NCBI RefSeq assembly: GCF_900637295.1
Contig: NZ_LR134363.1
Coordinates: forward strand, 496,001-560,000
DNA length: 64,000 nt
Direction of reading: 5' to 3'
Source of the DNA: Actinomyces slackii
GTDB taxonomy: Bacteria > Actinomycetota > Actinomycetes > Actinomycetales > Actinomycetaceae
Shown here: positions 1-64,000 of the stretch, piece after piece
How the letters are laid out: each line of letters begins with the position of its first letter
How positions within the stretch are numbered: position 1 is the first letter of the stretch
Made by a program: the position numbers and the translations under genes
Notes under the pieces: generated by a model
The model's input: the letters and a program-made list of their open reading frames with translations, nothing else
The model's database searches: none
What the model was told of the DNA's origin: nothing

Positions 1-284
1 CATTCCTGCGAAGCTTGGGCAGCCAGCACTCCACTATGAGCCTTCACGGGACGTCTTGCTCGCGCCCACCACAACGAGGCCATAGACCAGCATGAGATCG
101 AGACAATCAACACCAGCCCGCCGTCTACCATCTCATCCGCGACCTTTGCAGAGCAGCCGCGCAGGCAGGCAATCCTCACATCCTCCGTCTCTGTGCGGGA
201 ATCGGTTACCGAAGCGCACCCGACGCGTCAGCTGCTGGCGCGATCCTTCGGCGCTCCGGTCAGACCTGGCATGGGCGCCAGACA

Positions 285-665
285 TCAGACTCTGCGCCGT
301 AGTCGGGTTCGGGTGCGTCCCTTAGTGTGGTGCAGATCAGGATCATCCTTCAACCATGCCTCAACCATTGGCTTATGCACCTGGTTCTGATTGGTGTCGC
401 AGACTATCCATACACTCTTGCCGCAGTCCTCAGTCCTACTCCGGCGCCGCACTTCTTCAACCAAGTTCCGCAGCGAGGACTTACCCTTTCCGCCCCAGAA
501 CACCGGCACAATCACATCGTCATATCTGTGCTCAATAAGGCCTTGAAGATAAGCTCTCTCGGAGGCCCCCTCCACACAGAACACTACTCGGGACTTAAGT
601 GGCCTGAATCCCTGTCTCCCAACTCCTCGATTCTGACGTGGTCTCGTCTTGCGCCTCCGGCTCAT
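285..665 (-). pseudogene. RloB/AbiLii-like protein, C-terminally truncated
   Basis: The 126-residue reading frame has the N-terminal half of an RloB-domain protein: a basic N-terminus, then a VVFCVEGASERAYL segment, then VWIVCDTNQN. RloB-domain proteins are usually near 200 residues, so about the last third is missing. After the DPDLHH segment the frame becomes Arg/Thr-rich and stops, and I cannot follow a convincing continuation in the other frames of positions 1-284. It begins 10 bases after the stop of the AAA ATPase upstream on the same strand, which is the order of AbiL (AbiLi/AbiLii) abortive-infection pairs. The family call is moderate, and the truncation is visible in the sequence. 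A sequencing error rather than decay cannot be excluded. Confidence 0.55.
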
Positions 666-674
666 CGTCAGGCC

Positions 675-2006
675 TCACAGTCGCGGTACGCCGCCAAGGC
701 GCCCGGAGGCGTAGAAACCCAGGAGGTCAGCGTCCTTGCGCACTCCCTCCCGCGTGAACTCCGAGACACGGCTCAGCCGAGTCCGCCCGGCCTTCTTGTC
801 CGCCAGCCAAAGCTCATCTCGGCGCAGCAGTCCCGCCCGCATGATCTGGATCTCATGAGTGGTGAATACCAGTTGCCTGCGATCCTCCTTGCCAAGCCCA
901 TCCAGGAACGATCGAATCAACTCCTGCGTCAGCAGAGGATGCATGGAGTTCTCCAGCTCATCGACCACGAACACTCCTCGAGACGAGCCCTCAACGAGTT
1001 GGAACAGCATGGGCAACAGATGCATGAAGCGCGCCGTGCCATCCGATTCCTCCTCCAATGGCAGGCTGAAGGCTTCGGTTGGTGTGCCATCCGGGCCCAG
1101 CTCGCCCTGATGCACCATCACCAGTCGCTGCGCCCGCAGAGCGCCATCCTCGGTCAAGGACACCAGCCCGTACTGCCCCAACTGCCCGGTCAGGACGAAC
1201 GTGCCCCCCTCCGCGGCCAGACGCTCCTTGATGCCGTCCACAGCCCCAGGAGGCAGCACAGAGGATGCTGAGACCTCCTCAAGCTCGATCCGCACGATGC
1301 CGGTATCGGCCGTCGTCAAGCCATGATTCATTGCATCGGCGAAGAGCTCGTCCTCAGCGATCCTGGCAGGCAGCATGACATACTCGGAGCGCGGATCGAT
1401 GATCCGCAGCTGCTCGGAGAACCAGTCCCATGCTCGAGCCACCGTCCCGGGAGCGCTGTCAACCGCCCCCAGTTCACCAAGGAACGTCCGGTTGGGGGCG
1501 ATCACCGACTTCAATGCCTCCGCGGCTCGATTCCCCGCACAATCACCGAAGAGCTCCACGTCTCGTGCCCACGCTCGAAGAGCACCTCCTCATCCCTGCC
1601 CCGCACCCGGACGAGCGTCTCCGAAAGGATCTGCCGCCGATCCGCGGTAATCTCGTAGTAGAACACCCAGTCGCGTCGCCGCCCGGGGGTGTCACCAGGA
1701 GCGGCAACCACGAACTCCACCCCGAAGGTCGTGGGCTCGTCCACCCCGTGAAGCATGTGCGGCACCACGGGAAGGACATCCTTGGGCGCGCGCTCCAACC
1801 ACGATCTCCTGCAGGACTTTGAGGCCTGCCACGAGCACTGATTTCCCTGCCGCGTTCGCACCGTACACAGCAGCCACCGGAAGCACTCTCGAGCGTCCCA
1901 CCTGGGCAAGGCGGTCCCCGTGCCGACGCTCATTGGTCGCCACCAAGGAGAGTTCAACCTGCTCGTAGACCGACTTCCAGTTGGACACTGACAAGTAGCG
2001 AAGCAT
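675..2006 (-). pseudogene. AAA ATPase of AbiL/RloA type, with two compensating frame shifts
   Basis: The gene starts at an ATG (MLRYLSVSNWKSV) behind a GAGGAGG ribosome site. The first frame holds a Walker A motif (YGANAAGKS). Near position 1815, in a GCGCGCGCCC run, homology moves to another frame (APKDVLPVVPHM through FERGHETW). Near 1555 it returns to the first frame (VELFGDCAGN), which carries Walker B (FVVDELENSMHP) and a histidine switch (TTHEIQI). The net length of 444 codons is preserved. AAA_15/AAA_21-type ATPases of this layout pair with RloB in AbiL phage-defence systems. Either the gene is decayed or both junctions are sequence errors. Function is inferred from motifs and neighbour. 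Confidence 0.6.
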
Positions 2007-2129
2007 GAGAAACCTCCTCACCCGCGGGCTGGATCGCATCTGTCGCAATTTTTTTGCGACAAGAGCACATCTGACCTTCCGTTCGGGCAATCCCGCTGAC
2101 CCGGACATAGTCAGCTGACGCCCCGCGCC

Positions 2130-3815
2130 TCACCCCTCCAGGTCCCGCCGCTCCACTGCCGCCAGCGCCACCACCATGAGCAACGCTGCGACTACCAGGC
2201 ACGCACCCGGCCCCGCCCAGTCCTCCACGGGCCCGACCACCTGCTCCCAGAGCGTCCCCGCAGCCCCGGCAGCATCCGCCCCCGCGGCATCCGTGCCCGC
2301 GCTGGGCAGCGGCAGCATGGGCGCATGCGCGAAGGGCGAGAGATTGAGCAGCCACTGCGGGGCCATCACCGCCGGCCCCATCACCTGAAGCGTCACAGCC
2401 GCCGTGAACGCGCCCCACCCCACGGGCCGGGCCAGCCTGGGCCTGGCCGCATGCACGGCCAGCACCAGCGCCCCAGCAGCCAGGGCCACCGGCACCTGGG
2501 CCACCAGCCCCGCCAGCACCCCCAGGGCCAGCACCTCGGGCTGACGCACCGCCGGCGAATCAGCCGCGATCAGTGCCGGCACCGCCGCGCCCACCAGCCC
2601 CACTCCGGCCCCGATCATGATGCCCACGGCGCCGCGCAGGACCACCAGCGCCCGGCCCGCCATCCATCGCCGTCGGGACACCGGCCCCGACAGCACGGTG
2701 GCCGCCGCGCCGCGCTCCTCCTCGCCCACGGCCCCTGCGGCCAGGGCGATCGCACCGGCGGCCGCCACCATTCCGCCGTACCCGACGATCAGCGCCAGGT
2801 AGGACGCCACCCCCAGTTCCTCGCCGAAGAAGGCCTGCGCCGCCGGGTTGTCCTGCAGCATCTCCTGGAAGGAGCTCTCGATCGTGGGAGCGAAGGCGCC
2901 ATAGACCCCGCCGAAGGCCAGGCCCCCGACCAGCCACCACCGCCGGGCAGCCGCGCTGGTGCGCGCCGCCAGGGCGCCAACCCCTGCGGGTCCGCGGCCC
3001 CGGTCCCTCCCAGCGCCGCCGGCCACCAGCCCCTCTCCCAGCTCGCGCCGGGCGTGCAGCGCCAGGCCGACGACCGCCAGGACCGCCCCGGCGCCGGCCA
3101 GCAGCGCCAGCGGCTCCCAGCGCAGCTCCACATACGCCCGGCTCTGCTGCAGCAGGCCGATCGGGCTGAGCCAGGACAGCCAGGACGCATCACCGGCGTC
3201 CCCCATTCCTCGCAGTAGGAACCAGGTCAGCACCACCAGCAGGCCCGTCCCGCGGGCCGCCCGGGCCGACGGCGCCACCGCCCCCAGCACCAGGCCGACC
3301 CCGCCTCCGATAAGCGCCACCAGCGCCAGGCCGAGTCCCACGGCGAGCGATCCGGCCACCTCCAGGCCTCCGGCCACGGCTCCCACAACCGTCAGCGCCC
3401 CCATGACCAGGGCGCAGGCGGTGACGCAGGCCAGTGCGGCACGCGCCCCGGCCATGCGGGCGACCGGCGCCGCCCGCAGCAGCTCGCCGGGGCCGGACTC
3501 CTCATCGCCGCGGGTGCGCGCCACCGCCATGAGCACGCCCATCATGGCGGCCACGATCCCCAGCCAGGACAGGGTCTGGGCCGCGTACAGCGCCCCGGGG
3601 GAGGGATCGGCGGCATCCAGCCCGAAGCCGGGCCCGGTGAAGACCACGGCGGCGGGCGTGCCAAGGCCCTGCACCATGGACTGCCTCTCCGCGGCCGTGG
3701 AGAACATGACGGCGAGCATGGCCGAGGAGTAGAGGGCCAGCGCCCCACCTCCCAGGGCCCACCCCAGGATGCCGCGGCGCTCGCGACGGAGAACCAGTGC
3801 GGTCAGCGGGCTCAT
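2130..3815 (-). CDS. ABC exporter permease (antibiotic-exporter type, about 12 TM)
   Basis: This is a 561-residue integral membrane protein with two similar halves, each of about six hydrophobic segments. The first begins right after the N-terminal RRERRG and the second begins near residue 295 (WWLVGGLAFGGVYGAF). Size and layout match fused ABC-2 permeases of the polyketide-antibiotic exporter group. Its start codon overlaps the stop of the ATPase gene upstream, so the two are translationally coupled and probably form one exporter. The substrate is unknown; drugs or antibiotics are the usual cargo of this group. The TetR gene at the head of the operon suggests ligand-induced expression. Confidence 0.8.
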   Translation of the reverse strand: MSPLTALVLRRERRGILGWALGGGALALYSSAMLAVMFSTAAERQSMVQGLGTPAAVVFTGPGFGLDAADPSPGALYAAQTLSWLGIVAAMMGVLMAVARTRGDEESGPGELLRAAPVARMAGARAALACVTACALVMGALTVVGAVAGGLEVAGSLAVGLGLALVALIGGGVGLVLGAVAPSARAARGTGLLVVLTWFLLRGMGDAGDASWLSWLSPIGLLQQSRAYVELRWEPLALLAGAGAVLAVVGLALHARRELGEGLVAGGAGRDRGRGPAGVGALAARTSAAARRWWLVGGLAFGGVYGAFAPTIESSFQEMLQDNPAAQAFFGEELGVASYLALIVGYGGMVAAAGAIALAAGAVGEEERGAAATVLSGPVSRRRWMAGRALVVLRGAVGIMIGAGVGLVGAAVPALIAADSPAVRQPEVLALGVLAGLVAQVPVALAAGALVLAVHAARPRLARPVGWGAFTAAVTLQVMGPAVMAPQWLLNLSPFAHAPMLPLPSAGTDAAGADAAGAAGTLWEQVVGPVEDWAGPGACLVVAALLMVVALAAVERRDLEG

Positions 3816-4753
3816 GACTCATCCCCCTCGTAGTGGCGCAGGAAGAGCTCGTCGAGGCTGGGCGGACTGGCCGTCAGGCTGCGCACGCCCAGGGCCGTCA
3901 GGGCGCTCATCGCCGTCGGGGTGCGCTCGGCCTCCACCGTGAAGGCCACCTCCCAGGCCCGCTCGGCCTCGGTCGCGCTCAGCTCGTGTATCCCCTCTTG
4001 CTCACGCAGCGATTCGGGATCGGATTCGACGACGGCGCGCACGCGGGTGCGCAGCATTCCGCGGATCTGCTCCAGGGATCCCTGCTCCACGGTGCGCCCG
4101 GCCCGCACGATGGTCACGGTGCTGCACAGCCTCTCGACCTCCGAGAGGATGTGGCTGGAGAGCAGGACGGCCGTCCCCCTGGCGGCGGCCTCGGCCACGC
4201 ACTGGGTGAACACCTCCTCCATGAGCGGGTCGAGTCCGGAGGTGGGCTCGTCCAGGACGAGCAGCTCGACGGGCTCGCTCAGCGCGGCGATGAGGGCGAC
4301 CTTCTGCCGGTTGCCCTTGGAGTAGGCCCTGACCCTCTTGGAGGGGTCGAGGTCGAAGCGCTCGATGAGCTCGGCCCGGCGCGCGGCCACCTCCTGGGCC
4401 TCGGAGGCGGGCCGACGGCGCAGCGAGGCCAGTGCCTCCAGCGTCTGCGCACCGGTCAGCCCCGGCCACAGCGCCACATCCCCGGGGACGTAGGCCAGTC
4501 GCTCGCGCAGGCCGACCCCCTGCCAGGGGTCGGAGCCGAAGAGCCGGGCGGTCCCGCCGTCGGCCCGCAGCATGCCCAGCAGGATGCGCAGCGTGGTGGT
4601 CTTGCCCGCCCCGTTGGGGCCCAGGAATCCGGCGACCTCACCGGCGGCAACGCTCATATCCAGGCCGTCCAGTGCGCGGGCGGCACGGCGCCCGCGCCCG
4701 AAGGTCTTGGTCAGGCCCGTGATGTCGATGATGGGGTGGCAGTCGGCTGTCAT
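3812..4753 (-). CDS. ABC transporter ATP-binding protein
   Basis: The 313-residue protein has a complete nucleotide-binding domain. It shows Walker A (GPNGAGKTT, about residues 44-52), a Q-loop region, a variant signature (YSKGNRQKV), Walker B (LLVLDEPTSGLDP) and the H-loop (LLSSHILSEVERL). About 90 C-terminal residues follow, ending in SLDELFLRHYEG, as in DrrA/CcmA-type drug-export ATPases. It overlaps the TetR gene upstream and the permease downstream by ATGA-type junctions, so all three are coupled. It should energise the permease at 2130-3815. Confidence 0.9.
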   Translation of the reverse strand: MTADCHPIIDITGLTKTFGRGRRAARALDGLDMSVAAGEVAGFLGPNGAGKTTTLRILLGMLRADGGTARLFGSDPWQGVGLRERLAYVPGDVALWPGLTGAQTLEALASLRRRPASEAQEVAARRAELIERFDLDPSKRVRAYSKGNRQKVALIAALSEPVELLVLDEPTSGLDPLMEEVFTQCVAEAAARGTAVLLSSHILSEVERLCSTVTIVRAGRTVEQGSLEQIRGMLRTRVRAVVESDPESLREQEGIHELSATEAERAWEVAFTVEAERTPTAMSALTALGVRSLTASPPSLDELFLRHYEGDES

Positions 4754-5406
4754 GAGTCCTCCTTGCGCGGAGCGCTGTTGCTCGCCGCCTGGAGATAGGC
4801 GGCGAAGGCCTGGGTGTCGGTGAACAGGGGCTGGGTGTAGAGCTCTGCGGTGACGGGCCCGTAGCGCTCCATGAATTCGTGGGTGACGGCCTCGATATCG
4901 GTGGGGTCGCTGGCCTCGTAGCGGGCGAAGAGCAGGAGTGCGCCGAATCCGGAGTACATGAGGTAGCGGGAGCGCGCCTCCTCATCGGTGGTGGCGCTGA
5001 TGTAGCCGTCATCAACCGCCTGCGCCATGTACTCCACGGCGTCGGCGACGAAGGAGTCCAGCAACTGCTTGGCCAGGGGCCCGCCGTCGCTCAGGGCGCG
5101 CATCGCATAGGCCGTGGCGGGCACGTACTGCTCAGTGCGGGCCATCTGGCTCAACAGGTCGACCGGCCCGCCCAGGGCCGAGGAGTTGGTCTTGACCTCG
5201 ACGGTCAGTCGCAGGACCTCGGCGTCGCAGGCCTGGCGCAGCCCCTCCTTGGAGCCGAAGTGATGGGTGATCAGCCCGGCGGTCACCCCCGCATCGGCGG
5301 CGATGGCCCGCAGCCCCGCCCCGAACCCCTCCTTGGCGAAGCGGAGCATGGCGGCATTGAGAATCCTGGAGGCCGCGGTGAGTCCCAACGGCGGTACTGT
5401 ACGCAT
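4750..5406 (-). CDS. TetR family transcriptional regulator
   Basis: The N-terminal helix-turn-helix is typical of TetR (RILNAAMLRFAKEGFGAGLRAIAADAGV, then LITHHFGSKEGL), followed by a divergent ligand-binding domain, for 218 residues in all. I chose the ATG at 5406 (MRTVPPLG) over a start 12 codons upstream because the longer version would read through the palindromic sites at 5412-5430. It is the first gene of the operon with the exporter ATPase and permease and overlaps the ATPase start. It most likely represses its own operon and is released by an exporter substrate. Confidence 0.85.
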   Translation of the reverse strand: MRTVPPLGLTAASRILNAAMLRFAKEGFGAGLRAIAADAGVTAGLITHHFGSKEGLRQACDAEVLRLTVEVKTNSSALGGPVDLLSQMARTEQYVPATAYAMRALSDGGPLAKQLLDSFVADAVEYMAQAVDDGYISATTDEEARSRYLMYSGFGALLLFARYEASDPTDIEAVTHEFMERYGPVTAELYTQPLFTDTQAFAAYLQAASNSAPRKEDS

Positions 5407-5411
5407 GACCA

Positions 5412-5430
5412 GTATGCTATACGAACGTTC
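5412..5430. promoter_or_regulatory. Putative TetR operator
   Basis: Two adjoining palindromes lie directly upstream of the TetR start: GTATGCTATAC (GTAT/ATAC arms) at 5412-5422 and GAACGTTC at 5423-5430. Back-to-back dyads immediately before an autoregulated tetR gene are typical of its operator. This is inference from position and symmetry. Confidence 0.45.
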
Positions 5431-5783
5431 AATGTGGCGCAACTGGCCCCCTCAGCTGCATCGTCCACACCTGCACCCACTCCCGAAGGAAGCCGGCGGC
5501 GGGCGGCCCCGACGGCGCGCCTTTACGTCACAGGCGCCGATTCGCGTCATCCCACCGCCCCTGACGCAGGGGCGCCTGACGCAAGCCCACATTCCCGGCG
5601 CATCGCGCAGCGGCGCACCCAACACCCCCCGCCCAACAGCCGGATCAGTGCCGAACAAACCATGAGAATGGTCTGATAAATTCACCAAAAACCTATCGTT
5701 CCACGCTCTTTCATCCGTATGATCGTTCGTGTTCACCACCGGCTCTTGTTCCCTTCCTCATTCAATGGCTGAAGGAGCTTGGA
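5431..5783. other. Intergenic region between divergent genes
   Basis: About 350 bases lie between the tetR operator and the secreted-protein gene. The tetR-proximal half is GC-rich and contains a tandem CCTGACGCA pair. The last 140 bases are AT-richer and should hold the promoter of the secreted-protein gene, but I cannot fix -35/-10 boxes with confidence. I see no gene or RNA here. Confidence 0.4.
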
Positions 5784-6800
5784 ATGACACCCGCTACCCG
5801 AACACGCACACTCATCGCCGGCATCGCAGCGGTCCTCCTGGCGCTCATCGGCGCCGCCCCCGCCGCAGCCGAGACACCCCCAGCCGAGACACCCGCCGCC
5901 GAGGCGACTGACGCACCCACGGTCACCGTCGATACCACCGTCATCGCCGTGGGAGGCACCATCACGTTCAGCGACCAGTGGGGCACCTGCAGCGGTACCG
6001 ACAAGGTCATCATCGCCCTCGACGGAACCACCGTGGCCACCGCCCAGGGCGGAGAGTCATGGATGGAGAGCGTCAAGGCCCCTACGACTCCGGGCACCTA
6101 CACCTACGACGTCTCCTGCACCTCAACTAGCAAGACGATCACCTACGCCCCCATGTCGATCCGGGTCCTGCCGCCCCCGCCCGAGAACATCGGCGCCTCC
6201 ATCGGGGAGATCACCCGAGACGGGTGCACGGTCTCAGTGCCGGTGACCACCACCGGCGCCTACACCTTCGAGCTCCGGACCTGGGATGACAAGAGTGAGC
6301 TGCAGAGCACCATCTGGGACACCCAGGCCGATGGCACCACCGTCATCACCTGGACCATCACGGGCGCGCCCAGCACCAGTTTCGGAAACGACGACATCTA
6401 CTTCGAGGTCCTGGTCAACGGCAGCGTCAATCTCGACGGCCGTGACACGCGCGCCGACGCCACGTTCACCTACCCCCAGGAGGTCGCCGACGCCTGCTCG
6501 GCCAAGGTACCCGTCCACGCCTCCATCGAGGGCGGTGCCACCTCTCTCAAGGCCGGCCAGGACCTGACCATCTCGGGAACGGGCCTCTTGAGTGGAGAGG
6601 CCGTGGACATCACCCTGGATGACTCGGCAACCCGCATCGGCGGGCAGGAAGACATGGGGGCAAATACATTTATTGAGACCGACGACCCCTTCACACTGAG
6701 CGCCACCCTGCCCGCGGACATCTCGCCCGGGCGCCACGCCCTGGTCATCACAGGAAAGACGTCGCATCGCACGACGCGGATCCTCTTCACCGTCGGCTGA
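5784..6800 (+). CDS. Secreted protein with Ig-like domains, function unknown
   Basis: The 338-residue protein opens with a Sec signal peptide (RTRTLIAGIAAVLLALIGAAPAAAE, cleavage near residue 30). A short Pro/Ala/Glu linker and three beta-rich segments follow. The last (SLKAGQDLTISGTGLLSGEAVDITL) resembles a bacterial Ig-like fold, in which an axial GTG..SGE motif is common. There is no LPXTG motif or C-terminal membrane anchor, so it is probably released or non-covalently surface-bound. AAGGAG eight bases before the ATG supports the start. The neighbours on either side do not suggest a function. Confidence 0.65.
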   Translation: MTPATRTRTLIAGIAAVLLALIGAAPAAAETPPAETPAAEATDAPTVTVDTTVIAVGGTITFSDQWGTCSGTDKVIIALDGTTVATAQGGESWMESVKAPTTPGTYTYDVSCTSTSKTITYAPMSIRVLPPPPENIGASIGEITRDGCTVSVPVTTTGAYTFELRTWDDKSELQSTIWDTQADGTTVITWTITGAPSTSFGNDDIYFEVLVNGSVNLDGRDTRADATFTYPQEVADACSAKVPVHASIEGGATSLKAGQDLTISGTGLLSGEAVDITLDDSATRIGGQEDMGANTFIETDDPFTLSATLPADISPGRHALVITGKTSHRTTRILFTVG

Positions 6801-6949
6801 CGACGATCGGCTGACGAGCGCCTGCCCAGCCGCCCAACCGCCCAGCTGCCCTGCCAGGGCGTCCGACATACGAGGCCCCCTTGGCAGGGCGGCTGGGGGC
6901 TGTCAGGATAAATCGGGTCATGTCCGTCAGTTTCAAGGAGACCACACCT

Positions 6950-7489
6950 ATGGCCCTCTACCTCTTCGAGATCGTCCCCTCCACCCACGAGCGCTCGGCC
7001 GCCCAGGCCATCATCACCGCCGTCGTCGAGGCCGCTGCCTCCGCCTCCGCCGCGGTCCTGGAGTCGCAGGTCACCACGGGCAACGGGCGGGTCTTCACCG
7101 TCGTCGAGCACGACGGCGATCCCGCCGCCCTGGAGACCGCTGTCCGCCAGGGCCTGGAGTCCGCCGGCGCCGCCGAGATCACCGGCCCCGACGAGGTGCG
7201 CCTCGTGGGCGCCGAGATCGAGGACATCCGCGGTCTGAGCGCCTCGGCCGACTACCTGGTGGAGTGGGATATTCCCGCCGAGATCGATATGGAGACCTAC
7301 CTGACCCGCAAGAAGGCGAACTCTCCCAAGTACGCCCAGGTCCCCGAGGTCAGTTTCCTGCGCACCTACGTGCGCGAGGACACCGTCAAGTGCCTGTGCT
7401 TCTACGACGCCCCCGACGAGGAGACCGTGGTGCGCGCCCGCGAGGTGGTCTCCACCCCGATCGACCGCCTGCACAAGCTGGCCGACTGA
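6950..7489 (+). CDS. DUF4242 family protein (SCO4226-like, nickel-binding)
   Basis: From the ATG at 6950 (AAGGAG nine bases upstream) the protein is 179 residues. The C-terminal half (SFLRTYVREDTVKCLCFYDAP, then EEVVRAREVV-like helices and PIDRLHKL) matches DUF4242 domains. The N-terminal half (MALYLFEIV onward) looks like a diverged second copy of the same ferredoxin-like fold. The best-studied relative, SCO4226 of Streptomyces coelicolor, binds nickel, and whether this protein does is unknown. It appears monocistronic and ends at a strong hairpin. A longer reading frame from 6881 exists but lacks a ribosome site. Confidence 0.7.
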   Translation: MALYLFEIVPSTHERSAAQAIITAVVEAAASASAAVLESQVTTGNGRVFTVVEHDGDPAALETAVRQGLESAGAAEITGPDEVRLVGAEIEDIRGLSASADYLVEWDIPAEIDMETYLTRKKANSPKYAQVPEVSFLRTYVREDTVKCLCFYDAPDEETVVRAREVVSTPIDRLHKLAD

Positions 7490-7527
7490 GAATCGGCTGG
7501 CCCTGGGCCGCCGGCGCGTTCGCCACG

Positions 7528-7563
7528 GGTCGCTCGGCCACCTGGCCACCTGGCCGAGCGACC
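7528..7563 (+). terminator. Hairpin terminator after the DUF4242 gene
   Basis: The arms GGTCGCTCGGCCA and TGGCCGAGCGACC pair perfectly (13 bp) around a 10-base loop, 38 bases past the stop. There is no T-run, which is usual in high-GC actinobacteria. Confidence 0.65.
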
Positions 7564-7642
7564 TGACGCACTGAGTGGTTGAACTGGCTGGGTTAGCCGA
7601 TCTGGCCGCGTCGACGCGGCACCGGGCCACCGCACCCACCCG

Positions 7643-7680
7643 ACTGGGCCCACCCGCGCGCATGCGCTGGTGGGCCCAGT
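7643..7680. terminator. Hairpin terminator of the ABC exporter operon
   Basis: ACTGGGCCCACC pairs with GGTGGGCCCAGT around a 14-base loop. It lies 35 bases past the stop of the leftward permease gene. With the hairpin at 7528-7563 it separates two convergent units. Confidence 0.65.
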
Positions 7681-7715
7681 GCCGTTCCGGGGCTCAACAC
7701 CCTGCGCCAGGGTCC

Positions 7716-8606
7716 TCAGCGCGCCCGTCCGGTGCGGTGCGCCACGGCGGCCAGCAGTCCCCAGGCGAGTCCTCCCAGCAGGCCGGCAGCCACCAGAACC
7801 GGCGCCACGTCGCTGCCGCTCAGGCCCCCGGCATCGCTGAGGGCCGAGGACCCCAGGGACAGGCAGCGCGACACCAGGCCCTGGGGGATGGCGTAGACCA
7901 GTGGGGATCCCGCGGCCAGCATCCCGAAACCCGCCACGCAGCCGCCGAAGCACAGCGCCACCGGGGCGGCGAAGGATCGCATGAGCATGCTCAGCAGGGA
8001 CTGGAGCGCAACCAGCGGCATCGCCGCGAGCATCGCCAGCGCCACGGAGACCGGGAGGCTCGCGGGCAGGATCGGCCCCAGGCCCAGAGCCATGCCCGCC
8101 ACCCAGGTCATCGCCACCAGGGCGGCCTGCATGGCCGCCGTCGGCACCAGGATGATGAGGGTCTTGGCCAGGACCACGGCCGCCGGGCTGTGCGGCGTCG
8201 CGCGCATGGCATTCCAGCTCGAGCCGCGATGCTCCACCCGCCACACGGTCGAGGCCAGGAGGGAGACCCCCATGGAGAAGAAGATCATCGAGTAGAACAG
8301 GGTCACCTGGGAGGACATCGACACCCATCCCGCTGACAGCACGCCCTGGTTGGCCGCGTAGTTGACGGTGCCGGTCACCACGGCCATAAGCGGCAGGAGG
8401 AGGACCACCACCCACACGGCCGAGCGCCGGAGCTTGACGGCCTCCGCGCCCAGCAGCAGGAGGAAGTCTGCGCGGTGCCCGGCCGGACGGTCCGGCGCCG
8501 CCGGGGGGCCGGCGGTGCCCGGCCCAGCGGTGCTCACAGCGGAGGCGCGCGCGGGCATTGGCGCGACGGGAGCGGTAAAGGTCGCAGGAGCAGTCATGGG
8601 GATCAC
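7716..8606 (-). CDS. ABC-2 permease subunit, lantibiotic/bacitracin-type exporter (distal)
   Basis: The 296-residue protein has a Pro/Ala-rich cytoplasmic N-terminus of about 45 residues followed by six hydrophobic helices. The segment VEHRGSSWNAMRATPHSPAAVVLAKTL after the second helix is characteristic of the permeases of BcrB/SpaE/MutG-like self-immunity exporters. It overlaps the preceding permease gene by four bases, and the two probably form the membrane heterodimer. The divergent histidine kinase/response regulator genes likely control it. The substrate is unknown. Confidence 0.75.
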   Translation of the reverse strand: MIPMTAPATFTAPVAPMPARASAVSTAGPGTAGPPAAPDRPAGHRADFLLLLGAEAVKLRRSAVWVVVLLLPLMAVVTGTVNYAANQGVLSAGWVSMSSQVTLFYSMIFFSMGVSLLASTVWRVEHRGSSWNAMRATPHSPAAVVLAKTLIILVPTAAMQAALVAMTWVAGMALGLGPILPASLPVSVALAMLAAMPLVALQSLLSMLMRSFAAPVALCFGGCVAGFGMLAAGSPLVYAIPQGLVSRCLSLGSSALSDAGGLSGSDVAPVLVAAGLLGGLAWGLLAAVAHRTGRAR

Positions 8607-9505
8607 CTCTCGATCCGGTCAAGTCGGCGGGTCAGGGCGGCGAAGGCAAGGCCCGCCAGGGCCAGGAAGCCCACGGCCCACCCCCAGGGCATCTCGATGT
8701 AGGTGAAGGCAGCGGTCTGACCGTCGTAGGTGACCTTCGCCGGAGTGATCACGGCGTAGTAGCCCCAGGGCACAAGGCGCGCGAGCCACCCTGGCGCCAG
8801 CAGCATGTACAGGCTGATGAAGCTGCCCAGCAGCCCCACCCCCACCACGACGATCTGGTTGTCCACCACCGCGGCGAGCCAGATGTGGAAGGAGCAGACG
8901 GCGATGTTCACGGCGATGAGCAGCAGGGTGTAGGCCGCCCACGGCGCCACGTCCATGGGCACGGACAGTCCCATGAGGCGGGCCACGGCCATCAGTCCCG
9001 CGACCTGGAGGAGGATCGCCGGGATGATCACCGCGCTGAGCGCGGCGAGCTTGACGCGGCACAGCGCCCCCGGGGTCAGTCCCAAGGTCGAGGCGAGGTT
9101 CCACCCGGATCCGGAGTGCTCGATGTCGGTCTGCCTGCTGGCCAGCACGGACATGAGGATCGGCCCGGTCAGCGCGCTGACGAGGCCCAGGTTGAGCAGA
9201 AGGCTCGCCCAGGGCATCGCCGCCGGATCGCTGAGGTCGGCCCTCCCGGATTCTGAGAACAGGCTCATGCTGCCCATCGCGATGGTGGCGGCCACGAAGG
9301 CGAGAGTCACCGGCAGGGTTCGCAGCCGCCTCATCTTGGCGATCTCAATGCCGACGGCGCAGGCCGGGCTCATCGACCCCCGACGGCGGGCGCCGAGCCC
9401 AGCATGAGCCGGCGCGGCGGGGCGCTGGGAGGCCGCCGGTGCCGCAGGGGCTGCGAAGTCTGCCGCGGGGGCAGGAGCCGCCGGGAATGCGCTCGATGCC
9501 ATCAC
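8603..9505 (-). CDS. ABC-2 permease subunit, lantibiotic/bacitracin-type exporter (proximal)
   Basis: This 300-residue membrane protein is a paralogue of the downstream gene. It has an Ala/Pro-rich N-terminus of about 50 residues and six predicted helices. The corresponding loop (DIEHSGSGWNLASTLGLTPGALCRVKL) matches the paralogue's and marks the bacitracin/lantibiotic immunity permease group. Four-base overlaps with the ATPase gene upstream and the permease downstream indicate one coupled operon. Confidence 0.75.
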   Translation of the reverse strand: MMASSAFPAAPAPAADFAAPAAPAASQRPAAPAHAGLGARRRGSMSPACAVGIEIAKMRRLRTLPVTLAFVAATIAMGSMSLFSESGRADLSDPAAMPWASLLLNLGLVSALTGPILMSVLASRQTDIEHSGSGWNLASTLGLTPGALCRVKLAALSAVIIPAILLQVAGLMAVARLMGLSVPMDVAPWAAYTLLLIAVNIAVCSFHIWLAAVVDNQIVVVGVGLLGSFISLYMLLAPGWLARLVPWGYYAVITPAKVTYDGQTAAFTYIEMPWGWAVGFLALAGLAFAALTRRLDRIER

Positions 9506-10650
9506 AGCGCACCTCCCCGGCCGGTGAGGTCCATGAAGACATCCTCCAGGCTCTGGTTCTCCCGGCGCACCTCGTGCAGGGGCACCCCGGCGGCGGTCAG
9601 ACGGCGGATGAGCTCGGCGACGGCGTCGGCGCTCAGGCCCGGGATGCGCACGCCCTCGCGGGTGAGCACCGGGGCTCCGGGCTGCGCTGCCGGCCCAGCC
9701 GGCCCCTCAGGCCCCGCTGGCCCCGCCGGCGCAGCCGGCCCGGCCAGAGCGGCGTCGGGAATCAGCCCCGCCAGGATCCGAGGGTCCGCGACGGCGCGCG
9801 CCGCCGGGGTGACCACCAGGACGTCGGGCACCGAGCGCTCCATGAGCTGGGCGCGCGTGCCCTGGAAGACCATCCGCCCCGCGGAGAGGATGCCCAGGAT
9901 GGAGGCCATGCGGTCGATCTCGTCGAGGAGGTGGCTGGAGACCATGACCGTGACCCCCTCCCCGGCCAGATCCACCAGAAGGCGGCGCACCTCCTCGATG
10001 CCGGCCGGGTCCAGTCCGTTGGTGGGCTCGTCCAGGATGAGGAGCTCGGGCTCGCGCGCCAGGGCGATGGCCACCCCGAGGCGCTGCTTCATGCCCAGGG
10101 AGTATGTGCGCACGAGCCGGTCCTTGTGCTCGCTCAGGCGCACCAGGGCCAGGGCCCGGTCCACCTGGGCCTGACTCAGGCCCAGCATGCGGGCCACGAT
10201 CCTCATGTTCTCAGCCCCGGTGAGGTGGCCGTATCCGGGCGGGCTCTCGATGAGGGATCCGGTGCGGGCCATGATCCCGGCGCGGGTGGCCGCGGTGAAG
10301 GGCTGGCCGAAGACGCTCATCTCCCCGCGCGAGGGCGCCAGGAGGCCGAGCAGCATCTTCATGGTGGTGGACTTGCCCGAACCATTGGGGCCCAGGAAGC
10401 CGTAGACCGCGCCTCGCGGCACGACCAGGTCGAGATCGGCCACCACAGTGCGCCTCCCGAAGCTCTTGGTCAGGCCCCGGGTGGCCAGGACGACGTCGTC
10501 GGCGGGCGGGATGCCGGCCGCGCGGGAGCGGGCGGGCGCTGGCACCGGCCCGGCGGACCTGAGCCCAGTGAGAGGCGCTGGTGATGACGGTGGTGCGGAG
10601 GGTGCGAACGGCGTCGGCCCGCTGGTGAGGAGTGCGTGTGAGGTGCTCAT
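9502..10650 (-). CDS. ABC transporter ATP-binding protein (BcrA/SpaF type)
   Basis: The 382-residue protein has an unusual low-complexity Pro/Ser/Ala N-terminal extension of about 50 residues before the domain begins at VLATRGLTKSFG. The nucleotide-binding domain has Walker A (GPNGSGKST), the signature region (YSLGMKQRLGVA), Walker B (LLILDEPTNGLDP) and the H-loop (VSSHLLDEIDRM). A second low-complexity Gly/Pro/Ala stretch precedes the C-terminus (SLEDVFMDLTGRGGAL), which is typical of BcrA-like ATPases. GGGAG lies nine bases before the ATG at 10650. It is the first gene of the exporter operon and is divergent from the two-component pair. Confidence 0.85.
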   Translation of the reverse strand: MSTSHALLTSGPTPFAPSAPPSSPAPLTGLRSAGPVPAPARSRAAGIPPADDVVLATRGLTKSFGRRTVVADLDLVVPRGAVYGFLGPNGSGKSTTMKMLLGLLAPSRGEMSVFGQPFTAATRAGIMARTGSLIESPPGYGHLTGAENMRIVARMLGLSQAQVDRALALVRLSEHKDRLVRTYSLGMKQRLGVAIALAREPELLILDEPTNGLDPAGIEEVRRLLVDLAGEGVTVMVSSHLLDEIDRMASILGILSAGRMVFQGTRAQLMERSVPDVLVVTPAARAVADPRILAGLIPDAALAGPAAPAGPAGPEGPAGPAAQPGAPVLTREGVRIPGLSADAVAELIRRLTAAGVPLHEVRRENQSLEDVFMDLTGRGGAL

Positions 10651-10733
10651 GGCTCAAGGCTCCCGGCCGGTGCGCACCAGCACATCAGCCCGCGGTCTGC
10701 TCATGAGGCGCGGCTGGAGGCCGCCTCCTCACA

Positions 10734-10803
10734 CCGGGGTATGAGGGGCGCGAGAGCCTGTCGGAAGAGCGCTGGGCGGGGAGGCTGTGCCCTCATACCC
10801 CGG
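10734..10803. promoter_or_regulatory. Paired 14-bp inverted repeat, putative response-regulator operator
   Basis: CCGGGGTATGAGGG (10734-10747) is perfectly complementary to CCCTCATACCCCGG (10790-10803), with 42 bases between. The pair sits in the 194-bp gap between the divergent exporter operon and the histidine kinase gene. Each arm could be one binding site of a NarL-type dimer, or the two could be bridged. Confidence 0.55.
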
Positions 10804-10844
10804 CATGACGCCCGATCGGGCCCCGGCGGCCTACCGTTGCGGCC

Positions 10845-12338
10845 ATGGCAGGCACCCAGCAGATCGACGGTCAGGTCGGGCCCGCACCGATGCGGGCCCG
10901 GCGCCGCCCCGGTGCGCTCGACCTCATCGCCGCGGTCCTCGTGGTCTACCTCTCCGCGCTCAACTCCCCGGATCCGGTGGCATCCCTGGATCCGCAGGCG
11001 GCCCGGGCCATCTACATCGGCCTGCTGGTGGTGTGCGCGCTGGCGATAGCGGGGCGGCGGGTGGCACCGCTGGCGGCGGTCATCGCGATCGGGCTGGCGA
11101 TGATGGGCCACCTGGCGGCGTTCAGCCAGTTGTCCCTCCTGGCGGTGGCCGCCACGCTGGTCGCGGTCGAGACGACGCAGTCGCGCCTCGATCCGCCATG
11201 GCGGTGGGTGATGCTGGGGGCCGCGGCGCTGGGGACGGCGGCGGCCTCGGTGCGGATGGTCGAGCTGGTGGGGCCCGAGGTGCCGCTTCGCTCGTTCATC
11301 CTGGTGTCCGTCTCCTGGCTGGTGATGGCCGTGGCAGCCTTCACCGGCGCGTGGCGCAGGTACGGGCGCAACCGGGTGGAGCAGGCCCTGGAGCGGGCGG
11401 CAGTGCTGGAGGCGCAGCAGGCCACCGAGCGTCGCCTGGCCGTGGTTGAGGAGCGCCAGCGCATCGCCCGCGACGTTCACGACCTCCTGGGGCACAGTCT
11501 GAGCGTGATCGGCATGCAGGCCGAGGGGGCGCGCGCCGTCCTGGCCGTCGATGCTCAGGCGGCCGACGACGCCCTGGCCGTCATCGGTGACACGGCCCGG
11601 CGCTCCGTGGACGAGGTGCGCGTCCTCGTCGATGTGCTGCGGGCCGACGCCCCCGGCCAGGGGGCGCCCACCACGGCCGGTGGCCTAGTACGCGGTGCCG
11701 GGCTTGCTGCCGATGCGCGGCCGGTGGCCGATCAGCCCGCTGCCGATGTCGCGGCGGTGCCAGGCCACCCTCTGGCAGCGCCGCGGCACGGGTCTGAGGG
11801 GGATTCTCCGGGGAATGCCGCATCGCCGCACGCGGCTCCCGAGGCCGGTCAGGACTCCGTGGAGGCACTCGTGCGCCGCGCCCGGCGGGCCGGCCAGCGG
11901 GTGGACCTGCACCTGGCCATCGCCGAGGACATTCCTGACCTGGTTGACATCGTTCTTCTGCGCGCGGTCCAGGAGGCGCTGACCAATGCGCTGCGCCATG
12001 CCCCTGGCGCGGCCGTGCGCGTCGAGCTCACCGCCCGGGACGGCCTGGCTGAGCTGTCCGTGGTCAACGGGGCACCGGCCTCGCGCACCCCATCCGCCAC
12101 GGCGAGTCCCGCGCGCCGGGGATTCGGCCTGGTGGCCATGCGCGAGCGGGTTGAGGCCGCCGGCGGGGGCCTGGTCGCGGGCCCCGAGCCCGACGGCGGC
12201 TGGCTCATGCGCGCCACCCTGCCCCTGGCCCCCGCCCCCGGCGGGCCCACCGCAGCGCACTCGCCTGGCGCCGGCTGCCCGCCCGGCGGCCCCGCCGCGA
12301 GCCTGGCCGCCCCGACCACCGCGCACGCCGGAGCCTGA
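10845..12338 (+). CDS. Sensor histidine kinase (HisKA_3/DesK type)
   Basis: The 497-residue protein has five or six membrane helices in the first 170 residues, a coiled linker (about 175-205) and a HisKA_3 box (ERQRIARDVHDLLGHSLSV) with the phosphoacceptor His212. A low-complexity segment of about 60 residues (285-345) separates this from the ATPase domain, which has an N box (VQEALTNALRHAPG) and a G box (RGFGLVAMRERVEAAGGGL). A Pro/Ala-rich tail follows. The large linker insert is unusual. The response regulator starts two bases after its stop, so the pair is coupled. The neighbouring exporter is the likely target, as in bacitracin/lantibiotic detox modules. Confidence 0.85.
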   Translation: MAGTQQIDGQVGPAPMRARRRPGALDLIAAVLVVYLSALNSPDPVASLDPQAARAIYIGLLVVCALAIAGRRVAPLAAVIAIGLAMMGHLAAFSQLSLLAVAATLVAVETTQSRLDPPWRWVMLGAAALGTAAASVRMVELVGPEVPLRSFILVSVSWLVMAVAAFTGAWRRYGRNRVEQALERAAVLEAQQATERRLAVVEERQRIARDVHDLLGHSLSVIGMQAEGARAVLAVDAQAADDALAVIGDTARRSVDEVRVLVDVLRADAPGQGAPTTAGGLVRGAGLAADARPVADQPAADVAAVPGHPLAAPRHGSEGDSPGNAASPHAAPEAGQDSVEALVRRARRAGQRVDLHLAIAEDIPDLVDIVLLRAVQEALTNALRHAPGAAVRVELTARDGLAELSVVNGAPASRTPSATASPARRGFGLVAMRERVEAAGGGLVAGPEPDGGWLMRATLPLAPAPGGPTAAHSPGAGCPPGGPAASLAAPTTAHAGA

Positions 12339-12339
12339 C

Positions 12340-13116
12340 ATGATCCGCCTGGGACTGACGGATGACGAGCCTCTTTTCGCCGCGGGCCTGGCAATGCTGC
12401 TGGGCGCGCAACCGGATATGGAGACGGTCTGGCAGTCCGTTGACGGCCACGACGCCCTGCGCCGCCTCAGCGCCGACCCCGTGGACATCCTGCTCCTGGA
12501 CATCCAGATGCCGGGCCTCGACGGCCTGTCCACCACTCGCGAGATCGTGGCCCGCGGCGATGACTGCCGGGTGGTCATCCTCACCACCTTCGACACCGAC
12601 GGCTATGTCCTGGGCGCCATCGAGGCCGGGGCGGCGGGCTTCCTGCTGAAGAACACCCCTCCCCAGGAGCTCATCGAGGCGGTGCGCACCGTTCACGCGG
12701 GGGACTCGGTGATCTCACCAGGGCCCACGCGCCGCCTGCTGACGGCGGTGCGCTCCGGAGGGCTCGGCAGGCCCGACGCGCCCGGTGGGCCCGATGAGCC
12801 CAGCGGACCCGCAGTATCGGCGACTGTCCCGCCAGCGGCATCGGCGGGAGGCGCCGTCGAGCCCACTCCCGAGCAGGCGGCTGCCCGGCGGGCGCTGGAG
12901 CCCCTGACCGAGCGCGAGCGCGAGATCCTGGTGCTCATCGCCCTGGGACTGACCAATCAGGAGATCTGCGACCGCGAGTGGCTGTCCATGGCCACGGTCA
13001 AGACGCATGTCAGCCACCTGCTGTCCAAGACCGGCAGCCGTGACCGGGTCCAGCTGGTCCTCCTGGCCCTGCGGGCCGGCGCCGTCGACCTCACCGAGGT
13101 CCTCACCGGATCGTGA
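12340..13116 (+). CDS. NarL/FixJ family response regulator
   Basis: From the ATG at 12340 the protein is 258 residues. The receiver domain has acidic residues D8/D9, phosphoacceptor D54 (LLLDIQMPGLDG) and K104 (FLLKNTPP). The C-terminal LuxR-type helix-turn-helix reads LTEREREILVLIALGLTNQEI, then ATVKTHVSHLLSKTGSRDRVQ. The domains are joined by an uncommonly long Gly/Pro/Ala linker of about 60 residues. A longer in-frame version upstream overlaps the kinase gene and has no domain support. It is the partner of the kinase just upstream. Confidence 0.9.
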   Translation: MIRLGLTDDEPLFAAGLAMLLGAQPDMETVWQSVDGHDALRRLSADPVDILLLDIQMPGLDGLSTTREIVARGDDCRVVILTTFDTDGYVLGAIEAGAAGFLLKNTPPQELIEAVRTVHAGDSVISPGPTRRLLTAVRSGGLGRPDAPGGPDEPSGPAVSATVPPAASAGGAVEPTPEQAAARRALEPLTEREREILVLIALGLTNQEICDREWLSMATVKTHVSHLLSKTGSRDRVQLVLLALRAGAVDLTEVLTGS

Positions 13117-13221
13117 CGGCCTCCTGGGCAGCATCCCGAGCGAGCCCGGCTCGCCGTCGTCAGCCGGCGGCTGCACCACCCGGTTGGGCGCTGGTGGGTC
13201 GGGGTGTCACCGCCGCACCGG

Positions 13222-16023
13222 TCACCGGCTCGCCTCGGTGAAGACCGCGACCGTACGGGCCGGCACGCCCACCGCACCAGAGCCGGGATCGAAGACCGAC
13301 TCGCGCACGACGTCGTCGGCCCCCCGCTCTTGAATGGAAGAGAGCCGGAACTCGCGGCCCGCCAGCTCGGCAAGGGTCTGGCTCACCCACGTCCCCGAGG
13401 CGTTGATGACGACGAGCAGCCCGTCCAGGTCGGGATCGATATCCCGCCCCAGGGTGTCGTCGATGAGCATGGCGATGAAGCCGGCCGGCGCCCCCAGGCC
13501 GGCGCCCGGGAAGCGCACCTTGTCCACGATCAGACCAGCGTCCCCCAGCCACAGCAGGGGCGAGGACGCCCGCAGGCGCAGCAGATCCAGCGCCTGCGCC
13601 TTGGCCGCGGCGATGTCCTGCGGCCCGGGCCTCAGCGAGGAGTCCTCCAGGAGCGGGCCCTGCGCCCACCAGGTCCTCTCATTGCGGAAGGCCGGGGGCA
13701 GCCCGCGACCAAAGCCATTGCCCTGCCCCGTGAAGTCGATGGCATTGAAATGGTCACCCGAATCGTAGGAGTCACGGTCCAGGGACTTGCTGCGCAGCAG
13801 CTCGGCGCCCGCCGCCCAGAATGACGGGGACTGCCCCAGTGCCACCGTGGCCAGGCACACCGTGTTCATGCGCACCCGATCCGGCATCGGCAGTCCCCGC
13901 GGCAGCTTGTAGGTCAGCAGGTCGAAAAGCGTCTCGTTGTCGTGGGCGTCAACATAGTTGACGTTCTCCTGCGGGGCCGAGGCAAAGCCGGCCGCCGACC
14001 CGTTGTAGCCCATCTCGCCGCCACGGCGCATCCTCCCGTCAGCGCAGAGCAGCAGGTAGTCGCGCAGGTTGCCGACCATGCCCAGGCGCACGAGGTCGGT
14101 GCGGTGGGCCAGGTCGGCGGCCTGATCGTGGCGGGAGCGCGGGTCCAGCCCGCCCGGCTGGGTCAGCAGGCCCGTCCCGAAGCCCTGGTAGGCGCGATGA
14201 TCCTGATCGAAGGGACCGCCCCCGTGAACGGCGTCGCGCAGGCGGTCGTTGAAGGCGCCGATGCCAGTGCCGTCCAACTGGCCCTGGGTGGCCTGGATGA
14301 ACAGGGCGTTGGAGGCGACCTCCCCGAAGTTCCAGCCCTCGCCGTAGAGGTAGAGGGAGGAGCCGTCGACGCCATCGTCCTGGACGGTCAGGGCGTCCAG
14401 GGCGGCGCGCACCTTCTCCATCGTGGGGCGCGAATGGTGGCCCATGAGGTCGAAGCGGAAGCCATCGACCCGGTACTGGCGGGCCCACCACACCACCGAG
14501 TCGATCATGAGGCGCTCGCTCATCGCGTTCTCGGTGGCGATATTGGAGCAGCAGGTGGAGTTCATGACCCGGCCCACGGCGTCGAGCCGGTGGTAGTAGC
14601 CGGGCACCACCCGGTCCAGGACGCTGAGGGGATCCTGGCCGTGGGCGGCAGTGTGGTTGTAGACCTGATCGAGGACCACCTGCAGCCCGACGGCGTGCAG
14701 CGAGCCGACCATCTCGCGGAACTCGATGATGCGCCCGCCGCCGTCCTGATGGCCCTCGGTGGCGTAGGAGCCCTCGGGGGCCATCCAGTGCCAGGGGTCG
14801 TAGCCCCAGTTGTAGGCGTCCCGGTGGGCCACTTCCGCAATGGCCGCCTGCTGGTCGGCGGAGGCGGGGCCGGCCTCGGGGATGACCGCGCTGAGCTGGT
14901 CGGATCGGCGCTCGGGGATGGTGGCGATGTCGAAGGTGGGCAGGAGGTGGACGGTGCTCAGGCCCGCCTCGGCCAGCTCTGCCAAGTGGCGCATCCCGTG
15001 GGAGTCGGCCACGGTGAAGGCCCGATAGGTGCCGCGCAGCTCGGCGGGCACGGAGGAGTCCATGGCGGAGAAGTCGCGCAGATGGAGCTCGTAGATGCTG
15101 CGGGAGGCGTTGTTGGGCACGCGCGGGGAAGGCGTCGCCCATACGGAGGGGGCCAGGGCGGGGTCCCCCAGGTCAACGGCCACGGAGCGCTCGGAGTCAA
15201 CGGTCAGGGCCACCGAGTAGGGGTCGGTGACGAGGTTGGTCTCGATCCGGCCGGTGGCCGGGACATAGACCTCCACCTCCCACAGGTACTGGCAGCCCGC
15301 GGTGATATCGCCCCGCGCATTGGCCACGCACCAGCGTCCATCGGTGCTGGGGACGGCCGGGGTGCGAGTCGCCCCGCCCTCGACCAGGGGGAGGCTGCCC
15401 GTGGCCTCCCCGGTCTGCCAGGTCAGGAGGGTGACGCGGCGCGCCGTGGGGGCCCACAGGGCGAAGCGGGGGGCGCCGTCGGTGAAGGAGACGCCGAGCT
15501 CTGCGCGGGTCGAGGCGTACAGGCAGTCCAGGAGCGGGGCGAGTTGGACGCCGGTGTAGGCGTCGATGCTGCGGGTCGGGCCGTCGACGTACTGGAGGAC
15601 GGCGATCTGGCCGGTCAGGGCCTGGCGCACGACCGCCTCGTCGAGGGGGGCCGCGGGGCGCAGGGCGATGAAGCCCTCCAGGTTGGGGCGTGCGGACAGG
15701 ACGTGGTCGGGCAGGTTCCCGGTGATGCTCAGGGGAGTCAGGACGGGGGCCGGCAGGTCGTCGGCGCCGAGAAGGGCGCCGTCGATGACAGCAGCGCCCC
15801 CCTGGGAGGCGGTGACCAGGGCCAGGGTCAGCCCGCCGGCGCCCGTGGGGGCTCCGGCCTCATCGACGACGTCCTCGCGACCCATGCCAATGGGCAGCAG
15901 GGACAGGGGCCAGGCCAGAAGATCGGGCTTGATCCAGTAGGCGCGCTGCTCCCCCGAGCCTGCCACTGGCGGGTCGGCCATTGCGTTGTCGATCGTGCGG
16001 GTCATCGTGTACGTGAAGGCCAT
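13222..16023 (-). CDS. pulA: Pullulanase-type alpha-1,6-glucosidase
   Basis: I chose the ATG at 16023 ([12 protein letters not shown]) because GGGAGGGG precedes it; the protein is 933 residues. There is no signal peptide, so it should debranch glycogen or imported maltodextrin in the cytoplasm. N-terminal pullulanase modules ([29 protein letters not shown], a CBM48-like segment) precede a GH13 barrel. Barrel motifs are [12 protein letters not shown], the [17 protein letters not shown] block typical of pullulanases, [21 protein letters not shown] (nucleophile Asp), LYGEGWNFG (acid/base Glu) and [12 protein letters not shown] (third carboxylate). Length and motif order match the pullulanase-type debranching family. 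Confidence 0.92.
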
Positions 16024-16100
16024 GGCTCCCCTCCCGGCTCGACCGCGCTGCCACCTGCCATCCTCCCCGCTCCGCGCCGATGGCGCTACCCCTGGCGATC

Positions 16101-16222
16101 TGTCCGTCCTGAACAACTTTAACGCCGGACGCCAACAACCCCTTTAGGATAACCGCAGGTCAGCCCATAGTTACCTACGGCAACTCAGCGGCGGCGAGGC
16201 TAAAAGTTGTTCAGGACGGACA
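16101..16222. repeat. 122-bp inverted-ended repeat, copy 1
   Basis: The ends TGTCCGTCCTGAACAACTTT (16101-16120) and its exact complement (16203-16222) form a perfect 20-bp inverted repeat around 82 bases. Copy 2 at 19455-19576 has the same length and orientation and a nearly identical core. Similarity between the two continues about 14 bases past the right end (ACG.GGGCCCTCAG). It lies between the divergent starts of the pullulanase gene and the WXG-like island. No coding capacity is seen. Confidence 0.85.
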
Positions 16223-16321
16223 ACGTGGGCCCTCAGTGCCCTCAAGGCAGGTCGGAGCAGGTTCTGGGGGCGCTCGCGACAGCTCGCCGCCGTCGACGCC
16301 CAACGAAGAGAGAGTCCTCGC

Positions 16322-16352
16322 TTGTCATGGAGATGAGATGAGGCTAACCTAA
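16322..16352 (+). promoter_or_regulatory. Promoter with DtxR/IdeR-like iron box
   Basis: A possible -35 TTGTCA (16322-16327) is spaced 17 bases from TAACCT (16345-16350). The 19 bases at 16334-16352 (TGAGATGAGGCTAACCTAA) match the known DtxR/IdeR consensus TTAGGTTAGSCTAACCTAA at 16 positions, with a perfect right half. The box covers the -10 region, the classical place for iron-dependent repression. It lies 75 bases before the WXG-like gene. Confidence 0.6.
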
Positions 16353-16427
16353 ATCGATCGCGAAGGGGGCGAGCCCACCACCGAGCGATCAGCGCATTAA
16401 TTGAACGATAGACGAAGGAGTCTTCAA

Positions 16428-16673
16428 ATGGGAAAGAAGGCATCCATTGCCGCTGTGAAGACGCAAGTGAGCACGAGTCGCAACAGCCTCGGATTAAGTG
16501 ACGGAGCCGCAGCGAAGACAGAATCCCTGGTCAAAGACCTCTCCAGCGCCTGGAAGTCCCCCAAGGCAGAGGATTATGCCACACAGATCACTGAAGTCAT
16601 AACCAGCGCGTCAGCACTGTGGTCTTCTTTAGCTGACGAGCTCCAGGACGCCTACAACGCAGCCACCGACTAG
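16428..16673 (+). CDS. WXG100-like small helical protein
   Basis: The 81-residue protein begins MGKKASIAAVKTQ behind AAGGAG (seven bases). It is predicted to be two helices joined at SAWKSPKAEDY, with a Trp-x-Ser turn where ESX substrates have WXG, and has no signal peptide. Its size, turn and pairing with a large downstream gene fit the WXG100 superfamily of type VII (ESX) secretion substrates. The homologous module at 48387-50782 has the related turn SSWISPKAKEY. No ESX machinery is in the window. Iron-box control would parallel the iron-regulated mycobacterial ESX-3, but that is inference. Confidence 0.6.
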   Translation: MGKKASIAAVKTQVSTSRNSLGLSDGAAAKTESLVKDLSSAWKSPKAEDYATQITEVITSASALWSSLADELQDAYNAATD

Positions 16674-16731
16674 GCCACGCCATTTCATCAGACATCCAAA
16701 CGTTCTATCAAGCACGGAAAGACTAATTGAA

Positions 16732-18771
16732 ATGACCTACATTTCTCTCGACAAATCTCTATTGCAGAACCTCATCGATGCGATCAACAGCTACGCGCAG
16801 AGCCATGACTTCGAAGTGGGGGAAGTCAAGTGGATCAACTGGACGGAGGATGATCCTGCAGGAGTAGGATATCGGGTTGCCAACGGATCAACACTCGCGG
16901 GGATGTCAACCACGATGACCACGTTGAGTGGGGAGATCCAAGTCCGCCTCGATGAGGCGGTAGCGATGAATGAGTCGGGAATCACTATGAGCGACGGCAA
17001 TACGGTGAGCTATTATCTTCCCGATGGTGGCGAAGACACGGTGGAGAATGTAAGGGCCTACAACTCCAAATCGCTCGATGCAGCCAAATCAGAAGCAACG
17101 GCACTGTATCAAGCGACGAACAGCCCGAATGGCCGCTCCGAGGACGGACGCACTATCGACGAGATTTATGCGGAGATGGCTAAGCATCAAGATGTGCCAA
17201 CCTATTCGGCCGCATATATTCAGGCGCTAGACAAGGCGGCCGAGACAAGGCCCTATTCCGAGGAGGACATCAACAAGACTGGGGCAGAGCTCTTCTTGGA
17301 GCTCATGAACCGGAGTCGAGACAGTTATTCGGGCGAGGTAATGCCCCCTCACTTCAGCACACTCGGGCACATGCTGGCTGCCGCCTCCCAGGATGAGGTG
17401 GGCGGTGCCAGTCTGGCGAAGGACGTCTATCCCCAGGACGGCTCCACCATGTCACTCGCGAGCAAGATCTCCCTTAATGCCGCCCTCTCCGAGACGCCCA
17501 CCCGATTCGGAACAAGGTTCCTGGTGGACATCGCCTCCCGATCTGAGGGTCAGGACCCCAACCAAGGCGGGATGGAGGGAGAGGATGTCATTAACCTCAC
17601 ACGATACAATGCGGATGTCCTCGGCGGAGCACTCACTGCCATGGGTAACAACCCTAAGGCCGCCCTGGATTACCTTGCCTCTGCTGGCGGCACAGTGGAT
17701 GCGAACGGCACCTGGACTCCCAATGACGCCGCTCAGTCGCGCTGGGACCGTCTCAAGCATCGCGACTGGAACCAAGCCGGCCTAGATGGATTCACTGCAG
17801 CGCTTGGAGCAGCCTCCTCCTACCGCAATGTGACTGGTGATACCGGCGATGTCATCCATGCGGACGCGCGAGCGACCTGGCTGGCGGGAAATACGATCAG
17901 CCATTTCGGCGGAGGCGATGTCAAGAAAGAAGACTTCTCCGAGAAGATGAAGGAGAATCTTTCTCTGGTGATCGCCAACAGCCCAGAGGAGGTATCAGTG
18001 GCCGCCGAGGGGGCAGACCTCGAGGATACCGACGGAGCTAAGCTCCCAACCAAACCCCAGGCCATTACGAATCTCACCTACCGCGTGATCGATAACGAGA
18101 ACGCTGCAGCCACTATCGCCACAGGACTGGGCGATTATCATCACGATCATATCGACCGCGACATGCAGTCAGGAGACATGACCACCCTCAAGGGTAACTA
18201 TGAGAGCGCCGCAGCCTCTCAGGGGTATATCGAGCGACTCATCGAATCGCGGCTCACCGATAACAAGGAGGACGCCGAGAAACGCAAGACCGCTATTGAC
18301 ACGGCAGCAAGCGTGTTCACCACGGTTGCGGCCACTGGCGTCACAGTAGCAACCGCGGGCACGTCGGCGGCAGTTCTGGCTCCCTTCGCAGTGGATGTCG
18401 GGACCACAATCGCCAAGCCTGTGGTTGTCGATGCTCTCACCGAGGGCTGGGGAGAGGACAGGAACAAGGACGATAGTCCTGGAACACCTCGTGATATTCT
18501 TGAAGCACAGGGCTACACCGATGCGGCGCAGTACGGCCTCCTCTCCGATGAGAGCATCGCCCTCGCCCAGAAGCAGGGCCTGCTACTCAATGCGGACGGC
18601 AGTGTCATCGAAGTTCCCCCTGGCGGTTACAGCGATTCGTACCTTCGAAAGGTCCAGTCCTGGAAGAAGAAGGCCGGTGACCCTGCAACTCAAGAAGTTT
18701 CCGACTCCATCGATTCAGGTTTGGATGACGGCAGGGAGCAAGCGAGTAAGCTCCTCACCAATAAGAACTAG
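16732..18771 (+). CDS. Large protein of unknown function (DUF6571-like), paralogue of 48713-50782
   Basis: The 679-residue protein has lower GC and more varied codon use than its neighbours. It starts MTYISLDKSLLQNLIDAIN and shows an N-terminal helical region with NESGITMSDGNTVSYYL near residue 85, then FSTLGHMLAAAS (about 205), NPKAALDYLAS (about 310), WDRLKHRDW (about 340) and a hydrophobic Ala/Thr/Val stretch (about 525-565) resembling a membrane-interacting helix. Equivalent motifs recur in order in the second locus. The N-terminus resembles a WXG/LXG-like helical bundle, so this may be a large partner or toxin-like substrate of the small upstream protein. No enzymatic motif is recognised. 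The DUF6571 name is from memory of the Actinomyces family and needs a profile search. Confidence 0.6.
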   Translation: MTYISLDKSLLQNLIDAINSYAQSHDFEVGEVKWINWTEDDPAGVGYRVANGSTLAGMSTTMTTLSGEIQVRLDEAVAMNESGITMSDGNTVSYYLPDGGEDTVENVRAYNSKSLDAAKSEATALYQATNSPNGRSEDGRTIDEIYAEMAKHQDVPTYSAAYIQALDKAAETRPYSEEDINKTGAELFLELMNRSRDSYSGEVMPPHFSTLGHMLAAASQDEVGGASLAKDVYPQDGSTMSLASKISLNAALSETPTRFGTRFLVDIASRSEGQDPNQGGMEGEDVINLTRYNADVLGGALTAMGNNPKAALDYLASAGGTVDANGTWTPNDAAQSRWDRLKHRDWNQAGLDGFTAALGAASSYRNVTGDTGDVIHADARATWLAGNTISHFGGGDVKKEDFSEKMKENLSLVIANSPEEVSVAAEGADLEDTDGAKLPTKPQAITNLTYRVIDNENAAATIATGLGDYHHDHIDRDMQSGDMTTLKGNYESAAASQGYIERLIESRLTDNKEDAEKRKTAIDTAASVFTTVAATGVTVATAGTSAAVLAPFAVDVGTTIAKPVVVDALTEGWGEDRNKDDSPGTPRDILEAQGYTDAAQYGLLSDESIALAQKQGLLLNADGSVIEVPPGGYSDSYLRKVQSWKKKAGDPATQEVSDSIDSGLDDGREQASKLLTNKN

Positions 18772-18784
18772 TGAGCGATCAAGC

Positions 18785-19432
18785 ATGTCTATTGTGATCC
18801 GTAGAGCACTTATCAATGTCGTTCGCTGCGGCGCGCTCGCCTGGCGTCATCAGCGCGTCATGGCGATCTTCTTGGCGGCAGGCCTATCGGCCTGCAGCGG
18901 GGCCTCCAATCCAACGCCCTCAGCATCGCCGTCGCCGTTGACCGAGGAGACGCTATGCGGCGTCGTGTCCAGTCAAATACTGCGAGACGACCTGGGATTC
19001 CAGGCGGAGAGTTATTCTCATCGAGTTGATGCCCCGTCAGAGTCCAACTCAACAGGCTACTTCAAGTGCCTCATGCGTTCCGCCACCGACCTGCGCCTGA
19101 TCGGAATCAACTACGGCTCCATCAAGACTGAGGATGACAAGAGACTGGCAACCGATGGCACCGCGGTCCCCACGCCTCCAGGCAACCGAGAGGGAGTATT
19201 GCGGGTGCGGGATAACTTTGATGGAGGAAGCACGTTAATCTGGATCTACCCCGATAACCGCATGATCACGATCTGGCTCCAGTACGGCGATGGCACAGGC
19301 CCCGGAGGAGGAGCAGAGCGGGAAGACCTAACCACCCTGCTCGACAGCCTCATCGAGGCCATCCCCGCCTACGTCCAGACAATCGACCGATCCCTGCATA
19401 CCAGAGTCCCAGCACGGTCCACTGACGGGTAA
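18785..19432 (+). CDS. Lipoprotein of unknown function
   Basis: The 215-residue protein has a long charged n-region, a hydrophobic stretch (VMAIFLAAGLSAC) and a lipobox LSAC with the lipidated Cys at about residue 38. A Ser/Pro/Thr-rich linker leads to a small domain with cysteines at ETLCGVV and YFKCLM that may form a disulfide; this layout recalls DUF3558-like actinobacterial lipoproteins. It follows the large gene by 13 bases, so it is probably co-transcribed. The second locus has no counterpart. The start could be the inner Met of VMAIF. Confidence 0.6.
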   Translation: MSIVIRRALINVVRCGALAWRHQRVMAIFLAAGLSACSGASNPTPSASPSPLTEETLCGVVSSQILRDDLGFQAESYSHRVDAPSESNSTGYFKCLMRSATDLRLIGINYGSIKTEDDKRLATDGTAVPTPPGNREGVLRVRDNFDGGSTLIWIYPDNRMITIWLQYGDGTGPGGGAEREDLTTLLDSLIEAIPAYVQTIDRSLHTRVPARSTDG

Positions 19433-19454
19433 CCATCGGCTCCCACGCACAACG

Positions 19455-19576
19455 TGTCCGTCCTGAACAACTTTAACGCCGGACACCAACACCCTCGCTG
19501 GAATCACCGCAGGTCAACCCATAGTTACCTACAGAAACTCAGCGGCAGCGAGGCTCAAAGTTGTTCAGGACGGACA
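19455..19576. repeat. 122-bp inverted-ended repeat, copy 2
   Basis: It has the same perfect 20-bp ends as copy 1 (19455-19474 and 19557-19576), the same 82-base spacing and the same direction. The core shares long identical blocks such as CCCATAGTTACCTAC. It lies between the convergent lipoprotein and hemQ genes and could also act as a terminator there. Confidence 0.85.
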
Positions 19577-19618
19577 ACGCGGGCCCTCAGCGGCCTCACG
19601 CAGCGGTGGGCCGCAGCA

Positions 19619-20401
19619 TCAGGTGCGGGGCTGGCGCTCGGCCCACTGGCGGGGGGACACGCGCCGGCCCGTGTAGAAGGGCGTGTCCACGCGCACGTGC
19701 AGGCGCGCCTCGGTGTAGCGCTGGTGATGCATGACGCCCTCAAGGCGATCCAGGGTGTCGGCCTCGAAGCCCAGGATCCACTCGTAGTCGCTCAGCCCGA
19801 AGGTCGCCAGGGTCGATCCCTTGACATCGGGGAACTTCGAGAAGCCGTGGCGGCCGTGAGCGGCCATGATCCGCGAGCGCGCCTCGGGCTCAAGCAGGTA
19901 CCACTCGTAGGAGCGCACGAAGGGGTAGACCATGACCCAGTCGCGCGGCGCCACCCCGGCCAGGCAGGCCGGCACATGGTTGCGGTTGAACTCGGCGGGG
20001 GTGTGCAGGCCCATGCAGGACCACACCGGCTCGAGCTGGCGGCCCAGCGCGCTGGCGCGCAGGCGGTGGTAGGCGTCCTGGAGGACCTCGGGGTCGTCGT
20101 CGAGCCACCACACGAGCAGGTCGGCGTCGGCGCGAAGCCCGCCGATGTCGTACCAGCCGCGGGTCGTCACCCCGCTGTCCTCGATGAACTGGGCGGACTC
20201 ATCGATGAGCCGCTCCCGGGCGGGCTCGGCGGCGGGCAGGGGGGAGGCCAGGCGGAAGACCGCGTAGAGGGTGTAGTGATACTGGTCGTTGATGGCATCG
20301 AGGTCGACGTCGGTGGCGTCGCGCGGGTCGCGGTGGGGGTGGCGCTCCTCGTCCTCGAAGCGGTGGAGGGGGCCGGCGGGATGGCTCGGGGTCTCGGTCA
20401 T
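19619..20401 (-). CDS. hemQ: Coproheme decarboxylase HemQ (ChdC)
   Basis: This is the last enzyme of the coproporphyrin route: H2O2-dependent decarboxylation of two propionates of iron-coproporphyrin III to give heme b. It is a chlorite-dismutase-fold protein of 260 residues from the ATG at 20401, which has AGGAG upstream and overlaps the cpfC stop (ATGA). The motif MVYPFVRSYEWYLL contains the likely catalytic Tyr (Y159), and HGRHGFSKF holds the probable proximal heme His (H182 or H185). The C-terminal GLSDYEWILGFEADTLDRL is typical of actinobacterial HemQ. The longer start at 20461 lies inside cpfC and lacks support. Confidence 0.93.
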   Translation of the reverse strand: MTETPSHPAGPLHRFEDEERHPHRDPRDATDVDLDAINDQYHYTLYAVFRLASPLPAAEPARERLIDESAQFIEDSGVTTRGWYDIGGLRADADLLVWWLDDDPEVLQDAYHRLRASALGRQLEPVWSCMGLHTPAEFNRNHVPACLAGVAPRDWVMVYPFVRSYEWYLLEPEARSRIMAAHGRHGFSKFPDVKGSTLATFGLSDYEWILGFEADTLDRLEGVMHHQRYTEARLHVRVDTPFYTGRRVSPRQWAERQPRT

Positions 20402-21726
20402 GACTGCTCCTGGGGGTGTGGTTGCGTGCGGGTGGTGGGGCGTGCGCCGGGCAGGCAGCATGAGGGCGGGCAGACCGTGTGGAAGGGGCCGACGCCGGTA
20501 GTGGACTCCGGGCGAACGATCTCCCCCCGGGCGGTGGCCGCCCGCTCGGCCAGGATATCGACCAGGGAGGCGATGAAGGCCGGGTGAGTGCCGGCGGTGG
20601 CGGCCCGCGCATAGGGCAGGCCGAGCTCTTCAGCGGTCTGGGCCGCCTCGGTGTCCAGGTCGAAGACCACCTCCATGTGGTCGCAGATGAATCCGATGGG
20701 AGCCACGACCACACCGGGGCAGTCCTGCTCGGCCAGGGCCTCGAGGTGGTCGTTGATGTCGGGCTCCAGCCAGCGCGCCTGGGGAGGGCCCGAGCGCGAG
20801 CAGTAGACGAGGTCGTGGCCCAGCGACTCCAGTCCCAGTCGGCGGGCCACCTCGGGAACGAGCACCCGCGCCAGGGCCTCGTGCTGGGCGGCGTAGGAGA
20901 TCTCCGTGGACAGGTCGGCGCTGACCCCCGGCTCGGGCTCCCCGGCCATCCCGGGATCCGCCGCCCCTTGGCCGGCCGACCCGGCCGAGCCGGCTGAGCC
21001 CGCCTCCATGGAGACGGGGATGGAGTGGGTGACCAGCACGAGCCGGACCCCCTGGGCATCCACCCCCTGATCGGCGAGCCTGCCGTAGGCGGCGAGGATG
21101 GCCTCGACATTGGCCTGGAGCATGCCGGGGGTGTTGTAGTAGGGCCGGGCCTTGTCCACGCTGAGGACGCCCTCCAGGGGCGCCCCGCCCGCTCCGCCGA
21201 CCCTGGCGGCGGCGTCGGCCTCCTCATCGCCGGTGGCGCCATCGGTGCCCGCCTCGATGCGGGCGATGGCCCCGGCCACGTCCTCGCGGTACTGGCGGCA
21301 GCCCGAGTACGAGCCGTAGGCGGCGGTGGTCAGGGCCAGGACTCGGCGGGCGCCGGCGTCGGCCAGCTCGCGCAGGGCCTGGCTGACGAAGGGACGCCAG
21401 TTGCGGTTGCCGATGACCACGGGCAGGTGGCAGCCGCGGCGGGCCAGCTCGGCGCGCAGGGCCGCCAGCAGCTCGGCGTTGCGGGCGTTGATCGGCGAGA
21501 CCCCGCCGAAGCGCTGGTAGTGGGTGGAGACCTCCATGAGCCGGGAGTCGGGCACGCCCCGTCCGGCGGTGGCGTTGCGCATGAAGGGCAGGACGTCGTC
21601 GGGCCCCTCAGGCCCCCCGTAGGACAGGACGAGGACGGCGTCGTAGGGGGCCAGGGGCCCGGCCAGGGTCGCGGCGGCCTCAGGCAGGGCCACCACCTCC
21701 GGGGTCTCGATGGTCAGCTCACTCAT
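20398..21726 (-). CDS. cpfC: Coproporphyrin III ferrochelatase
   Basis: The 442-residue ferrochelatase fold begins AVLVLSYGGPEGPDDVLPFMRNATAGRGVP. It has the family block RFGGVSPINARNAELL, VIGNRNWRPFV and YGSYSGCRQY, and near the C-terminus IGFICDHMEVVFDLDTEA. Actinobacterial members insert Fe2+ into coproporphyrin III. About 70 low-complexity or inserted residues occur near residues 150-260. The gene overlaps hemA upstream by eight bases and hemQ downstream by four, so hemA-cpfC-hemQ is one operon. The N-terminal 20 residues before APYDAVL are poorly conserved, and a later start is possible. Confidence 0.92.
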   Translation of the reverse strand: MSELTIETPEVVALPEAAATLAGPLAPYDAVLVLSYGGPEGPDDVLPFMRNATAGRGVPDSRLMEVSTHYQRFGGVSPINARNAELLAALRAELARRGCHLPVVIGNRNWRPFVSQALRELADAGARRVLALTTAAYGSYSGCRQYREDVAGAIARIEAGTDGATGDEEADAAARVGGAGGAPLEGVLSVDKARPYYNTPGMLQANVEAILAAYGRLADQGVDAQGVRLVLVTHSIPVSMEAGSAGSAGSAGQGAADPGMAGEPEPGVSADLSTEISYAAQHEALARVLVPEVARRLGLESLGHDLVYCSRSGPPQARWLEPDINDHLEALAEQDCPGVVVAPIGFICDHMEVVFDLDTEAAQTAEELGLPYARAATAGTHPAFIASLVDILAERAATARGEIVRPESTTGVGPFHTVCPPSCCLPGARPTTRTQPHPQEQS

Positions 21727-22981
21727 GGGCGGCCCGCGCCAGATCGGGGCCCAGCACGAGGGCCAGGGCCTGACGGTAGGCGTCCTGCTGACCGGCCTCC
21801 CCGGCCCGGCGGGCCTGGACCGTGGGGACGTGCAGGAGGCGGGCGGCCAGGCGCTGGAGGGCGCGCTCGGCCTCTGCCAGGCTCACGGAGTCCGTCTCGC
21901 CGGCGGGGCGCAGTCGGGCGGCCTCCTCCTCCACCACCCGATCCGCCGCGGCGCGCACGGCGGTGATGAGGGGGGCCATGGCGCGTCCGGCGAGGTCCCG
22001 CTCGAAGGCGCCGGCCTCGGCCTCGACAATGGCCTGGGCCTGCTCGATATCCGCTCCGGCGGCGGCCGGAACGGCCTGGCGGATGCCATCCAGGTCCAGG
22101 CAGACCACGCCGGGCAGCTCGGCGACGCCGGCCTCGACGTCGCGGGGCAGGGCCAGGTCGAGGATGACCAGTCGGGTGCGGGTCCCGTCATCCCGGGACC
22201 GGGCCTCCAGCGCCTGGCGGACTCGATCGGCGCTGAGGATCGGCCCTCCCATGCCGCGGCAGGTGATGACGAGGTCGGCCTGGGCCAGAGCCTGGGCCAG
22301 GGCCTCCGGGGCGACGGCGCGCAGCCCCCTGCTGCGGGCGAAGTCCTGGCCCCGCTGGCTGGAGGCGGAGTGGACGGCGATGGAGGTGGCCCCGTGCTCG
22401 CGCAGGGCGCTGACCGTGGCCCCCGCGTAGGAGCCGGTGCCCACCAGGAGGACGCGGGCGCCGGGCAGGGGGCCCAGCTCCCGCTCGGCCAGGCCCACGC
22501 CCACGGCGACGATGCTGCGGCCCCGGCCGGCCAGGGAGGTCTCCCCGGCCACTCGGCGCGAGGCGATGGAGGCGTGCTCGACGGCGCGGATGAGCTCGGT
22601 GCTGGCGGTGGCCTCGGCGGTGGCGGTGCGCAGGGCGCGGCGCAGCTGGCCGGCGATCTGGCGCTCGCCGATGACCATGGAGCGCAGCCCGCTGGCGGTG
22701 GCGAAGAGCTCGCGGTGGGCCTCGGCCCCCTGCCAGCTGGACAGCTCCGGGGGCTGGTCAAGGCCGGCGCGCCTGGCCAGGAAGCGCGCGATGGCGCTGG
22801 CGTCCAGCTCGTCGGCCTCCAGGAGGAGGGCCAGGCGGTTGCAGGTGGCCAGGACAAGGGCGCCGCGCAGGGCGAAGCCCGACATGAGGTCGGGCCCCAG
22901 GCGCGGCGCCGCGGCGCTGAGGCGCGCGACGGCGTCGAGGCTCAGGCGGCGGTGATCGGCGGAGAGAAAATACATGGACAC
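21719..22981 (-). CDS. hemA: Glutamyl-tRNA reductase
   Basis: First committed step of heme synthesis: NADPH-dependent reduction of glutamyl-tRNA to glutamate-1-semialdehyde, consumed by HemL. The 420-residue protein has the catalytic Cys in VLATCNRLALLL (about residue 47), the GLRSMVIGERQIAGQLR block, a Rossmann segment (LPGARVLLVGTGSYAGATV) and a C-terminal dimerisation helix region. The start is GTG at 22981, with an in-frame ATG two codons on. It heads the leftward hemA-cpfC-hemQ operon, divergent from hemE. Confidence 0.93.
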   Translation of the reverse strand: MSMYFLSADHRRLSLDAVARLSAAAPRLGPDLMSGFALRGALVLATCNRLALLLEADELDASAIARFLARRAGLDQPPELSSWQGAEAHRELFATASGLRSMVIGERQIAGQLRRALRTATAEATASTELIRAVEHASIASRRVAGETSLAGRGRSIVAVGVGLAERELGPLPGARVLLVGTGSYAGATVSALREHGATSIAVHSASSQRGQDFARSRGLRAVAPEALAQALAQADLVITCRGMGGPILSADRVRQALEARSRDDGTRTRLVILDLALPRDVEAGVAELPGVVCLDLDGIRQAVPAAAGADIEQAQAIVEAEAGAFERDLAGRAMAPLITAVRAAADRVVEEEAARLRPAGETDSVSLAEAERALQRLAARLLHVPTVQARRAGEAGQQDAYRQALALVLGPDLARAAHE

Positions 22982-23048
22982 AGTGCTTGTATTGAATCAT
23001 CGCTGGCAGCTGTGAGCACAATGGCGCCTATCGCAGGAGCAGAATCGT

Positions 23049-23065
23049 TCTGACGCTCCGTCAGA
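23049..23065. promoter_or_regulatory. Palindrome between hemA and hemE
   Basis: TCTGACGCTCCGTCAGA is a perfect 7-bp dyad around a CTC spacer in the 162-bp gap between the divergent heme operons. It overlaps an AT-rich GATATATG that could be a -10 box for hemE. A smaller GATTCC/GGAATC hairpin lies at 23104-23119. It is a candidate operator; the regulator is unknown. Confidence 0.45.
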
Positions 23066-23143
23066 TATATGGAATCAGGCTGACCTGCGCACACCTTCTC
23101 TTGGATTCCCGCCGGAATCGCCTCTCAAGGAGTTCTTCGCGCA

Positions 23144-24454
23144 ATGATAGGACCATCCACGGCGCATGGTGCTGACACTACGCGGCGTCATGATCCGCAA
23201 TCCTTCGACACAATTTCTGAAAGCGAATCATTGCTGAAATCTCATCGGATTGACTCATCTCACCGCCTCCCCGCGCTGCTGGAGGCACTGGCCGGCGAGC
23301 GGGGCGAGCGGACGCCCGTGTGGTTCATGCGCCAGGCGGGCCGCTCCCTGCCCGAGTACCGGCGCGCCCGGGCCGCCGCGGGCCTGTCCATGCTGGAGGC
23401 CTGCCTGGATCCCGGGCTCGCCGCGGAGATCACGCTGCAGCCGGTGCGGCGCCACGGGGTCGATGCCGCCGTGCTCTTCTCCGACATCATGGTCCCGCTG
23501 CTCCTGGCCGGGGTGGATGTGCGCATCGAGGAGGGGGTGGGCCCGGTTCTGGCCGCCCCGGTGCGCAGCCGCGAGCAGATCGACGCCCTGGTGGCCGCCC
23601 CTCCAGCAGGCGACGGGCTGGAGTCGGTGGCGCAGGCCGCGCGCCGCGTGGTCGTCGAGCTGGGGGCGCCAGGGCGGCCGGGGAGCCGCGAGCACTTGAG
23701 CCCACGCCAGCGCGCCGGCCTGGAGGTCAGCGCCGGTCAGGCGGGATGGACCCCGCTCATCGCCTTCGGGGGCGCGCCCTTCACCCTGGCCGCCTACCTC
23801 GTCGAGGGCCGCCCCAGCCGCGACCACCTGGCCGCCCGCACCCTCATGCACGCCGATCCGAGCTCCTGGCACAGGCTCATGACCTGGTGCGCGCAGGTCA
23901 CCGGGGCCTTCATCGCCGCGCAGGTGCGCGCCGGGGCGGCCGCCGCCCAGCTCTTCGACTCCTGGGCCGGCAGCCTCTCCCCCGCGGACTACCGCCGCCA
24001 TGTCCAGCCCTACTCGGCCCTGGCCCTCCAGGTCGCCGGCCGGGCCCACTCCCCCACCACGGGGGCGCCCCCGCCGCTGATCCACTTCGGCACGGGCACC
24101 GCCCGCATCCTGGCCGATATGCGGGACGCGGGGGCCGACGCCGTCGGCGTGGATGACCGTACCGGGCTGGAGGAGGCGGCCCGGGCCGTCGAGGCCTCCC
24201 GCGCCGGGGCCTGCCCGCTCCAGGGGAACCTGGACCCGGCGCTTCTGGGAGCGCCCTGGCCCGTTGTCCAGGCCGGCGTTGAGGAGTGCCTGGCGGCGGG
24301 GCAACAGGCCCCGGGGCACGTGGTCAACCTGGGGCACGGGGTGCCCCCCGGGACGGATCCTGCCGTGCTGACCCGCATCGTGGCGCAGGTGCACGGCTCA
24401 GCCGACTGGGATGCCACGGCGCGCCGGGCCTGGGACCCCGAGGAGGAGTCGTGA
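23144..24454 (+). CDS. hemE: Uroporphyrinogen decarboxylase
   Basis: It decarboxylates uroporphyrinogen III to coproporphyrinogen III. The 436-residue protein has an N-terminal extension of about 40 residues before LPALLEALAGERGERTPVW. It carries the two signatures PVWFMRQAGRSLPEYRR and VLFSDIMVPLLLAGVD, with the active-site Asp in the second, then WTPLIAFGGAPFTLAAYL and the C-terminal VNLGHGVPPGTDP. AAGGAG lies 11 bases before the ATG, so the start is plausible but not certain. The oxidase gene begins within its stop codon (GTGA overlap). Confidence 0.95.
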   Translation: MIGPSTAHGADTTRRHDPQSFDTISESESLLKSHRIDSSHRLPALLEALAGERGERTPVWFMRQAGRSLPEYRRARAAAGLSMLEACLDPGLAAEITLQPVRRHGVDAAVLFSDIMVPLLLAGVDVRIEEGVGPVLAAPVRSREQIDALVAAPPAGDGLESVAQAARRVVVELGAPGRPGSREHLSPRQRAGLEVSAGQAGWTPLIAFGGAPFTLAAYLVEGRPSRDHLAARTLMHADPSSWHRLMTWCAQVTGAFIAAQVRAGAAAAQLFDSWAGSLSPADYRRHVQPYSALALQVAGRAHSPTTGAPPPLIHFGTGTARILADMRDAGADAVGVDDRTGLEEAARAVEASRAGACPLQGNLDPALLGAPWPVVQAGVEECLAAGQQAPGHVVNLGHGVPPGTDPAVLTRIVAQVHGSADWDATARRAWDPEEES

Positions 24455-25980
24455 GCGGGCCCGGCACCCCGGCCGGCCCCACCCCGGAGCCGGCGGCGAA
24501 GCGCGCCGGCCGGTGGGACGCCGTCGTCGTGGGAGGCGGGATCGCGGGGCTGAGCGCCGCCTGGGAGCTGGCCCGCGCGGGCCTGGCCCCCCTGCTCATC
24601 GAGGCCCGCGGCTACACGGGGGGCCTGGTGGCCGGAGCGGAGATCGCCGGGGTCCCCATGGACCTGGGCGCCGAGGGCTTCGCGCTGCGCGGCGCCGGGG
24701 ACGGCGTCTTCCCCGTGGCGCAGATGGCCGAGGAGCTGGGCCTGGCGGTTCGCGCCCCCCAGGGCAGGCCCCGGCTCTTCCTGCCACCACTGGAGGGCAC
24801 CGGCGCCTGGTCGCTGCACCGCTTCCCCGCCCAGGCCCTTCTGGGCATCCCGGCCGACCCCCTGGCCGCCGATGTCGTGGACATCATCGGCCAGGAGGCC
24901 GCGCACCGGGCGGCTGCCGACCGCGAGCTGCCGGCAGCCGTGGGCACGGACCCCCAGGCCCCCGGCGACCTGGCCTCATTCGTCTCGGCGCGGATGGGGC
25001 CGGGGGTCCTTGAGCGGCTGGTCCGCCCGATCGTCGCGGGCATCCACACCGCCGACCCGAGCCTCCTGGCGGCCGACGCCATCGCCCCCGGCCTGCGCCG
25101 CGAGACCGCGCGGCTGGGCAGTCTGGCGGCGGCCGTCGAATCGAGGCTCGGGACGCGCTCGGCCAGCCGCAGCGCCAGTGTCGAGGGGGGCATGCTGGCC
25201 CTGACCGGCGCCCTGCGCGAGGCGATCGAGGCGGCCGGGGGCACGGTGGCGACCCGTACCGGGGCCCAGTGGATGCGCCGCGAGGCCGGGGCCTGGAGCC
25301 TGGGGATCGCCGCCACCGGGAGGGGGGCCACGCCGTCTGATGAGCCCGTGCCGGTGGCGCCCGAGGAGGTCGTGCGCACCGGGCGCGTGGTGCTGGCCTG
25401 CTCGGCGGGCGCGGCGCTGCGCCTCCTGACCGGCGCGGGCCTCGACACCGAGGTGCCCATCGCCCGCGGCGCCCCCATCGCCCGCCTCATCATGGTCCTG
25501 CGCGCCCCCGGCCTCGACGGGGAGCCGGTGGGCTCGGGGCTGCTCGTGGCGCCCGGGCAGGCGCCGGTGGGCGCCAGGGCGCTGACGCATCTGAGCGTGA
25601 AGTGGCCGTGGATCGGGCGAGGGCTGCGGCAGGAGCACGGCCCGGGCATCCACGCCCTGCGCCTGTCCTACGGGGCGGGCGGCCCGCAGTTGGCGGCCGC
25701 CCTGGAGGATGTTGCCGTCCTGACCGGGGTGCGCCTGGGGCCCGAGGCGGTGATCGAGCACAAGCTGGTGCGCTGGGACGGGACCCTGCCCCCGGCCACG
25801 CCCGAGCACCGCGAGCGCGTGGCGCGCCTGGAGGAGAGCGTCGCCGGGCTTGAGGGCTTGGCGGTGACGGGGGCGTGGGTCGCCGGAACGGGGATCGCGG
25901 CGGTGGTCGGCCATGCCCGCCGCGCCGGAACCCGGCTGGCGGGCGACCGGTTTGGAGGGGATGAGATCGGGGCACCCTGA
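24451..25980 (+). CDS. hemG: Coproporphyrinogen III oxidase, HemY/HemG-type flavoprotein
   Basis: This FAD enzyme (509 residues from GTG at 24451) has the dinucleotide motif DAVVVGGGIAGLSAAWELARAG and RGYTGGLV. It also has the MGPGVLERLVRPIVAGIHTADP block of the HemY family and the C-terminal FAD contact VTGAWVAGTGIAAVVGHARRAG. With cpfC and hemQ present and no hemF, hemN or hemH in the cluster, the expected reaction is coproporphyrinogen III to coproporphyrin III (CgoX) rather than protoporphyrinogen oxidation. The name hemG/hemY/cgoX varies between databases. It is translationally coupled to hemE. Confidence 0.9.
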   Translation: MSGPGTPAGPTPEPAAKRAGRWDAVVVGGGIAGLSAAWELARAGLAPLLIEARGYTGGLVAGAEIAGVPMDLGAEGFALRGAGDGVFPVAQMAEELGLAVRAPQGRPRLFLPPLEGTGAWSLHRFPAQALLGIPADPLAADVVDIIGQEAAHRAAADRELPAAVGTDPQAPGDLASFVSARMGPGVLERLVRPIVAGIHTADPSLLAADAIAPGLRRETARLGSLAAAVESRLGTRSASRSASVEGGMLALTGALREAIEAAGGTVATRTGAQWMRREAGAWSLGIAATGRGATPSDEPVPVAPEEVVRTGRVVLACSAGAALRLLTGAGLDTEVPIARGAPIARLIMVLRAPGLDGEPVGSGLLVAPGQAPVGARALTHLSVKWPWIGRGLRQEHGPGIHALRLSYGAGGPQLAAALEDVAVLTGVRLGPEAVIEHKLVRWDGTLPPATPEHRERVARLEESVAGLEGLAVTGAWVAGTGIAAVVGHARRAGTRLAGDRFGGDEIGAP

Positions 25981-26133
25981 ACGCGGATTTCATCTCCGCA
26001 GGTCACGCCTTAGTAACCCTCGGGTAGCCAGGAGGCGCTGAGGTTAATGCCCTCCACAATGGTCGTCCACCCGGTCATCGGCCCGGTCACCACTGGCACC
26101 ACTGGGCGCGGGCCGATCCTCTAGGCTCGCGGC

Positions 26134-27213
26134 ATGGACAGACACGGTCGGGCACTGCGGCTGGGAACGCGCGGATCGCGGCTGGCGCTGGTCCAGTCCG
26201 AGCAGGCGGCGCGCGACCTGGAGGCGGCCGGCGCCCCGGCCATTGAGCTGGTCACCGTGCGCACCGGCGGCGATGGCGATCGCACCCCCCTTCGCGAGCT
26301 CGGCGGCGTGGGCGTCTTCGCGGCCAGGCTGCGGCGCGCGCTGCTGGATCGGGAGGTGGACCTGGCCGTTCACTCCTGCAAGGACCTGCCCTCCCGGCCG
26401 GTCGACGGCCTGGAGCTCATCTGCGTGCCGCGTCGCGAGGATCCCCGCGACGCCCTGTGCGCCCGCGACGGCCTGACCCTGACGACCCTGCCCCCCGGCG
26501 CGAGGGTGGGCACCGGCTCACCGCGCCGCGCCGCCCAGCTCCTGGCCGCCCGGGCGGACCTGGAGGTGGTGGACCTGCGCGGGAACGTGCCCACGCGCCT
26601 GTCCCGAGTGCGCGGCCTGGACATGGGCGCCGACGAGCCCGTGGCGCCCGCCACCGCTGACACCCGCGGCGACCTGGATGCGGTGGTCCTGGCCATGGCG
26701 GGGCTCAGGCGCCTGGGCCTGGAGCGCTTCGCCACCCAGGTGATGGACACCGATGTCATGCTGCCCGCCCCGGCGCAGGGCGCCCTGGCCATCGAGGCCC
26801 GCGCCGACCTCCTGGCCGCCGCCGGGCACGAGGCCCTGGCCGGGGCGGCGGCGCGCCTGGAGGACGCCGGCACCCGCCTGGCCATCACCGCCGAGCGCGC
26901 TCTCATGGCCGCCCTGGGGGCGGGCTGCGCCGCCCCCGTGGGGGCGCTGGCCCAGGTGGTCGAGCCCGGGGCCGCGCCCGGGAGCCGGGACCTGGTGCTG
27001 CGCGCCCTGGTCTGCTCTGCTGATGGGCGCCGCCAGCGCCACTGCGAGCTGCGGACGCCCCTGCCCGGCGCGGCCGGGGCGGGCGACGATCATGCCGCCG
27101 CCGAGGAGCTCGGCGCCCGGGCGGCGAGCTCGCTCCTGGACAACGGCGCCGCCGGCATCGTCGACCTGCGCGCCAGTAGGCCCTCCCACATGCCGCCCCG
27201 GGGCCGCGCATGA
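26134..27213 (+). CDS. hemC: Hydroxymethylbilane synthase (porphobilinogen deaminase)
   Basis: It polymerises four porphobilinogens to hydroxymethylbilane on a dipyrromethane cofactor. Motifs over 359 residues are LRLGTRGSRLALVQSEQ, the DLAVHSCKDLP segment with the catalytic Asp nearby, VGTGSPRRAAQLLA, VVDLRGNVPTRLSRV and the cofactor Cys in ALGAGCAAPVGA (about residue 265). A small insert follows the DLRGN motif. The 153 bases upstream contain no gene, so hemC may have its own promoter; a small GCGGA/TCCGC hairpin follows the hemG stop. Its stop overlaps the hemD start. Confidence 0.95.
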   Translation: MDRHGRALRLGTRGSRLALVQSEQAARDLEAAGAPAIELVTVRTGGDGDRTPLRELGGVGVFAARLRRALLDREVDLAVHSCKDLPSRPVDGLELICVPRREDPRDALCARDGLTLTTLPPGARVGTGSPRRAAQLLAARADLEVVDLRGNVPTRLSRVRGLDMGADEPVAPATADTRGDLDAVVLAMAGLRRLGLERFATQVMDTDVMLPAPAQGALAIEARADLLAAAGHEALAGAAARLEDAGTRLAITAERALMAALGAGCAAPVGALAQVVEPGAAPGSRDLVLRALVCSADGRRQRHCELRTPLPGAAGAGDDHAAAEELGARAASSLLDNGAAGIVDLRASRPSHMPPRGRA

Positions 27214-28214
27214 GCGGCCCGCAGACCTCGGCCCCGCGAGGCCCGGGCGGAGGCGCCCTGGCCGGGGGCGAGGTCGTGGCGCCCCGGCATCATGAGCCCG
27301 ACGCATCCGCCCCGCCCACAGGCCTGGCTGAGGCAGCAGCGCCTTCCGCCTCCCGCACGGGGCCCTCGGCACCTGCCCAGCCCGGCACGCCGTCCGCCGG
27401 CCCACCGTCCTGCCAGCCATTGGCCGGGCGCTGCATTCTGCTGCCCCGGCTGCGCGAGCCCGACGCCCTGGCCGACGAGCTGGAGAGCGCGGGGGCGCGG
27501 GTTGTGCGCGCGGCCCTGACCCGGACCGTGCCGGGAGATACCGCGGCACTGGCGGAGCTGGCGCGCCTGGCCGCATCCGGGCAGGCCGATTGGCTGGTCC
27601 TGACCTCGGCCCGCACCGTCTGGGCCCTCACCCCTCACCTGCGCGCCGCCGAGGCCGGCCCTGGCCGCCTGCCGCTTCGGGTCGCCGTCGTCGGGCCGGC
27701 GACAGCCCGCGCCTGGGTGGAGGAGACCGGCACCGCCCCGGATCTGGTGGCCGCCGGCAGCGCGGCCGCCCTGGCCGGGCACCCCGAGCTGGCCCGCGGC
27801 ACCGGGCGCCTTCTCCTGCCCGCCTCCGCCCTGGCCGATCCCGCTCTGGCCCGCGCCCTGGGCGAGTCCGGGTGGGAGGTGGTGCGCGCCGCGGCCTACT
27901 CCACGGCCGCCGTCGGGCACGATGACCTCCCGCCGGGCCTGGAGCGGGCCTGGCGCCAGGAGGTGGAGGCCGCCGTCCTGACCGCCCCCTCCACCACCCG
28001 CGCCCTGCTGGACCTGCTGGGCCCGCCGCGCGGCGCCCGGCTCATCGCCATCGGGGCGACCACGGCGCGGGCAGCCACCGCCATGGGCCTGCCCGTGGCC
28101 GCCACGGCCGGGGCCCCCACCCCAGCCGGGGTGCGCGAGGCCGTCTTGCGCGCCCTGGGATTCCCTGTTGCTACGGTGGACCAGGGCCCGCAGCAGGGCC
28201 CGCAGCCCGCCTGA
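27210..28214 (+). CDS. hemD: Uroporphyrinogen-III synthase
   Basis: It closes hydroxymethylbilane to uroporphyrinogen III with D-ring inversion. Of 334 residues the first 75 are Pro/Ala/Ser-rich and non-conserved; the HemD fold starts at [19 protein letters not shown]. Recognisable pieces are [47 protein letters not shown] and [20 protein letters not shown]. HemD sequences are divergent, but the position between hemC and hemB settles the call. The ATGA overlap with hemC shows coupling. Confidence 0.88.
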
Positions 28215-28225
28215 GGAGACCACGC

Positions 28226-29257
28226 ATGAGCACCGATGCCCTCGCCGGCCGCCGCGCCCCGCAGCCGGACGCGCCCGTCGTCCGCCCGCGACGGCTGCGC
28301 CGCACCCCTGCGATGCGCGGCCTGGCCCGCGAGCATGCCATCGACCCGGCCAGCCTCATCCTGCCGGTGTTCGTGCGCGAGGGGATCACCGAGCCCCACC
28401 CGGTTCAGGCCATGCCGGGGGTCGTCCAGCACACGCTGGACTCGCTGCGCCGCGAGGCGGCGGCCTGCGCGCAGGCCGGCGTGGGGGGCATCGACCTGTT
28501 CGGGGTGCCCGCCGACCGCGATGAGACCGGCTCGGGGGCATGGGATGCCGCGGGCATCCTCAACCGGGGGATCGAGGCGGTGCGCGCCGAGGTGGGCGAT
28601 GCCCTGGTGGTGTGCGCCGACACCTGCCTGGACGAGTTCACCAGTCACGGGCACTGCGGGGTGCTGCGCCAGGGCGGGCGGCGCGACGGCGAGGTGGACA
28701 ATGACGCCACCCTGGGGCTCTACCAGCGCATGGCGGTGGCCCAGGCCCAGGCGGGGGCGCATATGGTCTCCCCCTCGGGGATGATGGATGGCCAGGTCGC
28801 AGCGATCCGCGGCGCCCTGGACGCCGCCGGGCACGACGACGTCGCCATCCTGGCCTACTCGGCCAAGTACGCCTCGGCCTACTTCGGCCCCTTCCGCGAG
28901 GCGGTGGGCTCGACGCTGACCGGGGACCGGCGCACCTACCAGCAGGATCCGGCCAACCGGCGCGAGGGGCTGCGCGAGGTCATGCTGGACGTGGCCGAGG
29001 GGGCGGACATCGTCATGGTCAAGCCGGCGGGGCCCTACCTGGATGTGCTGGCGGATGTGGCGGCGGCCAGCCCGGTCCCGGTGGCCGCCTACCAGGTCAG
29101 CGGGGAGTACTCGATGGTGGAGGCCGCCGCGCAGCGCGGGTGGGTCGAGCGCGAGCGCGTCATCGCCGAGTCGGTCCTGGGGATCGTGCGGGCCGGGGCG
29201 GATATGATCCTGACCTACTGGGCCCGCGAGATCGCCGAGGGCCTGGGGAGGCACTGA
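28226..29257 (+). CDS. hemB: Delta-aminolevulinic acid dehydratase (porphobilinogen synthase)
   Basis: It condenses two 5-aminolevulinate molecules into porphobilinogen. The 343-residue protein has [32 protein letters not shown] and a cysteine-containing metal loop ([16 protein letters not shown]). The first active-site Lys is in [18 protein letters not shown] (about residue 212), and the Schiff-base Lys is in [11 protein letters not shown] (about 265). It starts 12 bases after hemD. In the simplest ancestral layout hemL would follow, but here accessory DNA of 4.4 kb intervenes. Confidence 0.95.
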
Positions 29258-29270
29258 GGCTGTGAGCGGC

Positions 29271-29651
29271 TCAGGGCACGATGCAGCGCGATGAGGCCCT
29301 GGCCAGCCGCCGGTCGAAGGTGACGACCCGGCAGTCGAGCGCCTCGGCCAGGGCGACGTAGACCGCGTCATAGGCGGAGATGCTGTTGCGCAGCGTCCAT
29401 GCGGCGTCGAGCAGGGGCGGGACATCCATCCAGTGGATGTCCAGCTGCTCGAGGTGGATCAGCGCGGTGCGGGCGCGCTCAGCCGTGATCTCCGACCCCA
29501 GGACCCAACCGCGCAGGACGGACATCACCTCGACCGCCAGGTGCTGAGGGGCGTACAGGTCGGCGTCGGCGATGAGGTCGGCCGCAGCCCGGCCCCTCTG
29601 GCTGCCGATCAGCACCTCCGCCGCTGCGGAGGCGTCCAGGACGAGGATCAT
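29271..29651 (-). CDS. vapC: VapC-like PIN-domain ribonuclease toxin
   Basis: The 126-residue PIN domain has the acidic residues expected: D6 in ILVLDASAAAEVLI, E12, and the C-terminal Asp residues in SISAYDAVYVALAEALDCRVVTFDRRL. PIN toxins cleave RNA (tRNA or rRNA sites in studied VapC). The gene overlaps the antitoxin by four bases and ends 13 bases from the hemB stop, facing it. The target is unknown. Confidence 0.85.
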   Translation of the reverse strand: MILVLDASAAAEVLIGSQRGRAAADLIADADLYAPQHLAVEVMSVLRGWVLGSEITAERARTALIHLEQLDIHWMDVPPLLDAAWTLRNSISAYDAVYVALAEALDCRVVTFDRRLARASSRCIVP

Positions 29652-29878
29652 GCGCGATCCTGGCGGGAGGCGCGCAGGACCTCGACGGCGGGAGTCGTGC
29701 CCGCCGGACCCGCGGCCCTGATGCTGGCGAGGAGCTCGGCGCGGTCCGGCCGCTCGGCCAGCCGCGTCACCTCCGCCAGGAGGTAGTCGCTCAGCGACAG
29801 GCCCTGCAAGGCCGCGCGCGCCTTGAGCCGCGCGCTGACATCCTCAGGGACATGACGGATCTGAAGCGTGGTAGCCAT
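29648..29878 (-). CDS. vapB: FitA/VapB-like ribbon-helix-helix antitoxin
   Basis: The 76-residue protein begins with a ribbon-helix-helix (TLQIRHVPEDVSARLKARAALQGLSLSDYLLAEV), as in FitA-type antitoxins. The Pro-rich C-terminal tail is the expected toxin-binding segment. It is encoded first and overlaps vapC. Two palindromes directly at its start suggest autoregulation. Confidence 0.85.
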   Translation of the reverse strand: MATTLQIRHVPEDVSARLKARAALQGLSLSDYLLAEVTRLAERPDRAELLASIRAAGPAGTTPAVEVLRASRQDRA

Positions 29879-29910
29879 GCAACTAGCATGAGATACATGC
29901 AGTCTGCATG
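29876..29910. promoter_or_regulatory. VapB operator, two palindromes
   Basis: CATGCAACTAGCATG (29876-29890, including the start codon) and CATGCAGTCTGCATG (29896-29910) are dyads sharing CATGC/GCATG arms and separated by five bases. Paired RHH-antitoxin operators look like this. Confidence 0.6.
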
Positions 29911-30006
29911 CAAGGGCTCGCGAGATCGCCCAGGACCCGAGGCGGTGAGGATCGCGACAGCCGGCCTCGCCGCCGACCCTTGGGAGGAGCCTCGTCGGCC
30001 AGCGGG

Positions 30007-30070
30007 GTGCCTCATGTCAAGGTGCCCGCGAAATCTTCTCCGTGCCTCATGTAGGAATGCCCGCAAAACG
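30007..30070. repeat. Left-end tandem terminal repeats of the IS
   Basis: Two similar units start GTGCCTCATGT at 30007 and 30042, each followed by a TGCCCGC core. They are probably two transposase-binding sites. Confidence 0.6.
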
Positions 30071-31342
30071 GGTGGGGTGTCGGGAGGCTTTCTTGACGCG
30101 GATGCTGTGGTGGACGTCGGGCAGGGCGCTGGGGATCTGGGCGGCGTAGAGCTCGTCGGTCTTGGTCTTGGCCTGCATGATCAGGGAGGCCTGAAGGTCG
30201 TGGATGCGCCTGGCGATCTTGGCGGGGTTGAGGCTGTCGCGGTAGGCGATCAGCTCATCCTTGTGCTGGCCGGTCAGGGCATCAGTGGACAGGAGCCGCT
30301 CCAGCGGGGTGGCGGGGGCGTCGTAGAGGCGCTTGCGCCGCCCGGCCTTGTCGGTGCCCCACCCGACGGGCTTGCGGGTGGGTGTCAGGAAGTTGAGGCG
30401 GTCGTCGACCAGGGACCACAGGCGGTTCAGGGTGGCGCGCTCGGTGTCGGTGTCGTACCGGTAGTAGAAGCCGTAGCGGCGCACGAGATGGTTGTTCTTG
30501 GACTCGATGGTCGCCTGGTCGTTCTTGCGGTAGGGCCGGGCCCTGGTGAAGTAGATGCCCAGGTTGCCGGCCCATGCCACGACCCCGTGGTTGATGAACT
30601 CGCTGCCGTTGTCGAAGTCCATGCCCAGCAGCGGGAACGGGACGGCGTCGATGGCTGCGTCCAGGGCGGCAATGATGTGCTTCTCCGCGTTGTTGCGCAT
30701 CGTGCGGGTGAACACCCACCCGGTGAGCACGTCGGTCATGTTCAGGGTCCGGGCGAACTCGCCCTTGAGGACCGGGCCGCAGTGGGCGACGGTGTCGACC
30801 TCGAAGAACCCCGGGGCGGCCTCGATCTCGTCACCGGCCTTGCGGATGGTGATCGAGTTGCGCAGCAGCGGCCCGGCCTTGGTGGTGCTGATCCCCCGGA
30901 CGGGGTCCTTGGCGCGTACTGGGGCCAGGTACCGGTCGATGGTCGCCGCACTCATGGCCTCCAGCTCTGCCCGCACCTGGGGCGTGTATCGGGGCTCGTC
31001 ATCCAGCTCCCCGTGGGACTGGAGCAGGTCGAGCAGCAGCGGCATGGACGCCGCCAGGTACTTGCCGCACTGCCCGCCACTGGCCGCCCACACCTTTTGC
31101 AGGACCTTCAGGGCGTCATAGGAGTACTTGCGGCCCCTGGGCCTGGGCGCCTCCTTCTTGGCCCCGCCAGGGCGCTTGGCGGCCTGGGTCAGGCGCCTGC
31201 GCGCGTTGTCCCGGCTCCAGCCAGTCACCGCGCACACCTCGTCGAGCATCCGCCCCTTATCGCCCTTGGACGCCCTGGCATACGCCGTGGCGTACTTCCT
31301 GGTGATCTCAGCCCTAGCCCCCATCGACAACTCGCTTCCCAT
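30047..31342 (-). CDS. DDE (integrase-core) transposase
   Basis: From the ATG at 31342 the protein is 431 residues; a start six codons later (MGARAEITRKY) is equally possible. An N-terminal helix-turn-helix (LDEVCAVTGWSRDNARRRLTQA) is followed by an rve catalytic core with FFEVDTVAHCG (first Asp), LGMDFDNGSEFINH (second Asp) and NDQATIESKNNHLVR (Glu). The C-terminus resembles the Arg/Pro-rich tail of IS481/IS21-like enzymes. The catalytic residues are intact, so it may be active. Upstream in-frame sequence extends beyond the element and is not coding. Confidence 0.8.
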   Translation of the reverse strand: MGSELSMGARAEITRKYATAYARASKGDKGRMLDEVCAVTGWSRDNARRRLTQAAKRPGGAKKEAPRPRGRKYSYDALKVLQKVWAASGGQCGKYLAASMPLLLDLLQSHGELDDEPRYTPQVRAELEAMSAATIDRYLAPVRAKDPVRGISTTKAGPLLRNSITIRKAGDEIEAAPGFFEVDTVAHCGPVLKGEFARTLNMTDVLTGWVFTRTMRNNAEKHIIAALDAAIDAVPFPLLGMDFDNGSEFINHGVVAWAGNLGIYFTRARPYRKNDQATIESKNNHLVRRYGFYYRYDTDTERATLNRLWSLVDDRLNFLTPTRKPVGWGTDKAGRRKRLYDAPATPLERLLSTDALTGQHKDELIAYRDSLNPAKIARRIHDLQASLIMQAKTKTDELYAAQIPSALPDVHHSIRVKKASRHPTRFAGIPT

Positions 31343-31359
31343 GCCCACCACGGTCCGCG

Positions 31360-31419
31360 GATTTCGCGGGCACTTCCACATGAGGCACGGGACCTCCTTC
31401 GCGGGCATCCACGATGAGT
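31360..31419. repeat. Right-end tandem terminal repeats of the IS
   Basis: The inner unit 31360-31388 is the inverted partner of the left outer repeat. An outer, more diverged unit (GCGGGCATCCACGATGAGTC) follows to 31420. Confidence 0.55.
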
Positions 31420-31473
31420 CTCGTCGGCCAGTTGCCCCGTCACACACACATGGTGCATAATGAGAGTGATCGA

Positions 31474-31517
31474 TTCCCGACCAGGCCTCTCCATCCGGAT
31501 GCAAACTAGGTCGGGAA
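31474..31517 (+). terminator. Hairpin followed by T-rich tract upstream of abi
   Basis: TTCCCGACC (31474-31482) pairs with GGTCGGGAA (31509-31517), and CTTTTCTTCT follows directly. It ends 23 bases before the abi start, so it could be an attenuator in the abi leader or the terminator of a lost upstream unit. Confidence 0.4.
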
Positions 31518-31644
31518 CTTTTCTTCTGCAAGGGCGCACGATGGATCACAAACCGAGGCTGAGCTATATAGAGCAGACCAACCTTCTCGCCTCTCGAGGC
31601 CTGCGCATGACCAGCGAGGCAGACTGCATCGACCTTCTCAGCCA

Positions 31645-32795
31645 TGGCCGGAATTAAACAAAACCGTATTCCGGTGTGTTCTTGGGTGGATATTGGTGCG
31701 GGCGAGGTATAGAATGGGCGCATGCGGGTTGATGTCACGTCGGATGAGCGCGATGTCCTTTTGGGATGGAAGAAGCGCAATGACACGCTGATCCTGGTCA
31801 GATTGAAAGCCGAGGCGATTCTCTACGCGTCCCGTGGCGTTGACGTGGGTGTTATCGCTGAAATGGTCGACCGATGCGAGAGAACCGTGAAGGAATGGCT
31901 GGCGGACTGGCGGCGCACCAGACTGCATTCCGTCGTGACCGGTCACGCCGGAAATGAGAACGCCGCGAAACTCACCCGCACCCAAAAGGAGCAGCTCAAG
32001 GAGGTCCTGAGCCAGCCACCATCGCGGTCCGGCATCGCCGCCGACTTCTGGGACGTACCCGCCCTGCGCGACGTGGTCAGTGCGAGGTTCGGCGTGGAGT
32101 ACGCCTCGGACTCCTCCTACCAGCTGCTCCTGCGCTTGGCCGGCATGAGCTTCAAGCTGCCCGATCCCTTCGACAAGCGCCGCGATGAGAAGGCCATCAC
32201 CGAGCGGATGGCGCAGATCCGCGCCGAGGTCGCCGGCCTGTTGGCCGGCGGCTGGGAGGTGTACACCGTCGATGAGGTCCGTGTGGAGCACGAGGCCGAG
32301 ACCCGTCGTATGTGGCTGCCCAAGGGCGAGCGCACCAAGATCCACGTTGACCGCACGCGCTCGGCCCAATCCTTCTTCGGGGCCCTGAGCCTGACCACCA
32401 AGAAGATGAAGGTCTATCCCATCGAGGGCAACCAGAACGCCGAACAGATCATCCTGGCGATGGCTCGCCTGGCACGCGAAACAGACAACGACAGGATCGC
32501 TGTCGTCCTGGATAACGCCAGATTCCACCACGCCAAGGCCCTGACCAGCCTGTACGAGCCCGGCGAGGCACTAGACCGTATCACCCCGATCTACCTACCG
32601 CCCTACGCGCCGGACCACAACCCCACCGAGCACGTTTGGAACACCGCGAAAGGTCACATCGCCAACATTCAACGCGACACCCCCGAGCAGACCTGGACCG
32701 CGTTCACCAGCTACATCACTAGCCGCACCTTCGACTACGACTTCGAACACCTACCAATCACCCCACCAGAAGGAAACCTTGTTTAAAGCCGGCCA
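31645..32795 (+). mobile_element. IS630-family insertion sequence (1151 bp)
   Basis: The termini TGGCCGGAATTAAACAA and, inverted at the right end, TGGCCGGCTTTAAACAA match at 15 of 17 positions. A two-base CA duplication (31643-31644 and 32796-32797) flanks it, which agrees with the 2-bp duplications of IS630/Tc1 elements although TA is the usual target. The element carries one intact transposase gene and interrupts an Abi_2 gene. Confidence 0.85.
31722..32786 (+). CDS. IS630 family transposase
   Basis: The 354-residue protein has an N-terminal HTH domain (GVDVGVIAEMVDRCERTVKEWLADW) and a DDE_3 core. The core shows VYTVDEVRVEHEAETRRMW (first Asp), AVVLDNARFHHAKAL (second Asp) and YLPPYAPDHNPTEHVWNTAK (final Glu), the classic IS630 ending. 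It is intact, so transposition may still occur. The last codons run into the right terminal repeat. Confidence 0.92.
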   Translation: MRVDVTSDERDVLLGWKKRNDTLILVRLKAEAILYASRGVDVGVIAEMVDRCERTVKEWLADWRRTRLHSVVTGHAGNENAAKLTRTQKEQLKEVLSQPPSRSGIAADFWDVPALRDVVSARFGVEYASDSSYQLLLRLAGMSFKLPDPFDKRRDEKAITERMAQIRAEVAGLLAGGWEVYTVDEVRVEHEAETRRMWLPKGERTKIHVDRTRSAQSFFGALSLTTKKMKVYPIEGNQNAEQIILAMARLARETDNDRIAVVLDNARFHHAKALTSLYEPGEALDRITPIYLPPYAPDHNPTEHVWNTAKGHIANIQRDTPEQTWTAFTSYITSRTFDYDFEHLPITPPEGNLV

Positions 32796-33700
32796 CAGGT
32801 CAACTACTACCGCCTCTCGGGCTACTTCCGATACTGGCAAAAGGACCCCGCTTACGGAGACAACACCTTCATCGACGGGGCGAACCTGGAGACGATCCGA
32901 GACCTGTACCTAGCCGAGGAAAGCCTCGCGGTCGAGGCCACACGGGCGCTGCGACAGGTCGAGATTCTCTTGCGCACACGCTTCGCCTACTACTACTCCA
33001 TGCATGTGACCTCCCAGGGTGGGCTGAGCGTTGACAGAGGAATCTCACCCCCTCCTCCGAACTCCGAGCAGAACCCAGTCAGTTACTACGTGCGCCGCGA
33101 TCTTGACCAGAGCAAGGAGTCCTTCATCGTCCGAAGCCGCCAAGATCCGCCTCAGGACAACAAGCCCGCAGACCGATATCCGCACCTCTACGTGTGGGCA
33201 GCTGTCGAGGTCCTCTCCTTCGGCACTCTGTCTCGCTGCATCGCTGCTTCTGCTGACAGTGGAGTGTTGGATCACCTGACGAAATCTCTTGACATGAAGC
33301 GAGACACGTTTGCCTCCATGGTCAAGAGCCTCGTGTACCTCCGAGACCGGATCGCGCATCATGCCAAGATCTGGAACCACTCCGTTGCCGACGCCCCCGG
33401 TCTTGGGCGCTCACGGAAGCGCATCAAGAGGCGACACGGTCAGTTCGACGACCACTCGACCTACGCCGTCCTTGTCGTGCTCAGCCTGATCCTTGAGCAG
33501 TCACACCTCCACGAAAACTGGCTGACCGACGTCGTCGACCCCATCCTGAAGGGAAACACCCTGCTGGATCGCGGAATCCGCCACCCGCGCCGATACGGCG
33601 AGGCCGACCTGAGCACGTAACAGCACTGCCCGACCCTGGCCGCGATACGCTCGGGCCGCAGCCGCCTTGTCCGTCCGACCAGCCCGCGCAGGAGCCCCTC

Positions 33701-35071
33701 ATGCCCACCAACGCCGCCCTCTTCGACTCCGCCCGTGCCATCATCCCGGGGGGTGTGGATTCCCCCGTGCGGGCCTTCGGCTCGGTGGGCGGCACGCCGC
33801 GCTTCATCGTCTCGGCCAGCGGCGCCCGGGTGCGCGACGCCGAGGGCGCCGAGCTCGTGGACCTCGTGGGCTCCTGGGGCCCCGCCCTGCTGGGCCACGC
33901 CCACCCCGAGGTCGTCGCGGCCGTCCAGGAGGCGGCGGCGCGGGGCCTGTCCTTCGGCGCCCCCACCCAGGGTGAGACCCTGCTGGCCCAGGAGGTCGCC
34001 CGACGGGTCCCGGCCGTCCAGAAGGTGCGCTTCGTGTCCACCGGCACCGAGGCCACCATGACGGCGGTGCGCCTGGCGCGGGGCGCCACCGGCAGGGATC
34101 TCGTGGTGAAGTTCGCCGGCTGCTACCACGGCCACAGCGACGGCCTGCTGGCCGAGGCCGGCTCGGGCGTGGCCACGGGCGGCCTGCCCGGCAGCGCGGG
34201 CGTGCCCCAGGCGGTGGCCGCTCAGACCATTGTCCTGCCCTACAACGACGTCGAGGCGCTGCGCGCCTGCTTCCAGGCGCGCGGGGAGCAGATCGCCGCC
34301 GTCATCTGCGAGGGGGCTGCGGCCAATATGGGCGTGGTCCCGCCCGCGCGCGGCTTCAACGCCGAGATCCGCCGCATCACCGCCGAGCACGGTGCCCTGA
34401 TGATTCTCGACGAGGTGCTCACCGGCTTCCGCGTGGGCCCGGCCGGCTGGTGGGGGCTGGAGGCCGTCGAGGGCTGGAGCATCGAGGCGCCCACCGCCGC
34501 CCACCGCTGGCCCGCCTCCACCCAGGAGGCCGCCTGGGTGCCCGACCTGCTGACCTTCGGCAAGGTGGTGGGCGGGGGCATGCCACTGGCCGCCGTCGGC
34601 GGGCGAGCGGAGATCATGGACCTGCTGGCGCCGCTGGGGCCCGTCTACCAGGCCGGGACGCTGTCAGGCCACCCGCTGGCCACGGCCGCCGGCCTGGCCA
34701 CCCTCCAGCTGGCCGACGACGCCGTCTACGCCGCCGTGGAGTCCGCCTCCCAGCAGATCGCCTCCACGGTCTCCCAGGCGCTGAGCGCCCAGGGCGTGGA
34801 GCACCGGGTGCAGTGGGCCGGCTCCCTGTTCTCCATCATGTTCGGGGCTGGGACGGCCGCGGGGGTCGCCGACTACGAGGCCGCCCGGGCTCAGGAGACC
34901 TGGCGCCACGCCCCCTTCTTCCACGCCTTCCTGGAGGGCGGCGTGGCCCTGCCGCCCTCGGTCTTCGAGGCGTGGTTCGTCTCGGCCGCTCATGGGCCGG
35001 CCGAGCTCGAGGTCATCGCGGCGGCGGCGCCGAAGGCCGCCCGCGCCGCCGCCCAGGCGCAGCCCTCCTGA
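33701..35071 (+). CDS. hemL: Glutamate-1-semialdehyde 2,1-aminomutase
   Basis: This PLP enzyme converts glutamate-1-semialdehyde to 5-aminolevulinate. The 456-residue class III aminotransferase has the signature [50 protein letters not shown] and the [13 protein letters not shown] stretch with the PLP-contacting Asp. The PLP Lys is in [19 protein letters not shown] (about residue 288). An insert of about 25 residues ([21 protein letters not shown]) precedes the PLP Lys. AGGAG lies upstream of the ATG. It is isolated from hemB by 4.4 kb of accessory genes and ends at a strong terminator. Confidence 0.95.
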
Positions 35072-35078
35072 GCCCGGG

Positions 35079-35114
35079 CCCCGCGCGCCCCGCCGCAGCG
35101 GGACGCGCGGGGCG
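35079..35114. terminator. Bidirectional terminator hairpin
   Basis: GCCCCGCGCGCCCCGC pairs with GCGGGACGCGCGGGGC (15 of 16) around CGCA, between the convergent hemL and macrodomain genes. Confidence 0.7.
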
Positions 35115-35141
35115 CTCCAGCTGCGCGCACAGCCCGCGCCC

Positions 35142-36113
35142 TCAGGGAGCGGGCGCCAGGGCCTGCTCGTAGGCGTTCAACTCCGCCTGGGCTGAGAGCC
35201 CGATGACGATGCGCATCGGGGAGTGAGGGTGATCGACCACCCATCGGGCCAGGGCGTCCATGGCCGCGGTGGCGGCCCACCGCTTGGGGTAGCCGAAGGC
35301 GCCGGTGGAGATGGAGCACAGGCCCACGCTGTTCATGCCGATATCCGCGGCCAAGTCCAGGGAGCTGGTGTAGCAGGACTCCAGCAGGGCCCGGTCGGCG
35401 GGATTGGGCCCCTGGCCGCGGTCGGCCATGGGACCCACCGAGTGGATGACGTAGAGGGCGGGCAGGTGATAGCCACGGGTCAGGACGGCGCGCCCACTGG
35501 GCTCCCCGGTGTCGCGCCGGCTGGGATCGGCGGCCTCGGCGTCGGCCATGTAGCGGGCGCACTCGGCGCGCATGGCCGGGCCGGCCGCCGAGTGCAGCAT
35601 GTTGTCCACGCATTTGTGCCCCGGCACGAAGCAGCCGATCATGCGGGAATTGGCGGCATTGACCACAGCGTCGGCGCGCAGGCGGGCGAGCTCGCCGTGC
35701 CACAGGGCCACGCGCTCGCCCAGCAGGCCGGGCACGCCGTGGGTGGAGGCCAGCGTGGGAAGGGACATGGCCTCCACGGCGCCACGGGCCGCGGCCTCAG
35801 CCGACAGCAGGAGGTCCAGGTCGGCGGCGGCATGGTCGGGCAGGGGGCCGGGGGGCCGAGTGGTCAGGAGGTAGTCCAGGTAGACGCGCAGCTCCTCGAC
35901 CCCGGCGGGGATCGTCATATCCCCCCAGCTGTCGAAAACCGGGCCGTCGGTGCGCATGAGCTCCAGCACGAGCCTGCGCAGAAGGGACAGCCGGTCCCAG
36001 GGGCCCCTGTCCGCCGCTCCGCTCAGGCCCTGGGCGCCAGCACCGGAGGCTCCCGCCGCACGCGCGAGCAGCTCCTCCTGAGCGCCCATCGCGCCCTGAC
36101 GACAACCACTCAT
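35142..36113 (-). CDS. Zinc-type macrodomain protein, probable protein-ADP-ribose hydrolase
   Basis: From the ATG at 36113 (AGGAGGGG upstream) the protein is 323 residues. A helical N-terminal domain (about 1-140, with RVYLDYLLTTRPP) precedes a macrodomain: ERVALWHGELARLRADAVVNAANSRMIGCFVPGHKCVDNMLHSAAG. The Cys/His/Cys in that last segment match the zinc site of SpyMacro/SauMacro enzymes, which remove mono-ADP-ribose from proteins. In staphylococci and streptococci such genes sit with a SirTM sirtuin and lipoylation genes; none is nearby here. It is apparently monocistronic. Confidence 0.85.
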   Translation of the reverse strand: MSGCRQGAMGAQEELLARAAGASGAGAQGLSGAADRGPWDRLSLLRRLVLELMRTDGPVFDSWGDMTIPAGVEELRVYLDYLLTTRPPGPLPDHAAADLDLLLSAEAAARGAVEAMSLPTLASTHGVPGLLGERVALWHGELARLRADAVVNAANSRMIGCFVPGHKCVDNMLHSAAGPAMRAECARYMADAEAADPSRRDTGEPSGRAVLTRGYHLPALYVIHSVGPMADRGQGPNPADRALLESCYTSSLDLAADIGMNSVGLCSISTGAFGYPKRWAATAAMDALARWVVDHPHSPMRIVIGLSAQAELNAYEQALAPAP

Positions 36114-36257
36114 CTCCCCTCCTGACGTTGTCGACTTCCACCATAGCCCCTCCTCGTCCCAATCGGAGAGTCGGCAGCGTTGGACCTCGCTCACGCCGGA
36201 TCACGGGGGCGGTACCGAACCGGTATTGAACCGTCACCTGTTTTCGGTCGGTTCACG

Positions 36258-36287
36258 TTGACTCCGTCATAACGATCTCACTAATTT
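36258..36287 (+). promoter_or_regulatory. Candidate sigma-A promoter of the adhesin gene
   Basis: TTGACT (36258-36263), 18 bases, then TAATTT (36282-36287), in an AT-richer 80-base stretch upstream of the adhesin start. It is based on boxes and spacing only. Confidence 0.35.
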
Positions 36288-36368
36288 CATCCCCGATCGT
36301 ATAGGTATCAACCATACGGATGGTGGCTCCGCTCCCCCGGGACCACCGCCCGTCCCGAAAGGAATCCC

Positions 36369-39300
36369 GTGCCATCCCATGCCGTGCCTCGCCCTGCGAG
36401 GCCCCTCAGCCGGGCGCGCCAGGCAGCCACCCCCTGGCTATCCGCCTGCGCCCTGGTCGTTCTCACCACGTTGGTGGCCTCGCTGGTGCTTCTCCAGCCC
36501 GTCGCCCGCGCCGCGATCAACTCGCGGATCCTGGTCACCGACCTGTCCCTGGTCATGTCCTCGGGAACCGGTCAGGACGACCCCTCTGACACCTCCGTGC
36601 GCGTCGACGACATCCTGCGCATGTCCTTCAACTGGGATGCCACCCAGGCGGGGGTCTCGGCCGGCGACTCCTTCCGCATCGGCCTGCCCGACATGTTCGA
36701 CAACTTCGAGTCCAACAAGAGTCAGGACCTGACGGTGCCCCACAACGGGTCCCAGACGCGCATCGGCACCTGCCAGCTCGACCCCAAGGAGATCGTCTGC
36801 ACCTTCACCTCCGAGGTGGACACCCTGATCGCCCAGGGCTTCTCCGGCCTGCGCGGCAACGGCTCGGCCCTCATCAAGGCGGTGTCCGCCACCAACAACG
36901 CCACGGCCGACTTCGAGGCCAACGGCACGATCACCTCCCTGGCGATCCCGGGCGGGCGCATCATGGACATCACCAGCCTGAACTACTCCCCCGAGACCCT
37001 GCGCAAGTGGGCGCTGCCCGTGACCAGCACGGACTCCAGGCTCACCTGGCAGTTGAACTTCGGCGTCCCCGGCATCAAGCCCCTGACCGAGGAGGCGGGC
37101 GCGCCGATCACGGCCGACGGCACCACCCGTGAGACCATCACCTTCGTCGACCAGCTCGGCCCCGGTCACGCCTTCTCCACCGACATGAGCCGCTGGAGGC
37201 TCGACATCGGCACCTCGGCCACGCGCGACTCCATGCTGGGCACCGTCACCCGCGGCAACGGCGCGGACGAGATCACCGACCATGGCGACTACGACCTGAA
37301 TGTCGACATCCAGGGCAACCGCGCCACCATCACGGTGGTCGGCCCCTTCACCGCCGACACCAACTACGTCATCTACTACGACACCACCCCCACCACCGAT
37401 GACGGCGTCGTCCAGGCGGGGATGGAGTACACCAACAGCGCCTCCGTCAAGGGCTCCAGCGTCACCAGCGACGCCAGCTCCTACTACGTCGCCTCCTTCA
37501 CGATCAACGTGACCATGGAGCCGGGCTTCGGCGGCCTGAGCGTCACCAAGCTGCTGAGCGGTGACCAGGCGGCCAAGGTCCCCGCGGGCACCACCTTCGA
37601 GGTCGGCATCGACTACACCCTGCCCGGCGGGGCCACGGCCCAGACCTACCCCGGCTGGACCGCCCCCGGGACCCTCAACGACTCGGGCACCGGCGGCACC
37701 ACCAGCTTCACGGTGACCACCGGGAACGTGACCACCTACAACGGCACCTTCCCGGCCGGCACCGTGCTGAGGCTCAGCGAGGACACCTCCACCGCCACGG
37801 GCGCCCCGGGCCTGGGGTGGGGTGAGCCGGTGTTCATGGTCGACGGCGCCGCCACCAACACCCTGACCGTCAAGGACCAGGAGTCCACGGATGTGACCCT
37901 GCGCAACACTCCGACGGCGGCCCCGGCCACCGGCACCTTCTCCATCGCCAAGTCCGTGGCGGGCGACGGCGACTTCGCCTCCACGGCCTTCGCCTTCATC
38001 TTCAGCTGTGAGGACGGCACCGATGGCACCCTGGTCGTCCCGGGCAACGGCACCGCCGTCGAGGGCCCCGAGCTGCCCGATGGCACCAAGTGCACCCTGA
38101 CCGAGGACGCCGCGTCCGCCGCGCGTGACGGCCACAGCGTGGCCTCCGAGCTGTCGCAGAGCGCCGTGACCATCAAGGGCGGCTTCACCGTGGTCGTGAC
38201 CGCCACCAACACCTACACCCAGTCCACCGGATCCTTCACCGTGGCCAAGAAGGTCGCCGGGGAGAGCGCCTTCGCCGCCGACACCTTCACCGTGGCCTAC
38301 TCCTGCACCCCGCCCAATGGCGCCGCGCAGAAGGCCGAGCTGCAGGTCTCGGGCGACGGCTCCCCCGTCCAGAGCCCGACCCTGCCGGTGGGCACCACCT
38401 GCGTGATCTCCGAGCCGCAGGACACCCGCGACCGCGAGGGCTACTCGGCGGCCGCCACCATCACGGTTGACGGCACCGCCACTGACACGGTGACCATCGC
38501 CGCGAACAAGAGCGCCGCTGTCGAGGTGACCAACACCTACGAGCGCCTGACCGGCTCCTTCCAGGTCTCCAAGACCGTCGCGGGCGACGGCGCCGCTAAG
38601 GCCCCGGAGTCCTTCACCTTCGACTACGTGTGCCGTGACGCCGCCGGCAAGGAGACCGTCAAGGACTCGGTGTCCGTCAAGGGCGGCGCCGTGGCCACGG
38701 TCGACTCCATCCCCACCGGCGAGTGCACGGTGACCGAGCGCTCGGCGAGTGTGGAGGGGACCGCCCTGGTCACGACCCTGACCGTTGACGGCCAGGAGGC
38801 CGCTGACGGCACGGCTGTCTTCACGGTGAGCCAGGACGCCGCCGTGGCGGTTGCGGCCACCAACACCTACACGGTGGACAAGGGCGGCTTCGCCGTGGTG
38901 AAGAAGGTCGAGGGAGCCGAGCTCGCGGACAAGCAGTTCACCTTCACCTACACCTGCGATGACCCCGAGGCCACCGAGGGCACCCTGATCGTCCCCGGGG
39001 ACGGCAAGGCCGTGGCCGCGGGCAAGGACCTGCCCATCGGCACCACCTGCACCATCACGGAGCACGAGGGCACCGCTCAGGCGGAGGGCTACACGGTGGA
39101 GGTCCCCAAGGCCCAGTCCGTGAGCATCGAGGCGAAGGACCAGGTGGTCGAGGCCTCCTTCACCAACACCTACACGCCCACTCCCAAGCCGACGCCGCCC
39201 ACCCCGCAGCCCTCGCCCGAGGCCTGCGAGACGCCCCGGGGCTCCCAGCCCGGCGACGGCTCCACGCCCGGCGACGGCTCCACGCCCGACCCCTGCGCCC

Positions 39301-39689
39301 CGGCCCCTGAGCCCTCGGCGACCTGCGTGACGCCCCAGGGCTCCCAGCCCGGCGACGGCTCCACGTCCGGCGACGGCAGCACACCCGGGGACGGCTCCAC
39401 GCCCGACCCCTGCGCCCCGGCCCCTGAGCCCTCGGCGACTTGCGTGACGCCTCACGGCTCCGAGTCCGGCGACGGCTCCACGCCCGGCGCGAGCCCGTCG
39501 GGCACGGCTGGCGGGTCCGGCTCCGCTGGGCCGAGCGCCTCGCAGGACCCCTGCGCGACGCCCGGGACCACGGTGCCCATCAACACCGGCTCGCTGGCCA
39601 GCACCGGCGCCGCCGTGGGGATCGCTGTGGTGGCCGTGGCGGCCCTGGCAGCAGGAGGTCTCCTGCTGGTGCAGCGCCGTAGGGCCTGA
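36369..39689 (+). CDS. LAXTG-anchored surface adhesin with DUF5979-type repeats
   Basis: It starts at GTG with AAAGGA six bases upstream and is 1106 residues. A long signal peptide (TPWLSACALVVLTTLVASLVLLQPVARA, to about residue 48) leads to an N-terminal adhesin-like region (about 50-400) starting INSRILVTDLSLVMSSGTGQDD. A beta-rich domain follows, then four repeats of about 105 residues starting near 521, 619, 727 and 837. Each starts GSF.V.K.VAG and ends TNTY, as in DUF5979/SpaA-like stalk domains. A Cys/Pro/Gly/Ser tail ends in LASTG (about 1074), a hydrophobic helix and QRRRA, a sorting signal of the LAXTG type preferred by class E sortases. No sortase or pilin partner is adjacent, so it is probably a monomeric stalked adhesin. 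Confidence 0.88.
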   Translation: MPSHAVPRPARPLSRARQAATPWLSACALVVLTTLVASLVLLQPVARAAINSRILVTDLSLVMSSGTGQDDPSDTSVRVDDILRMSFNWDATQAGVSAGDSFRIGLPDMFDNFESNKSQDLTVPHNGSQTRIGTCQLDPKEIVCTFTSEVDTLIAQGFSGLRGNGSALIKAVSATNNATADFEANGTITSLAIPGGRIMDITSLNYSPETLRKWALPVTSTDSRLTWQLNFGVPGIKPLTEEAGAPITADGTTRETITFVDQLGPGHAFSTDMSRWRLDIGTSATRDSMLGTVTRGNGADEITDHGDYDLNVDIQGNRATITVVGPFTADTNYVIYYDTTPTTDDGVVQAGMEYTNSASVKGSSVTSDASSYYVASFTINVTMEPGFGGLSVTKLLSGDQAAKVPAGTTFEVGIDYTLPGGATAQTYPGWTAPGTLNDSGTGGTTSFTVTTGNVTTYNGTFPAGTVLRLSEDTSTATGAPGLGWGEPVFMVDGAATNTLTVKDQESTDVTLRNTPTAAPATGTFSIAKSVAGDGDFASTAFAFIFSCEDGTDGTLVVPGNGTAVEGPELPDGTKCTLTEDAASAARDGHSVASELSQSAVTIKGGFTVVVTATNTYTQSTGSFTVAKKVAGESAFAADTFTVAYSCTPPNGAAQKAELQVSGDGSPVQSPTLPVGTTCVISEPQDTRDREGYSAAATITVDGTATDTVTIAANKSAAVEVTNTYERLTGSFQVSKTVAGDGAAKAPESFTFDYVCRDAAGKETVKDSVSVKGGAVATVDSIPTGECTVTERSASVEGTALVTTLTVDGQEAADGTAVFTVSQDAAVAVAATNTYTVDKGGFAVVKKVEGAELADKQFTFTYTCDDPEATEGTLIVPGDGKAVAAGKDLPIGTTCTITEHEGTAQAEGYTVEVPKAQSVSIEAKDQVVEASFTNTYTPTPKPTPPTPQPSPEACETPRGSQPGDGSTPGDGSTPDPCAPAPEPSATCVTPQGSQPGDGSTSGDGSTPGDGSTPDPCAPAPEPSATCVTPHGSESGDGSTPGASPSGTAGGSGSAGPSASQDPCATPGTTVPINTGSLASTGAAVGIAVVAVAALAAGGLLLVQRRRA
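39236..39490 (+). repeat. Tandem repeats coding the adhesin tail
   Basis: A unit with GDGSTPGDGSTPDPCAPAPE and ATCVTPQGSQP occurs about two and a half times, with near-identical DNA. The coding repeat is likely to vary in number between strains. Confidence 0.75.
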
Positions 39690-39712
39690 TTGACGCCGGC
39701 TCCGGCAACGCG

Positions 39713-39760
39713 GGACCGGGCGGTCGGATCGAGGTGATGCCTCGACCGGCCGCCCGGTCC
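39713..39760. terminator. Bidirectional terminator hairpin
   Basis: GGACCGGGCGG and CCGCCCGGTCC form the outer stem and CGAGG/CCTCG the inner stem, between the convergent adhesin and thioredoxin genes. Confidence 0.65.
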
Positions 39761-39788
39761 TGTGCTCGGCGCTGCTGGCGCGGTGCGC

Positions 39789-40160
39789 TTACTCGGCGTC
39801 CGCGGCCTCCTGCTCGATCTGGGCCTTGACGGCCTCCATGTCGAGCTCGCGCACCTGGGTGATGAGGGAGTCCAGGGCGGGGCCGGGAAGGGCGCCCGCC
39901 TCCCGGTAGACCAGGACGTCGTCGCGGAAGACCATGAGCGTGGGGATGGAGGAGATGCCCAGGGCCGCGGCCAGGTCCTGCTCCTCCTCCGTGTTGACCT
40001 TGGCGAAGGTGATGTCCGGGTTGGCCTCGGAGGCCTTCTCGAAGACCGGGCCGAAGCGCATGCACGGGCCGCACCAGGAGGCCCAGAAGTCGACAATCGT
40101 GATGCCCTCGCCGTGGACGGCGTCCTTGAACTCGGGTCCGGTGATCGTGGTGGTGGCCAT
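39789..40160 (-). CDS. trxA: Thioredoxin
   Basis: The 123-residue thioredoxin fold has the redox site FWASWCGPCMRFGPVFE (Cys30 and Cys33) and the cis-Pro segment ISSIPTLMVFRDD. AAAGG precedes the ATG. A Glu/Ala-rich C-terminal extension of about 15 residues (AQIEQEAADAE) exceeds the usual 105-110 residues. It is a cytoplasmic protein-disulfide reductase. No thioredoxin reductase lies in the window, so it may be a stand-alone paralogue. Confidence 0.9.
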   Translation of the reverse strand: MATTTITGPEFKDAVHGEGITIVDFWASWCGPCMRFGPVFEKASEANPDITFAKVNTEEEQDLAAALGISSIPTLMVFRDDVLVYREAGALPGPALDSLITQVRELDMEAVKAQIEQEAADAE

Positions 40161-40244
40161 AGCGTCTGCCTTTCAAATCGGGGCCATCTGCAGGCCGCAA
40201 CAGTGCCGGCTCAGCCGCTATTCCTGCTCCTGGGAGCGCCACTT

Positions 40245-40366
40245 TGTCCGTCGTGAACAACTTTAACCGTTCCCACCGCAAGGTTTCCAGGAGTTACTGA
40301 GTCCTGACCTGCACTCCCTCCATGGCCCTTGTCGCTGTCATCGCTTAAAGTTGTTCACGGTGGACA
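40245..40366. repeat. 122-bp inverted-ended repeat, copy 3 (diverged)
   Basis: The ends TGTCCGTCGTGAACAACTTTAA (22 nt split here: TGTCCGTCGTG + AACAACTTTAA, 40245-40266) and 40345-40366 pair with two mismatches. Total length is again exactly 122 bases, but the core is unlike copies 1 and 2. The right end covers the last codons and stop of the GNAT gene at 40355. Confidence 0.8.
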
Positions 40367-40954
40367 CGTGGCCTGGATGTTGACCCGCTCGAGGCCCAGG
40401 CTGAAGCGGCGGACCAGGCGAAGGAATCCGTCGACGTCAAGCTCGGCATCGGCCATGAGGGCGTAGCTGGCCCTGCTTCCGTAGACGATGCTGCGCCCGG
40501 ACAGGGTGAAGCCGTTGCGCTCGTAGAAGGCCACGCGCCGGCGGCGCTGCTCGGCATTGGCGGCGGTGTCGTCCAGCGGCTCGATCTCCAGGACGATGGT
40601 GCGGCCCGCCGCACGTCGGCGCACCTGCTGGACGATGCGCGACCCGTACCCTTGTGAGCGCACGGCGTCATTGACCACCAGGTAGAACAGCCACACCATG
40701 GTCGGGGACTCCACGGTGTAGGTCATGCCCACGAGGACATGGCCGTCGTACCAGGCGCGCAGCGCCACACCGCGGCGAAGCGCCATGAGCCGCAACTGCC
40801 ACATCGGGATCTGCTCCTCGGGCGGGAAGGCCCTGCGGTAGAGGGCGATGACCTCCCGGTACTCGGGCAGGCGGCGGGTGAGCGCCCGGGTCGTCAGACC
40901 GGTCCCGCCAACACCCAGCGCCCCGTTCTTCTGCGCACCGCCCGTGGGTGTCAC
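40355..40954 (-). CDS. GNAT family N-acetyltransferase
   Basis: The 199-residue protein has the GNAT core: MVWLFYLVVNDAVRSQGYGSRIVQQVRR carries the acetyl-CoA loop (Q/R-x-x-G-x-G/A, here RSQGYGS), followed by TIVLEIEPLD and the C-terminal AFYERNGFTLSG. The start is GTG at 40954 with a weak ribosome site. The final residues (ATCPP) and the stop codon lie in the right arm of the 122-bp repeat, so the natural C-terminus may have been changed by it. The substrate is unknown. Confidence 0.8.
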   Translation of the reverse strand: MTPTGGAQKNGALGVGGTGLTTRALTRRLPEYREVIALYRRAFPPEEQIPMWQLRLMALRRGVALRAWYDGHVLVGMTYTVESPTMVWLFYLVVNDAVRSQGYGSRIVQQVRRRAAGRTIVLEIEPLDDTAANAEQRRRRVAFYERNGFTLSGRSIVYGSRASYALMADAELDVDGFLRLVRRFSLGLERVNIQATCPP

Positions 40955-41110
40955 GCGCTGGACTCCTTCACTCCTCGCACCTGCAGCAACCCGCCCTAGG
41001 CTACCGCGCGGGACCGCGCAGTACCCGCGCCCTGCGCTCGCAGGGAGTCCCGGCGGGTCTAGAGTGATCCGGGTTAACGCCGGTCATGGACCGGGGAAAG
41101 GAGGGTGGCC

Positions 41111-41785
41111 GTGCATCTGAGCCGGTCGCTGGCTGTGGTCGAGATCCTCCTGCTGCTGGCGGGGGTCGCGCAGTTCCTCGCCCCCACCCTGGGGCTCGCC
41201 GCGATATGCGTGCTGTCCTGGATCTTCCTGGCTGCCGCCTACGTCATCGGCTCCCTGGAGATCGCCCGACGGCAGAAGGCCGACCCGACCCTCAGGCTCT
41301 CCCCATCCTCTGTTCGCGGCTTCCCCACCTGGGTCCGCGGGCTGTCCGATCTCACCCCGATCCTGGCCGCGGCCACCGGCCTGCTCTCCGCTGTGAGCTA
41401 CCTCGGCCCCACCGCCTCCACGGAGGTGGGCGACTCCGCGTTGCGCGGGCTCATTGATCTCTTCCTGGCACTGGACGACAGCGAGTTCCTCACCATCATC
41501 ATCGGCACGCTGGGCTGGTTCGTCCTCCATGTCGGATACGCCCATCTCTACCAGCGCATCGACATGCTCAGCCGCGGTCGCGCCTTCGCCTTCCCCGCGA
41601 CGCCTCAGGCCAGCAGTGTCGAATACCTCTACCTGGGCATGACCCTGGGCGCCACCTTCGGCACCTCGGATGTCACGGTGCGCAGCCGGCGTGCCCGTTG
41701 GGCGGTCATGAGCCACACCATCCTGGCCTTCCTGTACAACGCCGTCGTCATCGCTGTCGTGGTCCGCCTGCTGACCGGCAACTGA
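41111..41785 (+). CDS. DUF1345 membrane protein
   Basis: I chose GTG at 41111 because AAAGGAGG ends six bases before it; a GTG six bases earlier would abut the ribosome site. The 224-residue protein has five or six hydrophobic segments. Its C-terminal block, YLYLGMTLGATFGTSDVTVRSRRARWAVMSHTILAFLYN written in parts as GMTLGATFGTSDV and SRRARWAVMSH, is the DUF1345 hallmark. The function of the family is unknown. Confidence 0.75.
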   Translation: MHLSRSLAVVEILLLLAGVAQFLAPTLGLAAICVLSWIFLAAAYVIGSLEIARRQKADPTLRLSPSSVRGFPTWVRGLSDLTPILAAATGLLSAVSYLGPTASTEVGDSALRGLIDLFLALDDSEFLTIIIGTLGWFVLHVGYAHLYQRIDMLSRGRAFAFPATPQASSVEYLYLGMTLGATFGTSDVTVRSRRARWAVMSHTILAFLYNAVVIAVVVRLLTGN

Positions 41786-41845
41786 CGCGCACGTCCAGCA
41801 ACCCGCACGATCCGCCTCCGGGTCCCGCTCCGGCGTCAGGCACAA

Positions 41846-41878
41846 TGTTGGCCAACTGGACAAGTCATTTGGCCAACA
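41846..41878. promoter_or_regulatory. Putative operator of the TetR-GNAT unit
   Basis: TGTTGGCCAA (41846-41855) and TTGGCCAACA (41869-41878) are perfect inverted repeats with 13 bases between. They end 14 bases before the TetR start, where autorepression is expected. Confidence 0.6.
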
Positions 41879-41892
41879 GTTACTGTGCCGCC

Positions 41893-42549
41893 ATGAGCAC
41901 TGAGGATCGGCATCCGCACGGTGCACCGGAACGCACACGTCTGCCGGTGGGCGAGCGCCGTCGCCTCCTGGCCGAGGCAGCCCTGAGGGTGATGAAGCGC
42001 GAGGGGGTCGCCGCGGCGACCACGCGCGCGGTCTGCTCCGAGGCGGGCATGCCGCACGGCGCCTTCCACTACTGCTTCCGCACGAAGAAGGAGTTCTACG
42101 CCGAGGTGCTGTCCATGGACGTCATCTCCGATCTCTCGGAGGCCTGGTCGCAGGTGGCCCATGCCTCGCCCTCTGAGGCGATCGTGACGCTCGTGCGGGC
42201 GCTGTGGGCTCAGGTGGAGGTCGACGCCGACGCCCAGCGGGTCCTGTTCGACCTGGAGTCCACGGTGCTCAGCAGCCCCGATCTGCGCGACCTGCTCGAC
42301 CAGCAGTACCAGGCCTCCCTCGACCTGGCCGCAGCCAGCCTCGCCCGGCTCCAGGAGGAGGCCGGATTTCGCTTCGCCAGCCCCGTCCGGCCGCTGGCCG
42401 GGCTCGTCCTGGCAGCCCTCGACGGCGCCACCTGGATGTGGCTGACCAGCCGCGACCCCGAGCTCGCCCGCTCCACCATGGATCAGCTGGCCAACGTGCT
42501 CATCACCCATATACGAACTGATCAGCCAGACGCAGGAGAAGGCGCATGA
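41893..42549 (+). CDS. TetR family transcriptional regulator
   Basis: The 218-residue protein from ATG 41893 (MSTEDRH) has a TetR helix-turn-helix: RRRLLAEAALRVMKREGVAAATTRAVCSEAG, then GAFHYCFRTKKEFYAEVL. An unrelated C-terminal ligand domain follows. Longer starts would include the inverted repeat at 41846-41878. The GNAT gene begins inside its last codons (overlap of four bases), so the pair is an operon and the regulator probably represses it. Confidence 0.85.
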   Translation: MSTEDRHPHGAPERTRLPVGERRRLLAEAALRVMKREGVAAATTRAVCSEAGMPHGAFHYCFRTKKEFYAEVLSMDVISDLSEAWSQVAHASPSEAIVTLVRALWAQVEVDADAQRVLFDLESTVLSSPDLRDLLDQQYQASLDLAAASLARLQEEAGFRFASPVRPLAGLVLAALDGATWMWLTSRDPELARSTMDQLANVLITHIRTDQPDAGEGA

Positions 42550-43223
42550 CCACGAGGACTGTGAACTACCGCCCCTACCGGCCCGAGGACGCCGATGCCG
42601 TGAAGTCCATCATTGACGAGGCCTTTCACATCCACCGCTACGCCCGCGCCCCGCGCCTGCACGCCGCCGCCGTAGACCTCTACCTTCGCGAGGTGCTCCT
42701 GGAGTCCACCTACGCCCGAGTCGCCGAGCAGAGTGGGCGCGTCATCGGCATCATCATGGGGCGCGTGGAGGGCCAGTCGCGCCTGCCCGGCCGCCTCGGC
42801 AACCGCCTGCGCGCCGCCGGCGGCATGCTCCGGCTGCTCCTCACCGGTTTCCCCGAGAGGAGGACCCTGCGCTACTACTCGCAGTTCGAGCGGATCTATG
42901 AGCGCCTGCGCACCTCCGTGCGCGAGGCCCCGGGCGATGAGCTGACCCTCTTCGCCGTCGACGCCTCCGCCAGGGGACTTGGCGTGGGCGGCGCCCTGTT
43001 CCAGGACTACATGGCGCATCTGCGCGCCCACGGCCGCACTGATTTCTACCTGTACACGGACTCGCTGTGCACCTACCAGTTCTATGAGCGCCAGGCGATG
43101 GTGCGCGCCGCCGAGGAGGATATGGCCCTGCAGGTGGAGGGCCTGCCGAACACGGTGGAGGTCTACCTCTACACCGGGCGAGTCCCGGAGCGGGCCCTCA
43201 GCCGCGCCGGTGCCCCTCGCTGA
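42546..43223 (+). CDS. GNAT family N-acetyltransferase
   Basis: The 225-residue protein starts MTTRTVNYRPYRPEDADAVKSIID and has the acetyl-CoA motif ARGLGVGGALFQDYMAHLRAHG followed by FYLYTDSLCTYQFYERQAMVRAAEE. An Arg-rich insert (PGRLGNRLRAAGGMLRLLLTGFPERR) lies between strands, as in several actinobacterial GNATs. It is coupled to the TetR gene. The acceptor is unknown; a TetR-linked acetyltransferase could modify a toxic small molecule. Confidence 0.85.
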   Translation: MTTRTVNYRPYRPEDADAVKSIIDEAFHIHRYARAPRLHAAAVDLYLREVLLESTYARVAEQSGRVIGIIMGRVEGQSRLPGRLGNRLRAAGGMLRLLLTGFPERRTLRYYSQFERIYERLRTSVREAPGDELTLFAVDASARGLGVGGALFQDYMAHLRAHGRTDFYLYTDSLCTYQFYERQAMVRAAEEDMALQVEGLPNTVEVYLYTGRVPERALSRAGAPR

Positions 43224-43353
43224 GGCCCGGGAGGGCGAAGGCAGCGCTGCGGCCGCTCCGACTCAGGCACAGCGGATCCCAGCGGCCCCCAGCGCATGCC
43301 GACGCGAGGATGTCCCTCAGGACGACAACGACTCTGCTTGCTACCGTCATGCC

Positions 43354-43683
43354 ATGACGACCTCCGCGACCGCTCCCAGTGAGCCTGTCCTCGGCCCGCT
43401 CGGGCTGAGACTGCGCAGTCACCGCGATGAGGTGCGCGCCTACCTCACTGGGTTTCATATGAGCAACGTGCGAGTGTTTGGCTCGACGTCCAGGGGCTCG
43501 GACAGAGAGACCTCGGATATCGATCTCCTCGTCCAGGCCGACCGTGCACCCAGCCTCTTCACGCTCGCCCGCGCTGAGCGGGGCCTGCAGACGCTTCTTG
43601 GCGCACCAGTTGACATCGTCCCCGACGACGCGATCCGACCCGACCTGCGCGAGCAGATCCTCAGCGAGGCGGTCCCGCTGTGA
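43354..43683 (+). CDS. mntA: MntA-like nucleotidyltransferase antitoxin
   Basis: The 109-residue minimal nucleotidyltransferase has the family motif GSX10DXD exactly: GS in RVFGSTSRGS, ten residues, then DID in TSDIDLLV. In characterised MntA-HepT (type VII) modules the antitoxin adds AMP to a Tyr of the HEPN toxin. It overlaps hepT by four bases, in the usual order. The start at ATG 43354 is chosen for lack of conserved sequence upstream. Confidence 0.85.
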   Translation: MTTSATAPSEPVLGPLGLRLRSHRDEVRAYLTGFHMSNVRVFGSTSRGSDRETSDIDLLVQADRAPSLFTLARAERGLQTLLGAPVDIVPDDAIRPDLREQILSEAVPL

Positions 43684-43968
43684 GTCGCACCCAACGCGAG
43701 AGCCTTCTCGAAGCTCTCGTGCACCTCGACCAGGTCGCACGGTACGCCGAACGCGACTTCTCCGACGATGCCATTCGCGACGCGATCGCCTTGCGCCTCG
43801 CCGCCGCGATTGATGCCCTCACCCGCCTCCCGAGCGATGAGGTGATCGGGATGTTCGGTGATGCCTGGTACGACATCAAGGCGACTCGCAATCGCATCGT
43901 CCATGGATACCTAACCGTCAGCAGCGAGATTATCGATGCGACGGTCACTGAAGACCTTCCCGAACTAA

Positions 43969-44945
43969 GAGATTGCGCGGATAGGGATGGGGGGTGCGGC
44001 GCTGCGTGGAGGCGGGCATGAGGGCCTGTAGAAGCTGTGGTGTCAAAGTCTCGCCTCATGGTCCAGGAGAGTCCTCATGCCCGCTGTCCCATCGTCCGTC
44101 ATGGAGCCCTTGTGGGTCCAGTTCGCCGCGCTGGTCCCACCGGTTGAGGACAACCACCCGCTGGGATGCCACCGTCCCCGTGTACCTGACCGGATCGTGT
44201 TCGACAAGCTCGTCCAGGTCCTGGTGCTGGGCGCCTCCTACAACAAGATCGCCGACTCCACCTGCTCGGCGACCACCATCCGCACCAGGCGCGACGAGTG
44301 GATCGCCGCGGGCGTCTTCACTGCCCTGGAAGACCTCGCCCTGAAGGCATTCGACCAGGTCACAGGCCTGGACCTGACCGACGTGTGCGTCGACGGGTGC
44401 ATCACCAAGGCCCCCTGCGCAGGCCAGGCCTCCGGGCGATCCCCGGTAGACCGAGGCAAGCAGGGCACCAAGCGCTCGGTGATGGTAGAGGCCCACGGAA
44501 TCCCTCTGGCCGTGGTGGTCGCCGGGGCCAACCGGCACGACTCCCCGCTGCTGGCCCCCACCCTGGAGGCCGGGTTCAGCCGGTTCGGGTTCGACACGCC
44601 CCAGCACATCACGGTGCACCTGGACGCGGGCTACGACAGCGCCCGCACGCGCGCCCTGCTCGACCGCCTGGGCTGCCACTACGAGATCTCCCGGTCAGGA
44701 ACACCCCTTCAGGTTGGTGTCAGGTGGGTCGTGGAACGTACCAACTCCTGGCACAACAGGGGCTTCAAGAAGCTGGCCATCTGCACCGAGCGACGCACCA
44801 GCGTCATTGGCGCCTACATCGCCCTGGCCAACACCATCATCACCATCCGGCTGCTACTACGCACCGCCTGGACCACCCACCGCTGGGACACCCGCCCCCA
44901 GCATCCCTACCAATGGCGATGAAACCCACCTATCCGCGCACCCTC
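43969..44945 (+). mobile_element. IS5-family insertion sequence (977 bp)
   Basis: The ends GAGATTGCGCGGATAGG and, inverted at the right, GAGGGTGCGCGGATAGG match at 15 of 17 positions. A TAA duplication (43966-43968 and 44946-44948) fits the TNA targets of several IS5 subgroups. It carries one transposase gene and interrupts hepT. Confidence 0.88.
44077..44922 (+). CDS. IS5 family transposase
   Basis: The 281-residue DDE_Tnp_1 protein has an N-terminal DUF4096-like region (FAALVPP, then RIVFDKLVQVLVLGASYNKIAD). The catalytic core shows LTDVCVDGCITKAP (first Asp), VHLDAGYDSARTR (second Asp) and WVVERTNSWHNRGFKKL (Glu, with the Y/W-2R-3E-6K-type pattern). It appears intact. Confidence 0.9.
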   Translation: MPAVPSSVMEPLWVQFAALVPPVEDNHPLGCHRPRVPDRIVFDKLVQVLVLGASYNKIADSTCSATTIRTRRDEWIAAGVFTALEDLALKAFDQVTGLDLTDVCVDGCITKAPCAGQASGRSPVDRGKQGTKRSVMVEAHGIPLAVVVAGANRHDSPLLAPTLEAGFSRFGFDTPQHITVHLDAGYDSARTRALLDRLGCHYEISRSGTPLQVGVRWVVERTNSWHNRGFKKLAICTERRTSVIGAYIALANTIITIRLLLRTAWTTHRWDTRPQHPYQWR

Positions 44946-45103
44946 TAAGAAGCATTATCGAGAGAAGACTGGTATCGCTCGGAGCCTGAGGTCGCGACGC
45001 CCACCAGTCAGGCCGCCGCGACTCCTTGCCGCACGAGTACTGAAAAGCCGCCAAGATCAGCGCATGCGCTCGGCTGCTCGCTTCGCAATCGCCTCGCGCC
45101 GCT

Positions 45104-47742
<2,639 letters not shown>

Positions 47743-48386
47743 GGGCTCTCCTTGAGTCCTGTGCCTCTTCCTGGGTGCCGCGCGGCCTGGGCGCACCTTG
47801 GGGGCAGGACGGGGATCTCACCGCGGGTGGCACCCACGACGACGTGGCAGGGCCAAGCATAAGGCCACGGCGCAGGTGCGGCGTGTGGAGTTCCCCATGG
47901 CGAGACGCGGCCCGGCCCTGGGCCTGTCTTGAGTTGTCTTGAGCGGGGAGGGACCTGGGTCGGATGGACGTGACGGGTCGATACTGCAGTCTCGGGATAT
48001 GCCTCGCTGAAGCGCTGACAATATTCCCGAAGTGATCGTTGGTGTGCGATTGCTGGGAGATAGGAGCAGCATCGAGTGATACGGGTAGATTATGGCCCAC
48101 TTCTGATCATTACTGCGCCCAGAGATGGTGGGCTGCTGGGCAGAATTACCCGTGGCGAACAGCCCATTGCGCGACCTCGATTACGCGCCGGCGACCCTGT
48201 TCGACTCCGCTCTCATCGGGCGCCTATCGAGCGCGCATCAGGAAAGCAGATATGGGCAGCCGTGCCCATTGGGAGGGGAGTGGAGCTCATGGTCCACTTT
48301 CCTCACCCGAACGGCCCCTGCCCCCGCGCCTCTCGGCGCCGCCCAAACTACGTGCACGAGCATTGTCTCACAGGAAGGATGAAGCC
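47743..48386. other. 644-bp gap without a recognised gene
   Basis: The lysC-proximal part is GC-rich leader. From about 47990 composition falls toward that of the following module. Frames across 48076-48380 have no family support. The promoter of the second WXG-like module should be here; I find no iron box like that of the first module. Confidence 0.4.
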
Positions 48387-48707
48387 ATGGCGAAAAAACC
48401 CAATCAATACCGATCAGCGCTCATCGCGGTGGAATCGGCGTTCCAGCGTCGTAACGAAGCAGTGGTCGGAAGCGATCCGGGCAGTAAGGCGGCATCTTTG
48501 GGCTCCAAAGTGGGAGAATCCTCGTGGATTTCCCCGAAGGCCAAGGAATACGCAGAGGTCGTTCGCGGCATCGTGACCCGAATAACGGAGGGCTGGGGCA
48601 CAGCATACGATGCCACCAAGGCGAAGACCGATCCTGAGCGCGACAAGCCGATGGTCGACGAGGATTCCGACGAGGGCTGGAAGGCCCATTTCCTGGAGAT
48701 AAGGTGA
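48387..48707 (+). CDS. WXG100-like small helical protein, paralogue of 16428-16673
   Basis: The 106-residue protein begins MAKKPNQYRSALIAVES behind AGGAAGGA. Two predicted helices are joined by SSWISPKAKEY, which corresponds to SAWKSPKAEDY of the first module. Compared with that protein it has about 20 extra residues at the C-terminus (DPERDKPMVDEDSDEGWKA), an acidic tail that could be a secretion or partner signal. It overlaps or adjoins the large downstream gene, as in the first locus. Confidence 0.6.
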   Translation: MAKKPNQYRSALIAVESAFQRRNEAVVGSDPGSKAASLGSKVGESSWISPKAKEYAEVVRGIVTRITEGWGTAYDATKAKTDPERDKPMVDEDSDEGWKAHFLEIR

Positions 48708-48712
48708 CGACC

Positions 48713-50782
48713 ATGACTTATGTGTACCTGGACTATGCTCAGATGAAGACCGTCGTCGCGGAGTTGAACAACTACGCGGAGGCTATCGAGCAGTCAGGGG
48801 CGGAGATCCGACGAGCCAATGAGAACAACAATGGTGCCGGCGATATCGACGGCATAATGAGCTGGGGGGAGCTCGTTGCCGAACTAAGGGACACCTCCGC
48901 AGAGATCGACAACCGCGTTGAGACCGCGAAATCCCTCAACGAGAACGGAATCACCCCCACCGACGGGAACCTGATCTCCTACGTGGTCCCAGAAAAGACA
49001 GACGACGATGCGGATGTCGTCGTCAGGCACGCCAATGGCCTCCTGGACGCCAACGAGCTCACGAAGCTTGCGGAGAAAAACGAGAAGCCTTCAGAAGAAA
49101 CCTGGAACGAGTTGATAAATCGACTCCAGAATAATCAAAATGATGGAGTATACGCCGACGCGGTCCTCTCTTACATAGGCCCGGAGGGAATGCTCGATCT
49201 CCCTTATCGAACGATGGATATGTTCGGATTTAAACCCGGACTCGCCACGGGAGATTTCAGGCACAGGAACCCTCAGGCTATGCACGATCTGAATAACATC
49301 TTTGGTCACATGCTCGCATCGGCATCGCGCAATTGGGGGGATGAGAAATCTTCCGCCTTCGCCAATCAATTAGCGGATGCGGCTCAATATAATTCCCGAA
49401 GAATGTGTAATCTCAACGCCACCCTCTTCACCACCGATCAGAAGGATGGCGAAGCGACTGCATTGGATTACAACGACGCCATGCTCATCACCCTGGCGAG
49501 GCGACTGGAAGCATTCGAAGACCCTGAGATAGATACCCCAGCTCACGAAACCCGAGACTTTTCTACTCTTCCACCCGAACTAGGGTACTTCAAGGATCCT
49601 TTGCCCGGAGTGGTGCGGGCTATGACCGCTAATCCCTCGGCGGCCCTGGAATGGTTGGCTCCCTCGGATCCATCAAAGACTCCACTGACTGCAACTTCTT
49701 CCTCTGATATGATCAGCAGGATAGAAGGCCTGGTCAACAGATGCGATTTCAGGTATGAGAACTGGACGGAGGACTGGACCTCCATTGCTGATAGAATCAG
49801 TCGCGGAGACGCAGGCCATGGGCCCACAATCGTGCCGCACTCTTATGAGGACACACGCAATACTGCGGCCGTCTCTGGAATCATGAACGGAGTCGGCGAG
49901 CATCTGGAGCCCTGGGTCTTCAAAGACCATCTCTCAGACAAGACGCGATCACGCATAGGAGATGTGCTATCCCGCTATCCGGCCGGAATAGACAAGTCAA
50001 CGGAGGAAGGGAACGGGGACGGAAAGCTCTTGAACGACCTGGGTTACAGCAGCACCCAGCCCATTCTTACGGACAAGGCACTGCGCAATCTAATTGCAGG
50101 AATGGGGGAGCATCACGGGTTCGGAAATTCTATTCAGAATCATCATGACCGTGAAATTGAGACTGCACTGACAAACTACGACCCCGATCGTCGGCATAAA
50201 ATCACGGTCGTGATCAATGATATCAGTCGCACCAACGGGTTCATAGCTGGCTCAGACGCCTGGCATAACACCGAGATAGGGGAGGCTGAGGATGCAAAAC
50301 TGCAAGTCGACAAGGCGGCCACTTCCTGGCTTGCGAGCCATATTCCCGTGATAGGAGGAGAAGCGGCAACTGTCACCGAATGGGTACACGACTTTTTCTT
50401 CAAGCCCAACAACAAGGACGAGTCTGAGAATTTATCATATAAACTAACCGACATCGCTCGAGACTCAACCAAGTCGCGAATCACCTTGGCTATTCTAGAC
50501 TCCAGAAGCAACCCTCTCACACCAGAAGAAATGCGCTTAAAAGAAGGAGATATAGAAGACTTGCGTGCCGATGCGGTGATTCGAGACCACCTCTACGACG
50601 AGAATGAGAATTTAGATATCTCCCCTGAGGCCCTGAGGGCAGAAGACGCGGCGGATGTCAGAATGGCTTTGGATCACGCCTCCAAGAAAATTTCTATCAT
50701 GCCCGGCTTTGAAGAGCCACTCGAATCATACGTGGTGGATCGGTTCGATGAGGGCTGCGAGATTGTGAAAAAAATCAAGTAA
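48713..50782 (+). CDS. Large protein of unknown function (DUF6571-like), paralogue of 16732-18771
   Basis: I chose ATG 48713 (MTYVYLDYAQMK) because the paralogue starts MTYISLD; a GTG nine bases earlier is also possible. The 689-residue protein shares with the first module, in order, an N-terminal helical bundle, NENGITPTDGNLISYVV, FGHMLASASRNW, NPSAALEWLA, IEGLVNRCDFRYENW, GMGEHHGFGN and a hydrophobic segment SWLASHIPVIGGEAATVTEW. Its GC is clearly lower than the flanking genes and codon use is mixed, suggesting transfer. No catalytic motif is recognised. No lipoprotein follows. Confidence 0.6.
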   Translation: MTYVYLDYAQMKTVVAELNNYAEAIEQSGAEIRRANENNNGAGDIDGIMSWGELVAELRDTSAEIDNRVETAKSLNENGITPTDGNLISYVVPEKTDDDADVVVRHANGLLDANELTKLAEKNEKPSEETWNELINRLQNNQNDGVYADAVLSYIGPEGMLDLPYRTMDMFGFKPGLATGDFRHRNPQAMHDLNNIFGHMLASASRNWGDEKSSAFANQLADAAQYNSRRMCNLNATLFTTDQKDGEATALDYNDAMLITLARRLEAFEDPEIDTPAHETRDFSTLPPELGYFKDPLPGVVRAMTANPSAALEWLAPSDPSKTPLTATSSSDMISRIEGLVNRCDFRYENWTEDWTSIADRISRGDAGHGPTIVPHSYEDTRNTAAVSGIMNGVGEHLEPWVFKDHLSDKTRSRIGDVLSRYPAGIDKSTEEGNGDGKLLNDLGYSSTQPILTDKALRNLIAGMGEHHGFGNSIQNHHDREIETALTNYDPDRRHKITVVINDISRTNGFIAGSDAWHNTEIGEAEDAKLQVDKAATSWLASHIPVIGGEAATVTEWVHDFFFKPNNKDESENLSYKLTDIARDSTKSRITLAILDSRSNPLTPEEMRLKEGDIEDLRADAVIRDHLYDENENLDISPEALRAEDAADVRMALDHASKKISIMPGFEEPLESYVVDRFDEGCEIVKKIK

Positions 50783-50811
50783 GCGCTTCTCTGGCTGAGG
50801 GCCTGTTCTTT

Positions 50812-50849
50812 GGGGCTCTGGGCCTCGCGGGTCCGAGGCCCAGAGCCCC
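50812..50849. terminator. Strong bidirectional terminator hairpin
   Basis: GGGGCTCTGGGCCTC and GAGGCCCAGAGCCCC pair perfectly (15 bp) around an eight-base loop, between the convergent module-2 gene and the helicase gene. Confidence 0.85.
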
Positions 50850-50861
50850 AGAGAGCAGATC

Positions 50862-53800
50862 TCAGCCCCGGGCGGCCTGGACGAGGCGGTCGATGACCGC
50901 CTGGCGGTCGCGCACCCACTCCGGGGTCCAGACGCGCTCCACGCGCTCCCATCCCATCTGCCCCAGCACATCGACGGGGATGAGATCGCGGTCGGTGACG
51001 CTGGTGCGGCGCTCCCAGTCCGGCCCGTCGAGCAGAACCGCCACCCGCGGCCGCTCCCCCGGTCCGCCGGAGAGCACCAGGTCGATGACGAAGGCCGAGT
51101 GGCCCACACCGCTCCGGACCTCCAGCCCGGCCTCCCGCAGGGCGCCCGCGATCTCCTCGCGGTACGCCTCAGCCTGGCCCTGGGGCGCAGCGCCTCCCGC
51201 CTCCTGGTTGCCGCGGGCCTGCTCCATGTAGGCGCGCAGGTCCTTGAGCCCCTGGGGGGAGGCCTCGTCGAGGTGGAGATCCTCGGGGTCGAAGCTGGCG
51301 ACGACGATCACCTGGCGCCGGGCCCGGGTGATGGCCACGTTGAGGCGCTTCTGGCCGCCGGCCCAGCTCAGCGGCCCGAAGTCCAGCGGCAGCTCGCCCG
51401 CGGAGTTGGCGGAGAAGCCCAGGGAGAACAGGATGGTGTCGCGCTCATCGCCCTGGACGTTCTCCAGGTTCTTGACGAACAGGCCGTCGGTCTCATGCAG
51501 GGCGGACACGATCCGCTGGGAGCCCTCCGCCCGCAGCAGGGACTCGATGAGATCGCGCTGCTTGGCGTTCAGGGTGATGATACCCAGCGAGGGCGTGACC
51601 TCGGGCGAGGCCTCGAAGCGGGCCAGGACCTCCGAGACGATCTCGCGGGCCTCAGCCGGGTTGGTCCCCGGCCGGGCGTCGGGGTGCTGCTCAGCCTCCT
51701 CGGGGCGGATGTAGAAGCCGTCGACGCGCCGCAGGCTGGTGCCGTGGCCGTCAAGGGGGCCCTCCGGCGCCATGACCCCCAGGGGGCTGGGGAAGGAGGC
51801 CAGGGCGCCGTCGTAGTAGCGCTCGTTGGAGAAGGCGATGAGGGACTCCACCCGGCTGCGGTAGTGCCAGGTCAGGCGGTGGCTGCGCACACCGCCGGCC
51901 AGGCAGCTGTCCAGGATCGACTCGCGCTCCTCGGTCTGCTCGTGCTGGGGGTCCTCGTCCTGGGCGGCGCCGCGCTCCTCGAAGGCGGTGGGCGGCATCT
52001 GCTCGGGGTCACCCACCACGACCACCGAGCGCCCCCTGCCCATGGTGCCCACCGCGTCGGCCACCGGGATCTGGGAGGCCTCGTCGAAGACGACGATATC
52101 CACGTACTGGCGGTCGGCCGGGAAGAAGCGGGACACCGAGTCCGGGGAGACCAGGATGCACGGCGTCAGCGCCACCACCAGGTCCCCGTAGGAGTCGATC
52201 ATCTCCCGGATGCTCATGGTGCCGCGGCGCAGGGTGATCTCCTGGTCCAGGGCGTCCAGGCGCACGCGCTCCTCGGCCAGCACCCGGTCACGGCGGGCCA
52301 GGGCGCCCTCCAGCAGCTCGGCCCGAAGCCCGGTGCGCAGCCGCTCCTGGACCTGGCGGTAGGCATCCAGCAGGCCCGCATGGGCCGCGACGTCGAAGGA
52401 CCCGAAGCCCGCCCTGGCCGAGCGCTCCTCGAAGGAGGCCTGGGCCAGGCGGCGCCGCAGCCCCGGCTCAATCCCGTGCGGGTCGAAGTCCTCGCGCGCG
52501 ACCTCCTGCATGAGGCCCTCGGCCGCATCCCCCAGGCCGGCGGCGTGCAGGAAGGCGGCGACGTCGTCGGGGTGCTGGGCCAGGGGATCCCAGTCAGGGC
52601 ACTGCTCGGGCTCGCCGGGGGTGGTCAGCAGGTCCGCGAGCGCCCCCAGGTAGGAGTGGCCCACGCAGTTGCGCCCATGCAGCCCGGTCCGGTAGGCCTC
52701 CAGCTGTCCGCGGATCGACTCCAGGTCCCGACGGCGATCGGCCAGCCTCTCGGCGTCCACCGGCTCGGTCCGCAACTCCCGGGCCTCGCGCAGGGCCCGG
52801 CGCATGTGGCCGGACTTGACGTCGTTGTCGTGCAAGGGCAGCAGGAGGGGGCCGATGCCGGCCTCCTCGCGAAGGCGCCTGGCCACCACGTCGAGAGCCG
52901 ACTTCTTCTCCGCCACGAACATCACCGTGCGACCCAGCGACAGCGCCCGGAAGATCAGGTTGGCCACCGTCTGGGACTTGCCCGTCCCCGGAGGCCCCTC
53001 CACCACCAGGCTGCGCCCGGCCGCCGCCTCGCCGACCACCTGGGCCTGCGTGGCATCAGCCACCAGAGGCAGATTCTCGGTGACCTCGTCAACGCTGCGA
53101 ATCTGCGCCGCAGCATCAGCAGGATCATCAAATGCGCGATCAGGAGTCTCCGCAAGATGACTGACCAGCGGGTTGGCGCTGATCGTCGACCACGACTCCT
53201 CCAGATCCCGCCACATCCGGTAGGTCGAGAAATTGAACAGGCCCAGGTGAACAGTGGGAGTCACCACTGTCTCCACACCGGCCCGATGCAGGCGCCCGCG
53301 CACCGCCTCCAGCGTGGGCTCAACATCGATCCCATACGCATCATGCCGGGGCTGAATCAACTCCGTCAGCTCAACCCCGGTGTCCTGGGCAAAGCGATGC
53401 AGGAAGGAGTAGTTGGGCGTGGAGGCGTCGAGCTGGTCGGGCAGCAGGCGGTAGCCGTCCTCGACCCGGTGCAGGGTCACGGGGATGAGGATGAGGGGTG
53501 AGCGCACCGGGGTGTCCTGGCTGCGCCACTCCAGGGTGCCGATGGCCAGGTAGAGGTTGTTGGCCCCGGTCTCGAACATGATGGTCTGGGACCTGGTGGT
53601 GAGCACCTGGAGGGTGGAGGCGTAGTCCTGCTCGCCCAGGTCCACCTCGACGGCGCGGTCCTGGGCCAGCAGCTCACCGGCCCGGGCCTCCCGGTCCTCC
53701 TGCGGCCCGGCGGGGCGCAGGGCGATGAACTCGCGATGGTTGACGTAGTCCTCGAACTGGCCCACCAGATGCCCGGGGAGCATGAGCTCGATGGCTGTCT

Positions 53801-54344
53801 GGGCCCGATTGATCAGGGGGTTGCTGAGGGTGAGGTCCAGCAGGCTGCGCTTCCAGTCCTCCAGTCGCCGGGCGCTGTCCTGGACGGCGGCCTCCGGGGG
53901 CGGGTCCTGGGGGGCCGGGGCCTGCTGCTCGTCGCTCTGGCCGATGGCGGCGATGAGTCCCTCGATCTCCTCATGGCCCCCGGGCGCCTCGATCAGGCGC
54001 AGGGTGCGGCCGGCGGCCTCCAGGGCCTCGCGGGTGCGCTCGTCGTCGAAGGCCTGTCCCCGGGCGGCCTCGTAGCGGAAGCGGTTGACCTCCTGGAGCG
54101 CCGAGCCCAGCTCGTCAGTGAGCTTCAGCAGGTAGCTCCCGTCACGGCCGCGCGCCGTGAGCAGCCGGATCTGGGTGGACAAGTCGGCCAGATCAGGGGC
54201 CTTGGAGTCCGGCCCGCCGCTCAATCGGGTCAGCAATCGCTCGAGCACGGGACCGCCGAGGATCGTGCGCAGGTAGGGCTCGAGCTGCCCCGGCAGAACG
54301 TCGAGGAGGCCCTGGGTGACGAGATCGCGATTGTCGAGCTTCAT
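50862..54344 (-). CDS. DUF4011-type SF1 helicase fused to an MTES_1575/Vsr-like nuclease domain
   Basis: The 1160-residue protein has a DUF4011-like N-terminal half (DSARRLEDWKRSLLDLTLSNPLINR near residue 165, SPLILIPVTLHR near 285). A UPF1-like SF1 helicase follows, with Walker A VVEGPPGTGKSQTVANLI (about 453), Walker B VVFDEASQIPVADAVG (about 753), VVGDPEQMPPT, LTWHYRSR, and QGDERDTILFSLGFS plus KRLNVAITRAR near 1015-1065. The last 110 residues (EIAGALREAGLEVRSGVG, then VIDLVLS and LLDGPDWERRTSVTDRD) match the REase_MTES_1575/DUF559 PD-(D/E)XK fold. Single-gene DUF4011-helicase-nuclease proteins have been reported as phage defence (Hhe). It is monocistronic. The role is inferred. Confidence 0.85.
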   Translation of the reverse strand: MKLDNRDLVTQGLLDVLPGQLEPYLRTILGGPVLERLLTRLSGGPDSKAPDLADLSTQIRLLTARGRDGSYLLKLTDELGSALQEVNRFRYEAARGQAFDDERTREALEAAGRTLRLIEAPGGHEEIEGLIAAIGQSDEQQAPAPQDPPPEAAVQDSARRLEDWKRSLLDLTLSNPLINRAQTAIELMLPGHLVGQFEDYVNHREFIALRPAGPQEDREARAGELLAQDRAVEVDLGEQDYASTLQVLTTRSQTIMFETGANNLYLAIGTLEWRSQDTPVRSPLILIPVTLHRVEDGYRLLPDQLDASTPNYSFLHRFAQDTGVELTELIQPRHDAYGIDVEPTLEAVRGRLHRAGVETVVTPTVHLGLFNFSTYRMWRDLEESWSTISANPLVSHLAETPDRAFDDPADAAAQIRSVDEVTENLPLVADATQAQVVGEAAAGRSLVVEGPPGTGKSQTVANLIFRALSLGRTVMFVAEKKSALDVVARRLREEAGIGPLLLPLHDNDVKSGHMRRALREARELRTEPVDAERLADRRRDLESIRGQLEAYRTGLHGRNCVGHSYLGALADLLTTPGEPEQCPDWDPLAQHPDDVAAFLHAAGLGDAAEGLMQEVAREDFDPHGIEPGLRRRLAQASFEERSARAGFGSFDVAAHAGLLDAYRQVQERLRTGLRAELLEGALARRDRVLAEERVRLDALDQEITLRRGTMSIREMIDSYGDLVVALTPCILVSPDSVSRFFPADRQYVDIVVFDEASQIPVADAVGTMGRGRSVVVVGDPEQMPPTAFEERGAAQDEDPQHEQTEERESILDSCLAGGVRSHRLTWHYRSRVESLIAFSNERYYDGALASFPSPLGVMAPEGPLDGHGTSLRRVDGFYIRPEEAEQHPDARPGTNPAEAREIVSEVLARFEASPEVTPSLGIITLNAKQRDLIESLLRAEGSQRIVSALHETDGLFVKNLENVQGDERDTILFSLGFSANSAGELPLDFGPLSWAGGQKRLNVAITRARRQVIVVASFDPEDLHLDEASPQGLKDLRAYMEQARGNQEAGGAAPQGQAEAYREEIAGALREAGLEVRSGVGHSAFVIDLVLSGGPGERPRVAVLLDGPDWERRTSVTDRDLIPVDVLGQMGWERVERVWTPEWVRDRQAVIDRLVQAARG

Positions 54345-54747
54345 AGTTCGCTTCCCCGAGCCGCACTCGCCTGTCCTGACGGAGCACCGATGCGGGATGC
54401 GGCGGGGGACCGGAGGAGTCAGGTGGTGCGACTAGGAAATTTAGGTGGTACGGACGAGAGGACGGGCTGACTATGGCCAGCGTATGCAGGCTACATGAAT
54501 CCTCGCTCCCACCAGGCCGGTCTTGGGGGCTGATCACCAGCTGCGCTGAGTCGCCCCGGTCACGGCCTAACTCGCATCTGCGACGGGAGGTGGCAAGGAG
54601 GTCAGGCAGCGATCCGGCGGGCCTGCGGCAGTCGGGGCGCGTCCCGGGGACACCCAAGCCCTCAACGACCCTCCGCGCCGGGAATCGGATGGGTAGAAGG
54701 CCCCACAGTCCTGGGCGCAGGACGGCGAGGCGCCCTAGCATCGAGCC
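54345..54747. other. 403-bp intergenic region
   Basis: It lies between the divergent helicase and ABC ATPase genes and should carry both promoters. An AT-richer patch around 54431-54455 is near the helicase side. I see no gene, RNA or clear dyad. Confidence 0.4.
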
Positions 54748-55716
54748 ATGAGCATTGAGGCCGTTCAGGTGACCCGGTACTTCGGGCAGGCAGCCGCTGT
54801 CTGGCAGCTAGACCTGTCCGTGCCCAGCGGCAGCGTCACGGGCCTGGTGGGCCCCAATGGCGCGGGCAAGACAACGCTGCTGCTCATGCTGGCGGGGCTG
54901 CTGCGCCCCGACTCCGGATCGATCCGGGTGGCGGGCCTGGACCCGGTGGCCCAGCCCCGTCAGGTGCATCAGGCGGTGGGCTGGATGCCGGATGCCTTCG
55001 GCACCTGGGACTCCCTGACCTGCAGCGAGATCCTGGAGACCTTCGCCGTGGCGCAGGATGTGGAGCGGTCCACGATCATGGACCGGGTCCAGGAGATGCT
55101 GCGCACCGTGCACCTCGCGGACATGGCCAGCGCCCCGGCGCGGGTGCTCTCGCGCGGCCAGAAGCAGCGCCTGGGCCTGGCCCGCGCCCTGGTGCACCGC
55201 CCGCAGGTGCTGCTGCTGGATGAGCCCGCCTCCGGGATGGATCCACGATCGCGCGCCGACCTGCGCATCCTGCTGCGCGAGCTGGCGGGGGCCGGGGTCA
55301 CCGTCCTGGTCTCCAGTCACATCCTCGGCGAGCTGGAGGAGATGGTCGACCACGTCGCCTTCGTCTCCCGGGGGCGCACCGTGCACGGGGCCGTGAGCGG
55401 CGCTGATGAGGCCGGCGACGCCGGCGTGGAGACCGCTGAGGGCTCGACCGGTGCCGCGGGGCGGCCGCGACCGGTGCGCACCGCCTGGCGGATGCGCGCA
55501 CTCGACGGGGATCTCCTGGCCGACTGGCTCCGAGGCTCGGAATTGGCGGGAGTGGTTGAGGAGCCTGGCGCTGTGCGCCTGGAGCTGGCCGACGACCGCG
55601 CCGCCGCGCAGGCGCTGCGCCAGGCGGTGGAGGCCGGCGTCGAGGTGATGGCATTCGGGCCGGTGACCGGGACCCTGGAGGAGACCTATCTGGCCATGGA
55701 GGAGGAGCGGCGATGA
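54748..55716 (+). CDS. ABC transporter ATP-binding protein
   Basis: The 322-residue protein has Walker A (GPNGAGKTT), the signature as LSRGQKQRLGLARAL, Walker B (VLLLDEPASGMDP) and the H-loop (VSSHILGELEEM). A C-terminal domain of about 100 residues ends LEETYLAMEEE, as in CcmA/YbhF-type export ATPases. It overlaps the permease gene by four bases, and the two should make one exporter. The substrate is unknown. Confidence 0.88.
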   Translation: MSIEAVQVTRYFGQAAAVWQLDLSVPSGSVTGLVGPNGAGKTTLLLMLAGLLRPDSGSIRVAGLDPVAQPRQVHQAVGWMPDAFGTWDSLTCSEILETFAVAQDVERSTIMDRVQEMLRTVHLADMASAPARVLSRGQKQRLGLARALVHRPQVLLLDEPASGMDPRSRADLRILLRELAGAGVTVLVSSHILGELEEMVDHVAFVSRGRTVHGAVSGADEAGDAGVETAEGSTGAAGRPRPVRTAWRMRALDGDLLADWLRGSELAGVVEEPGAVRLELADDRAAAQALRQAVEAGVEVMAFGPVTGTLEETYLAMEEERR

Positions 55717-56768
55717 GCTGGAAGGGCGTGCGCACCGTTGCGGTGCTGGAGTTGCGTCAGCGCGTGAGGGCCACGCGCTGGCGCCTGATGCTGGCCATCT
55801 GGGCGGTCGTCCTCGCACTGGTCTGCGGTGGGCTGATGGCCGCGATGCTGGCGAACGGCTATCACCCGGCTTCCCGGGACTACCTCGCCCTGTACGACGT
55901 CGTCGTCTGCTTCGTCCTGGGCATCGGGCTCATCGTGGCGCCCACGCTCTCGGCGATGTCGATCAACGGAGATAGGGCCGATGCCACGCTCGCACTGCTG
56001 CAGGCCACCGCGCTGCGCGCCCGTGAGATCGCGGTGGGCAAGCTCCTGGCCGCCTGGTTGGCGGCCATGACCTTCCTGGCGGTAGCGCTGCCCTTCCTGG
56101 CGGTCCTGGCGCTCATGGCCGATGCGAGCCCGCTGACACTGCTGGGGCATGCGCTGGTTCTTCTCGTCACGCTGGGCTCGGTGTGCGCGATCGGCCTGGG
56201 GATGTCCGGCCTGACCGCGCGCACCTCGGCCTCCGCGGTTCTGACCTACCTGGTGGTCGCGGTGCTGGTGGTGGGCACGCCCCTGGCCACCGCGGCGTCC
56301 ACGATGGCGGCCCGTGGAACGCAGAGAGTCATCTACTACGAGGCGGACTACGACGCCTCGACCGACGACTCGGTGAAGTGCGAGGAGAAGCCGCACGTGG
56401 AGATCGAGGAGGTGATCCACACCGACCGCATCTGGTGGATGCTCACCCCCAATCCCTTCCTCATGCTGGCGGATATCAGCGCCCGCGACACGAGAGGGGA
56501 CCCGTACGCGGGGCTGCTCAAGTCCTCTGGCTTGGGCATCGATGAGATGCGCAATCCGCAGCCCGCAGAGGTCGTTCACTACTTCTGCGACCGAACGGCC
56601 ACCGAGGAGCCCTCCTTCGATGAGGACTCGCAGTCTCCCCAGCATCTGGCGTTCTGGCCCGCGGGGCTGCTGGTGCTGGTGCTCCTGGGCACGGGCGGGG
56701 TCGTCGCCGCCGTCAGGCGCCTGGAGGTGCCGGCCGGGAGGCTGCCCAAGGGCGTGCGCCTGGCCTGA
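55713..56768 (+). CDS. ABC-2 type permease
   Basis: The 351-residue protein has six membrane helices: one near the N-terminus (LMLAIWAVVLALVCGGLMAAML), several clustered at 60-200, and the last near the C-terminus (FWPAGLLVLVLLGTGGVVAAV). A large extracellular loop of about 110 residues precedes the last helix and contains two Cys (KCEEK; YFCD) that could form a disulfide. It is coupled to the ATPase gene upstream. Confidence 0.82.
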   Translation: MSWKGVRTVAVLELRQRVRATRWRLMLAIWAVVLALVCGGLMAAMLANGYHPASRDYLALYDVVVCFVLGIGLIVAPTLSAMSINGDRADATLALLQATALRAREIAVGKLLAAWLAAMTFLAVALPFLAVLALMADASPLTLLGHALVLLVTLGSVCAIGLGMSGLTARTSASAVLTYLVVAVLVVGTPLATAASTMAARGTQRVIYYEADYDASTDDSVKCEEKPHVEIEEVIHTDRIWWMLTPNPFLMLADISARDTRGDPYAGLLKSSGLGIDEMRNPQPAEVVHYFCDRTATEEPSFDEDSQSPQHLAFWPAGLLVLVLLGTGGVVAAVRRLEVPAGRLPKGVRLA

Positions 56769-56796
56769 GGACCGCGCTCCGCCGGCGCGGGTGGTC

Positions 56797-57660
56797 TCAC
56801 CTCACCCGGAGATCGCGGATGGGCTCGATCCCCATCCGCGCGGCGATTGGCGCGACGATCCCGACCGTGGCATGCGCCCTGACCTGGCTGGCTGACACGC
56901 GCACGGTGATATGACCGCATGTCACCGAGGCCTGGTCCCGCATCCGATCCCGCTCCCAGTTGACACGGGAGGAGTGGTAGGCATAGCCATCGGTCTCGAT
57001 GATGAGCGCGGGCTCGGCATCGGGCCGGAGCATGAGGGCGCCGCGCGGGCCTGGAACCACGTCTCCGGGGTAGGCGGTCAGGAGGATGTCGACCTCACCA
57101 ACACCCTCGACATAGACGGCCACGAATGGCGCGTATCCCGCCTCTTCGAGCTCATAGCGCGCGATGGTCTCAAGGATCGACCGGGCTTGCGGGTGAGCGC
57201 GCGCCAGTAGCTTTCTCACCGGCCCGTTGCGAGGCCCAGGCAGCGCGCCTTCGAGCTCCTCCAAGCGCACAAGGCCGGCATGCAGCGCGGCGTCTACGGC
57301 GATCAGCGCATCCAGCTCCTCAGCGCAGCGCATGTAGCAGACGAGTGCCAGCTCGATCGACGCGACCGGCATCCGCGAGGCATCCTGCCCCGCGACTCGA
57401 TGGATCACCGTGCGCCCCAGGTCGCCTGGAATCCGGCCGCGATGGGCGGGGACCGCGACATGAAGGGCGCCAGGCTCCTCCTGCGCAGGCAGTCCGTAGA
57501 GCCTCAAAGCGTGAGCGCAGGTCATCACTCCCCCGATGCGCCGGCACAGCACGACGCGGGGGTCCGCATCGTGCAGCGCCACAACGCTGTTGGCGTGCAT
57601 GACGAGGGACCATCCTCGACCATGCGCCGAGCATGGAGTCGCTCCGAACGACTGCAGCAC
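56797..57660 (-). CDS. DUF559-like protein with AbiEi-type N-terminal region
   Basis: The 287-residue protein starts at GTG 57660. Its N-terminal part (LCRRIGGVMTCAHALRLYGLP, then LHVAVPAH and TVIHRVAG) resembles the AbiEi/transcriptional-regulator-like domain common in actinobacteria. The C-terminal part (PALIIETDGYAYHSSRVNWERDRMRDQ) carries the Vsr/DUF559 PD-(D/E)XK core. Such proteins are widespread and uncharacterised. The first 20 residues look unconserved, so the true start may lie elsewhere. Confidence 0.7.
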   Translation of the reverse strand: MLQSFGATPCSAHGRGWSLVMHANSVVALHDADPRVVLCRRIGGVMTCAHALRLYGLPAQEEPGALHVAVPAHRGRIPGDLGRTVIHRVAGQDASRMPVASIELALVCYMRCAEELDALIAVDAALHAGLVRLEELEGALPGPRNGPVRKLLARAHPQARSILETIARYELEEAGYAPFVAVYVEGVGEVDILLTAYPGDVVPGPRGALMLRPDAEPALIIETDGYAYHSSRVNWERDRMRDQASVTCGHITVRVSASQVRAHATVGIVAPIAARMGIEPIRDLRVR

Positions 57661-57693
57661 AACTCTGACAATCGCATCGCACCTTGAAACGAT

Positions 57694-57707
57694 GTAAAAC
57701 GGTTTAC
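57694..57707. promoter_or_regulatory. LacI-type operator-like palindrome
   Basis: GTAAAACGGTTTAC has GTAAA/TTTAC arms around a central CG, like LacI/GalR family sites. It lies 34 bases upstream of the DUF559-like gene start. No LacI gene is in the window. Confidence 0.3.
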
Positions 57708-57796
57708 GAGTTCTCCATCAATAGCAAACATAACTTAATGATGGAATGGCTCTACGGGCGACCGCCACTCGCGAGAAGGGCTGTGGATAACCCGGA

Positions 57797-57915
57797 GACC
57801 GATTTGGAGGGGATTAAGCGCGGGCACACCACAGCGTTGTCGCAGGCCCGCAGGTCGACGCATAGTACTTTTTCATACTAGATGTTGGACGAGGCCAATG
57901 CCCTCCAAATCGGTC
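57797..57915. repeat. 119-bp unit with perfect 15-bp inverted ends
   Basis: GACCGATTTGGAGGG (57797-57811) is exactly complementary to CCCTCCAAATCGGTC (57901-57915), with 89 bases between. It lies in the gap between two leftward genes and could be a small non-autonomous element or a long-range RNA stem. It is not related in sequence to the 122-bp repeats. Confidence 0.6.
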
Positions 57916-57959
57916 GCTTGGGCCCCTCGCCGCAGCCAGCACAGCGGGAGAGGCAGCGG

Positions 57960-59024
57960 TCAGTCGTCGGAGGTGTTGAGGGTCTGGACCTCGGCAACCG
58001 GGATCTGGGTGGTCGAGGTCGTGGTGACTCCGCCAAGGTCGCCGCTCTCCCCGGTGGTGGAGGTCCAGGTCGCCGAGTAGGTGATCGAGGTGGTCAGCGG
58101 GGTGGTCCCGCCCAGGTGCGCCGAGGAGCGGGTGAACATGATGGAGCAGTCCGTTGAGGAGGAGTCCGGGCTCCACGCGACCCCGAATCCCCGGCACGAC
58201 ACCGTGGAGTCCGGCGCCGAGAGCCTCATCCCGCTGGCAGAGGCCGTGATCGTCGCCGAGGCGCTGCCCGCCGTGGCCGTCACCGTCACAGTCGTCGGAG
58301 TCTCCCCCGAGGCCCACACCCAGGTGTCATAGCCCACGATGGTGGCCCCCTCCGCCACCCCACTCAGGGACATCTTGGGGTTGTAGTCCACGCTCGGCGC
58401 CGGGATGGTCACTGAGTTCCACGCGACCCGCGCCAGCACAGTGGCCGGGATCTCCGGAGCAGGAGGGGCCGAGCCGGCGGGGACATAGATTGCCGGATGG
58501 CTCTTCCTGTACTCATCGGAATAGGCGAAGAACTCATCAAGTTCCGAGCCTTCGGGCATGTACTCAGAACTACAATGAACGTCGTGCCAGTTCCCCTCGC
58601 CGTCCGTCGCATATTTCTTGTAATCCGAGTACCTTTCCTTCATGCGTTGATAGTGGCCCGTCTCACCAAATCTTCTCTCGTCTTTATGAACATCACCGCG
58701 ATCCATGTATTTCGCCAGCTCCTCCCCCGTCCATACAGGCTCGTACCAGCACACCGGATGCACCCAGCCGCTGATGTCCTCCCCGGAGACGGTCGTGCTC
58801 GACGACCCTCCGCCACCGCCGCTGGTGGAGTATGTTGTTGACACGTGCACCTGAAGGCTCTGAGACCCCGACGGACCGGCCGAAACGCTGCCCCCCGAGC
58901 GCGGCGAGGGATTTTTCCCGGAGTCCCCCGGCCCACCGCTCGCCGTTGAGGCGGTCAGGCCCAGAGCCAGAGAGGTCAGGGAGCATATGATGACGCCAAG
59001 GGCGCCGATTCTTCTTCTCATCAC
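57960..59024 (-). CDS. Secreted protein, function unknown
   Basis: The 354-residue protein has a signal peptide (RRRIGALGVIICSLTSLALGLTASTASG, to about 30). A Ser/Gly/Thr-rich linker follows, then a region with Trp, Tyr and Cys (SGWVHPVCWYEPVWTGEELAKYMDRGD; HDVHCSSEYMPEGS). A C-terminal beta-rich domain with PTTVTVTATAGSASATITASA and two more Cys (VSCRGFG; TDCSIMF) completes it. It has no anchor. The next gene on the same strand starts upstream, ending one base before this ATG, so the pair is an operon and the products may act together at the surface. Confidence 0.65.
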   Translation of the reverse strand: MMRRRIGALGVIICSLTSLALGLTASTASGGPGDSGKNPSPRSGGSVSAGPSGSQSLQVHVSTTYSTSGGGGGSSSTTVSGEDISGWVHPVCWYEPVWTGEELAKYMDRGDVHKDERRFGETGHYQRMKERYSDYKKYATDGEGNWHDVHCSSEYMPEGSELDEFFAYSDEYRKSHPAIYVPAGSAPPAPEIPATVLARVAWNSVTIPAPSVDYNPKMSLSGVAEGATIVGYDTWVWASGETPTTVTVTATAGSASATITASASGMRLSAPDSTVSCRGFGVAWSPDSSSTDCSIMFTRSSAHLGGTTPLTTSITYSATWTSTTGESGDLGGVTTTSTTQIPVAEVQTLNTSDD

Positions 59025-59684
59025 TCACACCGCGCATTCATTGAGGGAGACGTATTCAACAGAGATGATCTTCCAGGTTCCGTCCTGGAACTCCAGGGTC
59101 GCGATATAGCCGAATCGCCCGTCCAGTCCCTTTGACTCGCTGACGTCCTTGCCGGAGGCGTCGCGGACGGTCAGCCCCGACTGGTCGACGCAGTAGGAGA
59201 CCTCTCCGGCGGGCAGGCCGTCGGAACGGGTGATCTCGACCCGATCGATGGCCACGCGAACATTCCCCTCCAGGGTGATGCCCTCCCACTGCGCATAGTC
59301 CTCCTTGATCTCCTCAAGGGCAGTGCCGGAGGCCGCCTCCTCGGCCTTGTCAACGCCGGGCCTCTCGAACCAGAGATCCCAGGTGAGCTTGTCTGCGGCG
59401 ACGAAGCCCTCCAGCATGCTCGCCTCCATGCGCGCCAGGCCCTTGGGGGCGGTCACCAGCGTGTACTTCTCCGTGGACACGGATTCGACGGCCAGTGGCG
59501 AGGCCGTTGCCGAGGCGGTGCCTGTGGCCGTCGGGGACGCCGACTCCGGCGCTCCCGACGAGGCGCTCGCCTGATAGCTGGGAATGTCTGTACCGCTCGC
59601 TCCGCCCGAACAGGCGGCCACCAGGCCCAGGGCGGTGGCGCACAGCGCCCGCAACGACAGTTCTACGGCAGCACGAGCATTCAT
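59025..59684 (-). CDS. Lipoprotein of unknown function
   Basis: From the ATG at 59684 (GGAGAAGCAG upstream) the protein is 219 residues with a lipoprotein signal ending GLVAACSGG; the Cys after LVAA is lipidated. A Ser/Ala/Thr linker precedes a domain with LARMEASMLEGFVAADKLTWD, then YCVDQSGLTVRDASG and KIISVEYVSLNECAV; the two Cys of that domain may pair. This resembles the NTF2-like/immunity-type lipoprotein domains of actinobacteria, but the call is weak. It forms an operon with the secreted protein downstream. Confidence 0.65.
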   Translation of the reverse strand: MNARAAVELSLRALCATALGLVAACSGGASGTDIPSYQASASSGAPESASPTATGTASATASPLAVESVSTEKYTLVTAPKGLARMEASMLEGFVAADKLTWDLWFERPGVDKAEEAASGTALEEIKEDYAQWEGITLEGNVRVAIDRVEITRSDGLPAGEVSYCVDQSGLTVRDASGKDVSESKGLDGRFGYIATLEFQDGTWKIISVEYVSLNECAV

Positions 59685-59780
59685 CTGCTTCTCCGAGGAC
59701 AGGAGGGACGGTGGATCCAATGGTCACGGAGAAGCCGCGGAGCGTCCATGGGCTGCTGGACCCATCAGTCAGCGGCGCGC

Positions 59781-60383
59781 TCAGTCCTCCACCCGGCGCC
59801 GGCCCTCGAAGGCTCGGCCCAGGGTCACCTCATCGGCGTACTCCAGGTCACTGCCCACCGGCAGCCCGGAGGCCAGCCGGGAGACCGGCACCTCCATGGA
59901 GCGCAGCATGCGGGTGAGGTAGGCGGCCGTGGCCTCGCCGACGACGTCGGGGTCGGTGGCCAGGATGATCTCCTCCACCCCGGCGACGCGGGCGAAGAGC
60001 TCGCGCATGCGCAGGTCATCGGGACCCACCCCGTTGATGGGGTCGATCGCCCCGCCGAGCACGTGATAGAGGCCCCGGTACTCCCGGGTGCGCTCGATGG
60101 CGACGACATCCTTGGGCTCCTCGACCACGCAGATCACCCGGCTGTCGCGGCGCGGGTCCAGGCAGATACCGCATTGGGGGGCCTCAGCGATATTGCCGCA
60201 GGTCTCGCAGAACCTGACCTTGGCCTTGACCGCGCGCAGCGCCTCGATGAGCCGCTCGACGGCGGCCGTATCGGCGGACAGGACATGGAAGGCCATGCGC
60301 TGGGCCGACTTGGGTCCGATGCCCGGCAACTCGCCGAACTCGTCGATGAGGTCCTGGACCGCTCCCTCGTAGATCGCGGGCAT
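59781..60383 (-). CDS. recR: Recombination protein RecR
   Basis: The 200-residue protein has the N-terminal HhH region ([24 protein letters not shown]), the four-Cys zinc finger ([19 protein letters not shown]) and a Toprim domain ([16 protein letters not shown]) with the RecR block [19 protein letters not shown]. It loads RecA with RecFO at gaps. It starts one base after the dnaX stop. The ybaB gene that commonly lies between dnaX and recR is absent here. Confidence 0.95.
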
Positions 60384-60384
60384 C

Positions 60385-63300
60385 TCAGTGTCCCTCCTGG
60401 GTCACGGTGACCTCCTCGATGACGGTGGCCCCCAGGATCCGCTTGACCACCTCCAGGCCGACGACCCCCGCGTCCTCGGCGTCCTCGTCATCCTCGCTGG
60501 GGGTGTCCTCCTCCAGGGAGAACTCGGTGGCCTCGGCTGCGGCGCGGGCGGCGGCCATGGCGGCGGCGAGCTTGGAGCCGGGAACGCCCGTGGGTGTCCA
60601 GGTGGCGGCGTCGGGGCTGGGGGCCGCTATGCCCGGGGAGGCGGGCTCGGGGCCGGCGGGCCCATCCGGGTCCCCGGGCTCTTCGGGCAGGGGGACGCCG
60701 TCGGAGAAGGCAGGGCCGTCCCAGCTGACAGGCGTCAGCCCCGGCCGCTGCGGCGCGGCCTGCTGCGGCTGAGGCTCGGGCATTGGCGGCAGCGCGCGCA
60801 GGCGGTGGACGGTCGCCAGGGGCGCCTCGGGCTCGGGAGAGGCCGCTGGAACCTGGGCACCGTCCCTCTCCCCAGCCCCGGAATCCTCAGGCGCCTCCGC
60901 AGGCTCGACGGCAGCCGGGGATGCCTGACCGCCGGGAACGGCGACCGGCCCCCAGCCGTCATCGTCGGCAAGCGCCGGACCGGAGCCCCCATCCGCCTCC
61001 ACGGACTCGGCAGCATCCGGGGTCGCCTGACCACCGGGAACGGCGACCGGCCCCCAGCCGTCATCGTCGACAGACGCCGGACCGGAGCCCCCATCCGCCT
61101 CCACGGACCCGGCGGCATCCGGGGTCGCCTGACCGCCGGGAACGGCGACCGGCCCCCAGCCGTCATCGGCGGGGGCCGGGTCCTCAACGGGGGGAACGCT
61201 GATATCAGCCGCCTGATCACCGGGCGCGGCATCATCGGCGACCGGCGTCGCCGTGGCAGGCTCGGGCCGATCACTCTGGCCCTGCGGCTCGGCCCCGATC
61301 TCCTCGGAGGGCTCCGATCCAGGGGCGGCCTGTGCCTGCGGCATCCCCCGGCCCGCAGCCGGCCCCACCGCCCAGTCCTGCTCGATCGCGGACTCGCCGG
61401 CCCAGGGCACGGTGGTCCCCGGGCCGGGCGTCCAGGACTCCGCCTCCTCATAGGCCGACTGATTGGCCAGCTCGTTGGCAGGCTCGTTGGCAGGCTCGTT
61501 GGCAGGCTCACTGGCCGGCACCTCGACGTCGGCAAGGGGCTCGGGCGGCACCGCCTCATCCCACACTGGCTCAGGCTCCTCCGCAGCCGTGGGCTCACCC
61601 GGCTCCTCCTCGGGCTCAGGGCCCAGGGCCGCAGCCGACGCCCGCGGATCGGGCTCGACGCCGCTCGCACTGCCCTGGTCGAGGGCCTGGGGGCCCAAGG
61701 CGCCTCCTCCTGGGCTCGCGCTGCGCTCCCAGCCGCCGACGTCCCCCGCGGAGGCGGGCGCGACCGGAGCGGCCCAGTCGGCCTGTCCGCCCGGGCCGGA
61801 GGGAACCGATGGATCAGGCGCCCCACCGCCGGGCCCGCCGGGGCCGCCTGGACCGTCGGGGCCGGCAAGGATGGCGTGGACCTCCACCCGCAGCCCCAGG
61901 GCCTGGTGGATGGCGGCGGAGAAGATCGGGCCGTGCCCGCCATTCTCAAAGGCACCCACCAGGCCCGGCGCGTTGAATAGGAGCGTGAAGACGCCGGCCG
62001 TCAGGGTGCCGGGGCGCGAGTTCGGCCCCACGAGGGCCCAGGTGGCGCGCCGGGAGCGCTTGGCCGCCTCCAGCACCTCCTCCCAGCGGGTGCGGATCAT
62101 CTCCGCCTCGGCCGCACCGGGCCCCTGCGCGGCCGCTGGGGGGCTGCTGGGCACCCCCGGCTGCGGGCGCTCCCCGTCCGCAGCCCCGGAGTCCTCGACG
62201 GCGGGGGGCGCGGAGACGGCCTGCGGGGCGGCCTGCGGGGCCTGAGCGGCGGCGCGAGCCTGGGTGGGCTCGGGGCTCGGGGAGGCGGGCGCCGAGGCTC
62301 CCGTCCCCTCCCAGTCCACGACGACAGGCGAGCCCGCCCCGGCCGCGGGTCCATCGGACCCGCTGGCCCCACCGGGCCCGGCCGGCGTCTCGCCTGGTCG
62401 GGAGGCCGGCGCAGTGGTCCCAGCGACCGCCCTGCCCGATCCCGCCCCGGCGGAGGCGGCCGGCGCGACCTGGCCGCCCTGCTGCGCCGGCCCCGCAGAC
62501 CCCGCCGACCCCACCGGTGCCGCAGGCGCCTGGGCCTCGCCCCGGGGCTGGGCGGGGATGACGAGCCGGGCCACGAGGAGCTCGAGCTGGAGGCGGGGCG
62601 AGGTGGCTCCCACCATGGCGGTCAGGGCCTGCGCCGTCGTATCCGCGGCGCGCGACAGGACAGCGGCACCCATGGTGCGGGCCTGGAGGTCCATGCGGGT
62701 CAGCTCGTCGTCGGGCAGGGATCCCAGGGCGGGACCGGCCTGGGACCCGGCCAGGGCGATGACCAGCAGGTCGCGCAGGCGCTGGAGGAGGTCCTCGACG
62801 AAGCGGCGCGGATCATGCCCGGAGGTGACCACGCGGTCCACCACACGGAAGACCCCGGCGCCATCGCCGGCGGCGATGGCATCCACGCACTGGTCGAGCA
62901 TGGTCGTGTCCGTGTAGCCCAGCAGGGCGACGGCGCGCTGGTAGTCAACGGCGCCGTCGACCGCCCCGCCGATGAGCTGGTCCATGACGGACAGGGTGTC
63001 GCGCACGCTGCCCCCGCCGGCGCGCACCACCAGGGGGAAGACGCCGGGCCCGGCGCTCACGCCCTCGGCGCCGCACAGGTGCCCCAGGTAGCCCTCCAGG
63101 GTGTCGGGCGGGACAAGGCGGAAGGGGTAGTGGTGGGTGCGTGAGCGGATGGTGCCGATGACCTTCTCCGGCTCAGTGGTGGCGAAGATGAACTTCACAT
63201 GCGCCGGCGGCTCCTCGACGAGCTTGAGCAGGGCGTTGAATCCCTGGGCGGTGACCATGTGGGCCTCGTCGAGGATGAAGATCTTGTAGCGATCCCGGGC

Positions 63301-63648
63301 AGGGGCGAAGGCGGCGCGCTCGCGCAGGTCGCGGGCGTCGTCGACCCCGTTGTGGCTGGCGGCGTCGATCTCGACGACGTCCAGGCTGCCCGGCCCGCCG
63401 GTGGCCAGATTCCTGCAGGAGGGGCACTGGCCGCAGGGGGTGTCGGTGGGGGCCTGGGCGCAGTTGAGGCAGCGGGCCAGGATGCGCGCGCTGGTGGTCT
63501 TGCCGCAGCCGCGCGGGCCGGAGAAGAGGTAGGCGTGGGTCACGCGCTCGGCGCGCAGCGCCGCCATGAGCGGGGCGGTCACGTGCTCCTGCCCGATGAC
63601 GTCCTGGAAGGTGTCGGGGCGGTAGCGGCGGTACAGGGCGGTGGTCAC
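60385..63648 (-). CDS. dnaX: DNA polymerase III subunit gamma/tau
   Basis: This is the clamp-loader ATPase. The 1087-residue protein starts [23 protein letters not shown] and has Walker A ([16 protein letters not shown]), a zinc-binding Cys4 ([19 protein letters not shown]), Walker B ([10 protein letters not shown]), sensor 1 ([22 protein letters not shown]) and domain III to about residue 370. The following 200 residues include a tau-like DnaE/DnaB-binding region ([26 protein letters not shown] near 520). The remainder is very long, acidic and Pro/Gly-rich with tandem repeats, far beyond typical lengths. No A-rich slippery site for a gamma form is seen. Confidence 0.95.
60929..61170 (-). repeat. 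Tandem 102-bp repeats inside dnaX
   Basis: A 34-residue unit with [19 protein letters not shown] and EADGGSGPA occurs about 2.4 times with nearly identical DNA (unit starts near 60931, 61033 and 61135). A second short repeat, EPAN in 12-bp units, lies at about 61470-61520. Both keep frame and may vary in number. Confidence 0.75.
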
Positions 63649-63742
63649 GGTCAGACTCTATGCGGCCGGGTTGACACGGCGCGACGGCGGCACGGGACGG
63701 CGCTCGCCCCGCCGCTGCCGCCGCCCCGGCCGCTCCCGCCGC

Positions 63743-64000
63743 TCAGAGCTCGATCCCCAGCACGGGGACCCCCAGGCCCAGGACGGTGATCGTGATGAGG
63801 ATGAGCCCGATGATGTTGAGCCACATCCCGGCCTTGATCATGTCCTTCATGTCCACGTACCCCGAGCCGTAGGCGATCGCATTGGGCGGGGTGGCCACGG
63901 GGAGCATGAAGGCGCAGGTGGCCGCGAGCGCGACCGGCACCACCAGCAGGAGGGGGTCGATCCCCAGGCCGACGGCGATCCCGCCGATGATCGGCAGGAA
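63743..64000 (-). CDS. DASS family anion:sodium symporter, C-terminal part
   Basis: Only the last 86 codons are in the window; the gene continues beyond 64000. The visible part (FLPIIGGIAVGLGIDPLLL, ATCAFMLPVATPPNAIAYGSGYV, AGMWLNIIGLILITITVLGLG) has the second conserved motif of the SLC13/DASS family, with the S/T-P-P-N substrate-site segment as TPPNA. Members import di- or tricarboxylates, sulfate or phosphate with sodium. The substrate is not decidable from this fragment. Confidence 0.8.
   Translation of the reverse strand, partial: FLPIIGGIAVGLGIDPLLLVVPVALAATCAFMLPVATPPNAIAYGSGYVDMKDMIKAGMWLNIIGLILITITVLGLGVPVLGIEL

Follow-up and report, generated by a model that had tools for sequence, protein, structure and literature searches.

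The locus studied here lies in a 64,000-nt stretch of Actinomyces slackii DNA (contig NZ_LR134363.1, positions 496,001 to 560,000; hereafter the window). Positions 16101-16244 and 19455-19598 of the window form a same-direction repeat, 3354 nt apart, which is alignable over 144 nt and 89% identical. The repeat is built on a 122-bp element, whose left copy (E1) occupies 16101-16222 and whose right copy (E2) occupies 19455-19576, both on the plus strand, with shared sequence continuing to 16244 and 19598, respectively. The preliminary description had reported two near-identical elements in the same direction enclosing a 3.2-kb block of lower GC, and both points hold: the GC content of the block is 0.578 as against 0.70-0.73 immediately outside, within surroundings of 70-74%. 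To this direct pair we add that each copy is in its own right an imperfect inverted repeat, whose 20-nt ends have the form TGTCC...GGACA (in E1, 16101-16120 on the plus strand pairs with 16203-16222 on the minus strand), and that a third copy, solitary and divergent, is located on the minus strand at 40245-40366. Allowing up to three mismatches, the 19-nt end of the element has six matches in the window, compared with none in 100 shuffles, and an Rfam scan of 15900-19800 gave no RNA element match.

Three open reading frames, all on the plus strand, lie between the two copies, as had been noted. The first (16428-16673) encodes an 81-aa protein that is WXG100-like in appearance, with W-K-S-P-K-A replacing W-x-G. 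The W-x-G turn is absent, no WXG100 match was obtained in Pfam or NCBIfam up to an E value of 1, and the best Pfam match is a sub-threshold one to PPE (E 0.18, 12.3 bits, cut-off 26). Four short paralogous ORFs are likewise devoid of a WXG100 match. The second frame (16732-18771) encodes a 679-aa protein, previously listed as unknown, that we now assign to DUF6571 (PF20211; 289.9 bits, cut-off 27); its best orthologue shares 49% identity, which is not close enough for footprinting. The third (18785-19432) encodes a predicted lipoprotein of about 215 aa with the lipobox LSAC, its start having been chosen within a longer open frame and, like the lipobox, read by eye; no Pfam family was found for it. 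DUF6571 was detected in none of the plasmid and phage collections, and open PMC papers yielded nothing about it. Because a scan of the named genomes with DUF6571 found no relative, relatives were located by HemQ.

Is this an iron-responsive locus? It had been suggested that the block encodes a surface or secreted system for iron or heme under the control of DtxR/IdeR, opening with a promoter whose -10 overlaps a DtxR/IdeR box. The box is indeed upstream of the first gene (16334-16352, plus strand), matching at 16 of 19 positions with all three mismatches in the left half and a perfect right half, and hemQ and hemH adjoin the cassette. The promoter, however, was not recovered, since a sigma-70 type scan gave nothing on the plus strand. 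Moreover, this box is the only match with up to three mismatches in the 3.2-Mb genome, where the consensus may have diverged, and hence it does not recur at iron genes; among the matches listed from open PMC papers on iron regulation in Actinomyces, none dealt with an Actinomyces box. Because a single weak match in the whole genome is not accompanied by a promoter match, neither a function of the box nor iron control of the block is supported. The same applies to a role in heme or iron handling, since DUF6571 is found at eight loci in the genome, the present one and seven others at unrelated places, one of which adjoins an EccC-like gene, and since most of the other cargo bracketed by the element consists of toxin-antitoxin or CRISPR genes. 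The neighbourhood is not conserved either. Altogether, we consider an iron or heme system very improbable.

The 122-bp element belongs to a family that is present at 33 places of the genome (with a length of 121-122 nt at 30) and that matches 13 of 49 Actinomyces genomes (this one included), counts that are lower bounds because some copies in genomes G010, G007 and G003 escaped the models and came to light later. Its length is near-constant, its middle variable and its ends conserved, with 92.7% of the 20-nt ends paired over 31 sequences. Outside Actinomyces, a sample of 35 other genera gave no match at E≤1e-5, and none was found in phage, plasmid and viral-contig collections, one of which was searched with an exact pattern. 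Judging from these comparisons, the family appears so far to be confined to part of the genus. Among the matches listed from open PMC papers, none dealt with miniature elements in Actinomyces; in the one paper that contains both words, the passage in question concerns Porphyromonas.

When each copy is trimmed to its true ends, all six of the most similar pairs among the 528 copy pairs are same-direction neighbours. Five of them are close pairs, with copies 0.5-3.4 kb apart and identities of 0.992, 0.967, 0.951, 0.943 and, for the present pair, 0.893. The sixth (1215557/1196887) spans 18.7 kb and has an identity of 0.887, or 118/122 if an 11-nt insertion is ignored, and the seventh-best pair drops to 0.828, the median of all pairs being 0.623. 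Random placement would yield at least five same-direction pairs within 5 kb with a probability of 0.0018. The cargo bracketed elsewhere comprises a PIN toxin with a FitA-like antitoxin, a PIN toxin with a Phd/YefM-like antitoxin (the antitoxin match being below cut-off), a VbhA antitoxin, an AlbA_2 protein and a type III CRISPR-Cas island with Cas10, Cas7/Csm3, Csx19, CARF and Fic genes and two repeat arrays, this island being enclosed by the 18.7-kb pair (1196887-1215678).

The arrangement at the locus had been read as that of a unit gained or lost at its repeats, and it is supported both by these other same-direction pairs and by filled and single-copy alleles at two other sites. At the first site, between tetR and pfs, we examined 16 loci out of 49 genomes with pfs: six carry element, cassette and element, three carry one complete element within the same outer flanks as the filled state, one carries half an element and six carry none. 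The tetR-pfs cassette protein was considered as AbiEi/DUF559-like, which is unsupported, as its six members gave only a weak Pfam match to REase_MTES_1575 (6/6, best E 0.003, below cut-off) and a comparison with PDB produced nothing better than E 0.46. At the second site, G048 has two copies 9,775 nt apart that form an exact 141-nt repeat, and G006 and G057 have one copy between both flanks. In each case the alleles differ by the cargo plus one copy. Relatives were expected to show empty sites with one copy, and they do so at these two sites and not for the present segment, where hemQ was not seen next to the pullulanase gene in any relative examined, so that, without an empty allele of this very site, gain of the present block is argued by analogy. 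Brackets of this kind would also arise if the element had inserted twice, independently, to the left and right of native genes that were later deleted by recombination in some relatives, with no capture at all. In its favour, the element often occurs as a solo copy, loss of the stretch between two direct repeats accounts for single-copy alleles, and the drop in GC is slight in several bracketed blocks (0.65-0.69, a strong drop being limited to the present block and to the island of G048). Nevertheless, the close pairs face the same direction in 5/5 cases and make up, with the 18.7-kb pair, the six most alike of 528, and the second site is filled only in G048 while G006 and G057 hold single copies, which makes this explanation quite unlikely.

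A different possibility is that two MITE-like copies mobilise the intervening DNA with a transposase acting in trans, in the manner of the Tn3-family TIME-COMP structures. The element is short, non-coding, multi-copy and inverted at its ends, as MITEs are, and unrelated cargo lies between two copies. According to PMC4133298, TIMEs are 262 bp long, their Tn3-type ends measure about 38-40 nt and their target duplications 5 bp, and TIME-COMPs are a precedent for small non-coding, inverted-ended elements that bracket unrelated genes, the pairs being in the same or opposite orientation. Also in line with transposition, relatives differ in their solo elements, which are gained or lost as units of roughly 149-162 nt: six solo sites were compared and three of them aligned, two with clean junctions and one without. 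On the other hand, the present element differs from TIMEs in its 122 bp, its TGTCC...GGACA ends and the lack of a visible 5-bp duplication. The outer flanks, read by eye, carry an exact 5-nt duplication in none of the five close pairs (the AlbA_2 pair matches at 4/5), and the two clean presence/absence sites display no clear duplication. The flanks of 69 solo copies have no long word in common, and their small excess of matches within 8 nt (2.77 vs 2.51, with 1/300 shuffles as high) may be caused by orthologous copies. Among 29 end matches in the genome (up to three mismatches), none was paired, by eye, at insertion-sequence distance as a longer element with the same ends would be, remoter partners being possible. 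Finally, it is the cargo plus one copy, and not the whole unit, that separates filled from single-copy alleles, the latter keeping both outer flanks of the pair. We thus see a composite mini-transposon as unlikely.

Integron cassettes offer another comparison. Their attC sites resemble the element in being imperfect palindromes of comparable length, conserved at the ends and variable in the middle, and small accessory and toxin-antitoxin cassettes sit between them in direct orientation, as is the case for the same-direction copies and toxin-antitoxin cargo described here. The element would then be an att-type site, the cassette would bring one copy, and a recombinase would join it to the resident copy near the right end. 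Indeed, over the length of the element the single copy in G057 is equal to E1 of G050 (0.99, compared with 0.80 for E2), and it continues into the E2 flank, as a right-end crossover would give. Yet the attC core words RYYYAAC and GTTRRRY are absent from the element ends (as read by eye), no arrays and no recombinase were found, and the two copies of most pairs resemble each other, unlike what is predicted for a cassette-borne copy. These differences leave an integron-like system quite unlikely.

The reading that we favour, with a probability of about 0.7, is that the block 16223-19454 is an accessory cassette, linked to type VII secretion, located at a recombining member of a dispersed 122-bp family. 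The cassette would have been gained, and could be lost, when direct copies recombine, much as solo LTRs are formed. There too, the filled allele is repeat-body-repeat and the empty one a single repeat within the same outer flanks; here the body has no replication machinery and the repeat is also widely dispersed alone. The recombining activity might be RecA or a dedicated recombinase, and the crossover point is not fixed because the shared repeat reaches unevenly past 122 nt (0-27 nt on the left, 0-23 nt on the right). The members of a pair might be alike through duplication of the resident copy at insertion, through gene conversion or through both. In this respect, gene conversion alone can bring about within-pair identity, and E1 and E2 at the pfs site are 0.97 identical in G010 and 0.79 in G050.

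In a stronger and tentative form, which we would not expect to hold but keep in view, a clade of Actinomyces might possess a dedicated cassette-capture system with no known counterpart, in which 122-nt resident docking elements with co-varying inverted ends hold reversible cargo. Cassettes with toxin-antitoxin, type VII or defence genes (the last extending to a complete type III CRISPR-Cas island) would insert at the docking element, which would be duplicated along with as many as about 27 nt next to it, leaving cargo between direct copies of about 122-150 nt, and exit of the cargo would restore one element. The finding of the bracketed CRISPR-Cas pair made such capture slightly more probable. 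If a dedicated recombinase were involved, integrons would be joined by a further type of cassette system. In either form, the repeats look like points at which accessory genes enter and leave: they are countable sites for which part of the genus shows both filled and single-copy alleles, and at which the gain and loss of toxin-antitoxin, CRISPR-Cas and type VII-linked modules in oral Actinomyces could be tracked by PCR or from strain genomes.

What might the present cargo do? Its organization, a small WXG-like ORF followed by a large protein and a lipoprotein, resembles that of WXG100/LXG type VII substrates with their partners, and one DUF6571 paralogue of this genome adjoins the EccC-like gene. 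It differs in having W-x-S for W-x-G, with no Pfam WXG100 match, and in that the large protein is DUF6571, a domain to which no activity is assigned. We infer that a WXG-like partner and a DUF6571 protein may be handled by a type VII (ESX) apparatus encoded elsewhere, together with a membrane lipoprotein. The trio is more likely to serve in competition or antagonism than in iron uptake, and so would point to exchangeable competition cargo, a role suggested by gene company in which the EccC-like match (339 bits at best) falls under the family cut-off of 509 and the same model also scores in 9/14 control genomes. As for the copies that bracket no cargo, most of the solitary ones viewed sit, by eye, among housekeeping-looking genes, an observation that runs counter to capture.

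The two copies of the 122-bp element that enclose the block, E1 at 16101–16222 and E2 at 19455–19576, run in the same direction and each carries 20-nt inverted ends. Their likeness extends 22 nt rightward of both copies, making 144 nt in total at 89% identity, and the GC content is 0.578 between them versus 0.70–0.73 in the surroundings, which bears out the same-direction pair around a lower-GC block reported in the preliminary description. The ORFs between the copies encode an 81-aa WXG-like protein, a 679-aa protein with a DUF6571 match and a predicted lipoprotein. We consider that this trio probably forms an accessory cassette gained or lost by recombination at a dispersed element, with a probability of about 0.70, a confidence that rose because a recount added a further pair of copies around a CRISPR-Cas island.

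The window corresponds to positions 496001–560000 of a genome of 3.22 Mb in one contig, assigned to Actinomyces on the basis of its HemQ relatives. This genome contains 33 element places with strands collapsed (30 of 121–122 nt, two of 133 and one of 120); two of them, 483395 and 601084, are weak, and the fragments at 289720 and 756462 were left out of this count. Five pairs of copies lie within 5 kb of each other and all five are same-direction, whereas random placement would give at least five such pairs with a probability of 0.0018. When each copy was cut at its ends and all 528 pairs were compared, these five ranked as the top five by identity (0.992, 0.967, 0.951, 0.943 and 0.893), the last value being that of E1 and E2. 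The sixth most alike pair, 1215557/1196887, is also same-direction and has an identity of 0.887, or 118 of 122 positions once an 11-nt insertion is set aside; since its spacing of 18.7 kb is not unusual by itself, the case for this pair rests on identity. The next pair reaches 0.828 and the median of the 528 is 0.623.

Using 18 copies to build a sequence model (E≤1e-3), we found the element in 13 of 49 Actinomyces genomes, this one counted; a second model (E≤1e-5, strict filters) detected it in 8 of 161 genomes sampled across the family, all Actinomyces and thus one of 36 genera. Two lineages are represented among 31 aligned copies, 16 taken from this genome and 15 from relatives at the tetR-pfs site; the alignment spans 122 columns, and four of its rows show a single-base gap. 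Here the ends are paired in 92.7% of cells compared with 84.0% in shuffles, none of 500 shuffles being as high, and the covariation score exceeds all shuffles. Two of the five end-pairing measures, pairs changed on both sides and further pair types, do not exceed the shuffled values. At columns 10, 12 and 15 the lineages differ in both pairing partners; these changes amount to few independent events, yet the ends still match each other.

Do relatives carry alternative alleles? With one genome sampled per species, 16 tetR-pfs loci were examined, pfs being present in 49 genomes. Six are filled (G003, G006, G010, G011, G050 and G061), with a block encoding one ~318-aa protein between copies 1337–1514 nt apart; three have one complete element (G001, G045 and G057), one has half an element (G023) and six, including our genome, have none (G000, G007, G042, G044, G047 and G048). 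tetR was unmatched in six of these 16 pfs stretches (G006, G007, G023, G042, G047 and G048) and matched just partially in G011. Where one complete element is present, it is flanked on the left as E1 is in filled genomes and on the right as E2 is, and the G057 copy has an identity of 0.99 with the left copy of G050 versus 0.80 with the right one. Grouping 55 further loci by flanks revealed a second such site: in G048 two copies with a spacing of 9,775 nt, part of an exact 141-nt repeat, enclose a block of GC 0.53; these outer flanks surround a single copy in G006 and G057, and G061 and G023 match the site at the right flank alone. This G048 island (L314 3128–12785, 9.7 kb) carries transposase-like remnants and a serine-hydrolase-like ORF, labelled by eye.

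At both sites, what distinguishes filled from single-copy alleles is the cargo together with one repeat. Members of a pair have up to 27 nt of additional common sequence on one side. Recombination between direct copies would remove the cargo, and its reversal, involving an incoming copy, would add it. The copies inside one pair could also be homogenised, as suggested by an E1–E2 identity of 0.97 in G010 versus 0.79 in G050. The exact G048 repeat takes in 24 nt to the right of the element, and G006 and G057, which have one copy at this site, each carry these 24 nt with one mismatch. This suggests duplication of the resident element when the cargo inserted. Solo elements vary too: six sites were compared and three of them aligned, and at two of these the sequences lacking the element match those that carry it up to clean junctions, with ~149 and ~162 nt removed. 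That elements inserted independently on both sides of native genes, without capture, is unlikely as an account of the pairs; an integron-like site-specific system, with the element as an att-type site, is at least as unlikely. A dedicated system of cassette capture in this Actinomyces clade, using the 122-nt elements as docking sites, is doubtful, though the added CRISPR-Cas pair raised our estimate.

The other same-direction pairs enclose different cargo. The 88220/89140 pair encloses a PIN protein and a FitA-like antitoxin (32.3 bits, cut-off 27), 2599321/2600186 a PIN protein and a Phd/YefM-like antitoxin (24.2 bits, under the 29.8 cut-off), 621478/623108 an SLFN_AlbA_2/HATPase_c_4 protein (L058 4641–6038) and 1129963/1130491 a lone VbhA-type antitoxin ORF. 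The 1215557/1196887 pair, which spans 1196887–1215678, encloses an 18.5-kb type III CRISPR-Cas island (L360, G000:C1:1196400–1216200) with Cas10 (309.8 bits), Cas7/Csm3 proteins, Csx19, a CARF/HEPN protein, a CorA-like protein, Fic and rve transposase genes, and 16 units of a 37-nt repeat in two arrays; Cas7_IIId and Csx19 matches indicate that it is probably type III-D. GC is just slightly low in the other bracketed blocks (0.648, 0.665, 0.685 and 0.665; 0.681 in the CRISPR-Cas block). Some solitary copies adjoin RloB with an AbiLi-like ATPase (374790; L060 309–2222), a FitA-like antitoxin with a HEC-01A-like ATPase (2771464) and RelB/PemK (3167805), but the majority of genes next to solitary copies, judged by eye, resemble housekeeping genes. 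Neighbours were viewed at 22 places and only selected proteins scanned, so that this is no test of enrichment.

Control of the block by iron through DtxR/IdeR had been proposed. The box at 16334–16352 does match at 16 of 19 positions; however, no other DtxR-like box with ≤3 mismatches occurs anywhere in the genome, and thus there is no sign of that consensus in use here. The block is flanked by hemQ and a pullulanase gene, and as far as seen its place beside heme genes is particular to this genome, because the two were never found together in relatives: pullulanase matched in none of 34 HemQ loci from named genomes (flank 8 kb in most, less at contig ends) and in none of a separate set of 29 HemQ loci from the relatives, hemQ was found in none of 29 pullulanase loci with 1.5 kb flank, and a genus search placed the two at least ~42 kb apart where one contig carries both. 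Among the relatives examined, pullulanase and hemQ are neighbours only in this window, at 13222–20461, so the island could mark the site of a rearrangement as well.

The 12 DUF6571 matches in this genome merge into eight loci, and the family was detected in 10 of 24 congeners and in none of 14 further genomes from the order. The longest congener matches are 38–42% identical, and the nearest protein anywhere found is 49% identical. By a simple gene call at the seven other loci, a short ORF with an invariant Trp (W-x-S/A) precedes the DUF6571 gene at four, a lipoprotein-like ORF follows it at five, both occur at three, and one of the seven comes immediately after an EccC-like ORF. On this basis the trio is probably type VII-linked, and the company its genes keep would be consistent with a role in competition. 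At L057 (G000:C1:1449000–1460000) an EccC-like ORF precedes a WXG-like ORF, then a DUF6571-like fragment, a lipoprotein-like ORF and transposase-like ORFs (labelled by eye); this may be the type VII locus of the genome in a partly disrupted state. One of the eight loci is a second, divergent paralogue in the window (48704–50782, plus strand, ~692 aa). In the related genome G014, full and partial DUF6571 genes cluster at 72–93 kb of contig 10, mostly matching residues 302–515.
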